Assembly: GCF_000442275.2 (NCBI RefSeq)
Contig: NZ_KE557306.1
Span: 505,342 to 569,341, forward strand
Source: Litoreibacter arenae DSM 19593
GTDB taxonomy: Bacteria; Pseudomonadota; Alphaproteobacteria; Rhodobacterales; Rhodobacteraceae
Direction: 5' to 3'
DNA length: 64,000 bases
How positions within the stretch are numbered: the first letter of the stretch is position 1; each line of letters opens with the position of its first letter. The notes under the pieces are model-generated. The model was not told the origin of the DNA. It ran no database searches and was given only the letters and a program-made list of their open reading frames with translations. This document shows, piece by piece, positions 1-64,000 of the stretch. The translations under genes were made by a program, and so were the position numbers.

Positions 1-523
1 GGAGGATGTCGTAGAGCGCGTCGCGCGACAGGGGCTCTATCTTGTCGTAGCCGTAATGCTCCGCCAGATAAGCCGCCTCGGCGTGGTCGTTGCGGGTCTC
101 GCTTGCGTGCCAGTTGGCATGGGCAATGCCTGCTCTGAAACGGGCGTCCGGCGCATACGTGGCGCATAGGTCTTTGGTCAGTGCCATGGCCTCTTGAGAC
201 ATTTCCCAAAGCCGCCTTGCATCCGCATCTCCGACCAACTTTTCAAGAGCTTGCTGGCCTTTGTTAAAGCCCGATTGCACCTGCCCGCCATTCCGCCCCG
301 ACGCCCCGAAGCCGACCCTTTGCGCGTCGATCAGTACCACGTCCAAACCCGCTTGCGCCGCATGCAGCGCCGCCGACAGGCCCGTGTAGCCGCCGCCGAT
401 GACGCACAGGTCAGCGCGTTGCTCACCTCTGAGCGGCTCGAACGGGTCAAGAAGGTGCGCCGTCTCGGCATACCAGCCGTCCGGATACGCGCCGCGCCGG
501 TCGTTGGCGTCGAGCAGGTTCAT
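1..523 (-). CDS. puuB: FAD-dependent amine oxidase, PuuB-like (3' part outside window)
   Basis: Only the first 174 codons lie in the window; the C-terminus runs off the left edge. The visible part starts MNLLDANDRRGAYPDGWYAE and holds an N-terminal Rossmann FAD motif (VIGGGYTGLSAALHAA) followed by GFGASGRNGGQ, the pattern of DAO-family oxidases such as gamma-glutamylputrescine oxidase. By family it would oxidise a gamma-glutamylated amine to the aldehyde with release of ammonia and H2O2. Its ATG overlaps the stop of the upstream ligase gene by 4 bp (ATGA), so the two are translationally coupled. The substrate is inferred from the adjoining ligases; a related amine oxidase of the same family is possible. 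Confidence 0.85.
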   Translation of the reverse strand, partial: MNLLDANDRRGAYPDGWYAETAHLLDPFEPLRGEQRADLCVIGGGYTGLSAALHAAQAGLDVVLIDAQRVGFGASGRNGGQVQSGFNKGQQALEKLVGDADARRLWEMSQEAMALTKDLCATYAPDARFRAGIAHANWHASETRNDHAEAAYLAEHYGYDKIEPLSRDALYDIL

Positions 524-1902
524 ACGTTCAAGAGCAGGTGCTCGCGCTCCCATGGGGAGATGACTTGCAGAAATTCGTCATATTCGGCGGTCTTGACGAT
601 CCGGTAGACGCGCGCGAATTCCGGGTGAAGGACGTCATGTATCTTTTTGGCATCCTTGAACAAATCTAGCGCGGAGAACAGGTCTCGCGGGATTTCCTCC
701 ACGCCTTCATAGGCATCACCCTTGAACTCCTTGGTCGGACGCTTGCGCTCTTTCAGGCCCAGATAACCGCAGGCCAGCGAGGCGGCGATGCCCAGATACG
801 GGTTGCAATCCATACCCGCCAGCCGGTTTTCCACCCGCCGCGATGCGGCGTCGGAGATCGGCACGCGGATGCCTGTGGTGCGGTTGTCGCGGCCCCATTC
901 CAGATTGATCGGCGCGGCGTGGTCTTTGACGTAGCGGCGATAGCTGTTCACATAAGGCGCGATCAGCGCCACGACCGAGGGCATGTGGTTTTGCAGCCCC
1001 GCGATGAAGTGGAAGAACGCGTCCGTCTCCGCCCCGCGCGCGCCGGTGAAGATGTTTTTGCCGGTCTTGGTGTCCACGACGGAGTGGTGCACATGCATGG
1101 CGCTGCCCGGCTCGCCCTCGATCGGTTTGGCCATGAAGGTGGCGAAACAATCGTGGCGCAGGGCGGCTTCGCGGATCAGGCGTTTGAAATAAAAGATCTC
1201 GTCGGCCAGCTTCACCGGATCACCGTGGCGCAGGTTGATTTCCAACTGCCCGGCGCCGCCTTCCTGCGTGATGCCGTCGATCTCGAAGCCCATGTCTTCG
1301 GCGAAATCATATATATCGTCGATGACGGGGCCGAACTCGTCCACGGCGCTCATCGAATAGGCCTGCCGCGCGGCGGCGGGCCTGCCGGAACGGCCCATCA
1401 TCGGCGCGATTTCCTCGGCAGGGTTGATGTTGCGGGCCACAAGGTAGAATTCCATCTCGGGGGCCACGACCGGCTCCCAGCCTTCCTTGCGGTACAGCTC
1501 GACCACGCGTTTGAGCACGTTGCGCGGGGCGAATGCGATCGGCTCGCCCGCCTGATCGAACGCGTCGTGGATGACCTGAAGCGTCCAGTCGGCCGTCCAC
1601 GGGGCGGCTCTGGCGGTGCTCATGTCGGGTTTCAGCACCATGTCCGGTTCGGTAAAGCCGTCCTCGCCCGCGGCCTCGCCCCAGCCGCCGGTAATCGTCT
1701 GGAAGTAGATCGAGTTGGGCAGGAAAAACTGCGCCTGCCGCGCGAATTTGGACGCAGGCACCGCTTTGCCGCGGGCAATGCCCGGCAGGTCGGAGACGAT
1801 GCACTCCACTTCATCGAGGCGGTGGCCTTGCAGATATTCCGCTGCGGACTCTGGCAGGTGCTCCATCCAGTCGATGTCTTTGGCTTTGGGTTTAGCTGGC
1901 AC
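520..1902 (-). CDS. puuA: Glutamine synthetase family protein, gamma-glutamylputrescine synthetase-like
   Basis: A 460-residue glutamine-synthetase fold protein. Seen: EMEFYL near residue 150, EGGAGQLEINL near 214-224 and MHVHHS near 270, matching metal/ATP-binding strands of the GS catalytic domain, and NSYRRYVKDHAAPINLEWG further on. PuuA-type members ATP-dependently join glutamate to an amine such as putrescine; the adjoining PuuB-like oxidase and GATase support that role. Its start overlaps the end of the upstream amidotransferase by 11 bp. A second GS-like paralogue lies in the same operon, so the two may use different amines. The exact substrate cannot be read from sequence. Confidence 0.85.
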   Translation of the reverse strand: MPAKPKAKDIDWMEHLPESAAEYLQGHRLDEVECIVSDLPGIARGKAVPASKFARQAQFFLPNSIYFQTITGGWGEAAGEDGFTEPDMVLKPDMSTARAAPWTADWTLQVIHDAFDQAGEPIAFAPRNVLKRVVELYRKEGWEPVVAPEMEFYLVARNINPAEEIAPMMGRSGRPAAARQAYSMSAVDEFGPVIDDIYDFAEDMGFEIDGITQEGGAGQLEINLRHGDPVKLADEIFYFKRLIREAALRHDCFATFMAKPIEGEPGSAMHVHHSVVDTKTGKNIFTGARGAETDAFFHFIAGLQNHMPSVVALIAPYVNSYRRYVKDHAAPINLEWGRDNRTTGIRVPISDAASRRVENRLAGMDCNPYLGIAASLACGYLGLKERKRPTKEFKGDAYEGVEEIPRDLFSALDLFKDAKKIHDVLHPEFARVYRIVKTAEYDEFLQVISPWEREHLLLNV

Positions 1903-2593
1903 GGCTGGCCTCTCGGGGTTGCTTGAAGAAGTCCGCGATCTTGTCGGCGATCATTTGACTGTCGGTGGGGCAGGTCACGCGCTCGGCGGCGCGCGCCATC
2001 ACGTCATCGGGATAGCCTGAGCCGCCTGCGCGAAGCCTGACATATTCCGCGATCAGCGAATTTGAAAATTCGGGATGCGGCTGCACCGTGTAGATGCGGT
2101 CGTCATAGACCAGCGCCGCGTTTGCGCAGAAATCGTTGGAGGCGACGGGCATCGCCCCTTCGGGCGGTGTGATCACCTGATCCTGATGCCACGCGTTGAG
2201 GGTCACGCGGCCCAGATCGTCAAACTGATAGTCGGTTGCGCCGATGGACCAGCCGCCGTTGAATTTCTCAACATGGCCGCCCAAGGCCTGCGCGATAATC
2301 TGGTGTCCGAAACATATGCCCACCATTGGGATGTGGGCGGCATAAACCTCACGAATGAAGGTCTCGAGTAGCGGGATGAAGGCATGATCTTCGTAGACCC
2401 CGTGGCGCGACCCGGTCAGCAGCCAGCCGTCGCAGTCGCGGATGTTGGCGGGGAATTGCAAATGTTCGACGTCGTAGTCCTTGAAGGTGAACCCGTGACC
2501 GTCGAGCAGAGTGTGGAACATCTCTGGATAGTCGCCATGTTCGTCCAGCACTTCCGCAGCGGCGTGGCCGCAGGTCAGGATGCCGATTTTCAT
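1892..2593 (-). CDS. Class I glutamine amidotransferase (GATase1) domain protein
   Basis: A 233-residue stand-alone GATase1 protein. The nucleophile elbow GICFGHQIIAQALGG (Cys about residue 94) and the His-x-Glu pair in VQPHPEF (about 181-186) complete the usual Cys-His-Glu triad. In puu-type pathways a hydrolase removes the gamma-glutamyl group from gamma-glutamyl-GABA; this protein is placed to do so, although its sequence resembles GuaA-like amidotransferases more than E. coli PuuD. It overlaps the following ligase gene by 11 bp and lies about 130 bp after the preceding ligase. The specific reaction is inferred from context only. Confidence 0.8.
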   Translation of the reverse strand: MKIGILTCGHAAAEVLDEHGDYPEMFHTLLDGHGFTFKDYDVEHLQFPANIRDCDGWLLTGSRHGVYEDHAFIPLLETFIREVYAAHIPMVGICFGHQIIAQALGGHVEKFNGGWSIGATDYQFDDLGRVTLNAWHQDQVITPPEGAMPVASNDFCANAALVYDDRIYTVQPHPEFSNSLIAEYVRLRAGGSGYPDDVMARAAERVTCPTDSQMIADKIADFFKQPREASRAS

Positions 2594-2650
2594 AAGGGCC
2601 TCATGTAGAGTGTTTGTGCCACGCTATCCGAGCCGGTCGGGACTGAATAG

Positions 2651-2720
2651 AGGGTCGGAGCCTCCGGCGGGAATATTTTTGCCAAGATGAAACCGCAGAC
2701 GCGCGTTAACCTTAATGGCG
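2651..2720 (-). repeat. Post-stop intergenic repeat, copy A
   Basis: Read on the minus strand, this begins a few bases after the stop of the second GS-like gene. It contains CATTAAGGTTAACGCGC, six unmatched bases, then GGTTTCATCTTGGC running into AAAAATATTCC and a CCGGAGG tail. The same composite is found after ftsY (36925-36990), and its 22-base core is also at 28232-28253. Placement just after stop codons in sense orientation suggests a 3'-UTR or termination-linked element; the function is unknown. Confidence 0.75.
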
Positions 2721-2722
2721 GG

Positions 2723-4057
2723 TTAAACCGTGTCGAGATAGAGGTCTATGCGCTCCACCTCGGTCAACTCCTCGTAGTATTGAGCCTCCTGCTTCTTGGT
2801 CATCAGGTAGTTGCGGATCAACTCCCGCGGCAGAATGCGGTGCATCAACTCGGAGGCCTCGAAAGCCGCGATCGCGCCGTCCCAGGTCGTAGGCAGTTGC
2901 GGCAAGTCCGCGTCATAGGCGGAGCCGGTGATCGGCGCGGGGGCGTCCATCTTGTCCTCAAGCCCCACCAGAGCTGCGCCAAGCACGGCGGCCAGCATCA
3001 GGTAGGGGTTGATGTCGCCGCCTGCGACCCGGTGCTCGATCCGGCGGGCCTGATGCGCGCCCGCAGGCACGCGGATGGCCGAGGTGCGGTTCTCGTAGGC
3101 CCAGGCGATCCCGGTGGGGGCGTGTGCGCCGGGCGTGAAGCGCTCGTAGCTGTTGCCGTGAGGCGCGAGGATCAGCATGGAGGCCGGCATCGCCGCGATG
3201 CAGCCCGCGATGGCGTGGCGCAGGGCGGGGGTGCCGTCCTCGCCGCCATTGTCGAAGATGTTGTTGCCGTCCGTATCAAGGACCGAGAAATGCGTGTGCA
3301 TTCCGGTGCCCGTATGCTCGGCATAGGGTTTGGCCATGAAGCTGGCGGCGAAGCCGTGTTTGCGGGCCAGACCGTGGATCAGCAGCTTGAACAGCCATGC
3401 ATCGTCGGCGGCTTTCATCGCGTCGTCGGAGTGAACCAGATTGATCTCGTACTGGCCCATGCCTGCCTCTGAGATCGCGGTCTCGGCGGGAATGTCCATC
3501 GCTTCGCAAGCGTCGTAGAGTTCTGTGAAGAAGTCGTCGAACATATCCAGCGCGCGCATCGACAGGACCTCGCCGCCCAAACGGCGCTTGCCGGAGCGGG
3601 GTGAGGGCGGCGGTTGTAAGTCGTCGCCGGTGTCGTCGATCAGGTAGAACTCCAGCTCGGTCGCCACCACCGGACGCAGCCCTTTCGCGGCGAAGCGGTC
3701 GATGACGGATTTCAGCGCGTGGCGCGGGTCGCCTTGGAACGGGGTGCCATCCTCGAGAAACATCCACATCGGCAGCAATGCGGACGGGTTGGCGAGCCAC
3801 GGCATCGGCACGAAGCCGCGCTCGGTCGGCATCAGGACGCCGTCGCGGTCACCTGTCGCGAAGACCAGCGGGCTGTCCTCGATATCCTCGCCCCAGATGT
3901 CGACATTCAGCACAGACATAGGCATCCGCGAGCCGTCGGTCGACAGCTTATGGGCAAAGCGGGCGGGCATGCGTTTACCCCGCGCCTGACCGTTCAAATC
4001 TGCGACCGCGGCGCGGATGTTGCGCACGGTAGGGTTGTCGCGGAGCCAGCTGTCCAT
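2723..4057 (-). CDS. Second glutamine synthetase family protein (gamma-glutamyl-amine ligase)
   Basis: A 444-residue GS-like ligase. Conserved elements include ELEFYLID (about 146-153), AGMGQYEINL and MHTHFSV, equivalent to those in the paralogue at 520-1902, with HAPTGIAWAYENR and RVAGGDINPYLMLAA in the C-terminal half. It is clearly diverged from that paralogue (no close local identity outside motifs), so it is not a recent duplicate. It starts 3 bp after the second permease gene, placing import and gamma-glutamylation in one transcript. Likely an ATP-dependent glutamate-amine ligase; an ordinary ammonia-fixing glutamine synthetase is less likely because of the short length and the neighbours. 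Confidence 0.82.
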   Translation of the reverse strand: MDSWLRDNPTVRNIRAAVADLNGQARGKRMPARFAHKLSTDGSRMPMSVLNVDIWGEDIEDSPLVFATGDRDGVLMPTERGFVPMPWLANPSALLPMWMFLEDGTPFQGDPRHALKSVIDRFAAKGLRPVVATELEFYLIDDTGDDLQPPPSPRSGKRRLGGEVLSMRALDMFDDFFTELYDACEAMDIPAETAISEAGMGQYEINLVHSDDAMKAADDAWLFKLLIHGLARKHGFAASFMAKPYAEHTGTGMHTHFSVLDTDGNNIFDNGGEDGTPALRHAIAGCIAAMPASMLILAPHGNSYERFTPGAHAPTGIAWAYENRTSAIRVPAGAHQARRIEHRVAGGDINPYLMLAAVLGAALVGLEDKMDAPAPITGSAYDADLPQLPTTWDGAIAAFEASELMHRILPRELIRNYLMTKKQEAQYYEELTEVERIDLYLDTV

Positions 4058-4060
4058 GTT

Positions 4061-4867
4061 TTACCTGATGATCTGGGGGCGGAAGCGTAGCTTGCGCCGT
4101 TGTTCTTGTGGGAGGTGGCGGTTCAGATACTTGTTTACAAGCCCGAAAACCCCGATCAGGGCCAGTGTCAGAATAATAAAATACACGGCCACGATCGGAT
4201 AGGGGATGAACGGGTTGAAGGTCTTGTCCGCGAAGTAGCTGGCATAGTAAAGCGCGTCGCCCTTTTGCTGGAAAGCGGGGAAGCCCGAGAAGAAGACCAG
4301 CGTGGTGGCGTGAAACAGGAAGATCGCCTCGTTGGTATAGGCGGGCCAGGCCAGCCGCAGCATTGTCGGCCACACCACGCGGCGGAAGCGGGTCCAGCCG
4401 GCCATGCCATAGGCGTCAGCGGCCTCGACCTCGCCCTTGGGGACCGAGCGCAGGGCGCCGTAGAGGATCTCGGCGGAATAGGCGGCGGTGTTGAGGAACA
4501 GCACGACCAGCGCACCCGCCCAAGCGGATGTCAGCCAGGCAAAGCCGCCGGTGGACTGCTTGAGGTTGAGGAACAGGAAATAGGCGAGGAAGAACTGGAT
4601 GAACAGGGGCGAGCCACGGAAGACCAGAATGAACCCGTTGGCCGGTTTGCGCAGCCACGGGTTGGCCGACGCCTTGGCCATCGCCAAAGCGTTGGCGAGG
4701 AAGAAGCCTGCAATAAGGGCCAGCACACCGAAATAGATGTTCCAGATCAAGCCGGAGCCGATCAGGGTCATCTGCTGGCAAATGGTGAAATCGTCGCGCG
4801 GCAGAAGGCGCTCGCCATAGCCGAGGCTGCGGAAGGCATAGGCCTGAACGGTGTCCCAGCAGCTCAT
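4061..4867 (-). CDS. Polar amino acid ABC transporter permease (HisM/QM type)
   Basis: A 268-residue inner-membrane permease beginning MSCWDTVQAYAFRSLGYGER. The coupling-loop region, AADAYGMAGWTRFRRVVWPTM, is the EAA-like motif that contacts the ATPase, and at least five hydrophobic helices can be seen. The start codon overlaps the stop of the partner permease by 4 bp (ATGA). It belongs to the polar-amino-acid (family 3) uptake system encoded by the five adjacent genes and probably imports a basic amino acid or diamine-like compound. A longer open frame extends upstream to 5149 but only antisense-quality sequence lies there, so the ATG at 4867 was chosen. Confidence 0.88.
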   Translation of the reverse strand: MSCWDTVQAYAFRSLGYGERLLPRDDFTICQQMTLIGSGLIWNIYFGVLALIAGFFLANALAMAKASANPWLRKPANGFILVFRGSPLFIQFFLAYFLFLNLKQSTGGFAWLTSAWAGALVVLFLNTAAYSAEILYGALRSVPKGEVEAADAYGMAGWTRFRRVVWPTMLRLAWPAYTNEAIFLFHATTLVFFSGFPAFQQKGDALYYASYFADKTFNPFIPYPIVAVYFIILTLALIGVFGLVNKYLNRHLPQEQRRKLRFRPQIIR

Positions 4868-5652
4868 TGGCTGCCACCCAAGGTGGCCTGGCCGTGGGTG
4901 AGGCGCTTCATGACCCGTTCCAGAACGACTTCCGAGACCTTGGTAAAGGCGAGGTAGAACACCAGCAGGGCAAGGAAATACCACAGCCGCCAATCGCCAT
5001 GCGGGTAATCGGTGAAGCGCGGGGTCTTGGTGCCGCCAAGCTCTCGCGCCCAATAGACGATGTCCTCGACGCCCAGTAGGAACAAGAGTGGCGTGGCCTT
5101 GATCAGGACCATCCACAGATTGCTCAGGCCGGGCAGGGCGTAGACCCACATCTGCGGGACGGTCACGCGGCGGAAGGTTTGCGCGGCGGTCATGCCATAG
5201 GCATGCGCGGTCTCGATCTGCGCCTTGGGGACCGCGTTCATCGCACCGTAGAGCACGTTGGCAGCAAAGGCCCCGAACACGATCGCGAAGGTCAGCACGG
5301 CGGTGAAGAAGCCGTAGACCTCATGCACCCATTGGGGCGCGTTGCCTTGGGGCAGCTTGGCGGCTTGGCACACGACGAAGTCGTTGCCCTGGCGGATCGG
5401 TTGGTCCCAGTCCGGGCAGAGATACTGGTGGCGGAGCCATTCGAACCCTTGATCCAACGCGATGACGAAGAACAGGAAGAACACGATATCCGGCACGCCG
5501 CGCACGATAGAGATGTAGCTTTTGCCGAACCAGCGCAGAGGCAGGATTTTGGACCGGGCCGCCATGGCGCCACCGAAGCCGAACACCAGCGCGGCGGGGG
5601 CGGTGATGGCCAGCAGGATCAGCACGGTGCCGAACGCCCAATAGAACCCCAT
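4864..5652 (-). CDS. Polar amino acid ABC transporter permease (HisQ type), true start uncertain
   Basis: The partner permease; 262 residues from the first ATG (MGFYWAFGTVLILLAITAPA). It carries an EAA-like loop (ETAHAYGMTAAQTFRRVTVP) and several membrane helices. The frame stays open about 50 codons upstream of the ATG and there reads, for example, FSYCADPSTLEGLSWLSCY followed by LTTGKH, which looks like genuine permease N-terminus, yet no ATG, GTG or TTG occurs in it. An ATC at 5730-5728 immediately precedes this stretch. Either a rare start codon is used or the original start was lost and translation begins at 5652. Confidence 0.85.
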   Translation of the reverse strand: MGFYWAFGTVLILLAITAPAALVFGFGGAMAARSKILPLRWFGKSYISIVRGVPDIVFFLFFVIALDQGFEWLRHQYLCPDWDQPIRQGNDFVVCQAAKLPQGNAPQWVHEVYGFFTAVLTFAIVFGAFAANVLYGAMNAVPKAQIETAHAYGMTAAQTFRRVTVPQMWVYALPGLSNLWMVLIKATPLLFLLGVEDIVYWARELGGTKTPRFTDYPHGDWRLWYFLALLVFYLAFTKVSEVVLERVMKRLTHGQATLGGSQ

Positions 5653-5779
5653 ATGCTTGCCTGTCGTCAGGTAGCAGCTGAGCCAGGACAGGCCCTCAAG
5701 GGTTGATGGGTCGGCGCAATAGCTAAAGATGGGGGAGCCTGTCGAGAGGTCTGGATTCAGGTATTTTTGAAGCAGTGAT

Positions 5780-5804
5780 GGGGTGAAGCGATGTGCCTCA
5801 CCCC
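5780..5804 (-). terminator. Hairpin between binding-protein and permease genes
   Basis: Twelve bases after the binding-protein stop, the minus strand reads GGGGTGA, an 11-base loop, then TCACCCC: a perfect 7-bp stem. There is no T-run directly after it, but a short A-rich stretch (GCTTCAAAAATACC) follows. Stem-loops at this place in ABC operons often cause partial termination or protect the upstream mRNA, so that binding protein exceeds permease. That role is inference. Confidence 0.5.
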
Positions 5805-5815
5805 AACAGGGTCAC

Positions 5816-6547
5816 TTAGAACGTGGCGGAGCCGGGCAGGTGCTTCTCGATCAGCGCGTTGAGCGAGCCGTCGGCCTTCATCGACTGGATGGCCTTGTTG
5901 AAGGTCTCTTTCAACTCGGTGTCGCTTTCGCGCACGCCCAGACCGATGCCGCCACCCAGCAGCACGTCGTCACCGATCAGCGTCAGGTCGGCCTCGGCTT
6001 CTGCGATCGGCTCGAGGAAGGCCTTGTCGGCCAGAACCGCGTCAGCTTCGCCGTTCTTGACGGCTGCGACGGTCTCCTCGGGGGTGGCAAATTCCACCAG
6101 CGTCGCGCCTTCCATGGAGGCGACGTGGCTGGCCTGAATGGTCGCAGCCTGCGCCGCGATCACGGCGCTGGACAGGTCGATGTCGTCGGACATGCCCAAG
6201 TAAGCGGACGGGTCGGGCTGGGTATAGGGATCGGTGAAGTCGATGACTTCGTCACGCTCGTCGGTGATCGACATGCCCGCGATTATGGTGTCGTAGTTGC
6301 CGGACACGAGGTTCGGGATGATGCTATCCCACTCGTTGGTGACCCACTCGCAGGTGAGTTCCGCGCGTTTGCACAGCTCGTCGCCCAGCTCGCGCTCGAA
6401 CCCGTCGACTTCGCCGGCGTCGTTGATGAAGTTGTAGGGAGGGTAGGCGCCTTCGGTGCCCATGCGGATGGTCTTGCCGTGGCCGTCGGCCAGTGCAACG
6501 CCTGCGGACAGGACCAGAGCGGTCGTGGCGAGGATCAGGTTTTTCAT
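5816..6547 (-). CDS. Periplasmic amino-acid-binding protein (solute-binding family 3)
   Basis: A 243-residue exported protein. It begins with a clear signal peptide (MKNLILATTALVLSAGVALA, then DGHGK) and the family 3 core IRMGTEGAYPPYNFI; GMSITDERDEVIDFTDPY is the family signature region. By family it captures a polar amino acid, most like lysine/arginine/ornithine or histidine binding proteins, for the adjacent permeases. A strong Shine-Dalgarno (AAGGAG) precedes the ATG. It lies 28 bp after the ATPase gene and ends before the hairpin at 5780-5804. Ligand identity is unknown; association with gamma-glutamyl ligases suggests an amine-bearing substrate. Confidence 0.9.
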   Translation of the reverse strand: MKNLILATTALVLSAGVALADGHGKTIRMGTEGAYPPYNFINDAGEVDGFERELGDELCKRAELTCEWVTNEWDSIIPNLVSGNYDTIIAGMSITDERDEVIDFTDPYTQPDPSAYLGMSDDIDLSSAVIAAQAATIQASHVASMEGATLVEFATPEETVAAVKNGEADAVLADKAFLEPIAEAEADLTLIGDDVLLGGGIGLGVRESDTELKETFNKAIQSMKADGSLNALIEKHLPGSATF

Positions 6548-6584
6548 GTTGGGTTCTCCTTGTTGGTAGGTCGTTTTTTAGGGT

Positions 6585-7364
6585 TCAGGCCGGAACGGTG
6601 GCGCTCAGGAATTGCTGCAACCGTTCCGTTTTGGGCTTGCCGAACAATTCATCCGGCGCGCCTTCTTCTTCGATCTTGCCTTCGTGAAGGAAGATCACGT
6701 GATCGCTGACATCGGCCGCAAGGCGCATGTCATGGGTCACGATAATCATGGTGCGGCCCTCGTTGGCGAGGTCCTTGATGACCTTGACCACCTCCTGCTC
6801 CAGCTCAGGGTCCAGGGCGGAGGTCGGCTCGTCGAACAGCAGCGCTTTCGGCTCCATGCAAAGCGCCCGTGCAATCGCCGCGCGTTGCTGCTGCCCGCCC
6901 GACATCTGGGCGGGGTAGACGTCGCATTTGTCGCCGATGCCCACCTTGTCCAGCAGGGCGCGGGCGCGGGGCTCTACCACCGCGCGGTCCTCTCCCAGCA
7001 CGGTCAAGGGGGCCTCCATCACGTTTTGCAGGATCGTCATATGCGCCCACAGGTTGAACTGCTGGAACACCATCGACAGGTTGGTGCGGATGCGGGTCAC
7101 CTGCTTGTGGTCGGCGGGGCGGCGGTTCATGCCGTGGCCTTTCCACGTCACCGGTTCACCACAGAACAACACCTCGCCCTGCTGGCTGTCTTCCAGCAGG
7201 TTGGCGCAACGCAGCAAGGTGGACTTGCCGGAGCCGGAAGAGCCGATCAGCGACACCACATGCCCGGCCTGCGCGGAGAGCGACACGCCTTTGAGAACCT
7301 CCAGCGCACCATAGGCCTTGTGCAGGTCGCGGATTTCCAGAACGGGGGGCGTGTTGGCAGACAC
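6585..7364 (-). CDS. Amino acid ABC transporter ATP-binding protein
   Basis: From the GTG at 7364 this is 259 residues (VSANTPPVLEIRDLHKAYGA). It has Walker A GSSGSGKST (41-49), a Q-loop in MVFQQFNLWAHMT, signature MSGGQQQR, Walker B ALLFDEPTSALD and the H-loop IIVTHDM: a complete polar-amino-acid importer ATPase. An ATG in frame at 7439 would add 25 residues, but that stretch is A+T-rich and unlike family N-termini, so the GTG is preferred. It is the first gene of the transporter set and lies just after the PhnD-like gene. Confidence 0.9.
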   Translation of the reverse strand: MSANTPPVLEIRDLHKAYGALEVLKGVSLSAQAGHVVSLIGSSGSGKSTLLRCANLLEDSQQGEVLFCGEPVTWKGHGMNRRPADHKQVTRIRTNLSMVFQQFNLWAHMTILQNVMEAPLTVLGEDRAVVEPRARALLDKVGIGDKCDVYPAQMSGGQQQRAAIARALCMEPKALLFDEPTSALDPELEQEVVKVIKDLANEGRTMIIVTHDMRLAADVSDHVIFLHEGKIEEEGAPDELFGKPKTERLQQFLSATVPA

Positions 7365-7448
7365 GTAAACTCGCAGATTGATTAACAGTTGTGCAGTAGG
7401 GCCGAATTTTGCTGGGTTTGCAATGGGGTTTTGGCCCATGACGCTGGG

Positions 7449-8192
7449 TTAGCTTGCAGGCGGCGGAGGTGTCGGGACCGCCAGATAGGCATCCCGCCCC
7501 AACTGCGTGACCGCGACGAGCCCCAGCCGCGTCCGGTCCTCCGGAGCCAGCATCGTGATCGCCTGGCTCAGCGCATGAGCGATCGCGGCTGCGTCGAAAC
7601 GTGGGGCGCAGATATAGGGCAGGGCCGGCGTCGGCGTGGTGCGGGCGATCTCGCATAACTCCTCTGCGAAGGTATCCCATCTGCGGATCATCTGCCATGT
7701 CAGCGCGTCGATGGCGGCAATATCGGCGCGACCTTCTGCTACTGCCTTGGCGGAGGCACGGTGCGCGCCTGTCTCCAGCAATTGGCCCAGAGACAGGCCC
7801 GCATCCGTGAAATGCCCATGCAGCGCGGCCCAGCCGCTTTGCGACATCGGGTCGTTATATGCCGCCACAGCACCGTCGAACTCCGCCAGCGCCGCGCCGT
7901 TGCGGCGTCGGTGCGCGATGATGACTGAATGGTAGTGCCCCGCAGGGCAGTCGAGCGCCAGCACAGGCGTTGCCACCAGCTTGACCCTGCCCGCCAGCAA
8001 GGCGCGGTATGGGAAGCCGCAGGTTTGCGACAGCAGCAGGTCGGGCGATTGCCAGTGCGCCATCAGGTCGGGGATGTTGCGGGTCAGGGCGTCGGGCGCG
8101 TCGAAGGGCAGGTACTCGCGGATCAACTGCCATAGCCGGTCATTGACCGCAGCCGTTTCCGGCCGGTCGTACATCGGCAGGCTGGCAATCAT
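7449..8192 (-). CDS. PhnD-like phosphate/phosphonate-type substrate-binding protein without signal peptide
   Basis: A 247-residue protein resembling PhnD/SsuA-type type-2 periplasmic-binding folds: GFPYRALLAGRVKLVATPV, HYHSVIIAHRR and the AEGRADIAAIDALTWQMIRR segment are typical of the PhnD family. It begins MIASLPMYDRPETAAVNDRL, with no evident signal peptide, so it may act in the cytoplasm or be an orphan sensor-like binding protein. Its ATG overlaps the TerB-like gene stop by 4 bp, and it ends just ahead of the ABC ATPase, so it could be the head of the same transcript. Ligand unknown. Confidence 0.75.
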   Translation of the reverse strand: MIASLPMYDRPETAAVNDRLWQLIREYLPFDAPDALTRNIPDLMAHWQSPDLLLSQTCGFPYRALLAGRVKLVATPVLALDCPAGHYHSVIIAHRRRNGAALAEFDGAVAAYNDPMSQSGWAALHGHFTDAGLSLGQLLETGAHRASAKAVAEGRADIAAIDALTWQMIRRWDTFAEELCEIARTTPTPALPYICAPRFDAAAIAHALSQAITMLAPEDRTRLGLVAVTQLGRDAYLAVPTPPPPAS

Positions 8193-8635
8193 CCCTCCCG
8201 CGCTTCGACCCTTTGGCGGGCAAGCGCGCTGTCGCGGTCGTTGATCCCCAAAAGCGGCGCGATCAGGCGCAAGGCGCCTTCTTCCTCATGGTCGCGCTCG
8301 CCGTCGGCCAGCACCAGTTCCCACAGCGATTCAACGATTTCGGTGCGGTTTTCAAGCGGCACCGCCTCTTTCACCGCTTGGGTGAATTTCACCGTGTCAT
8401 GCGCGGTGTTTTCCAACTCTTCCGCTTGCGCGCGCAATTGAGCGGCGCCGTCTGCGTCCAGATCATCATAGTGGCGCATCAGGATAACGTCGATCTTAGC
8501 GACCTCGCTACGGGCATAGTCGTCATTGGCGCGGGCCACGCGGACCAGCAACACGGCAAGCGCAAGGCGGGCGTCGCTTGGTTCCAGCGTTTCGTCCTTG
8601 GCGGCGGTGAGGCGTTTGAAAAAATCTGCTAACAT
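8189..8635 (-). CDS. TerB family (tellurite resistance-like) protein
   Basis: A 148-residue, largely helical acidic protein starting MLADFFKRLTAAKDETLEPS. The pattern LALAVLLVRVARANDDYARSE and, later, VESLWELVLADGERDHEEEG matches the duplicated acidic metal-binding helices of TerB/DjlA N-terminal domains. Such proteins are often annotated tellurite resistance, but in Rhodobacterales they usually occur without ter genes and their role is unknown. It is translationally coupled (ATGA) to the PhnD-like gene. Confidence 0.78.
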   Translation of the reverse strand: MLADFFKRLTAAKDETLEPSDARLALAVLLVRVARANDDYARSEVAKIDVILMRHYDDLDADGAAQLRAQAEELENTAHDTVKFTQAVKEAVPLENRTEIVESLWELVLADGERDHEEEGALRLIAPLLGINDRDSALARQRVEAREG

Positions 8636-8673
8636 GGGGCTAAAGGATAGTCCGGCGCGAGTGGTGTCAAGAG

Positions 8674-8967
8674 TTAGCCGTCATAGCCTTCGACGATCAC
8701 CAGATCGCCTTGCGAGATCGGGTCGCGGATCGCCTTGGCCGCCTGATAGGTCGCGCTGTCATAGCAGGCTTTTGCCGCCTCAAGCGACGGGAACTCGATC
8801 ACCACAGTGCGGGATTTCGCCTCGCCTTCCCGCACGTCCTGCGCCCCGCCACGCACGACGAACCGTGCGCCGTATTCAGCAAATGGAGCGGCGTTGGCGG
8901 CTTTGTATTTCTCGTAGGTCTCTGGGTCCGAGACCTCCACATGGGCGATCCAATAGGCCTTGGGCAT
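8674..8967 (-). CDS. DUF1330 domain protein
   Basis: A 97-residue protein, about the full length of the DUF1330 family, a dimeric alpha/beta-barrel ferredoxin-like fold. MPKAYWIAHVEVSDPETYEK at the start and RTVVIEFPSLEAAKACYDS in the middle are the family's conserved stretches. An AGGAGG-type ribosome site precedes the ATG. No biochemical role is established for most of the family. It is separated by 38 bp from the TerB gene and may be a distinct unit. Confidence 0.85.
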   Translation of the reverse strand: MPKAYWIAHVEVSDPETYEKYKAANAAPFAEYGARFVVRGGAQDVREGEAKSRTVVIEFPSLEAAKACYDSATYQAAKAIRDPISQGDLVIVEGYDG

Positions 8968-9156
8968 GCGGGTCCTCCTGTGACAACGGGCGTATTAAGC
9001 GAGGCCTTGAGGGAGATGTCAAAGGGGGAAGGCGTGCGGCTGCGAGCTGCGCAGGTCTGCTGATGAAGATAACACTGCTTGCCAGCCGTCATTTGGTGCG
9101 GTCTAGATTTGGGTGTAGAACGGTATCATTGCTAACATTTATTGAAGGATGGCGTC

Positions 9157-10704
9157 GTGACTCAGGAAAAACCCACACCACATGCGCATGACGAAGATTA
9201 CCTGGCGCCGGGCGACCGCCGCGATCCGGATTATGCAGACCGAGAGCCGACCGCCGACGTTCCTGTCACCGGTATCAGGCTGATCGGCCTGATCGGTGGC
9301 CCGCTTCTTGCGCTTTTGATCCTTTTCCTTCCTGCGCCGGACTCAATGCCTCTGGAGGCTTGGAGGCTGGTCGCCATGACTGTCTGGATGGTCGTGTGGT
9401 GGCTGACGGAAGCGGTGCCAATTCCCGCAACCGCGCTTCTGCCGATCGTTTTGATGCCGCTGCTGGGGATTGCCGACATCAAGGCGACATCGGCCAATTA
9501 CGCCAATCCCTTGATCTATCTCTTCTTGGGCGGCTTTCTTCTGGCGGCAGGAATGCAGCGCGTGGGGCTGCACCGGCGCATCGCGCTGAGAATTGTGGCC
9601 GCCATCGGGGCATCGCCCGCGCAGATCATTCTGGGGTTCATGATCGCGACCGCATTTTTGTCGATGTGGATATCCAACACGGCGACGACGATCATGATGT
9701 ACGCCGTCGGCCTTTCGGTGATCGACTTCGTTGAGCAAAAGACCGACGACGACAAAATGGTGCGCAATTTCGGTGTCGCCTTGATGCTTTCGATCGCCTA
9801 CGCGGCATCAATCGGCGGGGTGGGCACCCTGATCGGCACGCCGCCCAACGCGCTGCTGGCGAGCTTCCTGCAAAGCACCTACGACATCGAGATCACCTTC
9901 TTCCGGTGGATGCTGCTCGGGGTGCCAGTGGTCGTGATCATGCTGCCTATTGCGTGGTTCCTGCTCACCCGTTTCCTGTTTCCGTCGCACAAGATCGCAA
10001 TCGAGGACCCGAGTGGCGTCGTTGACCGCGAGCTTGCCGCCTTGGGGCCGATGAGCCGGGGTGAAAAGCTGGTGGGTATCGTCTTCCTCGGGGCGGCGTT
10101 CAGCTGGATTTTCCGCTCGCTGCTGGCCGATATGACCGGCCTTCCTATCCATGACACGATCATCGCGCTCACCGCGGCGATGCTGCTGTTTGCCATCCCG
10201 ATCTCGGCCAAACGCGGGGAATTCGCGCTCGACTGGGAAGCGGCGCGCAACGTGCCTTGGGGCGTGTTGTTGCTGTTCGGCGGAGGTCTGGCCCTTGCCA
10301 GCGGCTTCGGGTCGTCCGGCCTTGCCGAGTGGATCGGCAATGCGGTCGGAGGCATCAAGATCAGCACGATGCTGCTGGTGCTGGTGATGACGATTGCGAT
10401 GGTCTACCTGACCGAGATCACGTCCAACACCGCCTCGACTGCGACCTTCCTGCCCATCTTGGGCGCGGTTGCGATAGGTCTCAGCCTCGATCCGCGCGTG
10501 CTGACGATACCAGTGGCGCTTGGGGCGTCGATGGCGTTCATGATGCCGGTTGCGACGCCCCCCAACGCGATTGTCTTCTCCTATGAACGCATGACGCTTT
10601 CGGACATGGTACGCGCGGGGTTCATGCTGAATATCATCGCAATCGCGGTGACATTCGGGGCGTTCGCGCTGATCGGCCGTCTGGTGTTCGGTTTGACATT
10701 CTGA
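9157..10704 (+). CDS. DASS family (SLC13-type) sodium:carboxylate symporter
   Basis: A 515-residue polytopic membrane protein with roughly eleven or more helices. The two SNT-type signature regions of the divalent-anion:Na+ symporters are visible: SMWISNTATTIMMY (about 173-186) and TEITSNTASTATFLP in the C-terminal half, each with neighbouring TPPNA motifs (GTLIGTPPNALLAS and VATPPNAIVFS). By family it imports C4-dicarboxylates, sulfate or related anions with sodium. The GTG at 9157 was chosen because GAAGGAT sits about 7 bases before it; a TTG 15 bases upstream is in frame. It stands alone, convergent with pyrG. Confidence 0.9.
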   Translation: MTQEKPTPHAHDEDYLAPGDRRDPDYADREPTADVPVTGIRLIGLIGGPLLALLILFLPAPDSMPLEAWRLVAMTVWMVVWWLTEAVPIPATALLPIVLMPLLGIADIKATSANYANPLIYLFLGGFLLAAGMQRVGLHRRIALRIVAAIGASPAQIILGFMIATAFLSMWISNTATTIMMYAVGLSVIDFVEQKTDDDKMVRNFGVALMLSIAYAASIGGVGTLIGTPPNALLASFLQSTYDIEITFFRWMLLGVPVVVIMLPIAWFLLTRFLFPSHKIAIEDPSGVVDRELAALGPMSRGEKLVGIVFLGAAFSWIFRSLLADMTGLPIHDTIIALTAAMLLFAIPISAKRGEFALDWEAARNVPWGVLLLFGGGLALASGFGSSGLAEWIGNAVGGIKISTMLLVLVMTIAMVYLTEITSNTASTATFLPILGAVAIGLSLDPRVLTIPVALGASMAFMMPVATPPNAIVFSYERMTLSDMVRAGFMLNIIAIAVTFGAFALIGRLVFGLTF

Positions 10705-10721
10705 GGGGTAGGGAACGCCCC

Positions 10722-12365
10722 TTAAACCAACCTTGAATTGTCCTTGGCGGCGCGCACGAAGTCGCGGAACAGGGGGTGGGGCGCGAAAGGCTTGGATTTC
10801 AGTTCGGGGTGGAACTGCACGCCGATGAACCACGGGTGGTCCTTGACCTCCACGATTTCGGGCAGCTTGCCGTCAGGTGACATGCCGGAGAAGATAAGCC
10901 CGTTTTTCTCAAGCTCTTCCTTGTACTGGATATCCACCTCGTAGCGGTGACGGTGGCGTTCCTCGATCGTGGTGGTGCCGTAGACCTCCGCCACTTTGGA
11001 GCCTTCCAGCAGCTTGGCCTTGTAGGCGCCCAGCCGCATCGTGCCGCCCTTGTCGTCGGTCTCGGAGCGCTTGACCTTGTGGCTGCCCTGCACCCATTCC
11101 TTGAGGTGGTAGACCACCGGCGTAAACCGCTTCTTGCCCGCCTCGTGGTCGAATTCCTCCGACCCCGCATCGACCAGCCCGGCCAGATTGCGCGCCGCCT
11201 CGATCACCGCCATTTGCATGCCAAGGCAGATGCCCAGATAGGGGATTTTCTTCTCGCGGGCGAATTGCGCCGCTTTGATCTTGCCTTCGGTGCCCCGCTC
11301 GCCAAAGCCGCCGGGCACCAGAATGGCGTGGTAGCCTTCCAGATGCGGGGCCGCGTCCTCGCGGTCGAACACCTCCGCGTCGACCCAGTCGACGCGGACC
11401 TTGACGCGGTTGGCCATGCCGCCATGCATCAGGGCTTCCTTGATCGACTTGTAGGCGTCTTCAAGCTGGATGTATTTGCCGACGATGGCGATACGCACCT
11501 CGCCCTCGTAATTGTGGACGCGGTCGGACACGTCTTCCCAGACGCCCAGCTTCGGTTGCGGCGCGGGGGCGATGCCGAACGTATCCAGAACGGCCTGATC
11601 CAGCCCTTCCTTGTGATAGGCCAGCGGCGCGTCATAGATCGAGTCCAGGTCGTAGGCCGCGATCACGCTGTCGGGGCGCACGTTGCAGAACAGCGCCAGC
11701 TTTTCGCGTTCCTTCTCGGGGATCGGATGCTCGGAGCGGCAGACCAGAATGTCGGGCGCAATGCCGATGGACTGCAATTCCTTGACGGAGTGTTGCGTGG
11801 GCTTCGTCTTCAACTCGCCGGACGCGGCCAGATAAGGCAGCAAGGTCAGGTGCATGAACAGGCATTGCCCACGATCACGCTCGTGGCTGAACTGGCGGAT
11901 GGCCTCAAAGAAGGGCAGGCCCTCGATATCGCCCACGGTGCCGCCGATTTCGCAGAGCATGAAATCGACCTCGTCCTCGCCGATGGCGATGAAATCCTTG
12001 ATCTCGTTGGTGACGTGCGGGATCACCTGAATGGTTTTACCCAGATAGTCGCCGCGACGCTCTTTTTCCAGCACGGTGGAATAGACGCGCCCCGAGGAAA
12101 TGGAATCGGTATTGCGCGCCGCCACGCCGGTGAAGCGTTCATAGTGGCCAAGGTCCAGATCTGTCTCCGCCCCGTCGTCGGTGACGAACACCTCGCCATG
12201 CTCGAACGGGCTCATGGTGCCGGGATCGACGTTCAGATAGGGGTCCAGCTTGCGCAGGCGCACGGAATAGCCACGGGCTTGCAGCAAGGCGCCAAGGGCC
12301 GCGGAGGCCAGACCTTTGCCCAAGGAGGAGACCACCCCGCCGGTGATGAATACGAATCTTGCCAT
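10722..12365 (-). CDS. pyrG: CTP synthase
   Basis: A 547-residue full-length CTP synthase, converting UTP, ATP and glutamine to CTP. The N-terminal synthetase domain shows [20 protein letters not shown] and the C-terminal class I amidotransferase domain has PGGFGERG, the nucleophile elbow [13 protein letters not shown] and [11 protein letters not shown]. It lies downstream of secG on the same strand, an arrangement frequent in Rhodobacterales; a perfect hairpin at 12491-12512 lies between the two. No frame disruption or unusual residue seen. Confidence 0.97.
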
Positions 12366-12490
12366 GGCTGGATATGTCCCGCGTTACCTGAAATTATTGG
12401 TGTTTCAAGGCATCAAGATGCCCTTACTCACGGGATTTAAGCCATAAAGGATTCGCAGCACTCCCGCAACCGCGTGCCGCAACATTATGT

Positions 12491-12512
12491 GGGCGGTTTT
12501 GCTTAACCGCCC
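12491..12512 (-). terminator. Perfect hairpin between secG and pyrG
   Basis: GGGCGGTT, a 6-base loop, then AACCGCCC gives a perfect 8-bp stem 21 bases past the secG stop. No long T-run follows on the minus strand, so it may be a weak terminator, an mRNA-stabilising stem or an attenuator ahead of pyrG. A second small stem (AGGCATC/GATGCCCT, 12408-12425) lies nearer pyrG. Confidence 0.55.
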
Positions 12513-12533
12513 AGAACTAGTGGGTATTTGCCG

Positions 12534-12899
12534 TTACTCGTCGACGCGGGGCGGGGCCAGCGGGGCATCACCCGTCGACGGCAGCGTGGGTGGCAGCAAC
12601 GCATCGCCTGCGGGCGCGTCGGTCGGCGCAGGCGCGGTGACCGCACCGGTATCCAGAACCGAGCCGCCATCGGCATTGCGCGCGGCAATAACCGTCAGGC
12701 TGATCGAGGTAATCACGAAGGCGATCCCGAAAAGCCATGTCAGCTTGCCCAGAGCGGAAATCGCAGGACGACCCGACATCGCGCCGCCACCGCCGCCGCC
12801 ACCCATGCCAAGGCCACCGCCTTCGGAGCGTTGGATCAGCACGATACCGATCAGGCACAAAGCGATGATCAGATGGACGGTGAGAACGATGTTTTCCAT
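12534..12899 (-). CDS. secG: Preprotein translocase subunit SecG
   Basis: A 121-residue protein starting [20 protein letters not shown]. It has the two SecG membrane helices (about 3-23 and 52-72) with [20 protein letters not shown] between them, the conserved SecG loop. It assists SecYEG-mediated export. The 45-residue tail rich in Ala, Pro and Asp is an extension common in alphaproteobacterial SecG. It is divergent from purA with about 140 bp between starts. Confidence 0.93.
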
Positions 12900-13040
12900 G
12901 GGGCAGGGGCCTATGACGCAATTGTTTGGTGGTATGTAGTAGGGGCGGCGTCGTGGCGCAACCCGCCAATTGAGGCTTTCCCCCATCGGGCGGCGCTTGT
13001 ATACGGGCGCGGGTTTAATCTCCGGGACAAGGAATTCAGC

Positions 13041-14336
13041 ATGGCCAATGTGGTAGTTGTCGGCGCGCAATGGGGCGACGAAGGCAAGGGCAAGATCGTC
13101 GACTGGCTGTCGGAGCGTGCAGACACGATCGTGCGCTTTCAGGGCGGTCACAACGCGGGCCACACGCTGGTCATCGACGGCAAGGTCTACAAGTTGCACG
13201 CGCTTCCCTCCGGCGTGGTGCGCGGCGGCAAGCTGTCGGTCATCGGCAACGGTGTGGTGCTGGACCCGTGGCACCTGATGAAGGAAATCGCCACGGTGCG
13301 CGAGCAGGGCGTCGAGATCAGCCCGGATACGCTGATGATCGCCGAGAACACGCCGCTGATCCTGCCGATCCACGGCGAGCTGGACCGCGCCCGTGAGGAA
13401 GCCGCGAGCAAGGGTACCAAGATCGGCACCACCGGCCGCGGTATCGGGCCATGCTACGAGGACAAGGTCGGCCGTCGTGCCATCCGCGTGGCCGATCTGG
13501 CCGATGATGCCACGCTGGTCGCCCGCGTGGACCGCGCCTTGCAACACCACGACCCGCTGCGCAAAGGCCTTGGCATAGAGCCTGTGGACCGCGACGCGCT
13601 GCTGGCCGATCTGCGCGGCATCGCCTCCCAGATTCTGCCCTTCGCCGCGCCTGTCTGGAAGGTGCTGGCCGAAAAGCGCAAGGCGGGCAAACGCATCCTG
13701 TTCGAGGGCGCGCAGGGGGCGCTGCTGGATATCGACTTCGGCACGTATCCGTTCGTCACCTCGTCGAATGTGATCGCGGGGCAGGCGGCGACGGGCTCCG
13801 GCATGGGGCCGGGGGCGATTGATTTCGTGCTGGGCATCGTCAAGGCCTACACCACCCGCGTGGGCGAGGGGCCGTTCCCGACCGAGCTTGAGGACGCCGA
13901 CGGCCAGCGGCTGGGCGAGCGTGGCCACGAATTCGGCACCACGACCGGCCGCAAGCGGCGCTGCGGTTGGTTCGATGCCTGTCTGGTGCGCCAGACCTGC
14001 GCGACCTCGGGCATCAACGGAATTTCGCTGACCAAGCTCGATGTGCTGGACGGGTTCGAGACGCTGAAAATCTGCGTGGCCTATGATCTGGACGGGGAGC
14101 GGCTCGATTACCTCCCGACCGCCGCCGAGGCGCAGGCGCGTTGCAAACCGATCTACGAGGAGATGCCCGGCTGGTCGCAATCGACCGAAGGCGCGCGGTC
14201 CTGGGCCGACCTGCCTGCGGAGGCGATCAAATACGTCCGCCGCGTGGAAGAGTTGATTGACTGCCCCGTCGCGCTACTCTCCACCTCGCCGGAGCGTGAG
14301 GACACAATTCTGGTAACCGACCCGTTCGCTGACTAA
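13041..14336 (+). CDS. purA: Adenylosuccinate synthase
   Basis: A 431-residue enzyme joining IMP and aspartate with GTP to make adenylosuccinate in AMP synthesis. Diagnostic sequence: [14 protein letters not shown] near the N-terminus, [26 protein letters not shown] and [20 protein letters not shown]. The ATG at 13041 fits the family N-terminus ([12 protein letters not shown]) and has an AAGGAA ribosome site; the open frame extends upstream but carries secG antisense there. Followed 12 bp later by the DUF2842 gene. Confidence 0.97.
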
Positions 14337-14348
14337 GGAGGCTCCCGC

Positions 14349-14570
14349 GTGGCCCTAAGTTATAAAGCCCGCCGCCGTTGGGCGCTGGTAATCCTGGTGA
14401 TTGGTTTGCCGCTTTATATCGCCGTGGCGTGGTGGGCGGTTTCCTTGCTGGAGCGGCCCAACGTGCTGGTGGAGCTTGCGATCTATCTGGGCCTCGGCAT
14501 CGTCTGGGCGCTGCCGTTCAAGTTCATCTTCAAAGGCGTCGGCCAAGCCGACCCCGACGCGGACGAGTAG
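14349..14570 (+). CDS. DUF2842 domain membrane protein
   Basis: A 73-residue protein from a GTG start preceded by GGAGG. Two hydrophobic helices (about 12-32 and 44-60) are seen, with YKARRRWALVILVIGLPLYI at the N-terminus, the pattern of the DUF2842 family of small alphaproteobacterial membrane proteins. The function is unknown. It probably shares a transcript with purA, and a strong stem-loop 34 bases after the stop ends that unit. Confidence 0.85.
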   Translation: MALSYKARRRWALVILVIGLPLYIAVAWWAVSLLERPNVLVELAIYLGLGIVWALPFKFIFKGVGQADPDADE

Positions 14571-14604
14571 GCTGCGAACGCTGCCCTAGGGCTGTGTTAA
14601 CCGT

Positions 14605-14623
14605 GCGGGGGCTATACCCCCGC
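14605..14623 (+). terminator. Stem-loop after purA-DUF2842
   Basis: GCGGGGG, a 5-base loop (CTATA), then CCCCCGC: a perfect 7-bp G+C stem shortly after the DUF2842 stop. There is no clear T-run, as is usual for Rhodobacterales terminator-like stems. Probably the 3' end of the purA unit. Confidence 0.55.
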
Positions 14624-14935
14624 TCGACGTCAAACAAAGTGGTTCAGGATCCTGCGCGCCGGAAAAGCTCCGGTCTCGTGGGGCAGTCCGAAAATCACCG
14701 GTGAGCAGGGGCTGTCATGCCCTAAAGGACATGCGGGGGTAAAACCCTGTCCGGCAGAGCCATATCGGCGGCGCCGCCTTTTCTAACTCCAGCACCGAGA
14801 TACAACACACCGCGTGGGGGATCTCCCCCGACGCGGCAAAACCCGTGCCTGAGAACGCGAAACGGGAGACGCATTGCTGCATCCCCCGTCCCGTGGTTGG
14901 TGCCCAACCGGGAGCAGACCCGGCCAGCGGGCCTC
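14624..14935. other. Hairpin-dense convergent intergenic region, no gene seen
   Basis: No convincing coding frame lies between the convergent DUF2842 and acidic-protein genes. Instead there are many inverted repeats in about 310 bases: CAGGATCCTG, CCGGA/TCCGG with a 5-base loop, the palindrome TCACCGGTGA (14695-14704), GGACA...TGTCC around GGGGG/CCC, GGCGGCGCCGCC, CCGCGT-GGGGGATCTCCCCC-ACGCGG and GGTTGG/CCAACC. I compared it by eye with RNase P, tmRNA and SRP RNA and found no match. It could hold back-to-back terminators, a structured RNA, or both. Confidence 0.5.
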
Positions 14936-17323
14936 TTAGGCGAAGCGCGAACTCTTGGAGAGCTGGAACTTGCCGTTGTCGGTTTTGACGATCTTGCCGG
15001 TCCGCAACAGCGTGCCGAAGGCGCGCAGGCCATCTTCGCGCGAGGGGCCTTCAGGACCGGAGGAGACTTGCGCCAGCTTGCGCATCAGCATCGGGCGGGT
15101 GAAGTGCTCAGCCCCCTCGATTTCGGTGTAATGCGCGGCGGCGGCTTCCAGCAGGTCGGGAAGTTCCAGCGCACCGGCTTTCGAGGCATACTCCGCGAAG
15201 GTGATCTGGCTGTTTTCCGCGAAAAGGTTTTCGTCTTCGAACTCCTCTTCCATCTCTTCCTGCAAGGCTAGGTTGCCACGGGTCACGCGGCGCGGGCGGA
15301 TGTCGGCGCTGGCAGCGGAAGCCGCTACAGCATCGGGGGCTTCCTCCGGACGGTCGATGCGCTGCTCGCTGACCAGCACCAGCGGTGACGGACGGTCCGA
15401 GCGGCTGCTCGACGCGACAGGGCGGCTGGGGCGCACGACACGGGCCAGATCGTCACGGTATTGGTCAAGCTCCTCTTCCTCCCGCTTGTCGGCGGCTTCC
15501 GCAATGCTTCTGTCGGCCTTGGTGGCAGCGACGGCGGCTTTCAGATGTGCGATGGAGGCGCGGCGGACCGAGCTTTCATCGCTTTCCAGACGCGAGCTGG
15601 TGGTGCTCATCAACCGCTCGATCGCGTCATCCTCTGCCATGGCGGCGAAGGATTTGCGCTTCGGCTCATCGTGATGTGGAGCTTCGGTCTCGTCAGTGTC
15701 AGTCGCCGCCTGCGCGTCGACTTCCGCCTCGGCCTCGACCTCAGTTTCGGCGTCCGCATCGTCCTCCAGCTGCGCTTCTGCCGCGACCTCAGCCTCGGGT
15801 TCCGCGTCGTCCTGATCTTCCGCTTTGACTTCGACGTCGCTTTCAGCTTCGACTTCGGTTTCCACCTCGTCCAGATCGACATCAGCGCTATCGTCGCTCA
15901 TCAGTGATTTCAGCACGTCTTCCGCACTGTCATCATTGTCCAGATCAAGCGCTTTTGCTGTATCGTCCGCTTCCATGGAGGGCACGTCGAAAGACGCGCT
16001 CAGACGCGACAGGATGTCGTCTGCGTCGTCACCCTGCGACTCTTCTTTGGTGTTAGCCGCCTCGGGGCCTTCCGCTTCGGTTTTCTCGATGGCGGCGGAG
16101 TCGAATGTTGTGACCTCGGCCTCGACCTCGGCCAGTTCCGCCAACAGTTCGGCTTCCATCTCTGGCGGCAGTTCTGCGTCCTTGGTGGCCTGAGCGGCCT
16201 CTATCTCGGCGCGCGAGATCTTCTCCACGACGATCCGGCGGCGAGGCTGGGTGCGCAGTGGGCTAATATCTTCGGCGCTCGACTCCTTGGCAACGGCGTC
16301 ATGCAAGGCCTCGGATTCGGTGGCTTCATCGATGGCGTCGGCCTCTTGTGCGTCGTCGGCTTCGTCAGCGGGTGCGACTGCCTCTGCGTCGGCGGCAACC
16401 TCAATTGCATCCGCAGCAGTCGCATCGTCTGCTTCGACGTCGGAGACTGTGTTTGCCTCGTCCATCTCTTGCGCGACTTCGCCTTCGTCCTTCGGCTGGT
16501 CTTCTTCAATAGCCTCGGTCTGGGTCGGCTGTTCGGCTTCCACCTCGTCAGAGGCCGCATCTTCCGCCACGCCTTCGGACGCGTCGGAATCGGTCAGGCC
16601 CGCTGCAACGGAGTCGAGCGTTTCCTCGTCCTCGAATCCCGTGCCTGCGAATGTGCCGACCGCTGAGGTCGGCGTGTCCTTGTCCTCATCTTCATAGTCC
16701 AACGCGCTGAATTCCACTGCGTGCTGGTCCTCGCTATACGGGGCGGGGGCCGCGTTTTCGCGGGCAACCACGGCGCGGATGCGTTGCAGTTTTTCGGCAA
16801 CCGTATCACCGCCGCCAAATTCCGGCGCGGCCATGGTTGGGGCGACCACCGCGCGGACAGGGGTTTGCTGCGGCGCGTTCGGCACGTCCGAAACCGACCG
16901 CATAACCTGAGCCTGTTGCGGCGCGCTCTGCTCTTCGCGTGCTTCGGGCTTGGGCATTTCCACCGCAAGGGCGGGGGCGTCCGGGGCGGCTTTCTGGTTG
17001 GCCTCGGTCTGGCGCAGGATCACCCCGTTCTCTGCCAGTTCGGCAGCGACACGGCGCTGGATCGTGCGCTCTGCAATCTGGTGCAGCATTTCGGTATCCG
17101 GCGTCGGAGGCTCCGCGCCGAAGTAACGGTCATCAGCCGCCAAATCGCGGAAATATTCCGCAATGGCCTTCATCGTCGAAAACGGCTCATCGAACCCTTC
17201 CAACGTACAAGAAAACGTCCCATACGAGACTGTTAGAATTTTACTTTCACCAACCACGGCAAACTCACTTTCTCCCCAACCACCTGATGAAACTACCACC
17301 CGGTATTTCCCGAACCAAAACAA
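14936..17323 (-). CDS. Large acidic protein with conserved N- and C-terminal parts, unknown function
   Basis: 795 residues in three parts. The N-terminal ~110 residues are ordered (ILTVSYGTFSCTLEGFDEPF, then a KAIAEYFRDLAADDRYFGAE segment). The centre (about 190-600) is dominated by Glu, Asp and Ala with VEAE/EAEV-like runs and is probably disordered. The C-terminal ~130 residues are ordered again (FAEYASKAGALELPDLLEAA, ending KIVKTDNGKFQLSKSSRFA). Homologues in Roseobacters are to my knowledge called hypothetical, lipoprotein or CheA-like; none of these is supported by visible motifs. The first ~20 residues before SEFAVVGESK look unlike the rest, so the true start may be further in. Confidence 0.75.
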   Translation of the reverse strand: MFWFGKYRVVVSSGGWGESEFAVVGESKILTVSYGTFSCTLEGFDEPFSTMKAIAEYFRDLAADDRYFGAEPPTPDTEMLHQIAERTIQRRVAAELAENGVILRQTEANQKAAPDAPALAVEMPKPEAREEQSAPQQAQVMRSVSDVPNAPQQTPVRAVVAPTMAAPEFGGGDTVAEKLQRIRAVVARENAAPAPYSEDQHAVEFSALDYEDEDKDTPTSAVGTFAGTGFEDEETLDSVAAGLTDSDASEGVAEDAASDEVEAEQPTQTEAIEEDQPKDEGEVAQEMDEANTVSDVEADDATAADAIEVAADAEAVAPADEADDAQEADAIDEATESEALHDAVAKESSAEDISPLRTQPRRRIVVEKISRAEIEAAQATKDAELPPEMEAELLAELAEVEAEVTTFDSAAIEKTEAEGPEAANTKEESQGDDADDILSRLSASFDVPSMEADDTAKALDLDNDDSAEDVLKSLMSDDSADVDLDEVETEVEAESDVEVKAEDQDDAEPEAEVAAEAQLEDDADAETEVEAEAEVDAQAATDTDETEAPHHDEPKRKSFAAMAEDDAIERLMSTTSSRLESDESSVRRASIAHLKAAVAATKADRSIAEAADKREEEELDQYRDDLARVVRPSRPVASSSRSDRPSPLVLVSEQRIDRPEEAPDAVAASAASADIRPRRVTRGNLALQEEMEEEFEDENLFAENSQITFAEYASKAGALELPDLLEAAAAHYTEIEGAEHFTRPMLMRKLAQVSSGPEGPSREDGLRAFGTLLRTGKIVKTDNGKFQLSKSSRFA

Positions 17324-17398
17324 AAACCGTCGACTCAGGATGATTTATACTTAGAAATGTTGCCGTTTGTTTCCAGTGTGGGCATTAATACACACAGT

Positions 17399-18061
17399 AT
17401 GGCACAAATTGTTCAGACCCCCTTATTTATGACACTTTTGGGTGGGGGGCCGACACATTTTCGCCATGTAAAACAATCGCTTATCAAAGCTCCGATTCTT
17501 GTTTGCGCTGATAGCGGCGCTGACCTTGCGGTCAAACACAATTTGCAGCCCGAGGCGGTGATCGGGGACATGGATAGTCTCAGCGACGCGACACTGGCCA
17601 AGCTTGATCCGGCGCGGGTGCATCATATCGCCGAGCAGGACAGCACCGATTTCGACAAATGCCTGCGCTCGGTCACGGCCCGCGCCATTCTGGCGCACGG
17701 GTTCACCGGCGGACGGCTGGATCACCAGCTTGCGGCCTGCACGACGCTGGTGCGCCACCCCGACCAGCGCTGCATACTGATGGGGGAGGAAGACCTGTGC
17801 TTCCTCGCGCCCTTGGAATTCCAGATCAAGCTGCCGGTCGGCACGCGGCTTTCTCTCTATCCCATGGGGCAGGTCGAGGGGCGCAGCACGGGGCTTCTCT
17901 ATCCTATCGAGGGTATCGCGATGTCGCCCGCCACGCGGGTCGGCACGTCGAACGAGGTGACGGGTCCGGTGTCGCTTACCCTGCCTGCGCGGTTGATGCT
18001 GGTTATGCTTCCGGTCGAGTATATCGCGGAAGTGTTGGAATGTCTGACCGGAACTCCGTAA
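17399..18061 (+). CDS. Thiamine pyrophosphokinase
   Basis: 220 residues from the ATG at 17399 (MAQIVQTPLFMTLLGGGPTH); an in-frame ATG at 17357 would add 14. The TPK substrate motifs CADSGADLAV, VIGDMDSLSD, QDSTDFDKCL and GFTGGRLDHQLA occur in the usual order, supporting transfer of pyrophosphate from ATP to thiamine. The C-terminal thiamine-binding part (GTSNEVTGPVSLTL) is present. It diverges from the acidic-protein gene; neither candidate start has a good Shine-Dalgarno. Stand-alone, no thi genes nearby. Confidence 0.85.
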   Translation: MAQIVQTPLFMTLLGGGPTHFRHVKQSLIKAPILVCADSGADLAVKHNLQPEAVIGDMDSLSDATLAKLDPARVHHIAEQDSTDFDKCLRSVTARAILAHGFTGGRLDHQLAACTTLVRHPDQRCILMGEEDLCFLAPLEFQIKLPVGTRLSLYPMGQVEGRSTGLLYPIEGIAMSPATRVGTSNEVTGPVSLTLPARLMLVMLPVEYIAEVLECLTGTP

Positions 18062-18404
18062 AACTTGGCGCGAATGCCTTGCACTAATCCGCAGGCTGAG
18101 ATTGTGAATTAACCTCCGCTTGTCAGGTTGCCCCCAGATGCTGCCCGAGCGAGCGAGATGCCCGACTACAGCTTTCATACATATGCGCCTGACGTGTTGG
18201 TCTACCATGCCGCCATCCCCGCGCAGCCTTGCCTTGGTGTCCGAGAAACCCAGCCTATGATCGCACGATTACGCCGCGCACCGGCGTGTAGATTGAGAGG
18301 CGACGCACTACCTGACGCCCAGCCGCATTTTTCGCCCCTTTAAGTCTCGCCCCCCACGCGCTTAGCGCGTATAAGCGCGTCGGACACTATTCGAGGACAC
18401 TTCC
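18062..18404. other. Intergenic region upstream of rpiA
   Basis: About 340 bases between the thiamine pyrophosphokinase gene and rpiA. No tRNA-like fold or credible coding frame was seen. The only clear structure is a 9-bp perfect inverted repeat close to rpiA, listed separately. Confidence 0.5.
18356..18380 (+). promoter_or_regulatory. Perfect palindrome upstream of rpiA, possible operator
   Basis: ACGCGCTTA and TAAGCGCGT are perfect 9-bp inverted arms separated by 7 bases, 24 bases before the rpiA ATG. The right half includes TATAAG, resembling a -10 box, so a repressor bound here could block transcription. It could also simply be an mRNA hairpin in the leader. Confidence 0.35.
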
Positions 18405-19193
18405 ATGTCAGGCACGCTTTCCCCCATCGACAAGGCCAAGTTCGTCGCTGCCAAACGCGCGGTGGACTATGTGGAGGACGGCATGAAGGTGGGCCTTGGC
18501 ACCGGCTCCACCGCGGCGTGGATGGTGAAATGCCTGGGCGAGCGCATCCGCGACGACGGCTTGAGGATCACCGGCGTTGCCACGTCCACCCGCACGGCGG
18601 AGCTGGCACAAAAGGTCGGCGTGCCGGTCGTTTCGCTGGACGAGGCCAAGTGGCTGGACCTGACCATCGACGGGGCGGATGAATATGACCACAACCTTAA
18701 CCTGATCAAAGGTGGCGGCGGCGCACTGTTGATGGAAAAGATCGTGGCCACCGCGTCGGACGAATTGATCGTGATCGCGGACCTGTCCAAGCAGGTCGAA
18801 GCGCTCGGCGCGTTTCCGTTGCCTGTCGAGGTGATCCCGTTCGGCTGGCAGACCACCAAGGCGCTGGTTGAGGAAACGCTGGTCAATCTCGACGTGCTGG
18901 GCCGCACCTCCGCGCTGCGGATGAACGGCGCGACCCCTTATGTGACGGATGAAGGCAACTTCATTCTGGACCTGCACCTTAAGCGTATCGGCAACCCGCG
19001 ACAGCTGGCGCTGGTGATGAACCAGATCCCCGGCGTGGTGGAGAACGGGCTGTTCATCGACATTTGTGACGTGGTTGTGATTGGTCATGGCGACGGCTCC
19101 GTGGAAGTTCGCGATATCAACAACGGCGCTGTGGAACACGAGAAGATCGACGTGCCGGAGACGGACAACCTGTTCGTCGACATCGCAGACTGA
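18405..19193 (+). CDS. rpiA: Ribose-5-phosphate isomerase A
   Basis: A 262-residue RpiA interconverting ribose 5-phosphate and ribulose 5-phosphate in the pentose phosphate pathway. Motifs seen are KVGLGTGSTAAWMV (phosphate/substrate loop), TIDGADEYDHNLNLIKGGGG with the catalytic acid, and GALLMEKIVA. The ATG is preceded by GAGGACA. The C-terminal ~30 residues extend a little beyond E. coli RpiA. It lies 15 bp before gor, which suggests co-transcription and links NADPH-generating carbon flow with glutathione reduction (inference). Confidence 0.95.
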   Translation: MSGTLSPIDKAKFVAAKRAVDYVEDGMKVGLGTGSTAAWMVKCLGERIRDDGLRITGVATSTRTAELAQKVGVPVVSLDEAKWLDLTIDGADEYDHNLNLIKGGGGALLMEKIVATASDELIVIADLSKQVEALGAFPLPVEVIPFGWQTTKALVEETLVNLDVLGRTSALRMNGATPYVTDEGNFILDLHLKRIGNPRQLALVMNQIPGVVENGLFIDICDVVVIGHGDGSVEVRDINNGAVEHEKIDVPETDNLFVDIAD

Positions 19194-19208
19194 GAAGGAC
19201 GGCTTTAC

Positions 19209-20576
19209 ATGACATTCGACTATGATCTCTTCGTGATCGGTGGCGGCTCCGGTGGCGTGCGCGCGGCGCGGGTCGCGGCGGCGGGCGGGGCCAAGGTGGC
19301 TCTGGCTGAGGAAAGCCGTCTGGGTGGCACCTGCGTGATCCGCGGCTGCGTGCCCAAGAAGCTGATGGTCTTCGCGTCGGGCTATCGTGAAACGCTGGGC
19401 GAGGCGAAGGATTACGGCTGGGACGTGGATACCAGTTGCGATTTCGACTGGTCGTCTTTTTCCAAGCGTCTGCATGGTGAATTGGACCGGCTGGAGGGTG
19501 TGTATCAAAAGCTGCTCGATAATTCCGGCGTCAAGACTTACGCCTGTCGCGCGGTCATCGAAGACCCTCACACGGTCAAGCTGACCTCCAACGGCACCAA
19601 GATCACCGCCAAGCATATCCTGATCGCAACCGGCGGCCGCCCGATGAAGCCTTCCGAGAATTTCGACGAGAGTCTTGGTATGGTGTCCGACGACATCTTC
19701 AAACTCGATAAGCTGCCGAAATCCATGCTGATCGTCGGCGGCGGCTACATCGCCTGCGAATTCGCCTGCATCATGAAGGGGCTCGGGGTCGAGACCACGA
19801 TCTTCTATCGCGGCGCCCAAGTGTTGCGCGGCTTCGACGACGAGGCGCGCGGGCTGGTGGCCGACCAGATGCGGGCAGGGGGGATCGACATCCATTCCGG
19901 CGCGAATGTGCTGGAGATGAAGGCCAAGGATGGCGGCGTCTGGGTCAAGGGCTCTCACGGGTCGGAAGCGGTCTATGACAAAGTGCTGTTCGCCACGGGC
20001 CGGCTGCCGAATACCGACGGGCTGGGCCTCGAGAACACCGACGTGAAGCTGGGCCGAAAGGGCGAGATCCTTGTGGATGAGTACAGCCAGACCGGCCAGC
20101 CCTCCATCTACGCCATCGGTGATGTGACCGACCGCGTGAACCTGACACCGGTGGCCATCCGCGAAGGCATGGCGTTTGTGGAAACCGTGTTCAACGGCAA
20201 CCCCACGCCGGTCGATCACGAATTGATCCCGTCCGCCGTTTTCACGCAGCCTGAAATGGGCACCGTCGGCTGGACCGAGGAAGAGGCGGCGAGCAAGGGG
20301 CCGGTCGATATATACTCCACCTCGTTCAAGCCGATGCAGCAGGCCTTCATCGGCCGCGACGCGCGGGTGCTGATGAAGCTGGTGGTCTGCAAGAAGACCG
20401 ATGTCGTGCTGGGCTGCCATATCGTGGCACCCGCGGCGGGCGAAATGATCCAGCTGGCTGGCATCGCCGTGAAGATGGGGGCGACCAAGACGCAGTTCGA
20501 TCAGGTCTGCGCCGTCCATCCCACCATGGCGGAGGAGATGGTCACCATGAAAGAGCCGATCAGAACCATCTCGTAG
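19209..20576 (+). CDS. gor: Glutathione-disulfide reductase
   Basis: A 455-residue FAD flavoprotein of the pyridine-nucleotide disulfide oxidoreductase class. N-terminal FAD motif VIGGGSGGVRAARVAA, redox disulfide GGTCVIRGCVPKKLMV (about 40-55), NADPH Rossmann motif IVGGGYIACEFACI with following arginine-bearing segment, second FAD motif YAIGDVTDR, and the C-terminal dimer-interface active site VHPTMAEEMV with the catalytic His. It reduces oxidised glutathione in the cytoplasm. AAGGA-type ribosome site; directly follows rpiA. Confidence 0.95.
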   Translation: MTFDYDLFVIGGGSGGVRAARVAAAGGAKVALAEESRLGGTCVIRGCVPKKLMVFASGYRETLGEAKDYGWDVDTSCDFDWSSFSKRLHGELDRLEGVYQKLLDNSGVKTYACRAVIEDPHTVKLTSNGTKITAKHILIATGGRPMKPSENFDESLGMVSDDIFKLDKLPKSMLIVGGGYIACEFACIMKGLGVETTIFYRGAQVLRGFDDEARGLVADQMRAGGIDIHSGANVLEMKAKDGGVWVKGSHGSEAVYDKVLFATGRLPNTDGLGLENTDVKLGRKGEILVDEYSQTGQPSIYAIGDVTDRVNLTPVAIREGMAFVETVFNGNPTPVDHELIPSAVFTQPEMGTVGWTEEEAASKGPVDIYSTSFKPMQQAFIGRDARVLMKLVVCKKTDVVLGCHIVAPAAGEMIQLAGIAVKMGATKTQFDQVCAVHPTMAEEMVTMKEPIRTIS

Positions 20577-20654
20577 GCGCTTGATTTTCAGGGCAAGACG
20601 CCCACTTACAACGTAACACAAGACACAAGAGAAATTGATAAGGGGAAATGCTGC

Positions 20655-21833
20655 ATGGCCGGTAACAATGGCGGACCTTGGGGCGGCGGTGGAAACCGCG
20701 GCGGAGGAGATGATCGAGGTGGATCGAGCGGTTCTGGCGGGGGCGGCGGTGGCCGCAAGCCCGGCGGAGAAGGCCCGCAGATCCCCGAGATCGACGAGCT
20801 GATGAAAAAAGGTCAGGAGCAGTTGCGCGTGCTGATGGGCGGCCGCGGTGGCGGCTCCAACAATGGCGGCGGGCGCACGCCCGGCTCCGGCGGCGGTTTC
20901 TCGAAAGGCACCTTCGTGCTGATCGGTCTCGGCGCGGTTGCGCTTTGGCTGTTCCAGTCGTTCTATACGGTCAAGCCCGAAGAGCAGTCGGTCGAGCTGT
21001 TCCTTGGCGAATACTCCTCGACGGGAAGCCCCGGCCTGAACTTTGCGCCGTGGCCTGTGGTCACTGCCGAAGTGCTGCCCGTGACCCGCGAGCAGACCGA
21101 AGACATCGGTGTCGGTGGCAGCGCCTCGAGCGGGCTGATGCTGACCACGGATGAAAACATCGTGGATGTGGACTTTCAGGTGGTGTGGAACATCAACGAC
21201 CCCGCCAAGTTCCTGTTCAATCTGGCAGAACCACGCGAAACCATCCGCGCCGTGTCCGAGTCGGCCATGCGCGAGGTGATCGCCCGCTCCGAACTGGCGC
21301 CGATCCTCAACCGGGATCGTCAGTCGATTGCCGACACCACGCAAACGCTCATTCAGGAAACGCTGGACCAGTATGATGCGGGCGTGAATATCGTGCGTCT
21401 CAACCTCGACAAGGCCGACCCGCCGCGCGAGGTAATCGACGCCTTCCGCGAAGTGCAGGCCGCCGAGCAGAAACGTGACACCCTGCAACGTCAGGCCGAC
21501 GCCTATGCCAACCGCGTGTTGGCCAGCGCCCGTGGTGAGGCCGCGCAGCTACTGGAGCAAGCGGAAGCCTACCGCGCCCAGCAGGTCAACCAGGCCGAAG
21601 GTGAGGCTTCACGCTTCAGCGCCATCCTGGAGGAATACGAAAAAGCGCCGGAAGTGACGCGCAAGCGTCTGTGGCTGGAAACAGTCGAACGCGTTTATGG
21701 CGGTGCCGACAAGATCATACTGGACAGCCCAACCGACGGCGGGGGGCAGGGCGTCGTGCCTTACCTTCCCCTGAACGAGCTGCGCCGGTCCGGCTCCAAC
21801 ACCACCACCACTACCACCGGAGGGTCTAACTGA
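20655..21833 (+). CDS. hflK: FtsH protease modulator HflK
   Basis: A 392-residue HflK. The N-terminal ~85 residues are Gly/Arg/Asn-rich (low complexity), followed by a membrane helix (about 87-105) and a stomatin/prohibitin (SPFH) domain with VKPEEQSVELFLGEY and later AYRAQQVNQAEGEASRF in the coiled-coil arm. With HflC it forms a periplasm-facing cage around FtsH. Its stop shares one base with the hflC start (TGATG), the standard coupling in this operon. Confidence 0.95.
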   Translation: MAGNNGGPWGGGGNRGGGDDRGGSSGSGGGGGGRKPGGEGPQIPEIDELMKKGQEQLRVLMGGRGGGSNNGGGRTPGSGGGFSKGTFVLIGLGAVALWLFQSFYTVKPEEQSVELFLGEYSSTGSPGLNFAPWPVVTAEVLPVTREQTEDIGVGGSASSGLMLTTDENIVDVDFQVVWNINDPAKFLFNLAEPRETIRAVSESAMREVIARSELAPILNRDRQSIADTTQTLIQETLDQYDAGVNIVRLNLDKADPPREVIDAFREVQAAEQKRDTLQRQADAYANRVLASARGEAAQLLEQAEAYRAQQVNQAEGEASRFSAILEEYEKAPEVTRKRLWLETVERVYGGADKIILDSPTDGGGQGVVPYLPLNELRRSGSNTTTTTTGGSN

Positions 21834-22717
21834 TGACCAAAGGAACCATATCCCTGATCGCCCTCGTCGGCGTGTTGTTCGTGATCCTGTCCTCGGTGTT
21901 CATCGTGGACGAGCGGGAAAAGGCGCTGGTGCTGCAATTCGGGCAGATCAAGTCCGTCAAGGAAGAGCCGGGTCTGGCTTTCAAGGTGCCGTTCATCCAG
22001 GACGTGGTCAAATATGACGACCGTATCCTTGCGCTGGACACCGTGCCGACCGAGGTGACCCCCTCCGATGACCGCCGTCTGGTGGTCGACGCCTTCGCCC
22101 GCTACCGCGTGGCCGATGTCGTGCAATTCCGCCAAGCTGTTGGTGTCGGTGGCCTGCGCGCCGCCGAGGACCGTCTGGAAGGCATCCTGAACCCCGTTAT
22201 CCGGGAAGTTCTGGGTTCCGACGGTGTGACGTCGAACACCATCCTGTCGGCTGACCGGTCCTCGCTGATGCAGCGCATCACCGCGCAGGCCCGTGCCCGC
22301 GCCATGCCGTTGGGCCTTGAGGTCGTCGACGTGCGCCTGAAGCAGACAAACCTGCCGGAGCAGAACCTTGACGCGACCTTCAGCCGGATGCGCGCAGAGC
22401 GTGAACGCGAAGCCGCGGACGAAATCGCCCGTGGTGAGGAAGCGGCCCTGCGCGTCCGTGCCCAAGCCGACCGGACCAAGGTGGAGCTGGTATCGGAGGC
22501 ACAGAAAACCGCTGATATCACCCGCGGTGAAGCCGACGCACGCCGGAACGCAATCTTTGCCGACGCTTATGGCGCGGACGAGGAATTCTTTGAATTCCGC
22601 CGCTCGCTGGACGCCTATGAGAAGGCAATCCGAAGCGATAACTCCACGCTGGTGATCAACCCCGACAACGCCTTCTTCGACTACCTGAAGTCCGATCAAG
22701 GCGCGGCGGCAAACTGA
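21833..22717 (+). CDS. hflC: FtsH protease modulator HflC
   Basis: A 294-residue SPFH protein with an N-terminal membrane anchor (LIALVGVLFVILSSVFIV) and DEREKALVLQFGQIKSV, the HflC start of the SPFH domain; VVDVRLKQTNLPEQ and the charged helix FSRMRAEREREAADEIARGE are typical HflC. Forms the HflKC complex with the preceding gene product and regulates FtsH. Overlaps both neighbours by one base. Confidence 0.95.
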   Translation: MTKGTISLIALVGVLFVILSSVFIVDEREKALVLQFGQIKSVKEEPGLAFKVPFIQDVVKYDDRILALDTVPTEVTPSDDRRLVVDAFARYRVADVVQFRQAVGVGGLRAAEDRLEGILNPVIREVLGSDGVTSNTILSADRSSLMQRITAQARARAMPLGLEVVDVRLKQTNLPEQNLDATFSRMRAEREREAADEIARGEEAALRVRAQADRTKVELVSEAQKTADITRGEADARRNAIFADAYGADEEFFEFRRSLDAYEKAIRSDNSTLVINPDNAFFDYLKSDQGAAAN

Positions 22718-22920
22718 TGCTGACCCATATTGCACTGGCCATCGGTCTTGTGCTCGTGGTCGAGGGGCTGGTGCTTGCACTGGCCCCTTCGCGTATGGAG
22801 GACATCGTGAAGGCGCTGGCGGAAATCCCGCCTGACACCCGCCGCATGATGGGCCTCGTCGCCGTGGCGCTGGGTGTTCTGTGCGTCTGGCTGGCCAAGG
22901 GGGCGTTTGGCGCGGGATGA
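22717..22920 (+). CDS. DUF2065 small membrane protein
   Basis: A 67-residue protein with two hydrophobic helices (about 3-23 and 44-62) and the DUF2065 pattern VEGLVLALAPSRMEDIVKAL. Usually found after hflC in proteobacteria; function unknown, presumably connected with HflKC/FtsH. The start overlaps the hflC stop (TGATG). Confidence 0.88.
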   Translation: MLTHIALAIGLVLVVEGLVLALAPSRMEDIVKALAEIPPDTRRMMGLVAVALGVLCVWLAKGAFGAG

Positions 22921-23015
22921 TTGAGGGCGGGTATTGATGCCGGTCAATTCGGTCTCGCCCAGAACGATGCAGACTAGCTGGATTACGTCCTCGCCCCCCC
23001 CGAAAGGGTTTACCG

Positions 23016-23417
23016 ATGGCCCAGTCTCCAAGATGGATTCGACCTGTTGCAATCCCCGCCGCGCTGTTTGGCGTGGCGACGATATATTCCGGCGGCACGG
23101 CGCTATTTGGCGGCGCTGCGGCAAGAGAAGCGGTCGGCGACGCGGTTCCCCTTGTGCTCTGGTTCAACTTTCTAGCGGGTTTCGCCTATATTCTGGGGGC
23201 CGTAGCGATGTTTATTCGCGCACCTTGGGCGCGGCTGGTCGCATGGCTGATCGCGGCATCTACGCTGTTGGTCTTCGCCATATTTGCGGTAATGGCCTTG
23301 AGTGGAACGCCCTTTGAATGGCGCACCGTCGGGGCGATGGTCCTGCGATCCGGATTCTGGTTGGCGATTGCGCTGGCGCTTTCAAGGGCCGCGCAGAGAA
23401 ATCCGCAACTGCGATGA
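23016..23417 (+). CDS. Small four-helix membrane protein, unknown
   Basis: A 133-residue protein with four predicted membrane helices (about 10-30, 45-65, 70-92 and 108-126) and short polar loops; begins MAQSPRWIRPVAIPAALFGV. I do not recognise a named family. It lies between the hflKC block and the degP gene on the same strand, 95 bp after DUF2065. Codon use and G+C resemble neighbours, supporting a real gene. A membrane role is the only safe statement. Confidence 0.6.
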   Translation: MAQSPRWIRPVAIPAALFGVATIYSGGTALFGGAAAREAVGDAVPLVLWFNFLAGFAYILGAVAMFIRAPWARLVAWLIAASTLLVFAIFAVMALSGTPFEWRTVGAMVLRSGFWLAIALALSRAAQRNPQLR

Positions 23418-23693
23418 CGATACGCTGATCCTGACATTTGACGAGGCGCGGACCTTTTCGAGTGTATTGGCCCCAATCGGCAGCGTGAAATCGCCGACCT
23501 TGTGCAGGCAGTCCGCCATGCCCGCTTGCGCGTCGCTGTCACAACTCTCACAGTGAGTTGAAGCATTGCGACGGAACCAGCGGTTGATAACCCCCGCGCA
23601 GACGCACAGATTGCGTGCATCAGCGCAGCCAGCCTGTTTCAGGGTGGGGGCGGCGCAGCAATGAACAGGCAGAGTTCGCAGAGGAGCGAAAAC

Positions 23694-25157
<1,464 letters not shown>

Positions 25158-25179
25158 GCACCACTTCAGATGATTTAGA

Positions 25180-25207
25180 AGGGCGCCCCGATCTGGGCGC
25201 CCTTTTT
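25180..25207 (+). terminator. Rho-independent terminator after degP
   Basis: AGGGCGCCC, a 6-base loop, GGGCGCCCT followed directly by TTTTT: a 9-bp perfect stem with a T-run, 22 bases after the degP stop. One of the clearest intrinsic terminators in the window. Confidence 0.9.
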
Positions 25208-25298
25208 CGTTTGCGCGATGCGCCACGCCTCTGTTGCAGCACGCCCGCCGATTTGCTAGCGATCGTTTCATTCAGACCCAAGACGTATTGGACACACC

Positions 25299-26381
25299 AT
25301 GAAAGCCATCCGCCGCCCCATGTTCTGGTATGGCTTGGCCATGTGGCTGGTCTCCATCGTGATCGCGTCGCTCCTGATCCAGCTGGGCGGGCTGATCATG
25401 TCCGACGTGCCCACCGCCGGAAAACTGGTCACGCAGGAGGAGTTCGTCGACACCGAACGGCTAAACGCGGTCGAGACCGAAATCGACGCGCTCGAGGCGT
25501 CCTTGCGGGCCAACCAGAACGACCTTGAGGATGCGCGGTTCCGGCTCGACTCCCGCACGCTGGACTACCAGAACCAGCGCGCGAATTTCGAGAACTGGAT
25601 CAAGACCCGCTCCGCGACCCGGTCGGATGCGCAAAACCCCGAGGTGATCGAGCGGGTGCAGGCCATCGAGTTGCTCAAGCTCGAAGAACGCAAGGCGCAA
25701 AGGGTGATCGAGGAGCTTCAGCAAACAAGGACAGAGCAGACGCGGGCCTTGCAGGACCTGCGGGCGCAGCGACAGGACATCCGTGCCGACGCCATCGCCC
25801 CATATGAACAGGCCCGCAACCTTGAGGTCTTGAAGGTATTCGCCCTGCGATTGGCACTGACCCTGCCGCTGCTGCTGATTTCCGCATGGCTGATCTTGAA
25901 GAAACGCGGGTCCAGCTACTGGCCGGTCTACCGCAGCTTTATCATCTTCTCGCTGTTCGCCTTTTTCGTCGAACTGGTGCCATACCTGCCGTCCTATGGC
26001 GGCTATGTCAGGTATGGGGTGGGCATCGCTCTCGCCCTGCTGGTGGCACATTTCGCCATCAAGGGCATGACGCGCTATTTGCAAAACAAGAAGACCGAGG
26101 AGCAACGGCCCGAGAACGAGAAGCGCCAGCTGATCGAATACGAGACCGCGGTGAAGAAGATCTCCGGCGGCATCTGTCCCAGTTGCGACCGCCAGTTCGG
26201 CCCCAAGCAACCGCGCGGGCGCGATAGTCAGCCAGAAGCCCACCAAGATTACTGCGTCCATTGCGGGTTTTGCCTGTTCAGCCGGTGCTCCAGCTGCGGG
26301 ACACGCGAAAACTCGTTCTACAAGTATTGCGGGGCATGTGGCGTCCCGTCGGACAATGACGCGCTGCAGGCGACTGCCTGA
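25299..26381 (+). CDS. Membrane protein with coiled coil and C-terminal zinc ribbons, unknown function
   Basis: 360 residues. One helix at about 11-33, a long charged segment (about 50-165) strongly predicted as coiled coil (DALEASLRANQNDLEDARFR, RAQRVIEELQQTRTEQTRAL-like heptads), three more helices (about 180-255), and a C-terminal double zinc ribbon: CPSCDRQFG, then YCVHCGFCLFSRCSSCGTRE and YCGACG. Topology places the coiled coil in the periplasm and the ribbons in the cytoplasm if the N-terminus is inside. Known family not recognised; the architecture suggests a membrane sensor or scaffold. Confidence 0.75.
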   Translation: MKAIRRPMFWYGLAMWLVSIVIASLLIQLGGLIMSDVPTAGKLVTQEEFVDTERLNAVETEIDALEASLRANQNDLEDARFRLDSRTLDYQNQRANFENWIKTRSATRSDAQNPEVIERVQAIELLKLEERKAQRVIEELQQTRTEQTRALQDLRAQRQDIRADAIAPYEQARNLEVLKVFALRLALTLPLLLISAWLILKKRGSSYWPVYRSFIIFSLFAFFVELVPYLPSYGGYVRYGVGIALALLVAHFAIKGMTRYLQNKKTEEQRPENEKRQLIEYETAVKKISGGICPSCDRQFGPKQPRGRDSQPEAHQDYCVHCGFCLFSRCSSCGTRENSFYKYCGACGVPSDNDALQATA

Positions 26382-26387
26382 CCCGCT

Positions 26388-26948
26388 CTAGCCTGCGTCT
26401 TGCCCGGCCTCCAGCTCCACTGCGATCAGTCCAAGCTGGCGTGCGGCGCTCAGGCTCAGGATCGCGCTGTCGAGACCCTGTGGCGTCTGGTAGTCATGCA
26501 CCGCGCGCAGGGTGCGCTGGTCCATCACGCCGTTGACCGCGCCACTGTATAGCCCGCGTGCGGCCAAGGCCCGCTGCAAGGTCATCACGAATTCCGGCGT
26601 CATGTCGGCGTCGCAGGTGCGGGTAAACCAGCGCCCGTCACCCTCGTTGAAGGTCTGCGGGCGGGTAACCTCGCGGTAGATGGCGGGGGCGATCTCGTTG
26701 CCGTCTGGCCCGATCTTGGCGGGCGTGGCAAGCACGATATCGGACACGATCTCGGTCACCTGTGGTCCCGGCACATGCCCCCAGCACACGCCGGGCATGT
26801 CGGCAGGGGGCTTCATGTCGATCGCCAAGATCTGGGTAGGCGATATCAGCTTGGTCACGTCGGGCCCCGGGTTTCCGGGCGCACAGCCCGCGAGTGCGGC
26901 AAGCAAAAGGGCAGCGGCAAGGCTGCGGAACTGGATTATGCGGGACAT
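26388..26948 (-). CDS. Lipoprotein with peptidoglycan-binding-like C-terminus
   Basis: 186 residues with a lipoprotein signal peptide: LAAALLLAALAGC, with the acylated Cys about residue 22. The C-terminal part, MTLQRALAARGLYSGAVNGV followed by MDQRTLRAVHDYQ, resembles the PG_binding_1 three-helix repeat (pattern LQ..L...G.Y.G..DG..G..T..A...YQ). Probably anchored to the outer or inner membrane and contacting cell wall. Convergent with the zinc-ribbon gene, 6 bp between stops. Confidence 0.75.
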   Translation of the reverse strand: MSRIIQFRSLAAALLLAALAGCAPGNPGPDVTKLISPTQILAIDMKPPADMPGVCWGHVPGPQVTEIVSDIVLATPAKIGPDGNEIAPAIYREVTRPQTFNEGDGRWFTRTCDADMTPEFVMTLQRALAARGLYSGAVNGVMDQRTLRAVHDYQTPQGLDSAILSLSAARQLGLIAVELEAGQDAG

Positions 26949-27137
26949 GGCTGCTCGGCCCTATATTGGTGCGGTCTTGCGCCGCGTTTGACGCAAGTTA
27001 GCGCATCTTATCCCCGCGCGCCAAGCGCCGATGCGGCGGCAGGCGGATCATTGCGGCTTTCGGGTCGCAGGGCCATGCGACGCGGGGTCTGGCAAAACCG
27101 TGATACTTGCACTACATGGCTGTTGACCAAACGCTAA

Positions 27138-27476
<339 letters not shown>

Positions 27477-27479
27477 GCG

Positions 27480-28223
27480 ATGGCGCGGCGTCTCCCGTCG
27501 CGCTTGCTGCCCCGTCTCGTGCGCCGCGCGTGGCTGGCCGCGTGCCTTGTTGTAAGCGGGGCTGCCGCGGCTGAGACAATAGTCGAGGCGCGCTACGCCG
27601 AGCCCACCACGCGCTACGCCCATGGCATTCTTGGTGATGCAATTGAGTGGGGCGCGCTAGAGCTGGTGATCGAGGACGCGGCGAACAGAACCACGCTGAA
27701 AATCCGTCTGCCGAAGGATCGCGTGTTTGAAGACGTGGCCCCGCGACTTGCCGATGTCGACGGCGACGGCTTCCCCGAAGTGGTGGTGGTGGAGACGCAG
27801 ATCGACACCGGCGCGCAGTTGGCGATCTACGATGAGACCGGCAAGATTGCCGCCACGCCCCATATCGGCCGCGCGAACCGCTGGCTCGCGCCTGTCGGAG
27901 TGGCCGATCTGGACGGCGACGGCTTTGTCGAGCTGGCTTATATCGACCGCCCGCATCTGGCGAAAACCTTGCGCATCTGGCGCTTCCGCGATGGCGCTCT
28001 GATGCATGTCGCCGACCAGCCCGGCCTGACCAACCATCGCATCGGAGAGCGTGACATCGGCGGCGGCCTGCGCCTGTGCGACGACACGCCCGAAATGATC
28101 ACCGCCTCCGCCGACTGGACCCGCGTCATTGCCACGAGCTTCGACGGCACGGCCTTTACCGTTCGCGATCTGGGCCCACATAAAAGCCGCCAGTCTCTGA
28201 ATGCCGCACTGTCGTGTAACTAA
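27480..28223 (+). CDS. Exported FG-GAP/VCBS-like repeat protein
   Basis: 247 residues with an N-terminal signal peptide after a basic stretch (cleavage about AAA-ET). Two calcium-binding-like FG-GAP/VCBS repeats are visible: LADVDGDGFPEVVVVE and VADLDGDGFVELAYID, as in integrin-alpha-like beta-propellers, but only a few blades fit in this length. Probably a periplasmic or surface protein. The ATG follows the ferredoxin stop by 3 bp, though no functional connection is obvious. Two cysteines near the C-terminus (LRLCDD and ALSCN) could form a disulfide. Confidence 0.72.
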   Translation: MARRLPSRLLPRLVRRAWLAACLVVSGAAAAETIVEARYAEPTTRYAHGILGDAIEWGALELVIEDAANRTTLKIRLPKDRVFEDVAPRLADVDGDGFPEVVVVETQIDTGAQLAIYDETGKIAATPHIGRANRWLAPVGVADLDGDGFVELAYIDRPHLAKTLRIWRFRDGALMHVADQPGLTNHRIGERDIGGGLRLCDDTPEMITASADWTRVIATSFDGTAFTVRDLGPHKSRQSLNAALSCN

Positions 28224-28231
28224 GCTTGCGC

Positions 28232-28282
28232 TTCATCTTGGCAAAAATATTCCGGGGGGCCGCAGGCGGGGGCAGAGCCCCC
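28232..28282 (+). repeat. Post-stop intergenic repeat, copy C, with terminator-like hairpin
   Basis: Nine bases after the preceding stop, the 22-base core (CATCTTGGCAAAAATATT flanked by TT and CC) occurs exactly as in copies A and B. Here it lacks the upstream CATTAAGG part and is followed by GGGGGC-AGA-GCCCCC (28268-28282), a 6-bp hairpin. Sense orientation downstream of a gene again. Likely linked with transcript 3' ends. Confidence 0.75.
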
Positions 28283-28294
28283 TCCACCACACGC

Positions 28295-29557
28295 CTAAAG
28301 CGCGCGCCAGCCAATATCGGTGCGATAAAACCCGTCCGGCCAGTCGATCCGTTCCACCATTGCATAGGCCCGCTCCCGCGCGTCCTTCAGGGACGCGCCC
28401 CGGGCCGTCACGTTGAGCACCCGTCCGCCCGCGGCCGTAACCTGACCGCCGCTGAGCTTCGTTCCCGCATGAAACACCATGTTGGCGCTGTCCTCGGGCA
28501 GATCATCCAGCCCGCCGATGACGGAGCCTTTCCCATACGCCCCCGGATAGCCCTTTGTCGCCAGCACCACCGTGATCGCATGATCGTCGGCCCAGTTGAC
28601 CCGCGTCTGGTCAAGACGCCCCTCGGCGCAGGCCAGCATCAGGTCCAGCGCCTGCGCGCCAAGACGCATCATCAGCACCTGACATTCCGGATCACCGAAG
28701 CGCACATTGTATTCCACCAGCCGTGGCTGGCCATCCTTGATCATCAGGCCGACATAGAGAACGCCCTGATAGGGGGTGCCGCGTTTCGCCATCTCGTCAA
28801 TCGTCGGCTGTACGATTTCGGCGACCGCCTTGGCGGCAATCTCGTCGGTCAGCACCGGAGCAGGGGAATACGCCCCCATGCCGCCGGTGTTCGGGCCCTC
28901 GTCACCGTCAAAGGCGCGTTTGTGGTCCTGCGCGGTACCGATAGGCAGCACGGTCTTGCCGTCTGACAGCAGGAAGTAGGAGGCCTCTTCGCCCTCCATG
29001 AATTCCTCGACCACCACCTCGGCGCCCGCCGCGCCGAAAGCGCCGCCCAGCATGTCGTCCAAGGCCGCATACGCCTCGGGAAGATCCATCGCTACTACAA
29101 CGCCCTTACCTGCGGCCAGCCCGTCGGCTTTGATCACAATTGGCGCACCTTGGGCTGCGACATAGGCTTTTGCGGCCTCCAGATCGGTGAAATGGGCGTA
29201 GCCCGCGGTCGGCGCGCCTGCCGCATCGCAAATTTCCTTGGTAAAGCTCTTGGAGGCCTCCAGCCGCGCCGCCGCAGCTGTGGGGCCGAAGCATAACAAA
29301 CCAGCATCCTGCAGCGCGTCTGCAACCCCTGCGGCCAGCGGGTCTTCTGGGCCGACGATGACGAAATCAATCGAATGGTTCTGGGCGAAATCCACCACCG
29401 CGTCGGGGTTCATCAGGTCAAGCGTCGCACATTCCGCGATGGCTGCGATCCCGGCATTTCCCGGAGCCACGATCAGCCGGTCGCATTTGGGGTTCTGCAT
29501 CACGGCCCACGCCAAAGAATGCTCGCGCCCGCCGCTTCCAAGGATCAATATGTTCAT
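28295..29557 (-). CDS. purD: Phosphoribosylamine-glycine ligase
   Basis: A 420-residue ATP-grasp enzyme making glycinamide ribonucleotide from phosphoribosylamine, glycine and ATP in purine synthesis. MNILILGSGGREHSLAWAV is the classical N-terminus; ADGLAAGKGVVVA is the ATP-grasp lid, and GPNTGGMGAYSPAPV and VEYNVRFGDPECQ are signature segments. Stand-alone, divergent from xseA with 64 bp between starts, as often seen in Rhodobacterales. Confidence 0.97.
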   Translation of the reverse strand: MNILILGSGGREHSLAWAVMQNPKCDRLIVAPGNAGIAAIAECATLDLMNPDAVVDFAQNHSIDFVIVGPEDPLAAGVADALQDAGLLCFGPTAAAARLEASKSFTKEICDAAGAPTAGYAHFTDLEAAKAYVAAQGAPIVIKADGLAAGKGVVVAMDLPEAYAALDDMLGGAFGAAGAEVVVEEFMEGEEASYFLLSDGKTVLPIGTAQDHKRAFDGDEGPNTGGMGAYSPAPVLTDEIAAKAVAEIVQPTIDEMAKRGTPYQGVLYVGLMIKDGQPRLVEYNVRFGDPECQVLMMRLGAQALDLMLACAEGRLDQTRVNWADDHAITVVLATKGYPGAYGKGSVIGGLDDLPEDSANMVFHAGTKLSGGQVTAAGGRVLNVTARGASLKDARERAYAMVERIDWPDGFYRTDIGWRAL

Positions 29558-29621
29558 CGCTGCTTTCCCTCCGGTTTGGGGCGTTCTAAGCTGGGCGGGC
29601 AGGCATCACAAGAGCGACGAC

Positions 29622-31172
29622 ATGGACCTTCTGGAAGACGATCAACCGGGGCGCAACGAGCCGGAATACACGGTCTCGGAAATTTCCGGCGCGGTGAAAC
29701 GCACCATCGAGGGCGAGTTCGGCCGCGTGCGCATCAAGGGCGAGGTCGGTCGGGTGATGATCGCGCGCTCGGGCCATGTCTATCTGGACCTGAAAGACGA
29801 CCGCGCGGTGCTGGCTTCGATCATCTGGAAAGGGCAGGCGGCCAAATTGGCGGTGCAGCCCGAAGAAGGGATGGAGGTCGTGGCCATCGGCAAGCTGACC
29901 ACCTTCCCGGGCCAGTCGAAATACCAGATGGTCATCGAGGATATCCGCCCTGCGGGTGTCGGCGCGCTTATGGCGATGCTGGAGAAGCGCAAGAAGGCGC
30001 TGGAGGCCGAGGGTCTGTTCGACCCCGCCCGCAAGAAACCCATTCCCTACCTGCCGGAGATCATCGGCGTGGTGACCTCGCCGCAAGGAGCGGTAATCCG
30101 CGACATCCTGCACCGCCTGCGCGATCGCTTCCCGCGCAAGGTGCTGATCTGGCCCGTCGCGGTGCAGGGCGAGGGCTGCGCGCCGCAGGTGACGGCGGCC
30201 ATCGAAGGGTTCAACGCAATGACGCCAGGCGGTGCCTTGCCGCGCCCCGACCTGATCATCGTCGCCCGCGGCGGCGGCTCCATCGAAGACCTGTGGGGTT
30301 TCAACGAGGAAAGCGTCGCCCGCGCGGCGGCGGCGTCGGATATACCGCTGATCTCGGCGGTGGGCCACGAGACCGACACGACCCTTATCGACTACGTCTC
30401 CGACATACGCGCACCGACGCCGACCGCCGCCGCCGAGATTGCCGTGCCGGTGCGGCTGGATCTGCTGGCAGGCGTCGACAGCTACGGCGCACGCATGGCG
30501 CAGGCGCTCAGCGGCGCGGTCAGCGCCCGCAAGCAACGGCTGGCGGACCTGTCGCGCGCCTTGCCACGGGCGGGCGAGCTGACACAGATCGCGCGGCAGC
30601 GCTACGACATCGCGGGCAGTCGGCTCGATACCTCTTTGAAGGCCGGGACAGCTGCCAAGCGGCTGGCCTTCGAGAAGGCGGCCGCGCCCTTGCGCCCGTC
30701 GATACTGGCGCGGCAGGGCGACCGGATGCAGGCGCGGCTGGACCAGATCGCGGGGCGTCTCGATATCGCGCTGGACCGCAGGGCGGAACGCTCCCGCGCG
30801 AAGTTCGACCGCATCGCGGCAGGGCTTACGACCAAGGGCATCGCCCGTAACCTTTCATCTGAACGCGACCGCCTGAGTCGCACGACCCGCGCCGCATCCC
30901 AGGTGGCGGGTGCTCAGGTGAGGGCATGGCGCGACCATCTCGAAAAGCTCGACCGCTTGCGCGAAACGCTGGGCTACCAAGCCACGCTGGAGCGCGGCTA
31001 CGCCGTCGTGTGGGATGGCGACACCGTCGTTACCGACAGCAAGGCGGCAAAGAAGGCCACGATGCTGGAGGTGCAATTCAAGGATGCTCGCATCCCTGTG
31101 GGCGCCGCGGCCAAAGCCGCACCAAAACCAAAGCCCCCGAAATCCGGCCAACCGAGCCTGTTCGACGACTGA
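29622..31172 (+). CDS. xseA: Exodeoxyribonuclease VII large subunit
   Basis: 516 residues. The N-terminal OB-fold (EYTVSEISGAVKRTIEGEFG, then RVRIKGEVG) binds single-stranded DNA; the catalytic domain carries PARKKPIPYLPEIIGVVTS, RGGGSIEDLWGFNEE and ISAVGHETDTTLIDYVSDIR; a long basic coiled-coil region follows. With XseB it degrades single-stranded DNA. The ATG at 29622 matches the family start; the open frame reaches further upstream through purD antisense. No xseB seen in the window. Confidence 0.95.
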   Translation: MDLLEDDQPGRNEPEYTVSEISGAVKRTIEGEFGRVRIKGEVGRVMIARSGHVYLDLKDDRAVLASIIWKGQAAKLAVQPEEGMEVVAIGKLTTFPGQSKYQMVIEDIRPAGVGALMAMLEKRKKALEAEGLFDPARKKPIPYLPEIIGVVTSPQGAVIRDILHRLRDRFPRKVLIWPVAVQGEGCAPQVTAAIEGFNAMTPGGALPRPDLIIVARGGGSIEDLWGFNEESVARAAAASDIPLISAVGHETDTTLIDYVSDIRAPTPTAAAEIAVPVRLDLLAGVDSYGARMAQALSGAVSARKQRLADLSRALPRAGELTQIARQRYDIAGSRLDTSLKAGTAAKRLAFEKAAAPLRPSILARQGDRMQARLDQIAGRLDIALDRRAERSRAKFDRIAAGLTTKGIARNLSSERDRLSRTTRAASQVAGAQVRAWRDHLEKLDRLRETLGYQATLERGYAVVWDGDTVVTDSKAAKKATMLEVQFKDARIPVGAAAKAAPKPKPPKSGQPSLFDD

Positions 31173-31183
31173 CCCCCATCATT

Positions 31184-31252
31184 GCTTCAAAAATACCTCG
31201 GGGTGTGGGGCAGCGCCCCACTAGAGTCGGGGGTGCGGGGGCTGGCCCCCGC
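31184..31252 (+). terminator. A-rich stretch plus two hairpins after xseA
   Basis: Twelve bases past the xseA stop lies TGCTTCAAAAATACCT, a relative of the post-stop core, followed by GTGGGGC-AGC-GCCCCAC (31205-31221) and GCGGGGG-CTGG-CCCCCGC (31235-31252). Two perfect 7-bp stems without T-runs; probably the end of the xseA transcript and of the convergent small gene. Confidence 0.6.
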
Positions 31253-31280
31253 TCTGGCGACTGCCGCAGGCAGGCGCAAC

Positions 31281-31682
31281 TCAAGGCCTGTAACTGACCC
31301 CTACATCCGGCCCCGGGCAGACCAGCGGCTCGGGGCTTTTGCCGACCACCACCAGATCGTCCGCCGGATCGTCGCCCACAACCCGCGCAGTTTGGCGGGT
31401 GCCGTCATCGAAGAAATACCAGCACAGCGCATCGGGCTGGTCGTCGTAGAGAAAGCAGATCTCGTCGCGTTCGCCGAACCAGATGCCGCGCTGGCAGGTG
31501 CCGTCCAGAAAGCTCCAGATAACCCGCCTGTCGCTCAGATATTGCTCGGCCCCGTAAGGTGCGCCGTGGCGGTTGAAAAACACGGTAGTATCCTTGGTGA
31601 ATGCGTCGAACTGCGCCGCGGACATCTTGGTCTCGGCCCCGGCAGGCAGGGCGAGCAGCGCGAGAAAGGCAAACCATTTCAT
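31281..31682 (-). CDS. Small exported protein, unknown
   Basis: 133 residues from the ATG at 31682. Signal peptide MKWFAFLALLALPAGA then ETKMSAAQFD. The mature part has several aromatics and four Cys-bearing positions (DGTCQRGIWFGERDEICFLY, DALCWYFFDDGT, LVCPGPD) that could form two disulfides. I do not recognise a named family, though similar small periplasmic proteins are common in this order. Downstream of the AlkB-like gene by 31 bp, so possibly co-transcribed. Confidence 0.68.
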   Translation of the reverse strand: MKWFAFLALLALPAGAETKMSAAQFDAFTKDTTVFFNRHGAPYGAEQYLSDRRVIWSFLDGTCQRGIWFGERDEICFLYDDQPDALCWYFFDDGTRQTARVVGDDPADDLVVVGKSPEPLVCPGPDVGVSYRP

Positions 31683-31713
31683 CCGACTACGATGAGGGCA
31701 GCGCGGTCTTGCG

Positions 31714-32757
31714 TCAAGCGTTTCGCCACGCCTGGGCATGAGGGTTCATCACTTTCTTCCACAGCTTCGGCCACAGCGCGATGCAGGCCATGACCGGAAG
31801 CGCGTGGGGCAGCATCGGGGCCTCGCCCCGGGCGGGGATCTCCAGCGCGGTGTAGGGTTTCGCGGGGTGCGCGTGATGGTCGGAATGGCGCGGCGCGTTC
31901 AGCATCCACAGCGAGGACAGCCAGTGCGGGGCGTTCCATGAATGGCGGGCGTCTACCGGCTCGAAGCTGCCATCGCCGCGGCGGGAGCGCTCCAGCCCGT
32001 AATGCTGCACGTAGTCCGACAGCAGCAGTTGCGTTTGCGCGAACCCCGCCAGCGCCAGATGCACCAGAACCCCGCGCCAGCCCGCGATCAGGAACGACAG
32101 CAGCAGCATCAGCCCCGCGCCGCCCACATAGAGCAGATAGGGATTGCGCCGGTCCCAGCGGCCCGCGCTGATCTGGTCCAGACGCTTGCGCTCGGCGCGC
32201 AGGCCCGCCTTGAAGCTGCCGACCCAGGCGCGGCGGGCGAAGCGGTAGAAGCTTTCGTTCATACGGGACGTGTTCGGATCGTTTGGCGTGCCGACATGGG
32301 TGTGGTGCACCAGCGGATGGGCCGAGACATGATGTCCGAACAGCAGCGAGATATAGACCCACTTGCCCGCCCACCTCAGTCCGCGGGTGCCGCGGTGGAT
32401 CAGCTCGTGGGCGTTGGAATTGCTGACCTGCCCCATGAACAGGCCCGTGGCGGCAAACAGGGCCAGCCCGTTGACCGATAGCAGCCCCGTGCCCTTGCCG
32501 GACAGCGACCAGATCATGAGGAACAGCAAAACGAAATGCGCACCCACAAGGATCAGCGACAGCAGATCGGCCTCCTCGTCTTCGGCGGCTTCGCCGTCGC
32601 GGGTCAGGGCGGGGATGAACTCGTCCACGCCTGCGACGAACAAGGTGATATAGAGCAGCGCCACATAGCTTGCCCAGCCGCCGAACAGCGCACCTGCCAC
32701 CAGAAACGGCAGCGGAAACAATGTGGCCAGCGTGAAGGCCAGAAACGAGCGTGGCAT
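31714..32757 (-). CDS. alkB: AlkB-type membrane fatty acid/alkane monooxygenase
   Basis: 347 residues from the ATG at 32757. Multiple membrane helices and the three histidine boxes of the membrane di-iron hydroxylases: HELIHRG (117-123), HVSAHPLVHHTHVG (143-156) and RHSDHHAHP in the C-terminal third, with NAHELIH-type context characteristic of AlkB. It would hydroxylate terminal carbons of alkanes or related hydrophobic molecules, needing rubredoxin and reductase; neither is in the window. Somewhat shorter than Pseudomonas AlkB (about 400). Substrate not determinable; it could be a xylene monooxygenase-like relative. Confidence 0.88.
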   Translation of the reverse strand: MPRSFLAFTLATLFPLPFLVAGALFGGWASYVALLYITLFVAGVDEFIPALTRDGEAAEDEEADLLSLILVGAHFVLLFLMIWSLSGKGTGLLSVNGLALFAATGLFMGQVSNSNAHELIHRGTRGLRWAGKWVYISLLFGHHVSAHPLVHHTHVGTPNDPNTSRMNESFYRFARRAWVGSFKAGLRAERKRLDQISAGRWDRRNPYLLYVGGAGLMLLLSFLIAGWRGVLVHLALAGFAQTQLLLSDYVQHYGLERSRRGDGSFEPVDARHSWNAPHWLSSLWMLNAPRHSDHHAHPAKPYTALEIPARGEAPMLPHALPVMACIALWPKLWKKVMNPHAQAWRNA

Positions 32758-32942
32758 TAGGCAATTGGTCCCTGATTTGGCGCGAGTTATACCGCTAAAT
32801 AACAGGAATGTGCCCAAATCATGGAAATTCTCCGCAGATTTGCGACCAAGGCTGCGCGGACATGCATCCGGAGGTCGTTTTTGCCTATCCGCTTTGGGTG
32901 CTCCCGACATAGGTTTGCCGCAAGCAGGATCGGGAGAGCATC

Positions 32943-34628
32943 ATGGCGCTGGATGAACGCAAGGGCGTGTGGAAATCGGGCAAGGGGCGGGGGCGCAAGT
33001 TCACCAAGGGCCGTCAGTATGACGACGCCGCTCTGGCCGAGGTGCAGGCGCTGCTGGGCGACCGCCCGCGCCGCCGCGACCTGCTGATCGAATTCCTGCA
33101 CCTCGTTCAGGACAAGCACGGTCATCTGTCCGCCGCGCATCTGCGCGCGCTGGCCGAGGAGATGCGCCTGTCGCAGGCAGAGGTCTACGAAGTCGCCACG
33201 TTCTACGCCCATTTCGATGTGGTGAAGGAAGGCGAAACCCCGCCACCCGCGCTGACGATCCGTGTTTGCGACTCGCTGTCTTGCGAGTTGGCGGGCGCTC
33301 AGGCGCTCAAGGCCGCTCTGGAAGACGGGCTGGACCCGTCACAGGTGCGCGTGCTGCGCGCGCCTTGCATGGGCCGCTGCGACACCGCGCCGGTGCTGGA
33401 GCTGGGGCATAACCATGTGGACCACGCGACGGTCGAGAAGGTGGAAGCCGCGATTTCCGCAGGCAATACGCACGCGCATATTCCTGATTATGAAACTCTG
33501 AAAAGTTACCAAGAATCGGGCGGTTACGATGCGCTGTTGAAGTTGCGAGAAGGCGGCGACTGGGAGCAGGTGCAGGTGCAGGTCAAGGAAAGCGGGCTGC
33601 GTGGGCTGGGCGGCGCGGGCTTCCCGTCCGGCACCAAATGGGGCTTCGTGCGCGGCAATGCAGGCCCCCGCTATCTGGCCGTGAATGGCGACGAGGGCGA
33701 ACCCGGCACTTTCAAAGACCGCTACTATCTGGAGCGCACCCCGCATCTGTTCCTTGAAGGCATGTTGATCGCCGCTTGGGCCGTCGAGGCCGACCGCTGC
33801 TACATCTACATGCGCGACGAATATCCCGCCGTTCTGGAAATCCTGCGCCGCGAGATCACGGCGCTGGAGCAGGCGGGGCTGGTGCCGGAAGGCTATATCG
33901 ACCTGCGCCGCGGCGCAGGCGCCTATATCTGCGGCGAAGAAAGCGCGATGATCGAATCCATCGAAGGCAAGCGCGGCTTGCCGCGCCATCGGCCGCCATA
34001 CGTGGCCCAGGTGGGCCTGTTCGGGCAGCCGACGCTGGTGCACAACGTTGAAACCCTGCACTGGATCGCCCGCATCTGCCGCGAGGGGCCGGAGGTTTTG
34101 AACGCCACCGAAAAGAACGGGCGCACCGGCCTGCGCAGCTACTCCGTCTCCGGCCGCGTTGCCAAGCCGGGCGTGTATCTGCTGCCTGCGGGCTCGACCA
34201 TCACCGACATCATTGACGCGGCGGGCGGCATGGCGCAGGGCCATGTGTTCAAGGCCTACCAGCCGGGCGGGCCGTCCTCCGGCCTGCTGCCCGCCAGCAT
34301 CGACGACGTGCCGCTGGATTTCGACACGTTGCAACCCTTGGGCAGCTTCATCGGCTCGGCTGCGGTGGTGGTCTTGTCGGATCAGGACTCCGCCCGCGCG
34401 GCGGCGCTCAACATGCTGCGGTTTTTCGAGGACGAATCCTGCGGGCAATGCACCCCCTGCCGCGTCGGCTGCGAGAAGGCGGTGAAGCTGATGCAGGCCG
34501 ATACATGGGACCAGCCGCTGCTGGAGGAGCTGTGCACGGCCATGGCCGACGCGTCAATCTGCGGGTTGGGTCAAGCCGCGCCAAATCCAATCCGGCTGGT
34601 GATAAAGCACTTCAACGACGAGGTGTAA
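32943..34628 (+). CDS. Fused NuoE/NuoF-like NADH-dehydrogenase subunit, formate dehydrogenase FdsB type
   Basis: 561 residues. The N-terminal ~155 residues are NuoE/FdsG-like, with the [2Fe-2S] ligands C109, C114, C142 and C146 (VCDSLSCELA and PCMGRCDTAP). The rest is NuoF/FdsB: GLRGLGGAGFPSGTKWGF and NGDEGEPGTFKDRYYLER (FMN/NADH site) and ESCGQCTPCRVGCEK for a [4Fe-4S] cluster. This fusion is typical of the diaphorase part of soluble NAD-dependent formate dehydrogenase in Roseobacters. The usual catalytic alpha subunit does not follow; the next gene is a YhhN protein. A true complex I subunit is unlikely because of the fusion and the lack of nuo neighbours. Confidence 0.9.
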   Translation: MALDERKGVWKSGKGRGRKFTKGRQYDDAALAEVQALLGDRPRRRDLLIEFLHLVQDKHGHLSAAHLRALAEEMRLSQAEVYEVATFYAHFDVVKEGETPPPALTIRVCDSLSCELAGAQALKAALEDGLDPSQVRVLRAPCMGRCDTAPVLELGHNHVDHATVEKVEAAISAGNTHAHIPDYETLKSYQESGGYDALLKLREGGDWEQVQVQVKESGLRGLGGAGFPSGTKWGFVRGNAGPRYLAVNGDEGEPGTFKDRYYLERTPHLFLEGMLIAAWAVEADRCYIYMRDEYPAVLEILRREITALEQAGLVPEGYIDLRRGAGAYICGEESAMIESIEGKRGLPRHRPPYVAQVGLFGQPTLVHNVETLHWIARICREGPEVLNATEKNGRTGLRSYSVSGRVAKPGVYLLPAGSTITDIIDAAGGMAQGHVFKAYQPGGPSSGLLPASIDDVPLDFDTLQPLGSFIGSAAVVVLSDQDSARAAALNMLRFFEDESCGQCTPCRVGCEKAVKLMQADTWDQPLLEELCTAMADASICGLGQAAPNPIRLVIKHFNDEV

Positions 34629-34638
34629 GTCGCTGTTA

Positions 34639-35250
34639 TTGAATGTCTCTATTCTCTGCGCAGCGGTTTACGCGGCGCTGTTCTGCTACCGCGAGCCGCA
34701 TTGGGCCGGCGGTGTCACCAAGACTGCATCCACCGCCATTCTGGCGCTGATCGCCTTTGCATCGCTGAATTTCGGCCTGACATTGGCGCTTGCTTTCTCC
34801 GCGGCGGGCGACTTCGCCCTGTCGCGCAAGGGCGAGCGTTGGTTCATGGTCGGACTGACAGCCTTCGCGCTGGCCCATGCGGTCTATATCGCGCTGATGG
34901 CGGGCGCGGGAATGCCTCCGCTTGCCGCGATAATCACATTGGGCCTCCTGGCGCTTTCCAGCATGTGGTGGCTCTTGCCCTACACAGGCCCGCTCCGCTT
35001 GCCTGTGGCAATTTATGTCTTGCTCATAACGGCCATGGGGCTTGCGGCTTGGGGGCATGACGGCAACTGGCTGCTGCGCATGGGCGCCAGCCTGTTCATT
35101 GCCTCCGACGTCATTCTGGCGTGGCATCTGTTCCGCGCAAGAGCCCCCTCCGCCCCGCGTCAGATTGCGCTATGGGTGCTCTACTACACAGGGCAGGTCG
35201 CATTGATGGCCGCGCTTATAGGGCAACGGACCTTCCATCTGCCATCATGA
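34639..35250 (+). CDS. YhhN/TMEM86 family membrane protein (lysoplasmalogenase-like)
   Basis: 203 residues from a TTG start, with about seven or eight membrane helices. LALAFSAAGDFALSRKG carries the Asp-containing motif of the family, and LGLLALSSMWWLLPY and LFIASDVILAWHLF (second conserved Asp) follow, as in YhhN. By family, hydrolysis of lysoplasmalogens or a similar ether-lipid reaction, but no bacterial role is sure. It starts 10 bp after the FdsB-like gene and occupies the place where a formate dehydrogenase alpha gene would be expected. Confidence 0.82.
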   Translation: MNVSILCAAVYAALFCYREPHWAGGVTKTASTAILALIAFASLNFGLTLALAFSAAGDFALSRKGERWFMVGLTAFALAHAVYIALMAGAGMPPLAAIITLGLLALSSMWWLLPYTGPLRLPVAIYVLLITAMGLAAWGHDGNWLLRMGASLFIASDVILAWHLFRARAPSAPRQIALWVLYYTGQVALMAALIGQRTFHLPS

Positions 35251-35298
35251 AGGTTTAGGTGAGGCAGAGTCCCACCAATCAAGGCTTTGCAGACCCTC

Positions 35299-35898
35299 AT
35301 GTCGTTTTTCAACAAGCTCAAAAGCAAGCTGTTCAAATCATCCTCCAAACTGGAGGAAGGGCTGGATGCGATCGTCGAAGACGGCGGCGTAGAGGAAGAG
35401 CTTGCGGATGTGGAAGAAACGGTTGCAACCGCGCCGGATGTGGACCCTGCTCCAGAGCCAGAGCCAGAGCCAACCCGCGAACCTACGCCTGCGTCGCCAT
35501 CCCCCGTGGAGGTGCCGGAGCCGCGCCCCGTGGAGGTACCAAAGCCCGAGCAGGTCGAAGTACCACCCGCACCGCCCACAGAAGTGCCCGCACCGGACAT
35601 GTCGTTTTTCAACAAGCTCAAAAGCAAGCTGTTCAAATCATCCTCCAAACTGGAGGAAGGGCTGGATGCGATCGTCGAAGACGGCGGCGTAGAGGAAGAG
35701 CTTGCGGATGTGGAAGAAACGGTTGCAACCGCGCCGGATGTGGACCCTGCTCCAGAGCCAGAGCCAGAGCCAACCCGCGAACCTACGCCTGCGTCGCCAT
35801 CCCCCGTGGAGGTGCCGGAGCCGCGCCCCGTGGAGGTACCAAAGCCCGAGCAGGTCGAAGTACCACCCGCACCGCCCACAGAAGTGCCCGCACCGGAC
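35299..35898 (+). repeat. Perfect tandem duplication, 2 x 300 bp, in ftsY
   Basis: Bases 35299-35598 and 35599-35898 are identical at every position I compared line by line. The unit is exactly 100 codons so the frame is kept. Absence of any substitution, even at third positions, means a very recent event or an assembly/sequencing artefact. Confidence 0.97.
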
Positions 35899-36921
35899 TC
35901 CGACCCTGAAATCCAGCCCGAGCCGCCGACGGAACTGCCACAAACCCTGACGCCCGAGGCGATCCCGCTGCAAGCCACCGCCGCGCCGATCACTACGGCG
36001 GTCGAGGCCGCGGTCGCCGCCGAGCCGAAGAAGCCGGGCCTCTTTGGCCGCCTTCTGGGGCGCAAGGAGCAAAAGACCGTTATCCGCCGCGAGTTGGACG
36101 ACGACATGCTGGAAGCGCTCGAAGAGCTGCTGATCGCGTCGGACATGGGCGTGGATACCGCCTTGCGCGTCACGGCAAACATGGCGGAAGGGCGCTTCGG
36201 CAAGAAGCTGTCGACGCAGGAAATCAAGGATCTGCTCGCCGCCGAAATAGCCAAGATCATGGAGCCGGTGGCCAAGCCGATGCCGATCTACCCCAAGCGC
36301 CCGCAGGTGGTGCTGGTGGTGGGCGTCAACGGCTCCGGCAAGACCACGACCATCGGCAAACTGGCGCTGCAATTCTCTCAGGCGGGCAAGAAGGTGGTGA
36401 TCGCGGCGGGCGATACGTTCCGCGCGGCGGCGGTCGAACAGCTGCAAGTCTGGGGCGAGCGGGCGGGCGTGCCGGTTCTGACCGCGCCGGAGGGCTCGGA
36501 CCCTGCCAGCCTCGCATTCGATGCGATGACCAAGGCCGAGGCCGATGGCGCGGACCTTTTGATGATCGACACCGCTGGCCGCCTGCAAAACCGCGCCGAT
36601 CTTATGGAAGAACTTGCCAAGATCGTCCGCGTTATCCGCAAAAAGGACGAAACCGCGCCGCATAACACGCTACTTGTTCTCGATGCGACCACAGGGCAGA
36701 ACGCGCTCAATCAGGTCGATGTGTTCCGCCAGATCAGCGACGTGTCGGGCCTTGTGATGACCAAGCTCGACGGCACTGCCAAGGGCGGCGTGCTGGTGGC
36801 GCTTGCGGACAAGTTCGGCCTGCCGATCCACGCCATCGGGGTGGGGGAGCAGATCGACGACCTCGCGCCGTTCGACCCCGAGGAATTCGCACAAGCCCTG
36901 ACCGGCGCTGCCGCCGAATAA
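35299..36921 (+). CDS. ftsY: Signal recognition particle receptor FtsY with duplicated N-terminal segment
   Basis: 540 residues. The NG GTPase domain is intact: VVGVNGSGKTTTIGKLALQF (G1), GDTFRAAAVEQLQVW, MIDTAGRLQNRADL (G3) and MTKLDGTAKGGV (G4). The acidic, proline-rich A region contains the same 100-residue block twice in tandem (1-100 and 101-200, beginning MSFFNKLKSKLFKSSSK), coded by a perfect 300-bp repeat including the start codon. Translation could begin at 35299 or 35599; only 35299 has even a weak upstream AAGG. FtsY docks ribosome-SRP complexes at the membrane. The amphipathic MSFFNKLKSKLF helix, thought to touch lipid, is thus present twice. Confidence 0.93.
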   Translation: MSFFNKLKSKLFKSSSKLEEGLDAIVEDGGVEEELADVEETVATAPDVDPAPEPEPEPTREPTPASPSPVEVPEPRPVEVPKPEQVEVPPAPPTEVPAPDMSFFNKLKSKLFKSSSKLEEGLDAIVEDGGVEEELADVEETVATAPDVDPAPEPEPEPTREPTPASPSPVEVPEPRPVEVPKPEQVEVPPAPPTEVPAPDSDPEIQPEPPTELPQTLTPEAIPLQATAAPITTAVEAAVAAEPKKPGLFGRLLGRKEQKTVIRRELDDDMLEALEELLIASDMGVDTALRVTANMAEGRFGKKLSTQEIKDLLAAEIAKIMEPVAKPMPIYPKRPQVVLVVGVNGSGKTTTIGKLALQFSQAGKKVVIAAGDTFRAAAVEQLQVWGERAGVPVLTAPEGSDPASLAFDAMTKAEADGADLLMIDTAGRLQNRADLMEELAKIVRVIRKKDETAPHNTLLVLDATTGQNALNQVDVFRQISDVSGLVMTKLDGTAKGGVLVALADKFGLPIHAIGVGEQIDDLAPFDPEEFAQALTGAAAE

Positions 36922-36924
36922 CTC

Positions 36925-36990
36925 CGCATTAAGGTTAACGCGCTCCCATGGTTTCATCTTGGCAAAAATATTCCCCCCGGAGGGTCGCCT
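36925..36990 (+). repeat. Post-stop intergenic repeat, copy B
   Basis: Starting 4 bases after the ftsY stop: CATTAAGGTTAACGCGC, six unmatched bases, then GGTTTCATCTTGGCAAAA continuing to ATATTCC and a CCGGAGG tail. It matches copy A (2651-2720) over more than 50 bases apart from the central six and a few 3' positions. The core starts 32 bases after the stop codon, against 32 bases in copy A. Confidence 0.75.
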
Positions 36991-37015
36991 TGCCAAACCG
37001 CATTGACCGCGCCGG

Positions 37016-37921
37016 ATGAGCGCCTGGCTTCTCTCGCTGGAAGGCACCGAGGCCGGACACCAGCTTGCTCTGATCCTCGCCCTGATGGCCGCACTCCTGC
37101 ACGCCATTTTCGGCGCGCTGCAAAAGGGCCGTCATGATCCGTGGCTGTCACGCGGGGCCATCGACTTCAGCTACGGCCTCATCGCCGCGCCTTTCGCGCT
37201 GTTCGTCGTCCCGTGGCCCGAACCGCATATGTGGCTGATCTTCGCCACCGCCTTCGTGATCCATTCCGTCTATAAGGTTCTGCAAGCCTTCACCTATAGC
37301 CGCGGCGCCTATACCGTCGTCTATCCGGTCGTCCGTGGCACCGGCCCGCTTTTCGCCGTCATCGCCGCGTATTTCTTCTTTGGCGAGACCTTCAACCTCG
37401 TTCAATGGCTTGGCGTCGCCACCTTGCTGGCGGGCATTTACGGGCTGGCGGTGTATAATCTGCGCACCATCACGGTGAACCGCGACACGCTGGTCTCGGC
37501 GCTGTGGCTGGCGGTGGCCACGGGGATGTTCGTCGCCCTTTACACCACCTATGACGCCTACGGCATCCGCGCCACGGCGGACCCGTTCACTTTCCTTGCG
37601 TGGTTCTTCTTCATCGACGGGTTGTTCTTCATCCCGCCCATCGCCGCAATCCGCTGGTGGCACATGGCGGACCGCCCTACCTTGGGACCGCTGATGCGGC
37701 GGGGTGTGCTGGGCGCGTTCGTGGCGTTTTTCTCGTTTGGCGCAATCATGATGGCCACACGGCTCGACAATGTAGGGGAGGCTGCGGTATTGCGCGAGAC
37801 CTCGACCGTGTTTGCCGCCCTGATCGGCTGGCTGGTACTGGGGGAAAAGGTCGGCCCGCGCCGACTGACATTGATGGCGCTGATCGCGCTTGGCGCGGTG
37901 ATCGTGGAAGCAGGAGGCTAG
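37016..37921 (+). CDS. EamA/DMT family transporter
   Basis: 301 residues with about ten membrane helices arranged as two EamA repeats, ending in EAAVLRETSTVFAALIGWLV with the typical ALIGWLVLGEKV signature. GAYTVVYPVVRGTGPLFAVI and YFFFGETFN form the equivalent segment of the first half. Likely an exporter or importer of amino acids or other small metabolites; substrate unknown. The N-terminus is slightly longer than usual for DMT proteins. Followed 3 bp later by yciB, so probably one transcript. Confidence 0.87.
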   Translation: MSAWLLSLEGTEAGHQLALILALMAALLHAIFGALQKGRHDPWLSRGAIDFSYGLIAAPFALFVVPWPEPHMWLIFATAFVIHSVYKVLQAFTYSRGAYTVVYPVVRGTGPLFAVIAAYFFFGETFNLVQWLGVATLLAGIYGLAVYNLRTITVNRDTLVSALWLAVATGMFVALYTTYDAYGIRATADPFTFLAWFFFIDGLFFIPPIAAIRWWHMADRPTLGPLMRRGVLGAFVAFFSFGAIMMATRLDNVGEAAVLRETSTVFAALIGWLVLGEKVGPRRLTLMALIALGAVIVEAGG

Positions 37922-37924
37922 GGC

Positions 37925-38530
37925 ATGGCAGAGAAGAAAATCTCGCAAGGGCTGAAATCGGCACTGGAACTGGGGCCGGTGCTGCTGTTCTTCGTGGCCT
38001 ATCTCAAGATGAAGGAGAGCACCTACACTATTGACGGCGTTGAGTATTCCGGCTTCATCGTCGTCACGGCGCTGTTTGTGCCGCTGCTGCTGGCCTCCAT
38101 GGCGATCCTGTGGAAGCTGACCGGCAAGCTCAGCCGGATGCAGGTGCTGACGGCGGTCATGGTGATCTTCTTCGGCGGGCTGACGGTCTATTTCAACGAC
38201 GAGAAGTTCTTCAAGATCAAGACCACCATCGTCTACGGCTTCTTCGCCACGGTACTGGGAATCGGCCTGCTGCTGAAACGGTCCTGGCTGGAATACGTCA
38301 TGGACGATTTCCTGCCGCTGAAACCCGAGGGCTGGATGCTGCTGACCAAGCGCCTGACGGCCATGTTCGCAGCCCTTGCCATCGCCAACGAACTGGTCTG
38401 GCGCTTCATGTCCACCGACGCGTGGGTGAAGATCGAAACCTTCGGCTTCCCCATAGCGCTGTTCGTGTTTTTCATGTCGCAGGCGGGGATGCTGCAACGC
38501 TATTCCGACGAGCCGGAAGACGCGGCCTAG
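37925..38530 (+). CDS. yciB: YciB/IspZ inner-membrane septation protein
   Basis: 201 residues with five or so membrane helices and the family features [58 protein letters not shown] and [15 protein letters not shown]. YciB/IspZ proteins influence cell envelope and division. GGAGG precedes the start. Its TAG stop is formed by the same CTAG (38527-38530) that makes the arsH stop on the other strand. Confidence 0.92.
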
Positions 38531-39228
38531 CTTTTTTGGTTCACCCGCTTCGACAGTTCCGCATGGCTTTCCTTGCGCTCTGAATAGCGGTCGACCAGTT
38601 CATCCTTGATGTCGCGGGTCAGCAGGGTGAAACGCATCAGCTCCTCCATCACGTCGACCATGCGGTCGTAAAACGGCGAGGGCTTCATGCGGTAGCGGCC
38701 ATCGAACTCCAGAAACACCTTGGGCACCGAGGACTGGTTGGGAATGGTCAACAGCCGCATCCAACGGCCCAGAATGCGTAGTTGGTTGACGGTGTTGAAC
38801 GACTGCGACCCCGCGTTGACCTGCATCACGGCCAGCGTTTTGCCTTGCGTCGGGCGCACGCCGCCCATGCTGAGCGGTATCCAGTCGATCTGGGTTTTCA
38901 TGATGCCGGTCATTGCCCCGTGACGCTCTGGCGAGCACCACACCATGCCCTCGGACCACGTCACCAACTCCCGCAATTCGGCCACCTTGGGGTGATCCGC
39001 GTCCTCGCTATCGGGCAGGGGCAGGCCGGTCGGATTGAAGATGCGCACCTCGGCCCCCATGCGGGTCAGCACGCGGGCGGCTTCCTCGGTCATGGACCGT
39101 GAAAAGCTGCCCTGACGCAGCGAGCCATAGAGCATGGCGATGCGTGGCTTGTGGGTGCTGGCCTTCCCGACCTCAAGCCGTTCAGGCGTGCGGAAGTGGG
39201 TATCATCAAGTTGAGGGGTGTCGGTCAT
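38527..39228 (-). CDS. arsH: ArsH NADPH-dependent FMN reductase
   Basis: 233 residues of the flavodoxin-like ArsH family: [20 protein letters not shown] (FMN phosphate loop), [20 protein letters not shown] and QIDWIPLS are characteristic. ArsH oxidises trivalent methyl- or aryl-arsenicals, or reduces dyes and quinones, with NADPH. It is the last gene of arsR-acr3-arsC-arsH, 46 bp after arsC. Convergent with yciB, sharing CTAG as both stops. Confidence 0.95.
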
Positions 39229-39274
39229 AGGGGCAGGGCTTTCCGGTTGCGGCGTTGTGGGCGGTCGCGGCGGA

Positions 39275-39697
39275 TCAACTGACGCGGTTGCCTTGGGCGT
39301 CGATCAGCGGCGAGCCGTCCTCTTTCGTCATCGGGCCGGGAGGCAGACGGTCGAGAAGGTCCAGAACAAGCTCGCTGGGGCGGCAAAGCCGGACACCCTT
39401 GGGCGAGCAGACGATCGGGCGGTTTACCAGTACGGGATGTTCCAGCATTGCCGACAGCAGCGCCTCGTCGCTGACGGACGGGTCCAGCAGCCCCAATTCC
39501 TCCGCCGGTGATCTTGACGTCCGCAATACGGTGCGCGGTGTCAGGTCGGCGGCTGCAAACAGCCCCAGCAGCTGCGGGCGTGTCCAGCCGGTTTCGAGAT
39601 ACTCGATAACCGTTGGCGTTTCTCCGGACGCTTCGATGATCGCCAGCACATTGCGCGAGGTGCCGCAGTCGGGGTTGTGGTGGATGACGATGCTCAT
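39275..39697 (-). CDS. arsC: Arsenate reductase, glutaredoxin-dependent
   Basis: 140 residues starting [20 protein letters not shown]. The [10 protein letters not shown] motif holds the catalytic Cys (about residue 11), and [20 protein letters not shown] and [18 protein letters not shown] follow the ArsC (E. coli R773) pattern. It reduces arsenate to arsenite with glutathione/glutaredoxin. Its start overlaps the acr3 stop by 4 bp, so the two are coupled. Confidence 0.95.
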
Positions 39698-40761
39698 GAT
39701 GTGCCTTTCTCCTGCGGAAACCAATGTTGCGTGCGGTTGGCGAAGGCCACCAGCGACAGCATCACCGGCACCTCGACCAACACGCCTACGACGGTGGCCA
39801 GTGCGGCGCCGGAGCCAAGCCCGAACAGGCTGATTGCCACGGCAACGGCCAGCTCGAAGAAGTTGGAGGTGCCGATCAGGGCGCAGGGGGCGGCGACGTT
39901 GAAGGGGATGCGCCAGGCCCGCGCCGCGCCGTAGGCCACGAAGAAGATGCCATAAGACTGGATCAACAAGGGGATAGCAATCAGGACGATAACGAGGGGT
40001 TGTTCAAGAATGACCTCGCCCTGAAAGCCGAACAACAGCACCACGGTGATCAGCAACCCGAGGATGGAGAACGGTTGCACCCGCGCCTTGAACGCATCGA
40101 CCGCCGCCTCGCCACCTATGCGCACAAGGTTCTGGCGGGTCACATAGCCCGCCAGCAGCGGCAGCATAACGTAAAGACCGACCGACAGCAGCAGCGTGTC
40201 CCATGGCACGACGATATCCGTAACGCCCAGCAGGAACGCCACGATGGGCGCGAAGGCAAAAACCATGATGACGTCGTTCACGCTAACCTGCACCAGCGTG
40301 TAAGTCGCGTCGCCGCGTGTGAGGTTGGACCACACGAACACCATGGCGGTGCAGGGGGCAGCCCCCAGCAGGATCACGCCCGCCAGATAGGCCTGCGCGT
40401 CGTCGGGCGGGATCAGGCCCGCGAAGACGTAGTTGAAGAACAGCACGCCAAGGGCCGCCATGGTGAAGGGTTTGATCAGCCAGTTTACCACCAGCGTGAC
40501 GACCAGCCCCTTGGGCTTGTCACCGACCTGTCGCAGCGCGCCGAAATCGACGCCGACCATCATCGGGTAGACCATTGCCCAGATCAGCACGGCCACAGGC
40601 AGGTTGACGGAGGCCACCTCCAGCGCGGCGAGGGCAGAGAAGACGCCCGGGACGAGGTTACCAAGCAGCAGCCCCGCGCCGATTGCGAGGGCCACCCAGA
40701 CGGACAGCCAGCGCTCGAAGGTGCCGAGACCGGCGGCCGCAGGGAGTGAAGTGTCGGTCAT
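39694..40761 (-). CDS. acr3: Arsenite efflux transporter ACR3
   Basis: 355 residues with ten membrane helices of the BART superfamily. [20 protein letters not shown] contains the conserved Cys thought to bind arsenite, followed by [19 protein letters not shown], both hallmarks of ACR3. It exports As(III) by proton exchange. Lies 31 bp after arsR and overlaps arsC. Annotated arsB in some genomes, but sequence is ACR3-type rather than ArsB. Confidence 0.95.
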
Positions 40762-40792
40762 GTTGAACCTTCCGGAGTTTAGGGAATGGGCG

Positions 40793-41125
40793 TCAGCAGG
40801 CGCAGGCGATTTCGTCGATGACGGGCTGGCACAGATCGGGACGACCGCCGCAGCAGTCTTCCATCAGGAAGGCGAGCAGACCGCGCATACCGTCCATGTC
40901 GACGAAATAACGGATGGAGCGCCCGTCGCGCGTGTTCCGGATCAGGCCTGAGCGCGTCAGGACCGACAGGTGCGTGGACATGGTGTTCTGCCGCACATCC
41001 AGCGCGTCGCCAATGTCACCGGCGGGCATTCCGGCCTCGCCGGCTTTGACGAGCAGGCGGAATACATCAAGGCGCGTCGCTTGGCTGAGGGCAGAAAACG
41101 CGTCGAGGGCGTGATTCTTATCCAT
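40793..41125 (-). CDS. arsR: ArsR family arsenite-responsive repressor
   Basis: 110 residues from the ATG at 41125 ([20 protein letters not shown]). Winged-helix DNA-binding core with [20 protein letters not shown]. No CxC is found in the recognition helix; instead Cys are C-terminal ([11 protein letters not shown] and IACAC), resembling ArsR proteins of the Acidithiobacillus type that bind As(III) near the C-terminus. First gene of the operon and presumably autoregulated through the palindrome over its start codon. Confidence 0.93.
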
Positions 41126-41146
41126 ATATCGGGAACTACCGATATA
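41125..41146 (-). promoter_or_regulatory. ArsR operator palindrome
   Basis: TATATCGG, six bases, CCGATATA: perfect 8-bp arms. The arm nearest arsR includes the first base of its start codon. Shape and A+T-rich half-sites match operators of ArsR/SmtB repressors. ArsR binding here would block the operon and perhaps the divergent VOC gene at 41207. Confidence 0.8.
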
Positions 41147-41206
41147 ATGACAACGGGTCAAGCACCCGGGGATTGCACCATATGGTCATCACGCTAGGAT
41201 GAGGTC

Positions 41207-41581
41207 ATGTCATGGGAGCCCGATGGATATAGCGATCTTTCTCCGTACCTGCTGGTCAAGGATGCGGAAGCGGTGCTGGCATTCTGCGAAACGGTCTTCG
41301 GCGCGACCCGTCTTCGGGTCATTCCGACTGATGACGGAGGCATAATGCACGCCGAATGCCGGATCGGTGACAGCGTGGTGATGATGGGCGAGGCGGATGG
41401 CCCTGCCGCTATGCTCCACCTCTATCTTGACGACCCCGATGCCGCGTTCGACCGCGCCGTGGCGAACGGTGCCGAGGTGATCCAGCCCATGATGGAGAAG
41501 GGGGACGGGGACCGGCGCGGCGGTGTGCGCGCGCCGGATGGAACCCAGTGGTATCTCGCGCGGCAGGTCGAGGGTGACTAG
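41207..41581 (+). CDS. VOC (glyoxalase/bleomycin resistance) superfamily protein, PhnB-like
   Basis: 124 residues, about one VOC unit of paired beta-alpha-beta-beta-beta modules: LSPYLLVKDAEAVLAFCETV, MHAECRIGDSVVMMGEA, LHLYLDDPDAAFDRAVANGA, GVRAPDGTQWYLAR. This is the PhnB/YxeI-like pattern. Divergent from arsR with 81 bp between starts. The Cys pair required for the C-As lyase ArsI is absent, so a role in arsenic breakdown is not supported. Substrate unknown. Confidence 0.8.
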   Translation: MSWEPDGYSDLSPYLLVKDAEAVLAFCETVFGATRLRVIPTDDGGIMHAECRIGDSVVMMGEADGPAAMLHLYLDDPDAAFDRAVANGAEVIQPMMEKGDGDRRGGVRAPDGTQWYLARQVEGD

Positions 41582-41614
41582 GTCCGCATGGCGGTCAGTC
41601 CGGCTTAATACCCG

Positions 41615-42706
<1,092 letters not shown>

Positions 42707-42790
42707 GGCTTCCCTCCTTGGGATGCGGCAGCGTGCGCCTTTATATGGGGCGGCACGCGGACGTGACAAAGGAAAACCGACTTTTTCCGC

Positions 42791-43972
42791 CTAGACCGCG
42801 TCCAGCGCGGTGCGGATATCGGTCAGCAGATCGTCCTTGTCCTCCAGCCCGATAGAGACGCGCACCAGCCCGTCGGTGATACCCAGCTCGGCGCGTTTCT
42901 CGTCGCTCAGGCGTTGATGCGTGGTGGTCGCCGGATGGGTCACGATGCTTTTGCTGTCGCCCAGATTGTTGGAGATCAGGATGATGTCCAGCGCATTGAG
43001 AAACCGGAACGCGCCCTCTTTTCCGCCCTTGATGTCCAGCGATATGACTGTGCCACCTGCGCCCATTTGTTCTTTTGCAACAGACTGTTGCGGGTGAGAG
43101 TTCAAGTACGGATATAGCGTGCGCTCCAGCTTGTTGTGACCCTCCAGCGCCTGCGCGATATGCAACGCGCTCTCGGCCTGCGCGTTGCAGCGCAGGTGCA
43201 GGGTTTCCAGACCTTTCAGCATCACCCACGCGTTGAACGGCGATAACGCGCCGCCGGTGTGCTTGATATAAGGTTCCGCCGTTTTGCGGATGAACTCGCG
43301 GGTGCCGCAGATCACGCCGCCAAGGCAGCGGCCCTGACCGTCGATATGCTTGGTGGCGGAATAGACGATGACGTCGGCGCCAAGCTCCGCCGCCTTGGAA
43401 AACGCAGGCGTGGCGAAGACGTTGTCGACAATCACCAGCGCGCCCTTGGCATGGGCAATTTCGGCCACGCCTTTGACGTCGATGACTTCCAGCGTCGGAT
43501 TGGAGACGGATTCCAGAAACACGGCCTTGGTGTCGTCGCGCACGGCGGCTTTCCATGCCGCAAGGTCGGTGCCGTCGACAAAGGTGACCTCGACCCCGAA
43601 GCGGGTCAGCACGTCCTCAAGGATATACAGACACGATCCGAACAGCGCCTTGGCGGACACCACATGGTCGCCCGCCTTCAGCATGGAGGTCAGCGCCCCA
43701 CTGACGGCAGCCATACCCGACGCGGTGGCAAATGCGTCCTCGGTGCCTTCCAGCGCGGCAATGCGGTCCTCGAACATGCGCACGGTGGGGTTGCCATAGC
43801 GGGCGTAGATGAACTCGTCGGGGCCGCTCTCGATGAAGCGGGCCTCGGCCTGCTCGGGGCTGTCATAGACGAAGCCTTGGGTCAGGAAGATCGCTTCGGA
43901 CATTTCGCCATATTGGGAACGGCGCGTGCCGCTGTGGACGGATTTCGTGCGGGGGGACCAGTCTTGTGTCAT
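42791..43972 (-). CDS. metZ: O-succinylhomoserine sulfhydrylase
   Basis: 393 residues of the Cys/Met metabolism PLP family. FIYARYGNPTVRMFEDRIAA, SGMAAVSGALTSMLKAGDHV, VDNVFATPAFSKAAELGADV and the PLP-lysine segment YSATKHIDGQGRCLGG are as in MetZ. It makes homocysteine from O-succinyl- (or O-acetyl-) homoserine and sulfide. GAGGATG ribosome site before the ATG. A SAM-II riboswitch and an intrinsic terminator precede it, which fits regulation by S-adenosylmethionine. Confidence 0.94.
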   Translation of the reverse strand: MTQDWSPRTKSVHSGTRRSQYGEMSEAIFLTQGFVYDSPEQAEARFIESGPDEFIYARYGNPTVRMFEDRIAALEGTEDAFATASGMAAVSGALTSMLKAGDHVVSAKALFGSCLYILEDVLTRFGVEVTFVDGTDLAAWKAAVRDDTKAVFLESVSNPTLEVIDVKGVAEIAHAKGALVIVDNVFATPAFSKAAELGADVIVYSATKHIDGQGRCLGGVICGTREFIRKTAEPYIKHTGGALSPFNAWVMLKGLETLHLRCNAQAESALHIAQALEGHNKLERTLYPYLNSHPQQSVAKEQMGAGGTVISLDIKGGKEGAFRFLNALDIILISNNLGDSKSIVTHPATTTHQRLSDEKRAELGITDGLVRVSIGLEDKDDLLTDIRTALDAV

Positions 43973-43998
43973 GTCATCCTCGTGCGGGCACTTGCCCG

Positions 43999-44034
43999 AA
44001 TAAAAAAGCCTCCACCGGGAAAAGGGGGAGGCTC
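43999..44034 (-). terminator. Intrinsic terminator between SAM-II aptamer and metZ
   Basis: On the minus strand AGCCTCC, a 13-base loop, GGAGGCT followed by TTTTTTA: a perfect 7-bp stem with a T-run, 27 bases before the metZ start codon and directly after the aptamer. This is the expected expression platform, so SAM binding probably causes premature termination. Confidence 0.88.
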
Positions 44035-44045
44035 ATAGCAATCCA

Positions 44046-44100
44046 TCCTCTTTAGCAGCATATTTAACGTGGCCCGCAATCCGGTAACAAATCGCCACGG
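44046..44100 (-). ncRNA. SAM-II riboswitch aptamer
   Basis: Minus strand: CGTGGC (P1 5' arm), GATTTGTTACCGGATTGCGG, then GCCACG (P1 3' arm), followed by TTAAATATGCTGCTAAAGAGG. The P1 pairing is perfect over 6 bp; the GATTTG..., GATTGC and GCTAAAG segments match the SAM-II consensus, in which the GCTAAAG end forms the pseudoknot. Location upstream of metZ in an alphaproteobacterium is the classic setting. Confidence 0.9.
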
Positions 44101-44311
44101 GAGAGGAAATACGCCGCTGGGCTGGCGAGGTCAAGGCTGTGGGGTTCACAGGGGGTGAGGTCTGCTTGGAACCCACTTTGCAGATCTTCTACGGTGCGGC
44201 TAAAGTCGGCTTCATACATGTCGTGAACAGAACCGTGACGAAAGCAATCCCAGTTTTTCTGAGGATAACCGGTCGCTGGGCTATTCCAGGAAATGAGAAA
44301 AGGATTCAAAA

Positions 44312-45280
44312 ATGTCGGAGCATGGATATGAGGACGGGCGCCTTAACCTACCGTTTGTCGGAATCTGTACCTTTGGCAAATATCCATACGTCGAAGACTG
44401 GAACGCAATAGACGCGGATGTGGCCGTTCTGGGTGCGCCTTATGATTTCGGGTGCCAATGGCGGTCAGGTGCCCGCATGGGCCCGCGCGCCATTCGCGAA
44501 GCCTCCACTCTCTTTTCCTTCGGTCATGCCGGCGCATACGATCACGAAGATGACATAACTTATCTGGAGCCATCAAAGGTCAAGATCGTCGATATCGGTG
44601 ATGCGGACATTATTCATACCGATACGATGAAAAGCCACGCGAACATCGAATATGGTGTTCGCAAAATTCTTGCCGCAGGCGCTATTCCCGTCGTCATGGG
44701 AGGCGATCATTCGGTCAACATCCCTTGTATCAATGCCTTTGACGATCAAGGACCGATACATGTCGTGCAGATCGACGCGCATCTCGATTTTGTCGATGAA
44801 CGTCACGGCGTAAGATTTGGTCATGGAAACCCGATGCGTCGCGCCGCTGAAAAGCCCTATGTGACGGGGCTGAGCCAAATCGGCATTCGCAACGTCTCCT
44901 CGACCGCGCGCGAAGGCTATGTGGATGCCCGCCAAATGGGATCGGACATTCAATCTGTGCGCCAGTTTCGAAAATTGGGTGTCGAGGGTATGTTGGATCG
45001 TATTCCAGAGGCTGCCCGGTACTACCTGACGATCGATATCGACGCCTTTGATCCGTCAATTGCACCCGGAACCGGAACGCCCAGCCACGGCGGGTTTATC
45101 TATTACGAGGTGTTGGAACTGATTGACGGGCTTGCCAGGCGTGGCAGCATTGTGGGCGTCGATCTGGTCGAAGTGGCGCCTGATTACGACCCTACAGGGT
45201 GCACATCGACGCTCGCAGCACAGGTACTGATGAACACCATAGGGCGCATCCTGCATCACAGAGAGATTGCCGTCAGTTGA
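44312..45280 (+). CDS. speB: Ureohydrolase: agmatinase or guanidinobutyrase
   Basis: 322 residues of the arginase superfamily with all Mn ligands: GGDHS (130s), QIDAHLDFVD and IDIDAFDPSIAPGTGTP. GAPYDFGCQWRSGARMGPRA and SHGGFIYYEVLELIDGL complete the agmatinase-like pattern. It hydrolyses a guanidino compound to urea plus an amine; agmatine would give putrescine, guanidinobutyrate would give GABA. The ThDP enzyme at 46941-48524 supports the guanidinobutyrate option. G+C (roughly 50 percent on lines counted) is lower than the surroundings, suggesting later acquisition. AAAAGGA ribosome site. Confidence 0.88.
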   Translation: MSEHGYEDGRLNLPFVGICTFGKYPYVEDWNAIDADVAVLGAPYDFGCQWRSGARMGPRAIREASTLFSFGHAGAYDHEDDITYLEPSKVKIVDIGDADIIHTDTMKSHANIEYGVRKILAAGAIPVVMGGDHSVNIPCINAFDDQGPIHVVQIDAHLDFVDERHGVRFGHGNPMRRAAEKPYVTGLSQIGIRNVSSTAREGYVDARQMGSDIQSVRQFRKLGVEGMLDRIPEAARYYLTIDIDAFDPSIAPGTGTPSHGGFIYYEVLELIDGLARRGSIVGVDLVEVAPDYDPTGCTSTLAAQVLMNTIGRILHHREIAVS

Positions 45281-45490
45281 GAGAAGTGGGCATTCGTGGC
45301 TTCAGCATTGCCGACTGCTTTGTCCGGCATGGCAGGCTATGGCGCAAATCGCCAAAGCGTGAAGCCTTATCGGGGTCGCCAGGCAGTACCGAAAGTCAGC
45401 CTTGGGTGCCAATTCAACAAAGCATCGGAACACGCCTTAAATTACGGCACCGCTTGACAGTTTGCCAGCTCCGCTCCAAGCCTTGGCGCT
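45281..45490. other. Intergenic region between ureohydrolase and trkH
   Basis: About 210 bases with reduced G+C compared with trkH. No coding frame, tRNA or strong hairpin was found. Its composition resembles that of the ureohydrolase gene, so it may be the right flank of a transferred segment. Confidence 0.4.
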
Positions 45491-46939
45491 ATGTTTGACG
45501 TCCGCCCAGTGGCCTATGTGATCGGCCTGCTTACCGCCAGCCTCGGGGCTTCGATGCTTGTGCCGATGGCGCTGGACCTGTGGGTGGGCAACGGGCATTG
45601 GGCCGCATTCGCCGAAAGCGCGATCATCACAGGCGGGACAGGCTTTCTGATGGCGGTGGCGACCGCAAACGGGGCGGGGGACCGACTGACCCTTCAGCAA
45701 ACCTTCCTGCTGACCACCGGCGTCTGGTTTGCGCTGCCGGTATTCGGGGCGTTGCCGATGTATCTGGGCGCGACCGAGGCGCGGTATGTCGACGCGTTCT
45801 TCGAGTCCATGTCTGGCCTGACCACCACCGGCGCGACCGTGTTCACCGGGCTGCAAGACCTGCCGGACGGTTTGAAGCTGTGGCGCTCCATGCTGCAATG
45901 GTTCGGCGGCATCGGCATCATCGTGGTCGCCATGGTGTTCCTGCCGGAATTGCGCGTGGGCGGTATGCAGATTTTCCGCTCCGAGGCGTTTGACACCATG
46001 GGCAAGGTGTTGCCGCGCGCCGTGCAGATCGCGGCCCAGATTTCCTATTTCTACGTCGGCCTGACCATTGCCTGCGCCGTGTCCTATGTCATCGTGGGGA
46101 TGCCTCCCTTCGAGGCGATCAATCATTCGTTGACGACGATGTCCACGGGCGGGTTCTCGACCTCCGATGCGTCTTTCGGGGTCTATCAGGGCGCGCCGGA
46201 ATATGTGGCGGCGCTGTTCATGATCCTCGCGTCGCTGCCCTTCGTGCGCTATGTGCAGCTGCTGTCGGGCTCTGCCAAGCCGCTGTTGAAGGACAGCCAG
46301 TTACGCGCCTATCTGGCGACGATTTTCGGCTTCACCATCGTGTTCACCGTGTTCCGTCTGTTTGTCTTCGGCGATCACCCCGAAGAGGGTTTCCGCGAGG
46401 GGATATTCAACGTGGTCTCCATCATCTCCGGCACGGGCTATGCCAGTGTGGACTACCAGTTGTGGGGCAGCTTTGCCGTGGCGAGCTTCTTCTTCCTTGG
46501 CCTGATCGGCGGCTGCGCCGGCTCGACCGCGTGCTCGGTCAAGATTTTCCGCTACCAGTTGCTTTTCGCCTCGATCAAGGCGCAGATCCGCCGCATCCAC
46601 ACGCCACACGGCATCTTCCAGCCGCGCTATGACGGCAAGCCGGTCAGCGACGACGTGCTGTCCTCGGTCATGTCGTTCTTCGTGCTCTTCGTGGTCTCGC
46701 TGGGGATGCTGTCGGTATTGCTGGGCCTGACGGGTCTCGATTTCATCACATCGGTGTCCGGTGCCGCCTCGGCGATTGCCAATATCGGCCCCGGCCTTGG
46801 CAGCCAGATCGGCCCGTCGGGCAATTTCGGCGGGCTGAACGACACCGCCAAGTGGCTGCTGGCCGCTGGTATGCTCATCGGGCGGCTGGAGCTTCTGGCC
46901 GTCTATGCCCTTTTCACCATTCGTTTCTGGAGAGCCTGA
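45491..46939 (+). CDS. trkH: Trk potassium uptake protein TrkH
   Basis: 482 residues. The four selectivity-filter segments of the SKT family appear in order: MSGLTTTGATVF, TMSTGGFSTSDAS, ISGTGYASVDYQ and IANIGPGLGSQ, each flanked by membrane helices. It forms the K+ channel-like subunit that works with TrkA (not in the window). Ends 1 bp before the next gene's start, implying joint transcription with the ThDP decarboxylase, which is an odd pairing. Confidence 0.95.
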   Translation: MFDVRPVAYVIGLLTASLGASMLVPMALDLWVGNGHWAAFAESAIITGGTGFLMAVATANGAGDRLTLQQTFLLTTGVWFALPVFGALPMYLGATEARYVDAFFESMSGLTTTGATVFTGLQDLPDGLKLWRSMLQWFGGIGIIVVAMVFLPELRVGGMQIFRSEAFDTMGKVLPRAVQIAAQISYFYVGLTIACAVSYVIVGMPPFEAINHSLTTMSTGGFSTSDASFGVYQGAPEYVAALFMILASLPFVRYVQLLSGSAKPLLKDSQLRAYLATIFGFTIVFTVFRLFVFGDHPEEGFREGIFNVVSIISGTGYASVDYQLWGSFAVASFFFLGLIGGCAGSTACSVKIFRYQLLFASIKAQIRRIHTPHGIFQPRYDGKPVSDDVLSSVMSFFVLFVVSLGMLSVLLGLTGLDFITSVSGAASAIANIGPGLGSQIGPSGNFGGLNDTAKWLLAAGMLIGRLELLAVYALFTIRFWRA

Positions 46940-46940
46940 C

Positions 46941-48524
46941 ATGTCCACCAAACCCCTAGGCGCACAGCTGTCACATATGTTGAAGACCCGTGGCGTGGGG
47001 GTGATCTTCGGCATCCCCGGTGTCCATAATCAGGAGATGTATCGCGGGATCGAGGAGGCGGGGATCACCCATGTGCTGGCCCGCAACGAGCAGGGCGCGG
47101 GCTTCATGGCGGACGGCTACGCGCGGGCGACCGGCAAGCCCGGCGTGGCCTATGTGATTACAGGGCCGGGATTGTGCAACATTATGAACCCCGTGGGGCA
47201 GGCTTATTCGGATAGCGTGCCGCTGCTGGTGATTGCATCCTGTCTTGACGAAACCGTGGCCACCCGTGGTCAGTTGCACCAGATGCTGGACCAAGAGGGC
47301 GCAGGTGCGACCGTTGCCGACTGGTCCGAGACCGCGCGCACGGCGGATGCCGCCTACCACCTGATCGACCGTGCGCTGCTGGAGTTCCAGACCTCGCGCG
47401 CGCGACCCAAGCTGATGAACGTGCCGATCGCGGTTCTGGAAGCGGACGCAGCGCCCGCAGGGGACCGTTCGGTGCAGGTTGCGTTCGATGCTCCGAACTC
47501 CGGTCAAATTTACCGCATCGCGGGGATGCTTAAGGACGCCAAACGTCCGGTGGTGATCCTCGGCGGCGGCGCGCGCAGGACAGGTGACCTTGCAGAGCAG
47601 GTGGCCACCAAATCGGGGGCCGCCGTGTTTATGACCAATGCGGGGCGGGGGCTGTATCCCGACGACGGGCCACGCAGCTTCGGGGCGTGCCTTGGCCGCG
47701 CCGGCAGTCTGGATATCTTCGCGCAGGCCGATCTGGTTCTGGTCTTGGGCAGCGAGCTGTCCGAATGCGACCTGTGGCGCGGCCCGCTGGGCCATGACTG
47801 CCCGCTGATCCGCGTCGATCTGGACCCGGAGGTGCTGGCCGACCGCCACAATGTCACCGATCCGGTGCTGGCCGACTGCACGGTCTTCTGCGAGGCGCTT
47901 TTGGCGGCGATGGAGCCCACAGACAGCGACTGGGACGCCGCCACCATTACCGCGACGCGGGCGCAATGGCGGGCCGAGACCGACGCCGACCGTCCGGGCA
48001 TCGTGCCGCTGGTCGACGCATTGCGGTCGGTGCTGCCGCCCGAGGCGATGATCTTCTCCGACATGACGCAGTTCGCCTATGTCGCCAACGAGACCTTCCC
48101 GATGGAGCGCCCCGGCCACTGGCACCATCCCTCCGGCTTCGGCACGCTTGGCTATTCCTTGCCTGCCGCCATCGGCGGCAAGGTGGGGGCGGGGGACAAA
48201 CCGGTGATCTCGATCAACGGCGACAGCGGCTTCCAGTACAACATTCAGGAACTGGCAACAGCGGTGGAACTGGGCCTGACCCTGCCCATTATCGTCTGGG
48301 ACAACGGCAAGCTGAAAGAGATCGAGGACAGCATGATCAACGCCCAGATCGCGCCCAATGCGGTGGTCGCCCGCAACCCTGATTTCTGCAAGCTGGCGGA
48401 AGCCTATGGCGCCCGCGCGGTTGCCCCGCGTTCACTGGAGGCGTTCAAACAAGCGGTCACGGACGCGCTGGCCGCAGATGGGCCCACGCTGATCCATGTG
48501 ACGCCGGAGACGGCTGGGGGTTAA
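46941..48524 (+). CDS. ThDP-dependent decarboxylase, 5-guanidino-2-oxopentanoate type
   Basis: 527 residues of the acetolactate synthase/pyruvate oxidase family. N-terminal PYR domain with catalytic Glu in HVLARNEQGAGFMADGYAR, central domain with VVILGGGARR, and C-terminal PP domain with the ThDP-Mg motif ISINGDSGFQYNIQELATAV. Among relatives, Rhodobacterales proteins of this length are usually called 5-guanidino-2-oxopentanoate decarboxylase (AruI-like), which makes 4-guanidinobutyraldehyde from 2-ketoarginine. The nearby ureohydrolase (44312) fits this pathway. A true acetolactate synthase is less likely because no ilvH lies alongside. Confidence 0.82.
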   Translation: MSTKPLGAQLSHMLKTRGVGVIFGIPGVHNQEMYRGIEEAGITHVLARNEQGAGFMADGYARATGKPGVAYVITGPGLCNIMNPVGQAYSDSVPLLVIASCLDETVATRGQLHQMLDQEGAGATVADWSETARTADAAYHLIDRALLEFQTSRARPKLMNVPIAVLEADAAPAGDRSVQVAFDAPNSGQIYRIAGMLKDAKRPVVILGGGARRTGDLAEQVATKSGAAVFMTNAGRGLYPDDGPRSFGACLGRAGSLDIFAQADLVLVLGSELSECDLWRGPLGHDCPLIRVDLDPEVLADRHNVTDPVLADCTVFCEALLAAMEPTDSDWDAATITATRAQWRAETDADRPGIVPLVDALRSVLPPEAMIFSDMTQFAYVANETFPMERPGHWHHPSGFGTLGYSLPAAIGGKVGAGDKPVISINGDSGFQYNIQELATAVELGLTLPIIVWDNGKLKEIEDSMINAQIAPNAVVARNPDFCKLAEAYGARAVAPRSLEAFKQAVTDALAADGPTLIHVTPETAGG

Positions 48525-48659
48525 GTATTCAGACGACGACGGACCGGAATTTACTTCATTTTAACACGGCATTGTGACGATCCATTCTTGCACGAAACTT
48601 TTTGTACATTGGTTCTACGGCCATATTCCTCTTATATCCGTTGGTAGAGGAACAGTAAC

Positions 48660-49505
48660 GTGTTTGAGAAAGTGCAGACATTCGGCGACAAGCTACTAAG
48701 TAGGCTCGGTCATCACTTAGCGGGAAAGCTTCACTCGCAGCACGCCAAGTATAAACCGCTCGCTCATATTGATTTCGACCAGCTTTGCCAAACTCTTCAA
48801 CCCGGTGATATCGTTTTGGTCGAGGGGAACGAGAGAATTTCAAGCGCGATAAAGTATCTAACCCAGTCTACCTGGTCACATGCCGCCTTGTTTGTTGGCG
48901 ATGCGCTTCCTGACACAAGCGACGGATCGGAACGTCCCCGTCTCATTGAAGTCAACTTGCATGAAGGTTGCGTTGCATCGCCTCTGGGGAAGTATAATGG
49001 CTTCAACCTGAGAATTTGTAGGGCAAGTGCTTTGAGCGACTCGGAGCGCGATGCGTTGATCACATTTATGATTGGCAAACTTGGCGTGAGCTATGATCTG
49101 CGCAACATCTTCGACTTGCTGCGCTACTTTCTCCCAACACCGCCGATCCCAATCCGATGGCGGCGCAGGATGCTGGCCCTCGGGTCTGGTGATCCTACAC
49201 GGGCGATCTGTTCTACGTTAATCGCGCAGGCGTTCCAGTCGATCAATTACCCCATTCTTCCGAACGTTTCATCATCTGATGCCGCGACGACAGAGGCCCG
49301 TCGTGAGATTTTTCATATCCGCGACTATTCTCTGTTTGCCCCGCGTGATTTCGATCTGTCACCGTACATGCAGGTTGTAAAACCAAGTTTGGAAGGGGGG
49401 TTCGATTTCCATAGTCTGGTTTGGGAAAAAAGTGACGGTAGTGACGGTCGGCGGTCAACCGATGATCGCCCGAACAACGACAATGATGTCTCGACGATTG
49501 ATTAG
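48660..49505 (+). CDS. YiiX/YebB-like NlpC/P60 family cysteine hydrolase
   Basis: 281 residues from a GTG start. TLQPGDIVLVEGNERISSAI and STWSHAALFVGDAL (with a His) and, later, DPTRAICSTLIAQAFQSI, with the likely catalytic Cys, are typical of the circularly permuted NlpC/P60 group that includes YiiX and YebB; substrates may be lipids or peptides. The last ~25 residues (DGSDGRRSTDDRPNNDNDVS) look unstructured. No signal peptide. G+C is visibly lower than neighbours (28 of 60 on the first full line), as is the 135-bp upstream gap, suggesting horizontal acquisition. Confidence 0.75.
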   Translation: MFEKVQTFGDKLLSRLGHHLAGKLHSQHAKYKPLAHIDFDQLCQTLQPGDIVLVEGNERISSAIKYLTQSTWSHAALFVGDALPDTSDGSERPRLIEVNLHEGCVASPLGKYNGFNLRICRASALSDSERDALITFMIGKLGVSYDLRNIFDLLRYFLPTPPIPIRWRRRMLALGSGDPTRAICSTLIAQAFQSINYPILPNVSSSDAATTEARREIFHIRDYSLFAPRDFDLSPYMQVVKPSLEGGFDFHSLVWEKSDGSDGRRSTDDRPNNDNDVSTID

Positions 49506-49530
49506 GGGCTCTGCTCCAAGTCTAAAAGCA

Positions 49531-51231
49531 TTACTCCCAGCACCCCACCAGCACCGTCATATCGCTGCCCAGAACCGCCAGATCCTCGGGGTCGAGTTGG
49601 GTGGTGCTGTCGGAGGCTGCCGCGACCATGCCGTTTTCGCTCAGGAATGTCGCCAGTTCGCTGGATTTCAAAGCGAAGCGCACGGAGGCGGGCAGGGCCT
49701 TGCCGGTCACGTAATGGTCGACCAGCATGCCGGTGACCGCGCCGGTCATGTCCATGACAGGGCCGCCTACGTCGCCGAGCAGGGCTTCCAGATCGAGCCG
49801 CTTCAACTCCGCCTCGCCGCCAAGACCTTTCAGGTCTTCCAGCGTGCCATAGGTCATCGTCGGCGCGTCCAGCGCGCCCTCGTAGGAATAACCTGCGACG
49901 GCAACCGGCGCACGCAAACGGCCGATGGTTGTGGCAAGCCGCGCGTAGTTGATCGGGACGAGGCTGGTCGTCGGTTCCAGCAGGGCCAGTCCGTTGCCCG
50001 TGGCCGTCACATTGGCCTCATAGGTTCCGTCCAGCGTGATGCGCCCGCAGGCCGCCACGGCTTGCGCGGTGGTCAGCACATGGCCGCGCCCGTCGACATA
50101 GAAGCCGGACCGCGACAGCTTGGGCTGGCGCACGTCCAGACCAGACAGCAGGTCGATGCTTTGCGCCGAAGCATCTGACAGGTCGGGGGACAGGGCACCT
50201 TCGGTCACGACCAAGCTGTCCTGCATGATCTCGATCACCCGGGCCATGTCTGTGGCCTTGGCAGGGGGGTAGACTAGCGTAAACCCCTTGACATACCCGC
50301 CCTCGGCGCGGGCGTAGGAGTACGAATGGATTTCGTCGTTCTGCCCCGTCAGCGTGAAGGAATTGCGGTTTCTGGACCGCTCGCCCTCCACCGGCACGAT
50401 CTCCAGCGTCTGCATGATCTCGTAGAGACCGTAGAGCGTGTCGTTATCGCCCGCCTGCGAGATGAGCAGCACCTGCACGCCGGAGCCGTCTTTCTCGGCA
50501 TATTGCACGAAGGGGTATTCGTATTTGTCGAACTCCACGAGGCCGATGGGCATGGTGATTTCCAGCCCGGCTTTCGACTCCTTGACCTGACCCAACCCCA
50601 GAGCGGCCAGCGCGCCGGTGTAATTGTCCATCAGCACCTTGCGCTGCCTGGTGGTCAGGATACCGGTGACGTCATAGCCGTTCCTGCTTTGCCACTCGCC
50701 CATGGAATTGCGGGTGCCGCGCCCAAAAGAGCCGTCGATGGCCGCGTTGTAGTGGCCGAACCATTGCAGGGCGACCTGAAGCTCTTTCTTCTGGTCGCGG
50801 CTAAGCAGGGCCTCATTGGCGCGGGCCTCGCGCGGGGTTTCGTCCAACTCGACGGGCGCAGGCAAGGCTTGCGGCGCGACGGCTTCGGGCGCAGGGGGCT
50901 GCGTGACGCTGCCGCCGATGGGCCAGAATTGCTGTGTGTAGGGTCCGTTGTCGGACACGTAGCTGTCACGCGGGATGATGCCCGCCCCACGCAACTGGCG
51001 CAGCTTGGCTTCGGCCTCGGTCTCGCTGTAGGGGCCAAGGGCCAGCGCATACCAGCCGGACCGCAGGCGGAAGCCGTTTACGTCCTTCAACTCGGCCCCG
51101 TAGGCGCGGGCGCGTTCCTGCGCGGTGCGCAAATCGGGCAGGGCCTCGACCTGAACCCACGACTGGGAGAACGCGGGAAACGCCACGCTGGATGCGGTCA
51201 ATAACAAAGCTGCAAATACACTGCGCGACAT
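49531..51231 (-). CDS. SPOR and peptidoglycan-binding protein with degenerate trypsin-like domain
   Basis: 566 residues from the ATG at 51231 (an ATG 18 bases upstream is in frame). Signal peptide ends near AFPAFSQS. N-terminal SPOR-like domain (WVQVEALPDLRTAQERARAY, SGWYALALGPYSETEAE), then a PG_binding_1 repeat (QVALQWFGHYNAAIDGSFGR), a middle lipid-/saccharide-neutral region, and a C-terminal chymotrypsin-fold domain. All three catalytic positions look replaced: HVLTTAQAV (His to Gln), GNGLALLEP (Asp to Gly) and GDVGGPVMD (Ser to Val). Probably a periplasmic cell-wall-associated protein without protease activity. Confidence 0.82.
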   Translation of the reverse strand: MSRSVFAALLLTASSVAFPAFSQSWVQVEALPDLRTAQERARAYGAELKDVNGFRLRSGWYALALGPYSETEAEAKLRQLRGAGIIPRDSYVSDNGPYTQQFWPIGGSVTQPPAPEAVAPQALPAPVELDETPREARANEALLSRDQKKELQVALQWFGHYNAAIDGSFGRGTRNSMGEWQSRNGYDVTGILTTRQRKVLMDNYTGALAALGLGQVKESKAGLEITMPIGLVEFDKYEYPFVQYAEKDGSGVQVLLISQAGDNDTLYGLYEIMQTLEIVPVEGERSRNRNSFTLTGQNDEIHSYSYARAEGGYVKGFTLVYPPAKATDMARVIEIMQDSLVVTEGALSPDLSDASAQSIDLLSGLDVRQPKLSRSGFYVDGRGHVLTTAQAVAACGRITLDGTYEANVTATGNGLALLEPTTSLVPINYARLATTIGRLRAPVAVAGYSYEGALDAPTMTYGTLEDLKGLGGEAELKRLDLEALLGDVGGPVMDMTGAVTGMLVDHYVTGKALPASVRFALKSSELATFLSENGMVAAASDSTTQLDPEDLAVLGSDMTVLVGCWE

Positions 51232-51410
51232 ACTCAAATCCCCATTCATAAATCAGGCGATCTGCGAGCCGCCCCGAATCTGTTGGCGCAAGTTATCACT
51301 TGGGGCGGCAGGTGCATCTGAAAAGGACGTGAGCGGTTAAGGGCTCTGTTGATTGACCCCCCCACACGGGTTGCCTATTGAGAGGCCAAATGAACTTCAG
51401 GGCGAGCATC

Positions 51411-52352
51411 ATGGCCGAAAAGCTGCAAAAACCGCGCTCCTTTCAGGAGATCATCATGCGTCTGCAAAGCTATTGGGCAGCGCAGGGCTGCGCGGTGTTG
51501 CAGCCCTATGACATGGAAGTGGGGGCAGGGACGTTCCACCCTGCGACAACGCTGCGCGCACTGGGCTCCACGCCGTGGTCGGCTGCCTATGTGCAACCGT
51601 CCCGCCGCCCCACCGACGGGCGCTATGGCGACAGCCCGAACCGGTGGCAGCATTACTACCAGTATCAGGTGATCATCAAACCTTCGCCGCCCGATTTGCA
51701 GGCGCTCTACCTCGGCTCTCTAGAGGCCATCGGCATCGACATGAAGATGCACGACATCCGCTTCGTCGAAGATGACTGGGAAAGCCCGACGCTGGGCGCA
51801 TGGGGGCTGGGCTGGGAGGTCTGGTGCGACGGCATGGAAGTGTCGCAGTTCACCTATTTCCAGCAGGTGGGCGGCCACGACTGCAAGCCGGTGTCAGGCG
51901 AGCTGACCTACGGGTTGGAGCGCCTCGCCATGTATGTGCTGGGCTTCGACGACGGCAACGAGATGCCGTTCAACGACCCCGACGCACCGATCCCGCTGAC
52001 CTATGGCGACGTGTTCCGCGAGGCGGAGGCGCAATACGCCCGCTGGAACTTCGACGTGGCCGACACCGACACGCTGCTGCAACACTTCAAGGACGCGGAG
52101 GCCGAATGCGCCCGCATCCTCGCGCAGCCCGCGGAAGACCCCAAAACCGGCCGTCGCATCGTCATGGCGCAGCCTGCCTATGATCAGGCCATCAAGGCGT
52201 CGCACCTGTTCAACCTGCTGGACGCGCGGGGCGTGATCTCGGTCACCGAGCGTCAGGCCTATATCGGGCGGGTGCGCACGTTGGCGGTCGCCTGTGCGGA
52301 TGCCTTCGTGCAGACGAAAGCGGGCGGCTACACGCCGGAAAACGCGGCATGA
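51411..52352 (+). CDS. glyQ: Glycyl-tRNA synthetase alpha subunit
   Basis: 313 residues from the ATG at 51411 ([20 protein letters not shown]), with AGGGCGAG before it; an ATG at 51390 is also possible. [40 protein letters not shown], and [12 protein letters not shown] are the class II catalytic features of the bacterial alpha2beta2 enzyme. Overlaps the DUF6446 gene by 4 bp; glyS follows. Confidence 0.96.
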
Positions 52353-52873
52353 ATGGCAAGTATATCGGGATCGGGCTGATGGTCATCGCATTGATTGCGG
52401 GCGCAAGCCTCTACTACCTGCAAGTCTACCATTTCTACGAGCCGGTAGAGGCTCCGGACGCGGTGCAACTGGTCTCCGTCGCTACCGGCGAGCCGGAGGA
52501 GATCATCGCCGACGACATTACCGCGATCGACGCCACCTCGTCGCCCATCCGCTACCGCGCGTGTTTCACCACGCCCATGTCCCATTCCATGCTGACGGAA
52601 ACCTACCAACTGGCAGACGGGGCGATCCCCCTCACTGCGCCGGACTGGTTCGACTGCTTCGACGCCACGGAGATTGGCGCGGCGCTGGAAGACGGCACCG
52701 CGCTGGCCTTCTTGGGCCGCGAAAACATCGAATACGGGGTGGACCGCATCGTGGTCATCTTCGAGGACGGGCGCGGCTATGTGTGGCAGCAGCTCAATGA
52801 TTGCGGGCAAAAGGCCTATGACGGCACCGCCGTCGGCCCCGAATGCCCGGCACGACCGACAGAAAGCAACTGA
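52349..52873 (+). CDS. DUF6446 family membrane-anchored protein
   Basis: 174 residues: one N-terminal membrane helix ([20 protein letters not shown] then LYYL), remainder periplasmic with conserved Cys in [20 protein letters not shown] and ECPARP. A similar gene lies between glyQ and glyS in many Rhodobacteraceae, called DUF6446 to my knowledge. Function unknown. Overlaps glyQ (ATGA) and is 1 bp from glyS, so translation is linked to the synthetase genes. Confidence 0.82.
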
Positions 52874-52874
52874 T

Positions 52875-55169
52875 ATGCCTGATCTTCTGATCGAACTCTT
52901 CTCCGAGGAAATTCCTGCGCGGATGCAGGGCAAGGCCGCGGCTGATCTGAAAAAGCTGGTCACCGATGGCTTGGTCGAAGCGGGGCTGACCTATGCCTCC
53001 GCCGGTGCGTTCTCGACGCCGCGCCGCTTGGCGCTGTCGGTGGAGGGGCTGCTGGCCGCATCGCCCGCCGTGAAGGAAGAACGCAAAGGCCCGAAAGTAG
53101 GCGCGCCGGAGCAGGCTTTGGCGGGCTTCCTGCGCTCGACCGGATTGACGCAAGACCAGCTGGAGGCCCGCGACGACAAGAAAGGTCAGGTCTGGTTCGC
53201 CGTGATCGACAAGCCGGGCCGTCCGGCGGCGGAGATCGTGGCGGATGTGCTGGAGCAGACCGTGCGCACCTTCCCTTGGCCGAAGTCGATGCGATGGGGT
53301 GACGGTACTTTGCGGTGGGTGCGTCCGTTGCATTCGATCCTGTGCATCCTGTCCGATGAGGCAGGGGCAGAGGTGGTCCCGCTGGACATTGACGGCATCA
53401 AGGCTGGCGACACCACGCACGGCCACCGCTTCATGGCGACGGACGCCTTTTCCGTAACGTCTTTCGATGATTACGCGGCGAAGTTGAAGCGTGCCAAGGT
53501 GGTTCTGGATGCTTCCGAGCGGGCCGATCACATCTGGGCAGAGGCCACCAATCAGGCGTTCGCGCAGGGTATGGAAGTGGTCGAGGATCGCGGGCTTCTG
53601 ACCGAGGTCGCAGGGCTGGTCGAATGGCCTGTGGTGCTGCTGGGCAAGATCGAGGAGCAATTCTTGGACCTGCCGCCGGAGGTGCTGAAAACCTCGATGA
53701 AAGAGCACCAGAAGTTCTTTTCGGTCAAGAACCCCAAGACGGGCCGGATCGAGCAATATGTGACCGTCGCCAATATCGAGACCGCCGATCAGGGCGCGAC
53801 CATTCTGGCGGGCAACGGGCGGGTGCTGTCGGCACGTCTGGCCGACGCGAAGTTCTTCTGGGAGAACGATTTGCGTATTGCCAAAGCGGGGATGCAGCCG
53901 TGGATTGATGCGCTTTCGAGTGTGACGTTCCACAACAAGCTGGGGTCGCAGAAAGAACGTATCGACCGCATCGCCGCTCTGGCGCGTGAGATTGCCCCTG
54001 CGGTCGGGGCTGATCCCGATCTGGCAGAGCAGGCGGCGCGGGTGGCCAAGGCCGATCTGTCGTCTGAAATGGTTTATGAATTCCCTGAACTTCAAGGGCT
54101 TATGGGGCGTTACTACAGTGACGCCGCAGGTTTGCCACCCGAAGTGGGCGCGGCCTGTGAGGAGCACTACTCGCCGCTGGGGCCGTCGGATGACGTGCCG
54201 ACTGCACCTGTATCTGTGGCGGTCGCTTTGGCCGACAAGATCGACCTGCTGACGGGGTTCTGGGCGATTGACGAGAAGCCAACAGGCTCGAAAGACCCGT
54301 TTGCGCTGCGGAGGGCGGCGTTGGGTGTTATTCGGTTGGTCACTGAAAACCAGACGAAGCTTGAATTGCTAAAGTTACTTTCATTTGCAAATGGCGTAAT
54401 TAGCACAGCAATTAGACGGTTTGAGGATTCAAAGTTAGAAGATTACTTGAAACAGGCTAGTCAAGATTTGGACATTCCTGTTGAAGATTTGCGTGCGGCT
54501 CATTCAAAAGCAAAAGAGGATGCCAAGCAGTTCGACGATAGTATCGGAAGTATGTTTCGGTACTTCAGAATGGGAGCAGGCGCACGGGCTTTGCTTGGGA
54601 TGAATTTAGACGAAATGCCATTCGTAAAATCAATCAGGCGCGGGCCGGACCTCCTCTCCTTCTTCCACGACCGCCTCAAAGTCTTCCTCAAAGACAAGGG
54701 CATCCGCCACGACATCATCGACGCCTGTATCGCCATGCCAAACAATGACGACCTGACCCTGTTGGTGAAGCGGGCAGAGGCGCTCTCGGAAACGCTCAAA
54801 ACCGACGACGGCGAAAACCTGATCCAGGGGTTCAAGCGGGCGAACAACATCCTCTCGGCGGAGGAGGAGAAAGACGGCGTGTCCTACGAGTTGGACCCAG
54901 ACCCGAAATTCGCCGAAAACGACGAGGAAAAGGCGCTGTTTGCTGCTCTCGACCAAGCCGAGGCCACAATCAAGCCCGCGATGGAGCAGGAAGACTTCAC
55001 CACCGCCATGGCCGCCATGGCCAAGCTGCGCGGCCCGATTGATGCGTTTTTCGAGGCCACACAGGTGAACTCGGACAACCAGATCGTGCGCCGCAACCGG
55101 TTGTGCCTGCTGCACCGCATCCGCACCATTTGCGGCGGAGTGGCCGATCTGACCAAGATCGAAGGGTAA
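52875..55169 (+). CDS. glyS: Glycyl-tRNA synthetase beta subunit
   Basis: 764 residues from the ATG at 52875 (MPDLLIELFSEEIPARMQGK). The HD-like and C-terminal anticodon-binding regions are seen (LDLPPEVLKTSMKEHQKFFS, NLRIAKAG-type segment, DPFALRRAALGVIRLV). About bases 54345-54640 (residues ~490-588) are strongly A+T-rich and use TTA, AAT, ATT and GAT codons unlike the rest, giving the segment NQTKLELLKLLSFANGVIST and following; the frame stays open. That patch looks like replaced or inserted foreign sequence. The flanks are normal GlyS. Confidence 0.95.
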   Translation: MPDLLIELFSEEIPARMQGKAAADLKKLVTDGLVEAGLTYASAGAFSTPRRLALSVEGLLAASPAVKEERKGPKVGAPEQALAGFLRSTGLTQDQLEARDDKKGQVWFAVIDKPGRPAAEIVADVLEQTVRTFPWPKSMRWGDGTLRWVRPLHSILCILSDEAGAEVVPLDIDGIKAGDTTHGHRFMATDAFSVTSFDDYAAKLKRAKVVLDASERADHIWAEATNQAFAQGMEVVEDRGLLTEVAGLVEWPVVLLGKIEEQFLDLPPEVLKTSMKEHQKFFSVKNPKTGRIEQYVTVANIETADQGATILAGNGRVLSARLADAKFFWENDLRIAKAGMQPWIDALSSVTFHNKLGSQKERIDRIAALAREIAPAVGADPDLAEQAARVAKADLSSEMVYEFPELQGLMGRYYSDAAGLPPEVGAACEEHYSPLGPSDDVPTAPVSVAVALADKIDLLTGFWAIDEKPTGSKDPFALRRAALGVIRLVTENQTKLELLKLLSFANGVISTAIRRFEDSKLEDYLKQASQDLDIPVEDLRAAHSKAKEDAKQFDDSIGSMFRYFRMGAGARALLGMNLDEMPFVKSIRRGPDLLSFFHDRLKVFLKDKGIRHDIIDACIAMPNNDDLTLLVKRAEALSETLKTDDGENLIQGFKRANNILSAEEEKDGVSYELDPDPKFAENDEEKALFAALDQAEATIKPAMEQEDFTTAMAAMAKLRGPIDAFFEATQVNSDNQIVRRNRLCLLHRIRTICGGVADLTKIEG

Positions 55170-55230
55170 CACCCGCCAAAATTCTGCGCCCCGCCACTGC
55201 GTCACGCTTGCGCGGTGGCGCGACTGCCCT

Positions 55231-57822
55231 ATGCTGCGCCGCAGTATGCTAGACCGTCTGAACTTCGAGCTGATAACGCCCACCGCCGCGATCCAGCGCA
55301 AGCTGCATGGTGCGCGGGCGAAATGCCTGCAACGGCTGATCCGGCTGGACATGCCGGTGCCAGACACGGTCGCCCTGTCGATCCCGCTGGTGCGGGCGAT
55401 TGCGGGCGGGCAACAGCCCGACATGACGACGCTTCTGGGGCATTTCGGCAGTTGGCCGGTGCTGTCCGTGCGCTCCTCTCCGGTGATGCCGGATTGGGGT
55501 GGGCCGGGGACGATCCTCAACATCGGCATGAATCGCACGAACGAGGCGTTCTTTGCGTCGAAGCTGGGCTCCAGAGCCGCTGCGGCGCTGCACCTGACGT
55601 TCATTCGCTCCTACGCGGTCGACGTGGCGCGGCTGGATGACGAGATGTTCGACATTCCTGATTTGACCGTCGACAAGGCCCTGAGCGCCTATGAGGACGA
55701 AACCGACGAGGCATTCCCGCAAGACATCGAAACGCAGCTTGCCAACGTGCTGAAGTCCATGGCCCGCGCGTGGGAAGGCACCTCGGCCCGGCTGTTGCGC
55801 ATGTCCAAGGGCGCGCCGGAAGAGGCGGGGCTGGGGCTGGTCGTGCAGCGCATGGCGTTCGGCATGGGCAAGGGCGAAAGCGGCTCCGGCGTGATCCAGT
55901 TCATCAATTCCGACAGCGGTGAGGCGCAGGAGGTTGGCCGCTACAAGCGCCAGAGCCAGGGCCGCGATGCGCTGAGCGGGCCGCATGACGACACGATGTA
56001 TCTGACCCGCGACGAACGCGGCCCCTCGCTGGAGGAGTCGCAGCCGGATGTCTACGCGGAGCTGTGCCGTCTGGGCGATATCGGCCGCACCGGCCTGCGC
56101 GAAGAGATGCAGATCGAATTCACCGTGGAGGGCGGCAAACTGTTCATCCTCGACGCGATCAACACCCCCCGCTCGGCCCGTGCGGAAGTGGCGGTGGCGA
56201 CCAAGCTGGCCAATGACGAAATCATCTCGCGCGAGGATGCCGTGCTGCGGATCGAGCCGCGCGCGTTGTCCGAGTTGCTGCACCAACAGGTTGCGCCTAA
56301 AGCGAAACGCGACGTGTTCGCCCGTGGCATCGCCGCCAGCCCCGGCGCTGCGACCGGCAAGCTGGTCTTCGACAGCTTCGCCGCCCAGACCGCCGCCGCG
56401 CAGGGCGAGGCGTGTATTCTGGTGCGTCGGGAGACCAGCCCCGAGGACGTGCGCGGCATGCACGCGGCCAAAGGCATCCTGACCGAACGGGGCGGGGCCA
56501 ACGGCCACGCCGCCGTGATTGCGCGCGGGCTGGGCCTGCCTTGCGTCGCCGGTGCCACCGGGATCGACGTGAACACCAAGGCCCGCACCGTCACCGGCGC
56601 GGATGGCCGCGTGTTCGGCGAGGGCGACGTGGTGACGCTGGACGGCACCAAGGGGCAGGTGCTGGTGGGGGCCATGCCAATGATCGGTGCCGCGATTGAC
56701 GGCGCGTTCCGCGAGTTGCTGAGCTGGGCCGACGAGATGCGCGACATCGGTGTCCGGGCCAATGCCGACACGCCGGAGGACGCCGAACTTGCCAGCCTGT
56801 TCAACGCCGAAGGCATCGGGCTGTGCCGGACGGAGCATATGTTTTTCGACGAGGACCGCCTGACCGTCCTGCGCGAGGCGATCTTTGCCGAAGAGGCCGA
56901 GGACCGCGCGGCGGCCCTGTCGCGGCTCTTGCCGATGCAACGCGCGGACTTCGCCGAGATGTTCCGCATCATGGCACCGCGCCCCGTCTGCTTGCGCCTT
57001 TTCGACCCGCCCTTGCACGAATTCCTGCCATCCACCCGTGCGGGCATCGTGGAGTTGGCCGACGCGCTGGACATGAGTGCGCGGGAGGTGCAGGCCCGTG
57101 TGGATGATCTGTCCGAGGTCAACCCGATGCTGGGCATGCGCGGTGTGCGGCTGGGGATCACCGTGCCGGAGATCTACGAGATGCAGGCCCGCGCGATCTT
57201 CGAGGCCGCGATAGAGGCCTCAGCCGAGGGGGCCGCGATGGTACCCGAGATCATGATCCCGCTGGTCTCGGCCAAGCGCGAGGTCGAGATCGTCAAATCG
57301 CGCATCGACGCCGTCGCGGCGGATGTGATGAGCGAGACCGGCAAGAAGCTGGAATACCGCCTAGGTGTGATGGTGGAGACCCCCCGCGCCGCATTACGGG
57401 CAGGGGATATCGCCACCCATGCCAGCTTCCTCAGCTTCGGCACGAACGACATGACCCAGATGACATACGGGTTGTCGCGCGACGACGCCGGGCGGTTCAT
57501 GTCGGACTACGTCAAGCAAGGCGTGTTCGCGGAAGACCCGTTTCTGGCGCTTGATCAGGACGGTGTGGGGGAGCTTTTGGCGCTGGCCTCCGAACGGGGG
57601 CGGCATGTGCGCTCCAAGCTGACCCTGTCGGTCTGCGGGGAGCATGGCGGCGATCCCGAAAGCATCGCGTTTTGCCGCTCTTTGGGGATGGACTACGTGT
57701 CCTGTTCGCCGTATCGCGTGCCCGTCGCGCGGCTTGCAGCAGCGCAGCTGGCGATTCGCAAACCGTTGGATGACGGCGGCGATTACGAATTTCCCGAGGA
57801 TGACGGATTTGTCCCGTTGTAG
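55231..57822 (+). CDS. PEP-utilizing enzyme, PPDK-like paralogue
   Basis: 863 residues with the layout of pyruvate phosphate dikinase: nucleotide-binding N-terminus (SVRSSPVMPDWGGPGTILNI, 79-98), phosphohistidine domain (TERGGANGHAAVIARGLGLP, His about 427) and PEP/pyruvate C-terminal barrel (FGTNDMTQMTYGLSRDDAG, and SVCGEHGGDPESIAF with the catalytic Cys). Known PPDK residues differ: MQIEF and FILDAINTPRSA stand where PPDK has MDMEF/MDIEF and LLQTRNGKRT, and the phosphohistidine loop is GGANGHAA, not GGMTSHAA. So ATP/phosphate handling may differ or be absent. Regularly next to glyS in this group, as far as I recall. Confidence 0.85.
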   Translation: MLRRSMLDRLNFELITPTAAIQRKLHGARAKCLQRLIRLDMPVPDTVALSIPLVRAIAGGQQPDMTTLLGHFGSWPVLSVRSSPVMPDWGGPGTILNIGMNRTNEAFFASKLGSRAAAALHLTFIRSYAVDVARLDDEMFDIPDLTVDKALSAYEDETDEAFPQDIETQLANVLKSMARAWEGTSARLLRMSKGAPEEAGLGLVVQRMAFGMGKGESGSGVIQFINSDSGEAQEVGRYKRQSQGRDALSGPHDDTMYLTRDERGPSLEESQPDVYAELCRLGDIGRTGLREEMQIEFTVEGGKLFILDAINTPRSARAEVAVATKLANDEIISREDAVLRIEPRALSELLHQQVAPKAKRDVFARGIAASPGAATGKLVFDSFAAQTAAAQGEACILVRRETSPEDVRGMHAAKGILTERGGANGHAAVIARGLGLPCVAGATGIDVNTKARTVTGADGRVFGEGDVVTLDGTKGQVLVGAMPMIGAAIDGAFRELLSWADEMRDIGVRANADTPEDAELASLFNAEGIGLCRTEHMFFDEDRLTVLREAIFAEEAEDRAAALSRLLPMQRADFAEMFRIMAPRPVCLRLFDPPLHEFLPSTRAGIVELADALDMSAREVQARVDDLSEVNPMLGMRGVRLGITVPEIYEMQARAIFEAAIEASAEGAAMVPEIMIPLVSAKREVEIVKSRIDAVAADVMSETGKKLEYRLGVMVETPRAALRAGDIATHASFLSFGTNDMTQMTYGLSRDDAGRFMSDYVKQGVFAEDPFLALDQDGVGELLALASERGRHVRSKLTLSVCGEHGGDPESIAFCRSLGMDYVSCSPYRVPVARLAAAQLAIRKPLDDGGDYEFPEDDGFVPL

Positions 57823-57981
57823 GGACACGACACTACATCTTGAGCAGTTTCGGCGGATTTAAGTCGAATTGACGCGGTTTGGGCCCTCTGGGTGGCATTT
57901 GCAAAGCTCTGCCATTAAGTGACGCGGCTGACGGCCATCTGGGGGCTGTTGTAGCGGGGTCTGGCCCCAAGGCAGAGAGTA

Positions 57982-58653
57982 ATGTGTATTTATCGTACAG
58001 CTCTAAGGGCTGTCGGCGCGCTTTGCGTCGCGATGTCCGTCAATTCCGCAGTGGCGGATGGCGTGGCGTCCACTTCGTCGGGGACATCCCTCGCATTCAA
58101 TTCGGCACTGCTTCAGGCAGAGCGTATGAACCGGGAAGGCCTGGCCTCCCTCCAGCCGGAACGGCTGATCAAGATTTCCACCCCTGTCGGCCGCAAGGGC
58201 GTCGGCGCGGGCAAACTCATCACCGACGCGGCCACATTGCGGGCGTTGCCTGCGGCAACCGGTGGTCAGCAATGGCGCTGCCTTGCCGAGGCGCTGTATT
58301 TCGAAGCGCGCGGCGAGACAGTCAAGGGCCAGATCGCCGTGGCCGAAGTGATCCTGAACCGCGTGTCCTCTTCGCGCTTTCCTGACACCGTCTGCGGCGT
58401 CATCAAGCAAGGCACGGGGCGCAAATACGCCTGCCAGTTCACCTATACCTGCGACGGCCATCCGGAGCGGATTTCCGAGCCTGCCGCGTTCGACCGCGTG
58501 GGCAAAATCGCCCGCATGATGCTGAACGGCGCACCGCGCAATCTGTCCGGTGGGGCAACGTTCTACCACACCACCGCCGTCAATCCGCGTTGGGCGCGCA
58601 AGTTCCGCCGCACCGCGCGTCATGGCGTGCATCTGTTCTACGCGCGGTCGTAG
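57982..58653 (+). CDS. SleB-like cell wall hydrolase
   Basis: 223 residues with a signal peptide (cleavage about VNSAVA-DG) and a C-terminal Hydrolase_2 (SleB) domain: [20 protein letters not shown] with the catalytic Glu, [29 protein letters not shown], and [14 protein letters not shown]. Such enzymes cleave peptidoglycan as lytic transglycosylases or amidases and are widespread in alphaproteobacteria that do not sporulate. GAGAG ribosome site. Precedes the folate genes but 104 bp apart. Confidence 0.88.
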
Positions 58654-58757
58654 CACCCCGTAGACGGCGCTAAATTGGTCGCAAATGGGCTGTTGCGTGT
58701 GCGGGCTTGCCTGCTAGACACCGCGCAACCCCGATTGCGACCGGAAGGCCCGCGCCC

Positions 58758-59696
58758 ATGAGTTCCGATATCCGACTGGCCTTTGCGCACCCGTCCGAGC
58801 GGGCCGCTGCCACATCCGGCACCGAGTTGCGCGACCGCATTTCCCTGCGGGACCACATCCGCGAAGTCGAGATCGGCGCGTTCCAGCAGGAACGCGGCAG
58901 TCTGCAACGCATCTGCTTCAACGTGGTGGTCGAGGTGAAACTGCCGGAGTTGACCGGTGCGGGCGGCGTGGATGACGATGTCGACAAGATCCTGTCCTAT
59001 GACACCATCACCGAGGCCATCGACCGTGAATTGCAGGCGGAGCGGCTGAACCTGCTTGAAACGCTGGCCGCCAAGGTGGCCGAGGATATACTGGCCGACC
59101 CCCGCGCCGCGCGGGTGTTCGTGCGCATTGAAAAGCTGGACCGCGGACCGGGCGCGCTTGGCGTCGAGATCGTTCGCGACCGCGACATGATCGCCCGCGC
59201 GACCGAAACAGGCACGGACGTCGCGCCGCTGGTGGCCTATCTGGGCAATGATGTGATCGGCTCCGACAGGCTGCCAAAGGTGCTCGACGCGCTTCAGGGT
59301 CAGGGCGTGCCCGTTATCCTGTGTGTGCCGATGGGGCAGGTTGCCGCCCCGCGTGCCGACCACCCCGCCGCGCAACGGCGCATCGACCTGCTGGCGCTGG
59401 AACAGAACGCCTGGGTGCTGGCCGCCCGCGACCGCCGCTGCGTCGTGGTCTCCAGCCGGACAGAGCTGGACTGGGCGATCAAGCATGACCAGATGAGCGT
59501 CTGGGCGCCCTCCAAGCTGGTGCTTGATGCGACGGACGGGCCGGACGCGGACACGAGCGACGCGGTGGTGCTGGCGCAATGGCTGGGGCGCGAGTTCGAC
59601 GCGCTGCGCGTGGTGTCGGTCGGGGATATGGTCCACGGCGCGGGCGACATCGTGGCGGTGGACGAGTTGTTGGCCAACGGGTTGAAGCTGCGTTAG
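58758..59696 (+). CDS. folB: Dihydroneopterin aldolase with C-terminal extension
   Basis: 312 residues. Residues ~25-130 are FolB-like: LRDHIREVEIGAFQQERGSL, CFNVVVEVKL, ILSYDTITEAIDREL and LNLLETLAAKVAEDIL. FolB splits dihydroneopterin to hydroxymethyl-dihydropterin and glycolaldehyde. The remaining ~170 residues (from about VAPLVAYLGNDVIGSDRLPK) form an additional domain not found in E. coli FolB, with repeated GxxVPVILCVP-like alternation suggesting alpha/beta fold. Ends 10 bp before folP. Confidence 0.85.
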   Translation: MSSDIRLAFAHPSERAAATSGTELRDRISLRDHIREVEIGAFQQERGSLQRICFNVVVEVKLPELTGAGGVDDDVDKILSYDTITEAIDRELQAERLNLLETLAAKVAEDILADPRAARVFVRIEKLDRGPGALGVEIVRDRDMIARATETGTDVAPLVAYLGNDVIGSDRLPKVLDALQGQGVPVILCVPMGQVAAPRADHPAAQRRIDLLALEQNAWVLAARDRRCVVVSSRTELDWAIKHDQMSVWAPSKLVLDATDGPDADTSDAVVLAQWLGREFDALRVVSVGDMVHGAGDIVAVDELLANGLKLR

Positions 59697-59706
59697 ACAC
59701 CGGCCC

Positions 59707-60708
59707 ATGTCAGTATATTTTCGCCCGATCATCCAATCCGACCTGAAAATTCCCGCCGGTGCGGTGCCGCTTCTCGGCGGCCCCTTGTGGTTCGACCATG
59801 TCGAGCCGCTTGAGCGCGGTGCAAGTCACGCGCTGATGCCGGTGCGCGACCTGCCGCCAGCGCTATTGGACAGCCTGACCCATCCACGCGTATTGCCGAA
59901 CCTGCCCAAAGACCGATGCGCCCTCATGGGCGTGCTGAACGTCACGCCGGATAGCTTCTCGGACGGTGGCAAGTTCCACGACGCGGACGCCGCGGTGGCC
60001 CATGCCAAGGCGATGGTGGAGGCAGGGGCGGACATTCTCGACATCGGCGGCGAAAGCACGCGGCCCGGTGCGGCGCTGGTATCAGAGGTAGAGGAGGTCG
60101 CTCGCACGGCCCCCGTCATCACCGCGATCAGGGCTGCAGGCATCGAGGTGCCGATCTCCATCGACACGCGCAAGGCGGTGGTGGCAGAGGCGGCGCTGTC
60201 GGCGGGCGCGACTATGCTCAACGATGTGTCCGCCATGACCTTCGACGAGGCGATGGCGGGGGTGGCGGAACGCTCCGGCGCGCCGATTTGCCTGATGCAC
60301 GCGCAGGGCGATCCGGCGACCATGCAGCAGGACCCGCACTACGACGATGTGCTGCTCGACGTCTACGAGCATCTGGCCGAACGGATCGCGGCGGCGGAAG
60401 CGGCGGGCATCAACAAGACACACGTCATCGTCGACCCCGGCATCGGCTTCGGCAAGACGCAGGCGCACAACCTGGCGCTGATCCGGGGCTTGAGCCTGTT
60501 TCACATGCTTGGCTGCCCGATCCTGCTCGGGGTCTCACGAAAACGTTTCATCGGTAACATTTGCGGGGTGGAGCGGGCGGAAGACCGCGCATTGGGCTCG
60601 GTCGCGGCCGCAATTGAAGGGGTCAGGCAGGGTGTTCAGATCATCCGTGCCCATGATATAGAGGCGCACCGGCAAGCCTTTACCCTGTGGCGGGCCATTA
60701 AGACCTAA
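59707..60708 (+). CDS. folP: Dihydropteroate synthase
   Basis: 333 residues; TIM barrel with [60 protein letters not shown] and [20 protein letters not shown]. It joins p-aminobenzoate to the pterin pyrophosphate. The ~70 residues before MGVLNV are longer than in E. coli but usual for alphaproteobacteria. In the folB-folP-glmM run, glmM starts about 50 bp later. Confidence 0.96.
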
Positions 60709-60757
60709 CAACCATATCCGCGCAGCACTCGCGGTCAGCAAGACAGGAACGCCGCAT

Positions 60758-62101
60758 ATGGCACGGAAATTCTTCGGCACCGACGGAGTGCGCGGCCGCG
60801 CGAACACCTATCCCATGACCGCCGAGATGGCGTTGAAACTGGGGGCCGCTGCCGGTCGTTATTTTCGCAAGGATCAGGCGCGCCACCGCGTCGTGATCGG
60901 CAAGGACACCCGCCTGTCGGGCTATATGTTCGAGAACGCGCTGACGGCGGGATTTACCTCCACCGGTATGGACGTGCTGCTGCTGTCGCCGGTGCCCACG
61001 CCTGCTGTGGGGATGCTGACGACGTCGATGCGGGCCGATGTGGGCGTGATGATCTCCGCCTCGCACAACCCGCATTACGACAACGGCATCAAGTTCTTCG
61101 GCCCCGACGGATACAAGCTATCGGACGAGGACGAAGCGGCGATCGAGGCCTTGTTGGAGGAAGAGATTCAGCCGGCCCAAGCGCAAAATATCGGCCGCGC
61201 CAAGCACATCTATGACGGAAAGTTCCGCTATAACGAGCGGGTCAAATCGACGCTGCCCAACGGCATGACGCTACAGGGCCTGAAAGTCGTGATCGACTGC
61301 GCCAATGGCGCCGCCTATGCCACAGCGCCGGAAGTTCTGTGGGAGCTTGGGGCGGAGGTGATCCCCGTGGGCGTCTCCCCCAACGGGTTCAATATCAACG
61401 AAGGCTGCGGCTCCACCGATGTGCGCACCGCAGCCGAGGCGGTCGTGGCGCATGGGGCTGATGTGGGGATCTGTCTGGACGGCGACGCCGACCGCGTGAT
61501 GGTGCTGGACGAAACCGGCGCTGTGGCTGACGGTGACCAGTTGATGGCGCTACTGGCGACCCGATGGGCCGAGGAAGGCCGCCTGAAAGGCGGTGCGCTG
61601 GTCGCCACCGTTATGAGCAATCTGGGGCTGGAGCGGCATCTGGACAGCCACGGCATCCGCTTGGAGCGCACCAATGTCGGCGACCGCTACGTGGTCGAGC
61701 GTATGCGCGAAGGGGGCTACAATCTGGGCGGCGAGCAGTCGGGCCATATCGTGATGACCGACTACGCCACCACCGGCGACGGGCTGGTCGCAGGGCTGCA
61801 ATTCCTCGCCGCGATGAAGCAGTTGGACAAGCCCGCCAGCGCCTTGGTCGAGCAATTCGAGCGCTGTCCGCAGCTGCTTGAAAACGTGCGCTTTGAGGCG
61901 GGGCAGAGCCCGCTGGACGATGCCGCCGTGAAGGCCGCCATTGCAGACGCGGAGGCCGCGCTGCAAGGCAGCGGGCGGTTGCTGATCCGCAAATCCGGTA
62001 CCGAGCCGCTGATCCGCGTCATGGCCGAATGCGAGGACGAGGCGAAGCTGGCGCAAGTGGTCGGCAGCGTCGTATCCGCAGTGCAGACGGCGACCGCCTG
62101 A
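60758..62101 (+). CDS. glmM: Phosphoglucosamine mutase
   Basis: 447 residues of the alpha-D-phosphohexomutase family. [20 protein letters not shown] start, phosphoserine loop [20 protein letters not shown], Mg loop [14 protein letters not shown], and sugar-binding [20 protein letters not shown] and C-terminal [13 protein letters not shown]. It converts glucosamine 6-phosphate to glucosamine 1-phosphate for UDP-GlcNAc. AGGAA ribosome site. Confidence 0.96.
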
Positions 62102-62248
62102 GCAGCGCCAACGCGAAAAACAGTTGTGACGGAAGGGTTTCCGCCATGAACTTCACCCCCATGCGACGCCCAAACCGGCGATGAAAAGCCAGTTTAAAAG
62201 ACCGGGATTTTCGGGGACGGGTGCTCATGGCCCCAGCGGTAAATGAAA

Positions 62249-62272
62249 AAGGCGTCCCTTGCGAGACGCCTT
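62249..62272 (-). terminator. Rho-independent terminator after ilvC
   Basis: On the minus strand AAGGCGTC, 8-base loop, GACGCCTT then TTTC: an 8-bp stem with a T-run, about 46 bases after the ilvC stop. Works as the ilvC terminator; on the plus strand it may also stop glmM transcripts. Confidence 0.85.
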
Positions 62273-62318
62273 CGTCATTTGCAGTCCATAGTTCGGCCTT
62301 CACCGAACTATGCGGCGC

Positions 62319-63464
<1,146 letters not shown>

Positions 63465-63477
63465 TTAGTAAAAATTC

Positions 63478-63933
63478 ATGCTTGATGACGCTGACCGCCG
63501 CCTGTTGCGCTATTTGCAATCCGATCCGACCGCCCCCGTGTCGGAACTGGCGGAGCGCTGCGCGATGCAACCCGCCACCGCCGCGCGGCGGTTGGAAAAG
63601 CTCAGCGCCAAGGGGATACTCAAGGGGCAACATGCGGTGATCGACTGGACGAAGCTGGGCTTCGCGGTGGAAGTCTCGTTGCGCTTCACCTTGGACAAGA
63701 CCGCCCCGCGGGCGTTTGACGAGTTCCAGGACGCTGCGCGGAAAATTCCCGAAGTGATCGCCATCCAGACCTTTCTGGGCCGCGTCGACCTGCGCCTGTC
63801 GGTGATCGCCCGCGATATGACGCATTACCAAAGCCTCTACCGCAACCAGATCCTGACCCTGCCGCATATCGCGGAACTGGAGCCCTTGATGCATGTGGCC
63901 ACCATCAAAACCACCGAGACCTTGCCGATATGA
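63478..63933 (+). CDS. Lrp/AsnC family transcriptional regulator
   Basis: 151 residues. N-terminal winged HTH with LDDADRRLLRYLQSDPTAPV and CAMQPATAARRLEKLSAKGI, C-terminal RAM/AsnC ligand domain (VIAIQTFLGRVDLRLSVIAR). Overlaps a second Lrp-like gene (ATGA) and diverges from ilvC. A regulator of branched-chain amino acid or related genes is plausible but not proven; many Lrp-type regulators act on neighbouring genes. Confidence 0.88.
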   Translation: MLDDADRRLLRYLQSDPTAPVSELAERCAMQPATAARRLEKLSAKGILKGQHAVIDWTKLGFAVEVSLRFTLDKTAPRAFDEFQDAARKIPEVIAIQTFLGRVDLRLSVIARDMTHYQSLYRNQILTLPHIAELEPLMHVATIKTTETLPI

Positions 63934-64000
63934 GCTGGGATGCGACGGATTTTGCGATCCTGCGGGCGCTTGGGGCGGATGCCACGCTCAGCGCGGGGGC
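63930..64000 (+). CDS. Second Lrp/AsnC family regulator (5' end only)
   Basis: The first 23 codons lie in the window: MSWDATDFAILRALGADATL, like the N-terminal helix of Lrp HTH domains. The start overlaps the previous stop by 4 bp. Paired small Lrp-type regulators in one unit suggest hetero-oligomers, as in some heme/denitrification regulators. The remainder is outside. Confidence 0.65.
   Translation, partial: MSWDATDFAILRALGADATLSAG

Follow-up and report, generated by a model that had tools for sequence, protein, structure and literature searches.

A bipartite repeat behind the stop codons of Rhodobacteraceae genes: lineage-specific spellings of a possible boundary element

Why do genes of different function in one chromosome carry the same short sequence shortly after their stop codons? 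The question arises from a stretch of 64,000 nucleotides of Litoreibacter arenae DSM 19593 (here called the window), in which CATCTTGGCAAAAATATT occurs exactly three times, at positions 36955-36972 (+), 28234-28251 (+) and 2672-2689 (-). In 100 shuffled windows, searched with up to three mismatches to CATCTTGGCAAAAATATT, the mean number of matches was 0.04 and none of the shuffles contained three or more. Thus, three identical 22-mers are far beyond chance, as the preliminary description had claimed; the exact 22-mer common to all three copies is TTCATCTTGGCAAAAATATTCC. It follows the stop codon at a distance of 31 nt in the copies at about 36925 and 2651 and of 8 nt in the copy at about 28232, which agrees with the 9-32 bases stated before, and all three copies are in sense orientation relative to the upstream gene. 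According to Pfam the first copy is flanked by ftsY (SRP54 domains) and an EamA transporter gene, the second by a glutamine-synthetase-family gene and a GATase-family gene, and the third by a gene for an FG-GAP protein and the convergent purD. The additional box with six free bases and equal spacing from the stop codon, also described before for two of the copies, is confirmed: CATTAAGGTTAACGCGC is found exactly in both, starts 5 nt past the stop codon and is separated by six free bases from GGTTTCATC, and in its shuffle control with three mismatches two matches were also reached in 2 shuffles. The features in the window are as follows.

36952-36973, + strand: core of the copy after ftsY, composed of TTTCAT, the hexamer CTTGGC, the spacer AA and AAATATTC
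36973-36984, + strand: tail CCCCCCGGAGGG of the ftsY copy; tail position 1 is the last base of the core
36927-36943, + strand: optional upstream box CATTAAGGTTAACGCGC of the ftsY copy
2671-2692, - strand: core of the copy after the glutamine-synthetase-family gene (2723-4057, - strand), composed of TTTCAT, CTTGGC, AA and AAATATTC
2660-2671, - strand: tail CCCGCCGGAGGC of this copy
2701-2717, - strand: optional upstream box CATTAAGGTTAACGCGC of this copy
28231-28252, + strand: core of the copy between the FG-GAP protein gene (ends at 28223) and the convergent purD (ends at 28295), composed of CTTCAT, CTTGGC, AA and AAATATTC
28253-28282, + strand: G-rich tail of this copy with the inverted repeat GGGGGCAGAGCCCCC at 28268-28282

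The element thus comprises about 35 bases: YTTCAT, a hexamer, a free spacer of mostly 2-3 nt, AAATAYYC and usually a GC-rich tail. At gathering score Rfam has no match for it in the window; the sole match, away from the element, is a SAM_alpha riboswitch at 44031-44108 (-) with 62.4 bits (gathering score 36).

The three copies belong to a larger family. With up to three mismatches the whole genome (G000, 3.68 Mb) yields 29 matches, 15 forward and 14 reverse, and the reversed control none. We left out four of them (L025, L026, L028 and L029), which have three mismatches each and by eye lack the shared flanks, so that 25 copies remain. The two bases 3′ of CATCTTGGC vary freely among the copies. 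A search based on the tail added 11 places: three have the own spelling with a spacer of 1 or 3, and the remaining eight show a second spelling, CTTCATTGCTTYNNAAATATTC, or length variants of it; in total the element is present at 36 or more places. Among the intergenic 10-mers of the 424 kb surrounding the window, TTCATCTTGG recurs most, with 8 of 206 gaps containing it. The box CATTAAGGTTAACGCGC is a separate repeat, present at 12 places of the genome (up to two mismatches), partly 5′ of the element and partly elsewhere. At one locus (L158, C11:445948+/446006-) two elements form an inverted pair, tail to tail and about 58 bp apart; inverted pairs with similar spacing are seen in G007, G009, G001 and G011.

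That similar sequences are common in Rhodobacterales, as the preliminary description had supposed, holds for the family Rhodobacteraceae: among 120 genomes, one per genus, a relaxed pattern has at least one match in 83 and at least ten in 35, and the reversed control never more than one per genome. The highest count for one pattern is 133 matches in one relative. With a stricter pattern 7 of 61 relatives have matches, and the 24 from other families of the class have none. The halves come in several spellings or dialects, among them CATCTTGGC/AAATATTC (the own one), CATCTTGCC/AAATACTC and CATTTTTGC/AAATACTC and, further, CATCTTCGC/AAATATCC, CTTCTTTTC/AAATACTC and CATCGTGGC/AAATACTC. Scanning GTDB contigs with the tail gave at least 118 stretches; the 80 listed have Rhodobacterales or unspecific Alphaproteobacteria titles, some of which we take to be Rhodobacterales, apart from one Sphingomonadales MAG. 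Plasmid records give nine weak records of mixed taxa with a window copy as query and 17 places in 15 records with the family consensus, the genera of these 15 being presumably Rhodobacteraceae. Phage records have no match to the consensus. In IMG/VR 18 stretches (L278-L295) carry one tail pattern. The open-access literature, within which we searched, yielded no description of the element, and excerpts of two papers on Rhodobacter sphaeroides RNA ends (PMC7866481, PMC6238624) and of PMC7901474 do not mention it.

Where do the copies lie relative to genes? Genes were called with a purpose-written simple gene finder based on codon usage, whose individual calls may be wrong. Of 239 copies only 9 are within a called gene, and the 224 classifiable ones fall into 90 convergent, 53 tandem-sense, 69 tandem-antisense and 12 divergent positions. 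In the same order the numbers are 9/7/9/0 for 25 copies of G000, three of which (L019, L020 and L022) are partly covered by a called frame, and 47/26/32/7 for the named GTDB sample (124 copies at 118 loci; 6 at an edge, 6 in a gene), in which the background gaps are 91 convergent, 270 tandem and 99 divergent. For G154 (30 of 131 copies) they are 19/4/5/1 with one copy in a gene, for G079 (30 of 40 copies) 11/10/5/2 with two in a gene and for G148 (30 of 105 copies) 4/6/18/2. Seen from the gaps, the element occupies 23 of 74 convergent, 24 of 299 tandem and 1 of 115 divergent gaps in G154, G148 and G000 summed, counted in stretches of DNA that are contiguous or evenly spaced. One G154 contig, chosen for its many listed copies, contributes 17/31, 13/86 and 1/42 to these and has the element in 31 of its 159 gaps of 25-400 nt; the G148 sample contributes 2/15, 5/86 and 0/22 and G000 4/28, 6/127 and 0/51. 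The element belongs at the 3′ ends of genes and not to one strand. The sense orientation noted for the window is therefore correct for its three copies and does not extend to the genome and its relatives (53 tandem-sense, 69 tandem-antisense). Random orientation and random position relative to genes had been named beforehand as signs against a signal; the orientation is indeed random, the position is not.

The two halves of the element are coupled. On a G154 contig of 320 kb, 36 generic matches comprise three types and two chance-like matches, and in all 34 copies of the three types the right half, beyond the free spacer, can be told from the left one: ATCTTGC pairs with AAATACTC (18/18), the TTCTGGT-type with AAATACCC (14/14) and the left half of the third type with AAATATCC (2/2). 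Identical tails are found there with differing cores. Decayed copies are scarce. The first type of G154 has 15, 0, 0, 1 and 1 copies with zero to four mismatches in 320 kb, followed by random background, and 228 kb of G148 have 6, 3, 1, 0 and 0. The whole of G148 contains 66 exact matches and more with one or two mismatches, thus conservation is less absolute there.

Many sites are old. For 33 of 40 copies from G001 and G009, fetched by the core pattern, G000 has the element at the same site too. In 38 aligned pairs (5 with G011) the core length is equal in 34; these 34 agree at all 19 fixed positions, in part a consequence of having selected the copies by pattern, while each of the two spacer positions is identical in 25 and the 30 upstream positions are identical in 17 to 31. 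Some of the copies are without a tail. Behind ftsY, 20 of 30 loci could be read, another frame having been picked in the other ten: the own spelling is present in G001, G009 and G011, another or altered spelling in G004, G005, G015, G017, G018, G083 and G114, a relic in G002, and nine loci are without a recognisable element. Here G005, G015, G017 and G018 retain CATTAAGGTTAACGCGC, exact or almost so, beside a differently spelled or altered core. Behind purD (30 loci) we find the own spelling in three genomes (G001, G009, G011), the second spelling in three (G004, G015, G018), another spelling in three (G017, G083, G114), the reversed orientation in two (G016, G154) and no recognisable element within 117 nt at 19. 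Both loci show that sites last between some species with differing spelling or orientation and are missing in others. G002, which is from the same genus, has no match to core or tail, and 400 kb of it with 207 gaps have no match to the generic element; its commonest intergenic 10-mers, among them T-run terminator-like words, each occur in only 4 gaps. G013 and G020 have no match to the core or tail patterns either.

We tentatively suggest that the element is a chromosomal boundary element of the Rhodobacteraceae at gene 3′ ends, whose half-motifs are read together, probably on DNA, by a putative sequence-specific trans-acting factor. The indifference to the gene strand, the coupled halves around a free spacer and the strong conservation point to a factor which reads DNA, and the position at gene ends speaks for a boundary function, in the simplest case a stop or an insulation of transcription; from these features we infer the factor, its action on DNA and the outcome in termination or insulation. 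The element would then probably serve as a boundary that assists termination. The bound putative factor and the GC-rich tail could insulate the adjoining transcription units. A polymerase arriving from the tail side would first transcribe the tail hairpin and next GARUAUUU, which is weakly U-rich, and could stall at the factor on the other half, and a polymerase arriving from the non-tail side would run straight into the factor. The specificity of the factor might differ by lineage, which would give the dialects. It is a more doubtful suggestion that there is a dedicated gene-boundary system, in which the putative DNA-bound factor stops RNA polymerase at many transcription-unit ends of the Rhodobacteraceae and evolves together with its sites in dialects, two or three specificities being present per genome. 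Roadblock termination by a DNA-bound protein is known from eukaryotic TTF-I and Reb1. The likeness would lie in a DNA site at gene ends where a bound protein, here a putative one, stops the polymerase. Roadblocking in bacteria is treated in PMC10310618 and PMC4132739.

Could a plain intrinsic terminator do the same? It would be two-sided, the AT-rich core giving U-rich RNA in both directions beside GC-rich hairpins, and would need no dedicated factor. The location at gene ends fits, and the element read antisense in part resembles a Rho-independent terminator, with a GC-rich inverted repeat ahead of a weakly U-rich stretch. In G154 the antisense reading scores as terminator in 11/17 convergent and 3/7 tandem cases (15/17 and 7/7 with a relaxed U criterion), whereas the sense reading does so in only 2/17 and 1/6. 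In G000 the antisense reading scores in 1/4 convergent and 0/1 tandem cases and the sense reading in 1/4 and 0/5. Hairpins below -12 kcal/mol ahead of GAGTATTT are present in 79/121 cases of the named set versus 48/121 shuffled ones, but for the window copies neither direction folds better than shuffled sequence (z between -1.34 and 1.12). The termination signal considered in the preliminary description is accordingly favoured by the tie to gene 3′ ends and the antisense reading in G154, and disfavoured by G000 and by the folding of the window copies. Furthermore, a terminator does not need an invariant core of 18-19 positions with coupled halves on its far side, tail-less copies exist and a canonical U-run seems to be absent. 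We therefore consider the plain two-sided terminator unlikely.

The tail itself covaries. Positions 2 and 8 are complementary in 53 of 53 tails (C-G 42, T-A 7, G-C 4) and so are positions 4 and 12 (G-C 41, C-G 12); the set consists of core-selected copies with an in-frame short tail (17 from G000, 4 from the family, 16 each from G001 and G009), 36 of 89 elements having no in-frame tail, and many of its sites are orthologous and thus not independent. Elsewhere the pairing 2/8 is broken in one G010 copy and in L131 and the pairing 4/12 in one G079 copy. As the two pairings interleave, no single simple hairpin can hold both.

Does the element stand in for canonical terminators? These are found at 20/40 convergent ends of the element-free G002 and at 15/56 of G000, a comparison which is only suggestive of replacement because it is confounded by the GC content (0.583 and 0.615; G154 0.666). 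At element-free ends G154 has canonical terminators in 4/28 and G148 in 8/26 cases. In the named sample they are present at 42/72 convergent and 23/56 tandem gaps with the element and at 63/118 and 80/271 other gaps. Terminators are thus as common at element gaps as elsewhere in this sample, in which replacement of canonical terminators is not seen.

No more probable than the plain terminator are signals like the DNA uptake sequences (DUS) of Neisseriaceae, which would be kept and homogenised by sequence-biased DNA import or recombination and parked at gene ends as harmless places. According to the relevant parts of PMC3630211, DUS are likewise short fixed motifs with lineage dialects, more than one (two) per genome, and with an association to gene ends. 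Such a drive would account well for the change of dialect at an unchanged site; it would not explain the low copy number or the avoidance of genes. DUS are 10-12 nt long; the same parts of PMC3630211 give thousands of copies for them, often intragenic. The element instead has a free spacer flanked by 18-19 fixed positions in all, occurs in tens to a few hundred copies (at most 133 matches to one pattern in the 120 genomes) and lies nearly always between genes, 9 of the 239 copies being within a called one. The competence gene comEC was found in 20 of 21 genomes, including the element-free G002, G013 and G020, the miss being G019 (57% complete), so that a competence link via comEC does not separate the models.

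A non-autonomous mobile repeat of the REP type is a quite improbable explanation. Like REP/BIME sequences with their RAYT transposase, as far as parts of PMC2817692 describe them, the element is extragenic and short, has a palindromic part, its tail, forms inverted pairs such as the one on C11 of G000 and comes in lineage-specific families. Against this, Y1_Tnp/RAYT (PF01797) is present in none of 26 genomes, five of 14 control genomes being positive, and RAYT mobilisation was rejected on this ground. Moreover the bipartite core lacks a GTAG/GTGG head and is non-palindromic, palindromy being confined to the optional tail, a spacer inside the repeat unit is free, and 33 of 40 sites are old and shared. 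A decaying mobile repeat should also leave more intermediates than we see. The mobile small repeat proposed earlier is thus not supported.

Equally improbable in our estimation is an element acting at the RNA level in the 3′-UTR, such as a processing site, a target of a small RNA or the RNA-binding site that had been considered before. The nearness to stop codons and the three sense copies of the window are what one would look for; the about even gene-relative orientation given above (tandem-sense versus tandem-antisense) is not, and because both orientations occur a strand-specific RNA signal is not supported.

Finally, a polar site of chromosome architecture, oriented with replication like KOPS or Ter, appeared attractive at first. 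Across 20 sampled regions of G148 the GC skew switches sign at about 0.83 and at about 2.3 Mb, a single sample at 2.0 Mb deviating. Of the 65 perfect copies on the main contig, 50 by hand count carry their sense strand on the low-GC-skew strand. The orientation agrees with the local skew in 29/35 copies of G000, 78/124 of the named set, 20/30 of G148, 29/30 of G154 and 21/30 of G079. Chance near-matches used as control are biased too, however, and on the 320-kb contig of G154 the copies are 9 plus and 6 minus and follow the skew only within about 1.5 kb. For four genomes a composition model predicts 92.7 of 126, compared with 99 found; the observed number is above expectation in G154 (27 versus 21.2 of 30) and G000 (31 versus 24.1 of 36) and below it in G079 (21 versus 22.6 of 30) and G148 (20 versus 24.8 of 30). 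Near-match controls, contig mapping and composition model thus remove most of the replication polarity, with a remainder in G154 and G000, and we take the polarity to be mainly compositional, consistent with sites arising in place by mutation. A KOPS- or Ter-like site is largely refuted by these data and highly improbable.

The boundary element read by a putative factor is favoured by the gap occupancy, both orientations, the coupling of the halves, the all-or-none conservation, the kept sites and the dialect differences, further by the terminator-like antisense reading in G154, the hairpins ahead of GAGTATTT in the named set and the greater number of canonical terminators in G002 than in G000. 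It is weakened by the antisense scores in G000, the shuffle-like folding of the window copies, the tail-less copies and the equal share of canonical terminators at element gaps and other gaps of the named sample. Several spellings per genome also count against it, as they need several readers or one flexible reader. If such a boundary element exists, an ecologically important and largely marine family would mark its gene ends with fixed spellings that change with the lineage. This would give a handle on how a sequence-reading factor and dozens of sites change together and provide short parts for the insulation of genes in Rhodobacteraceae. Even apart from the mechanism, a putative reader could be approached directly through the dialect differences at orthologous sites and through the sister species, where the search found no element.

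Two minor observations concern contig C29 of G154 (L493-L508). The strand asymmetry at third codon positions tracks the orientation of the element within about 1.5 kb (13 of 15 cases) but no longer does so at 25 kb (9 of 15). In the G-rich tails the first and the second G-run are by eye often of equal length (4/4, 5/5, 6/6), as if both were able to pair with one C-run.
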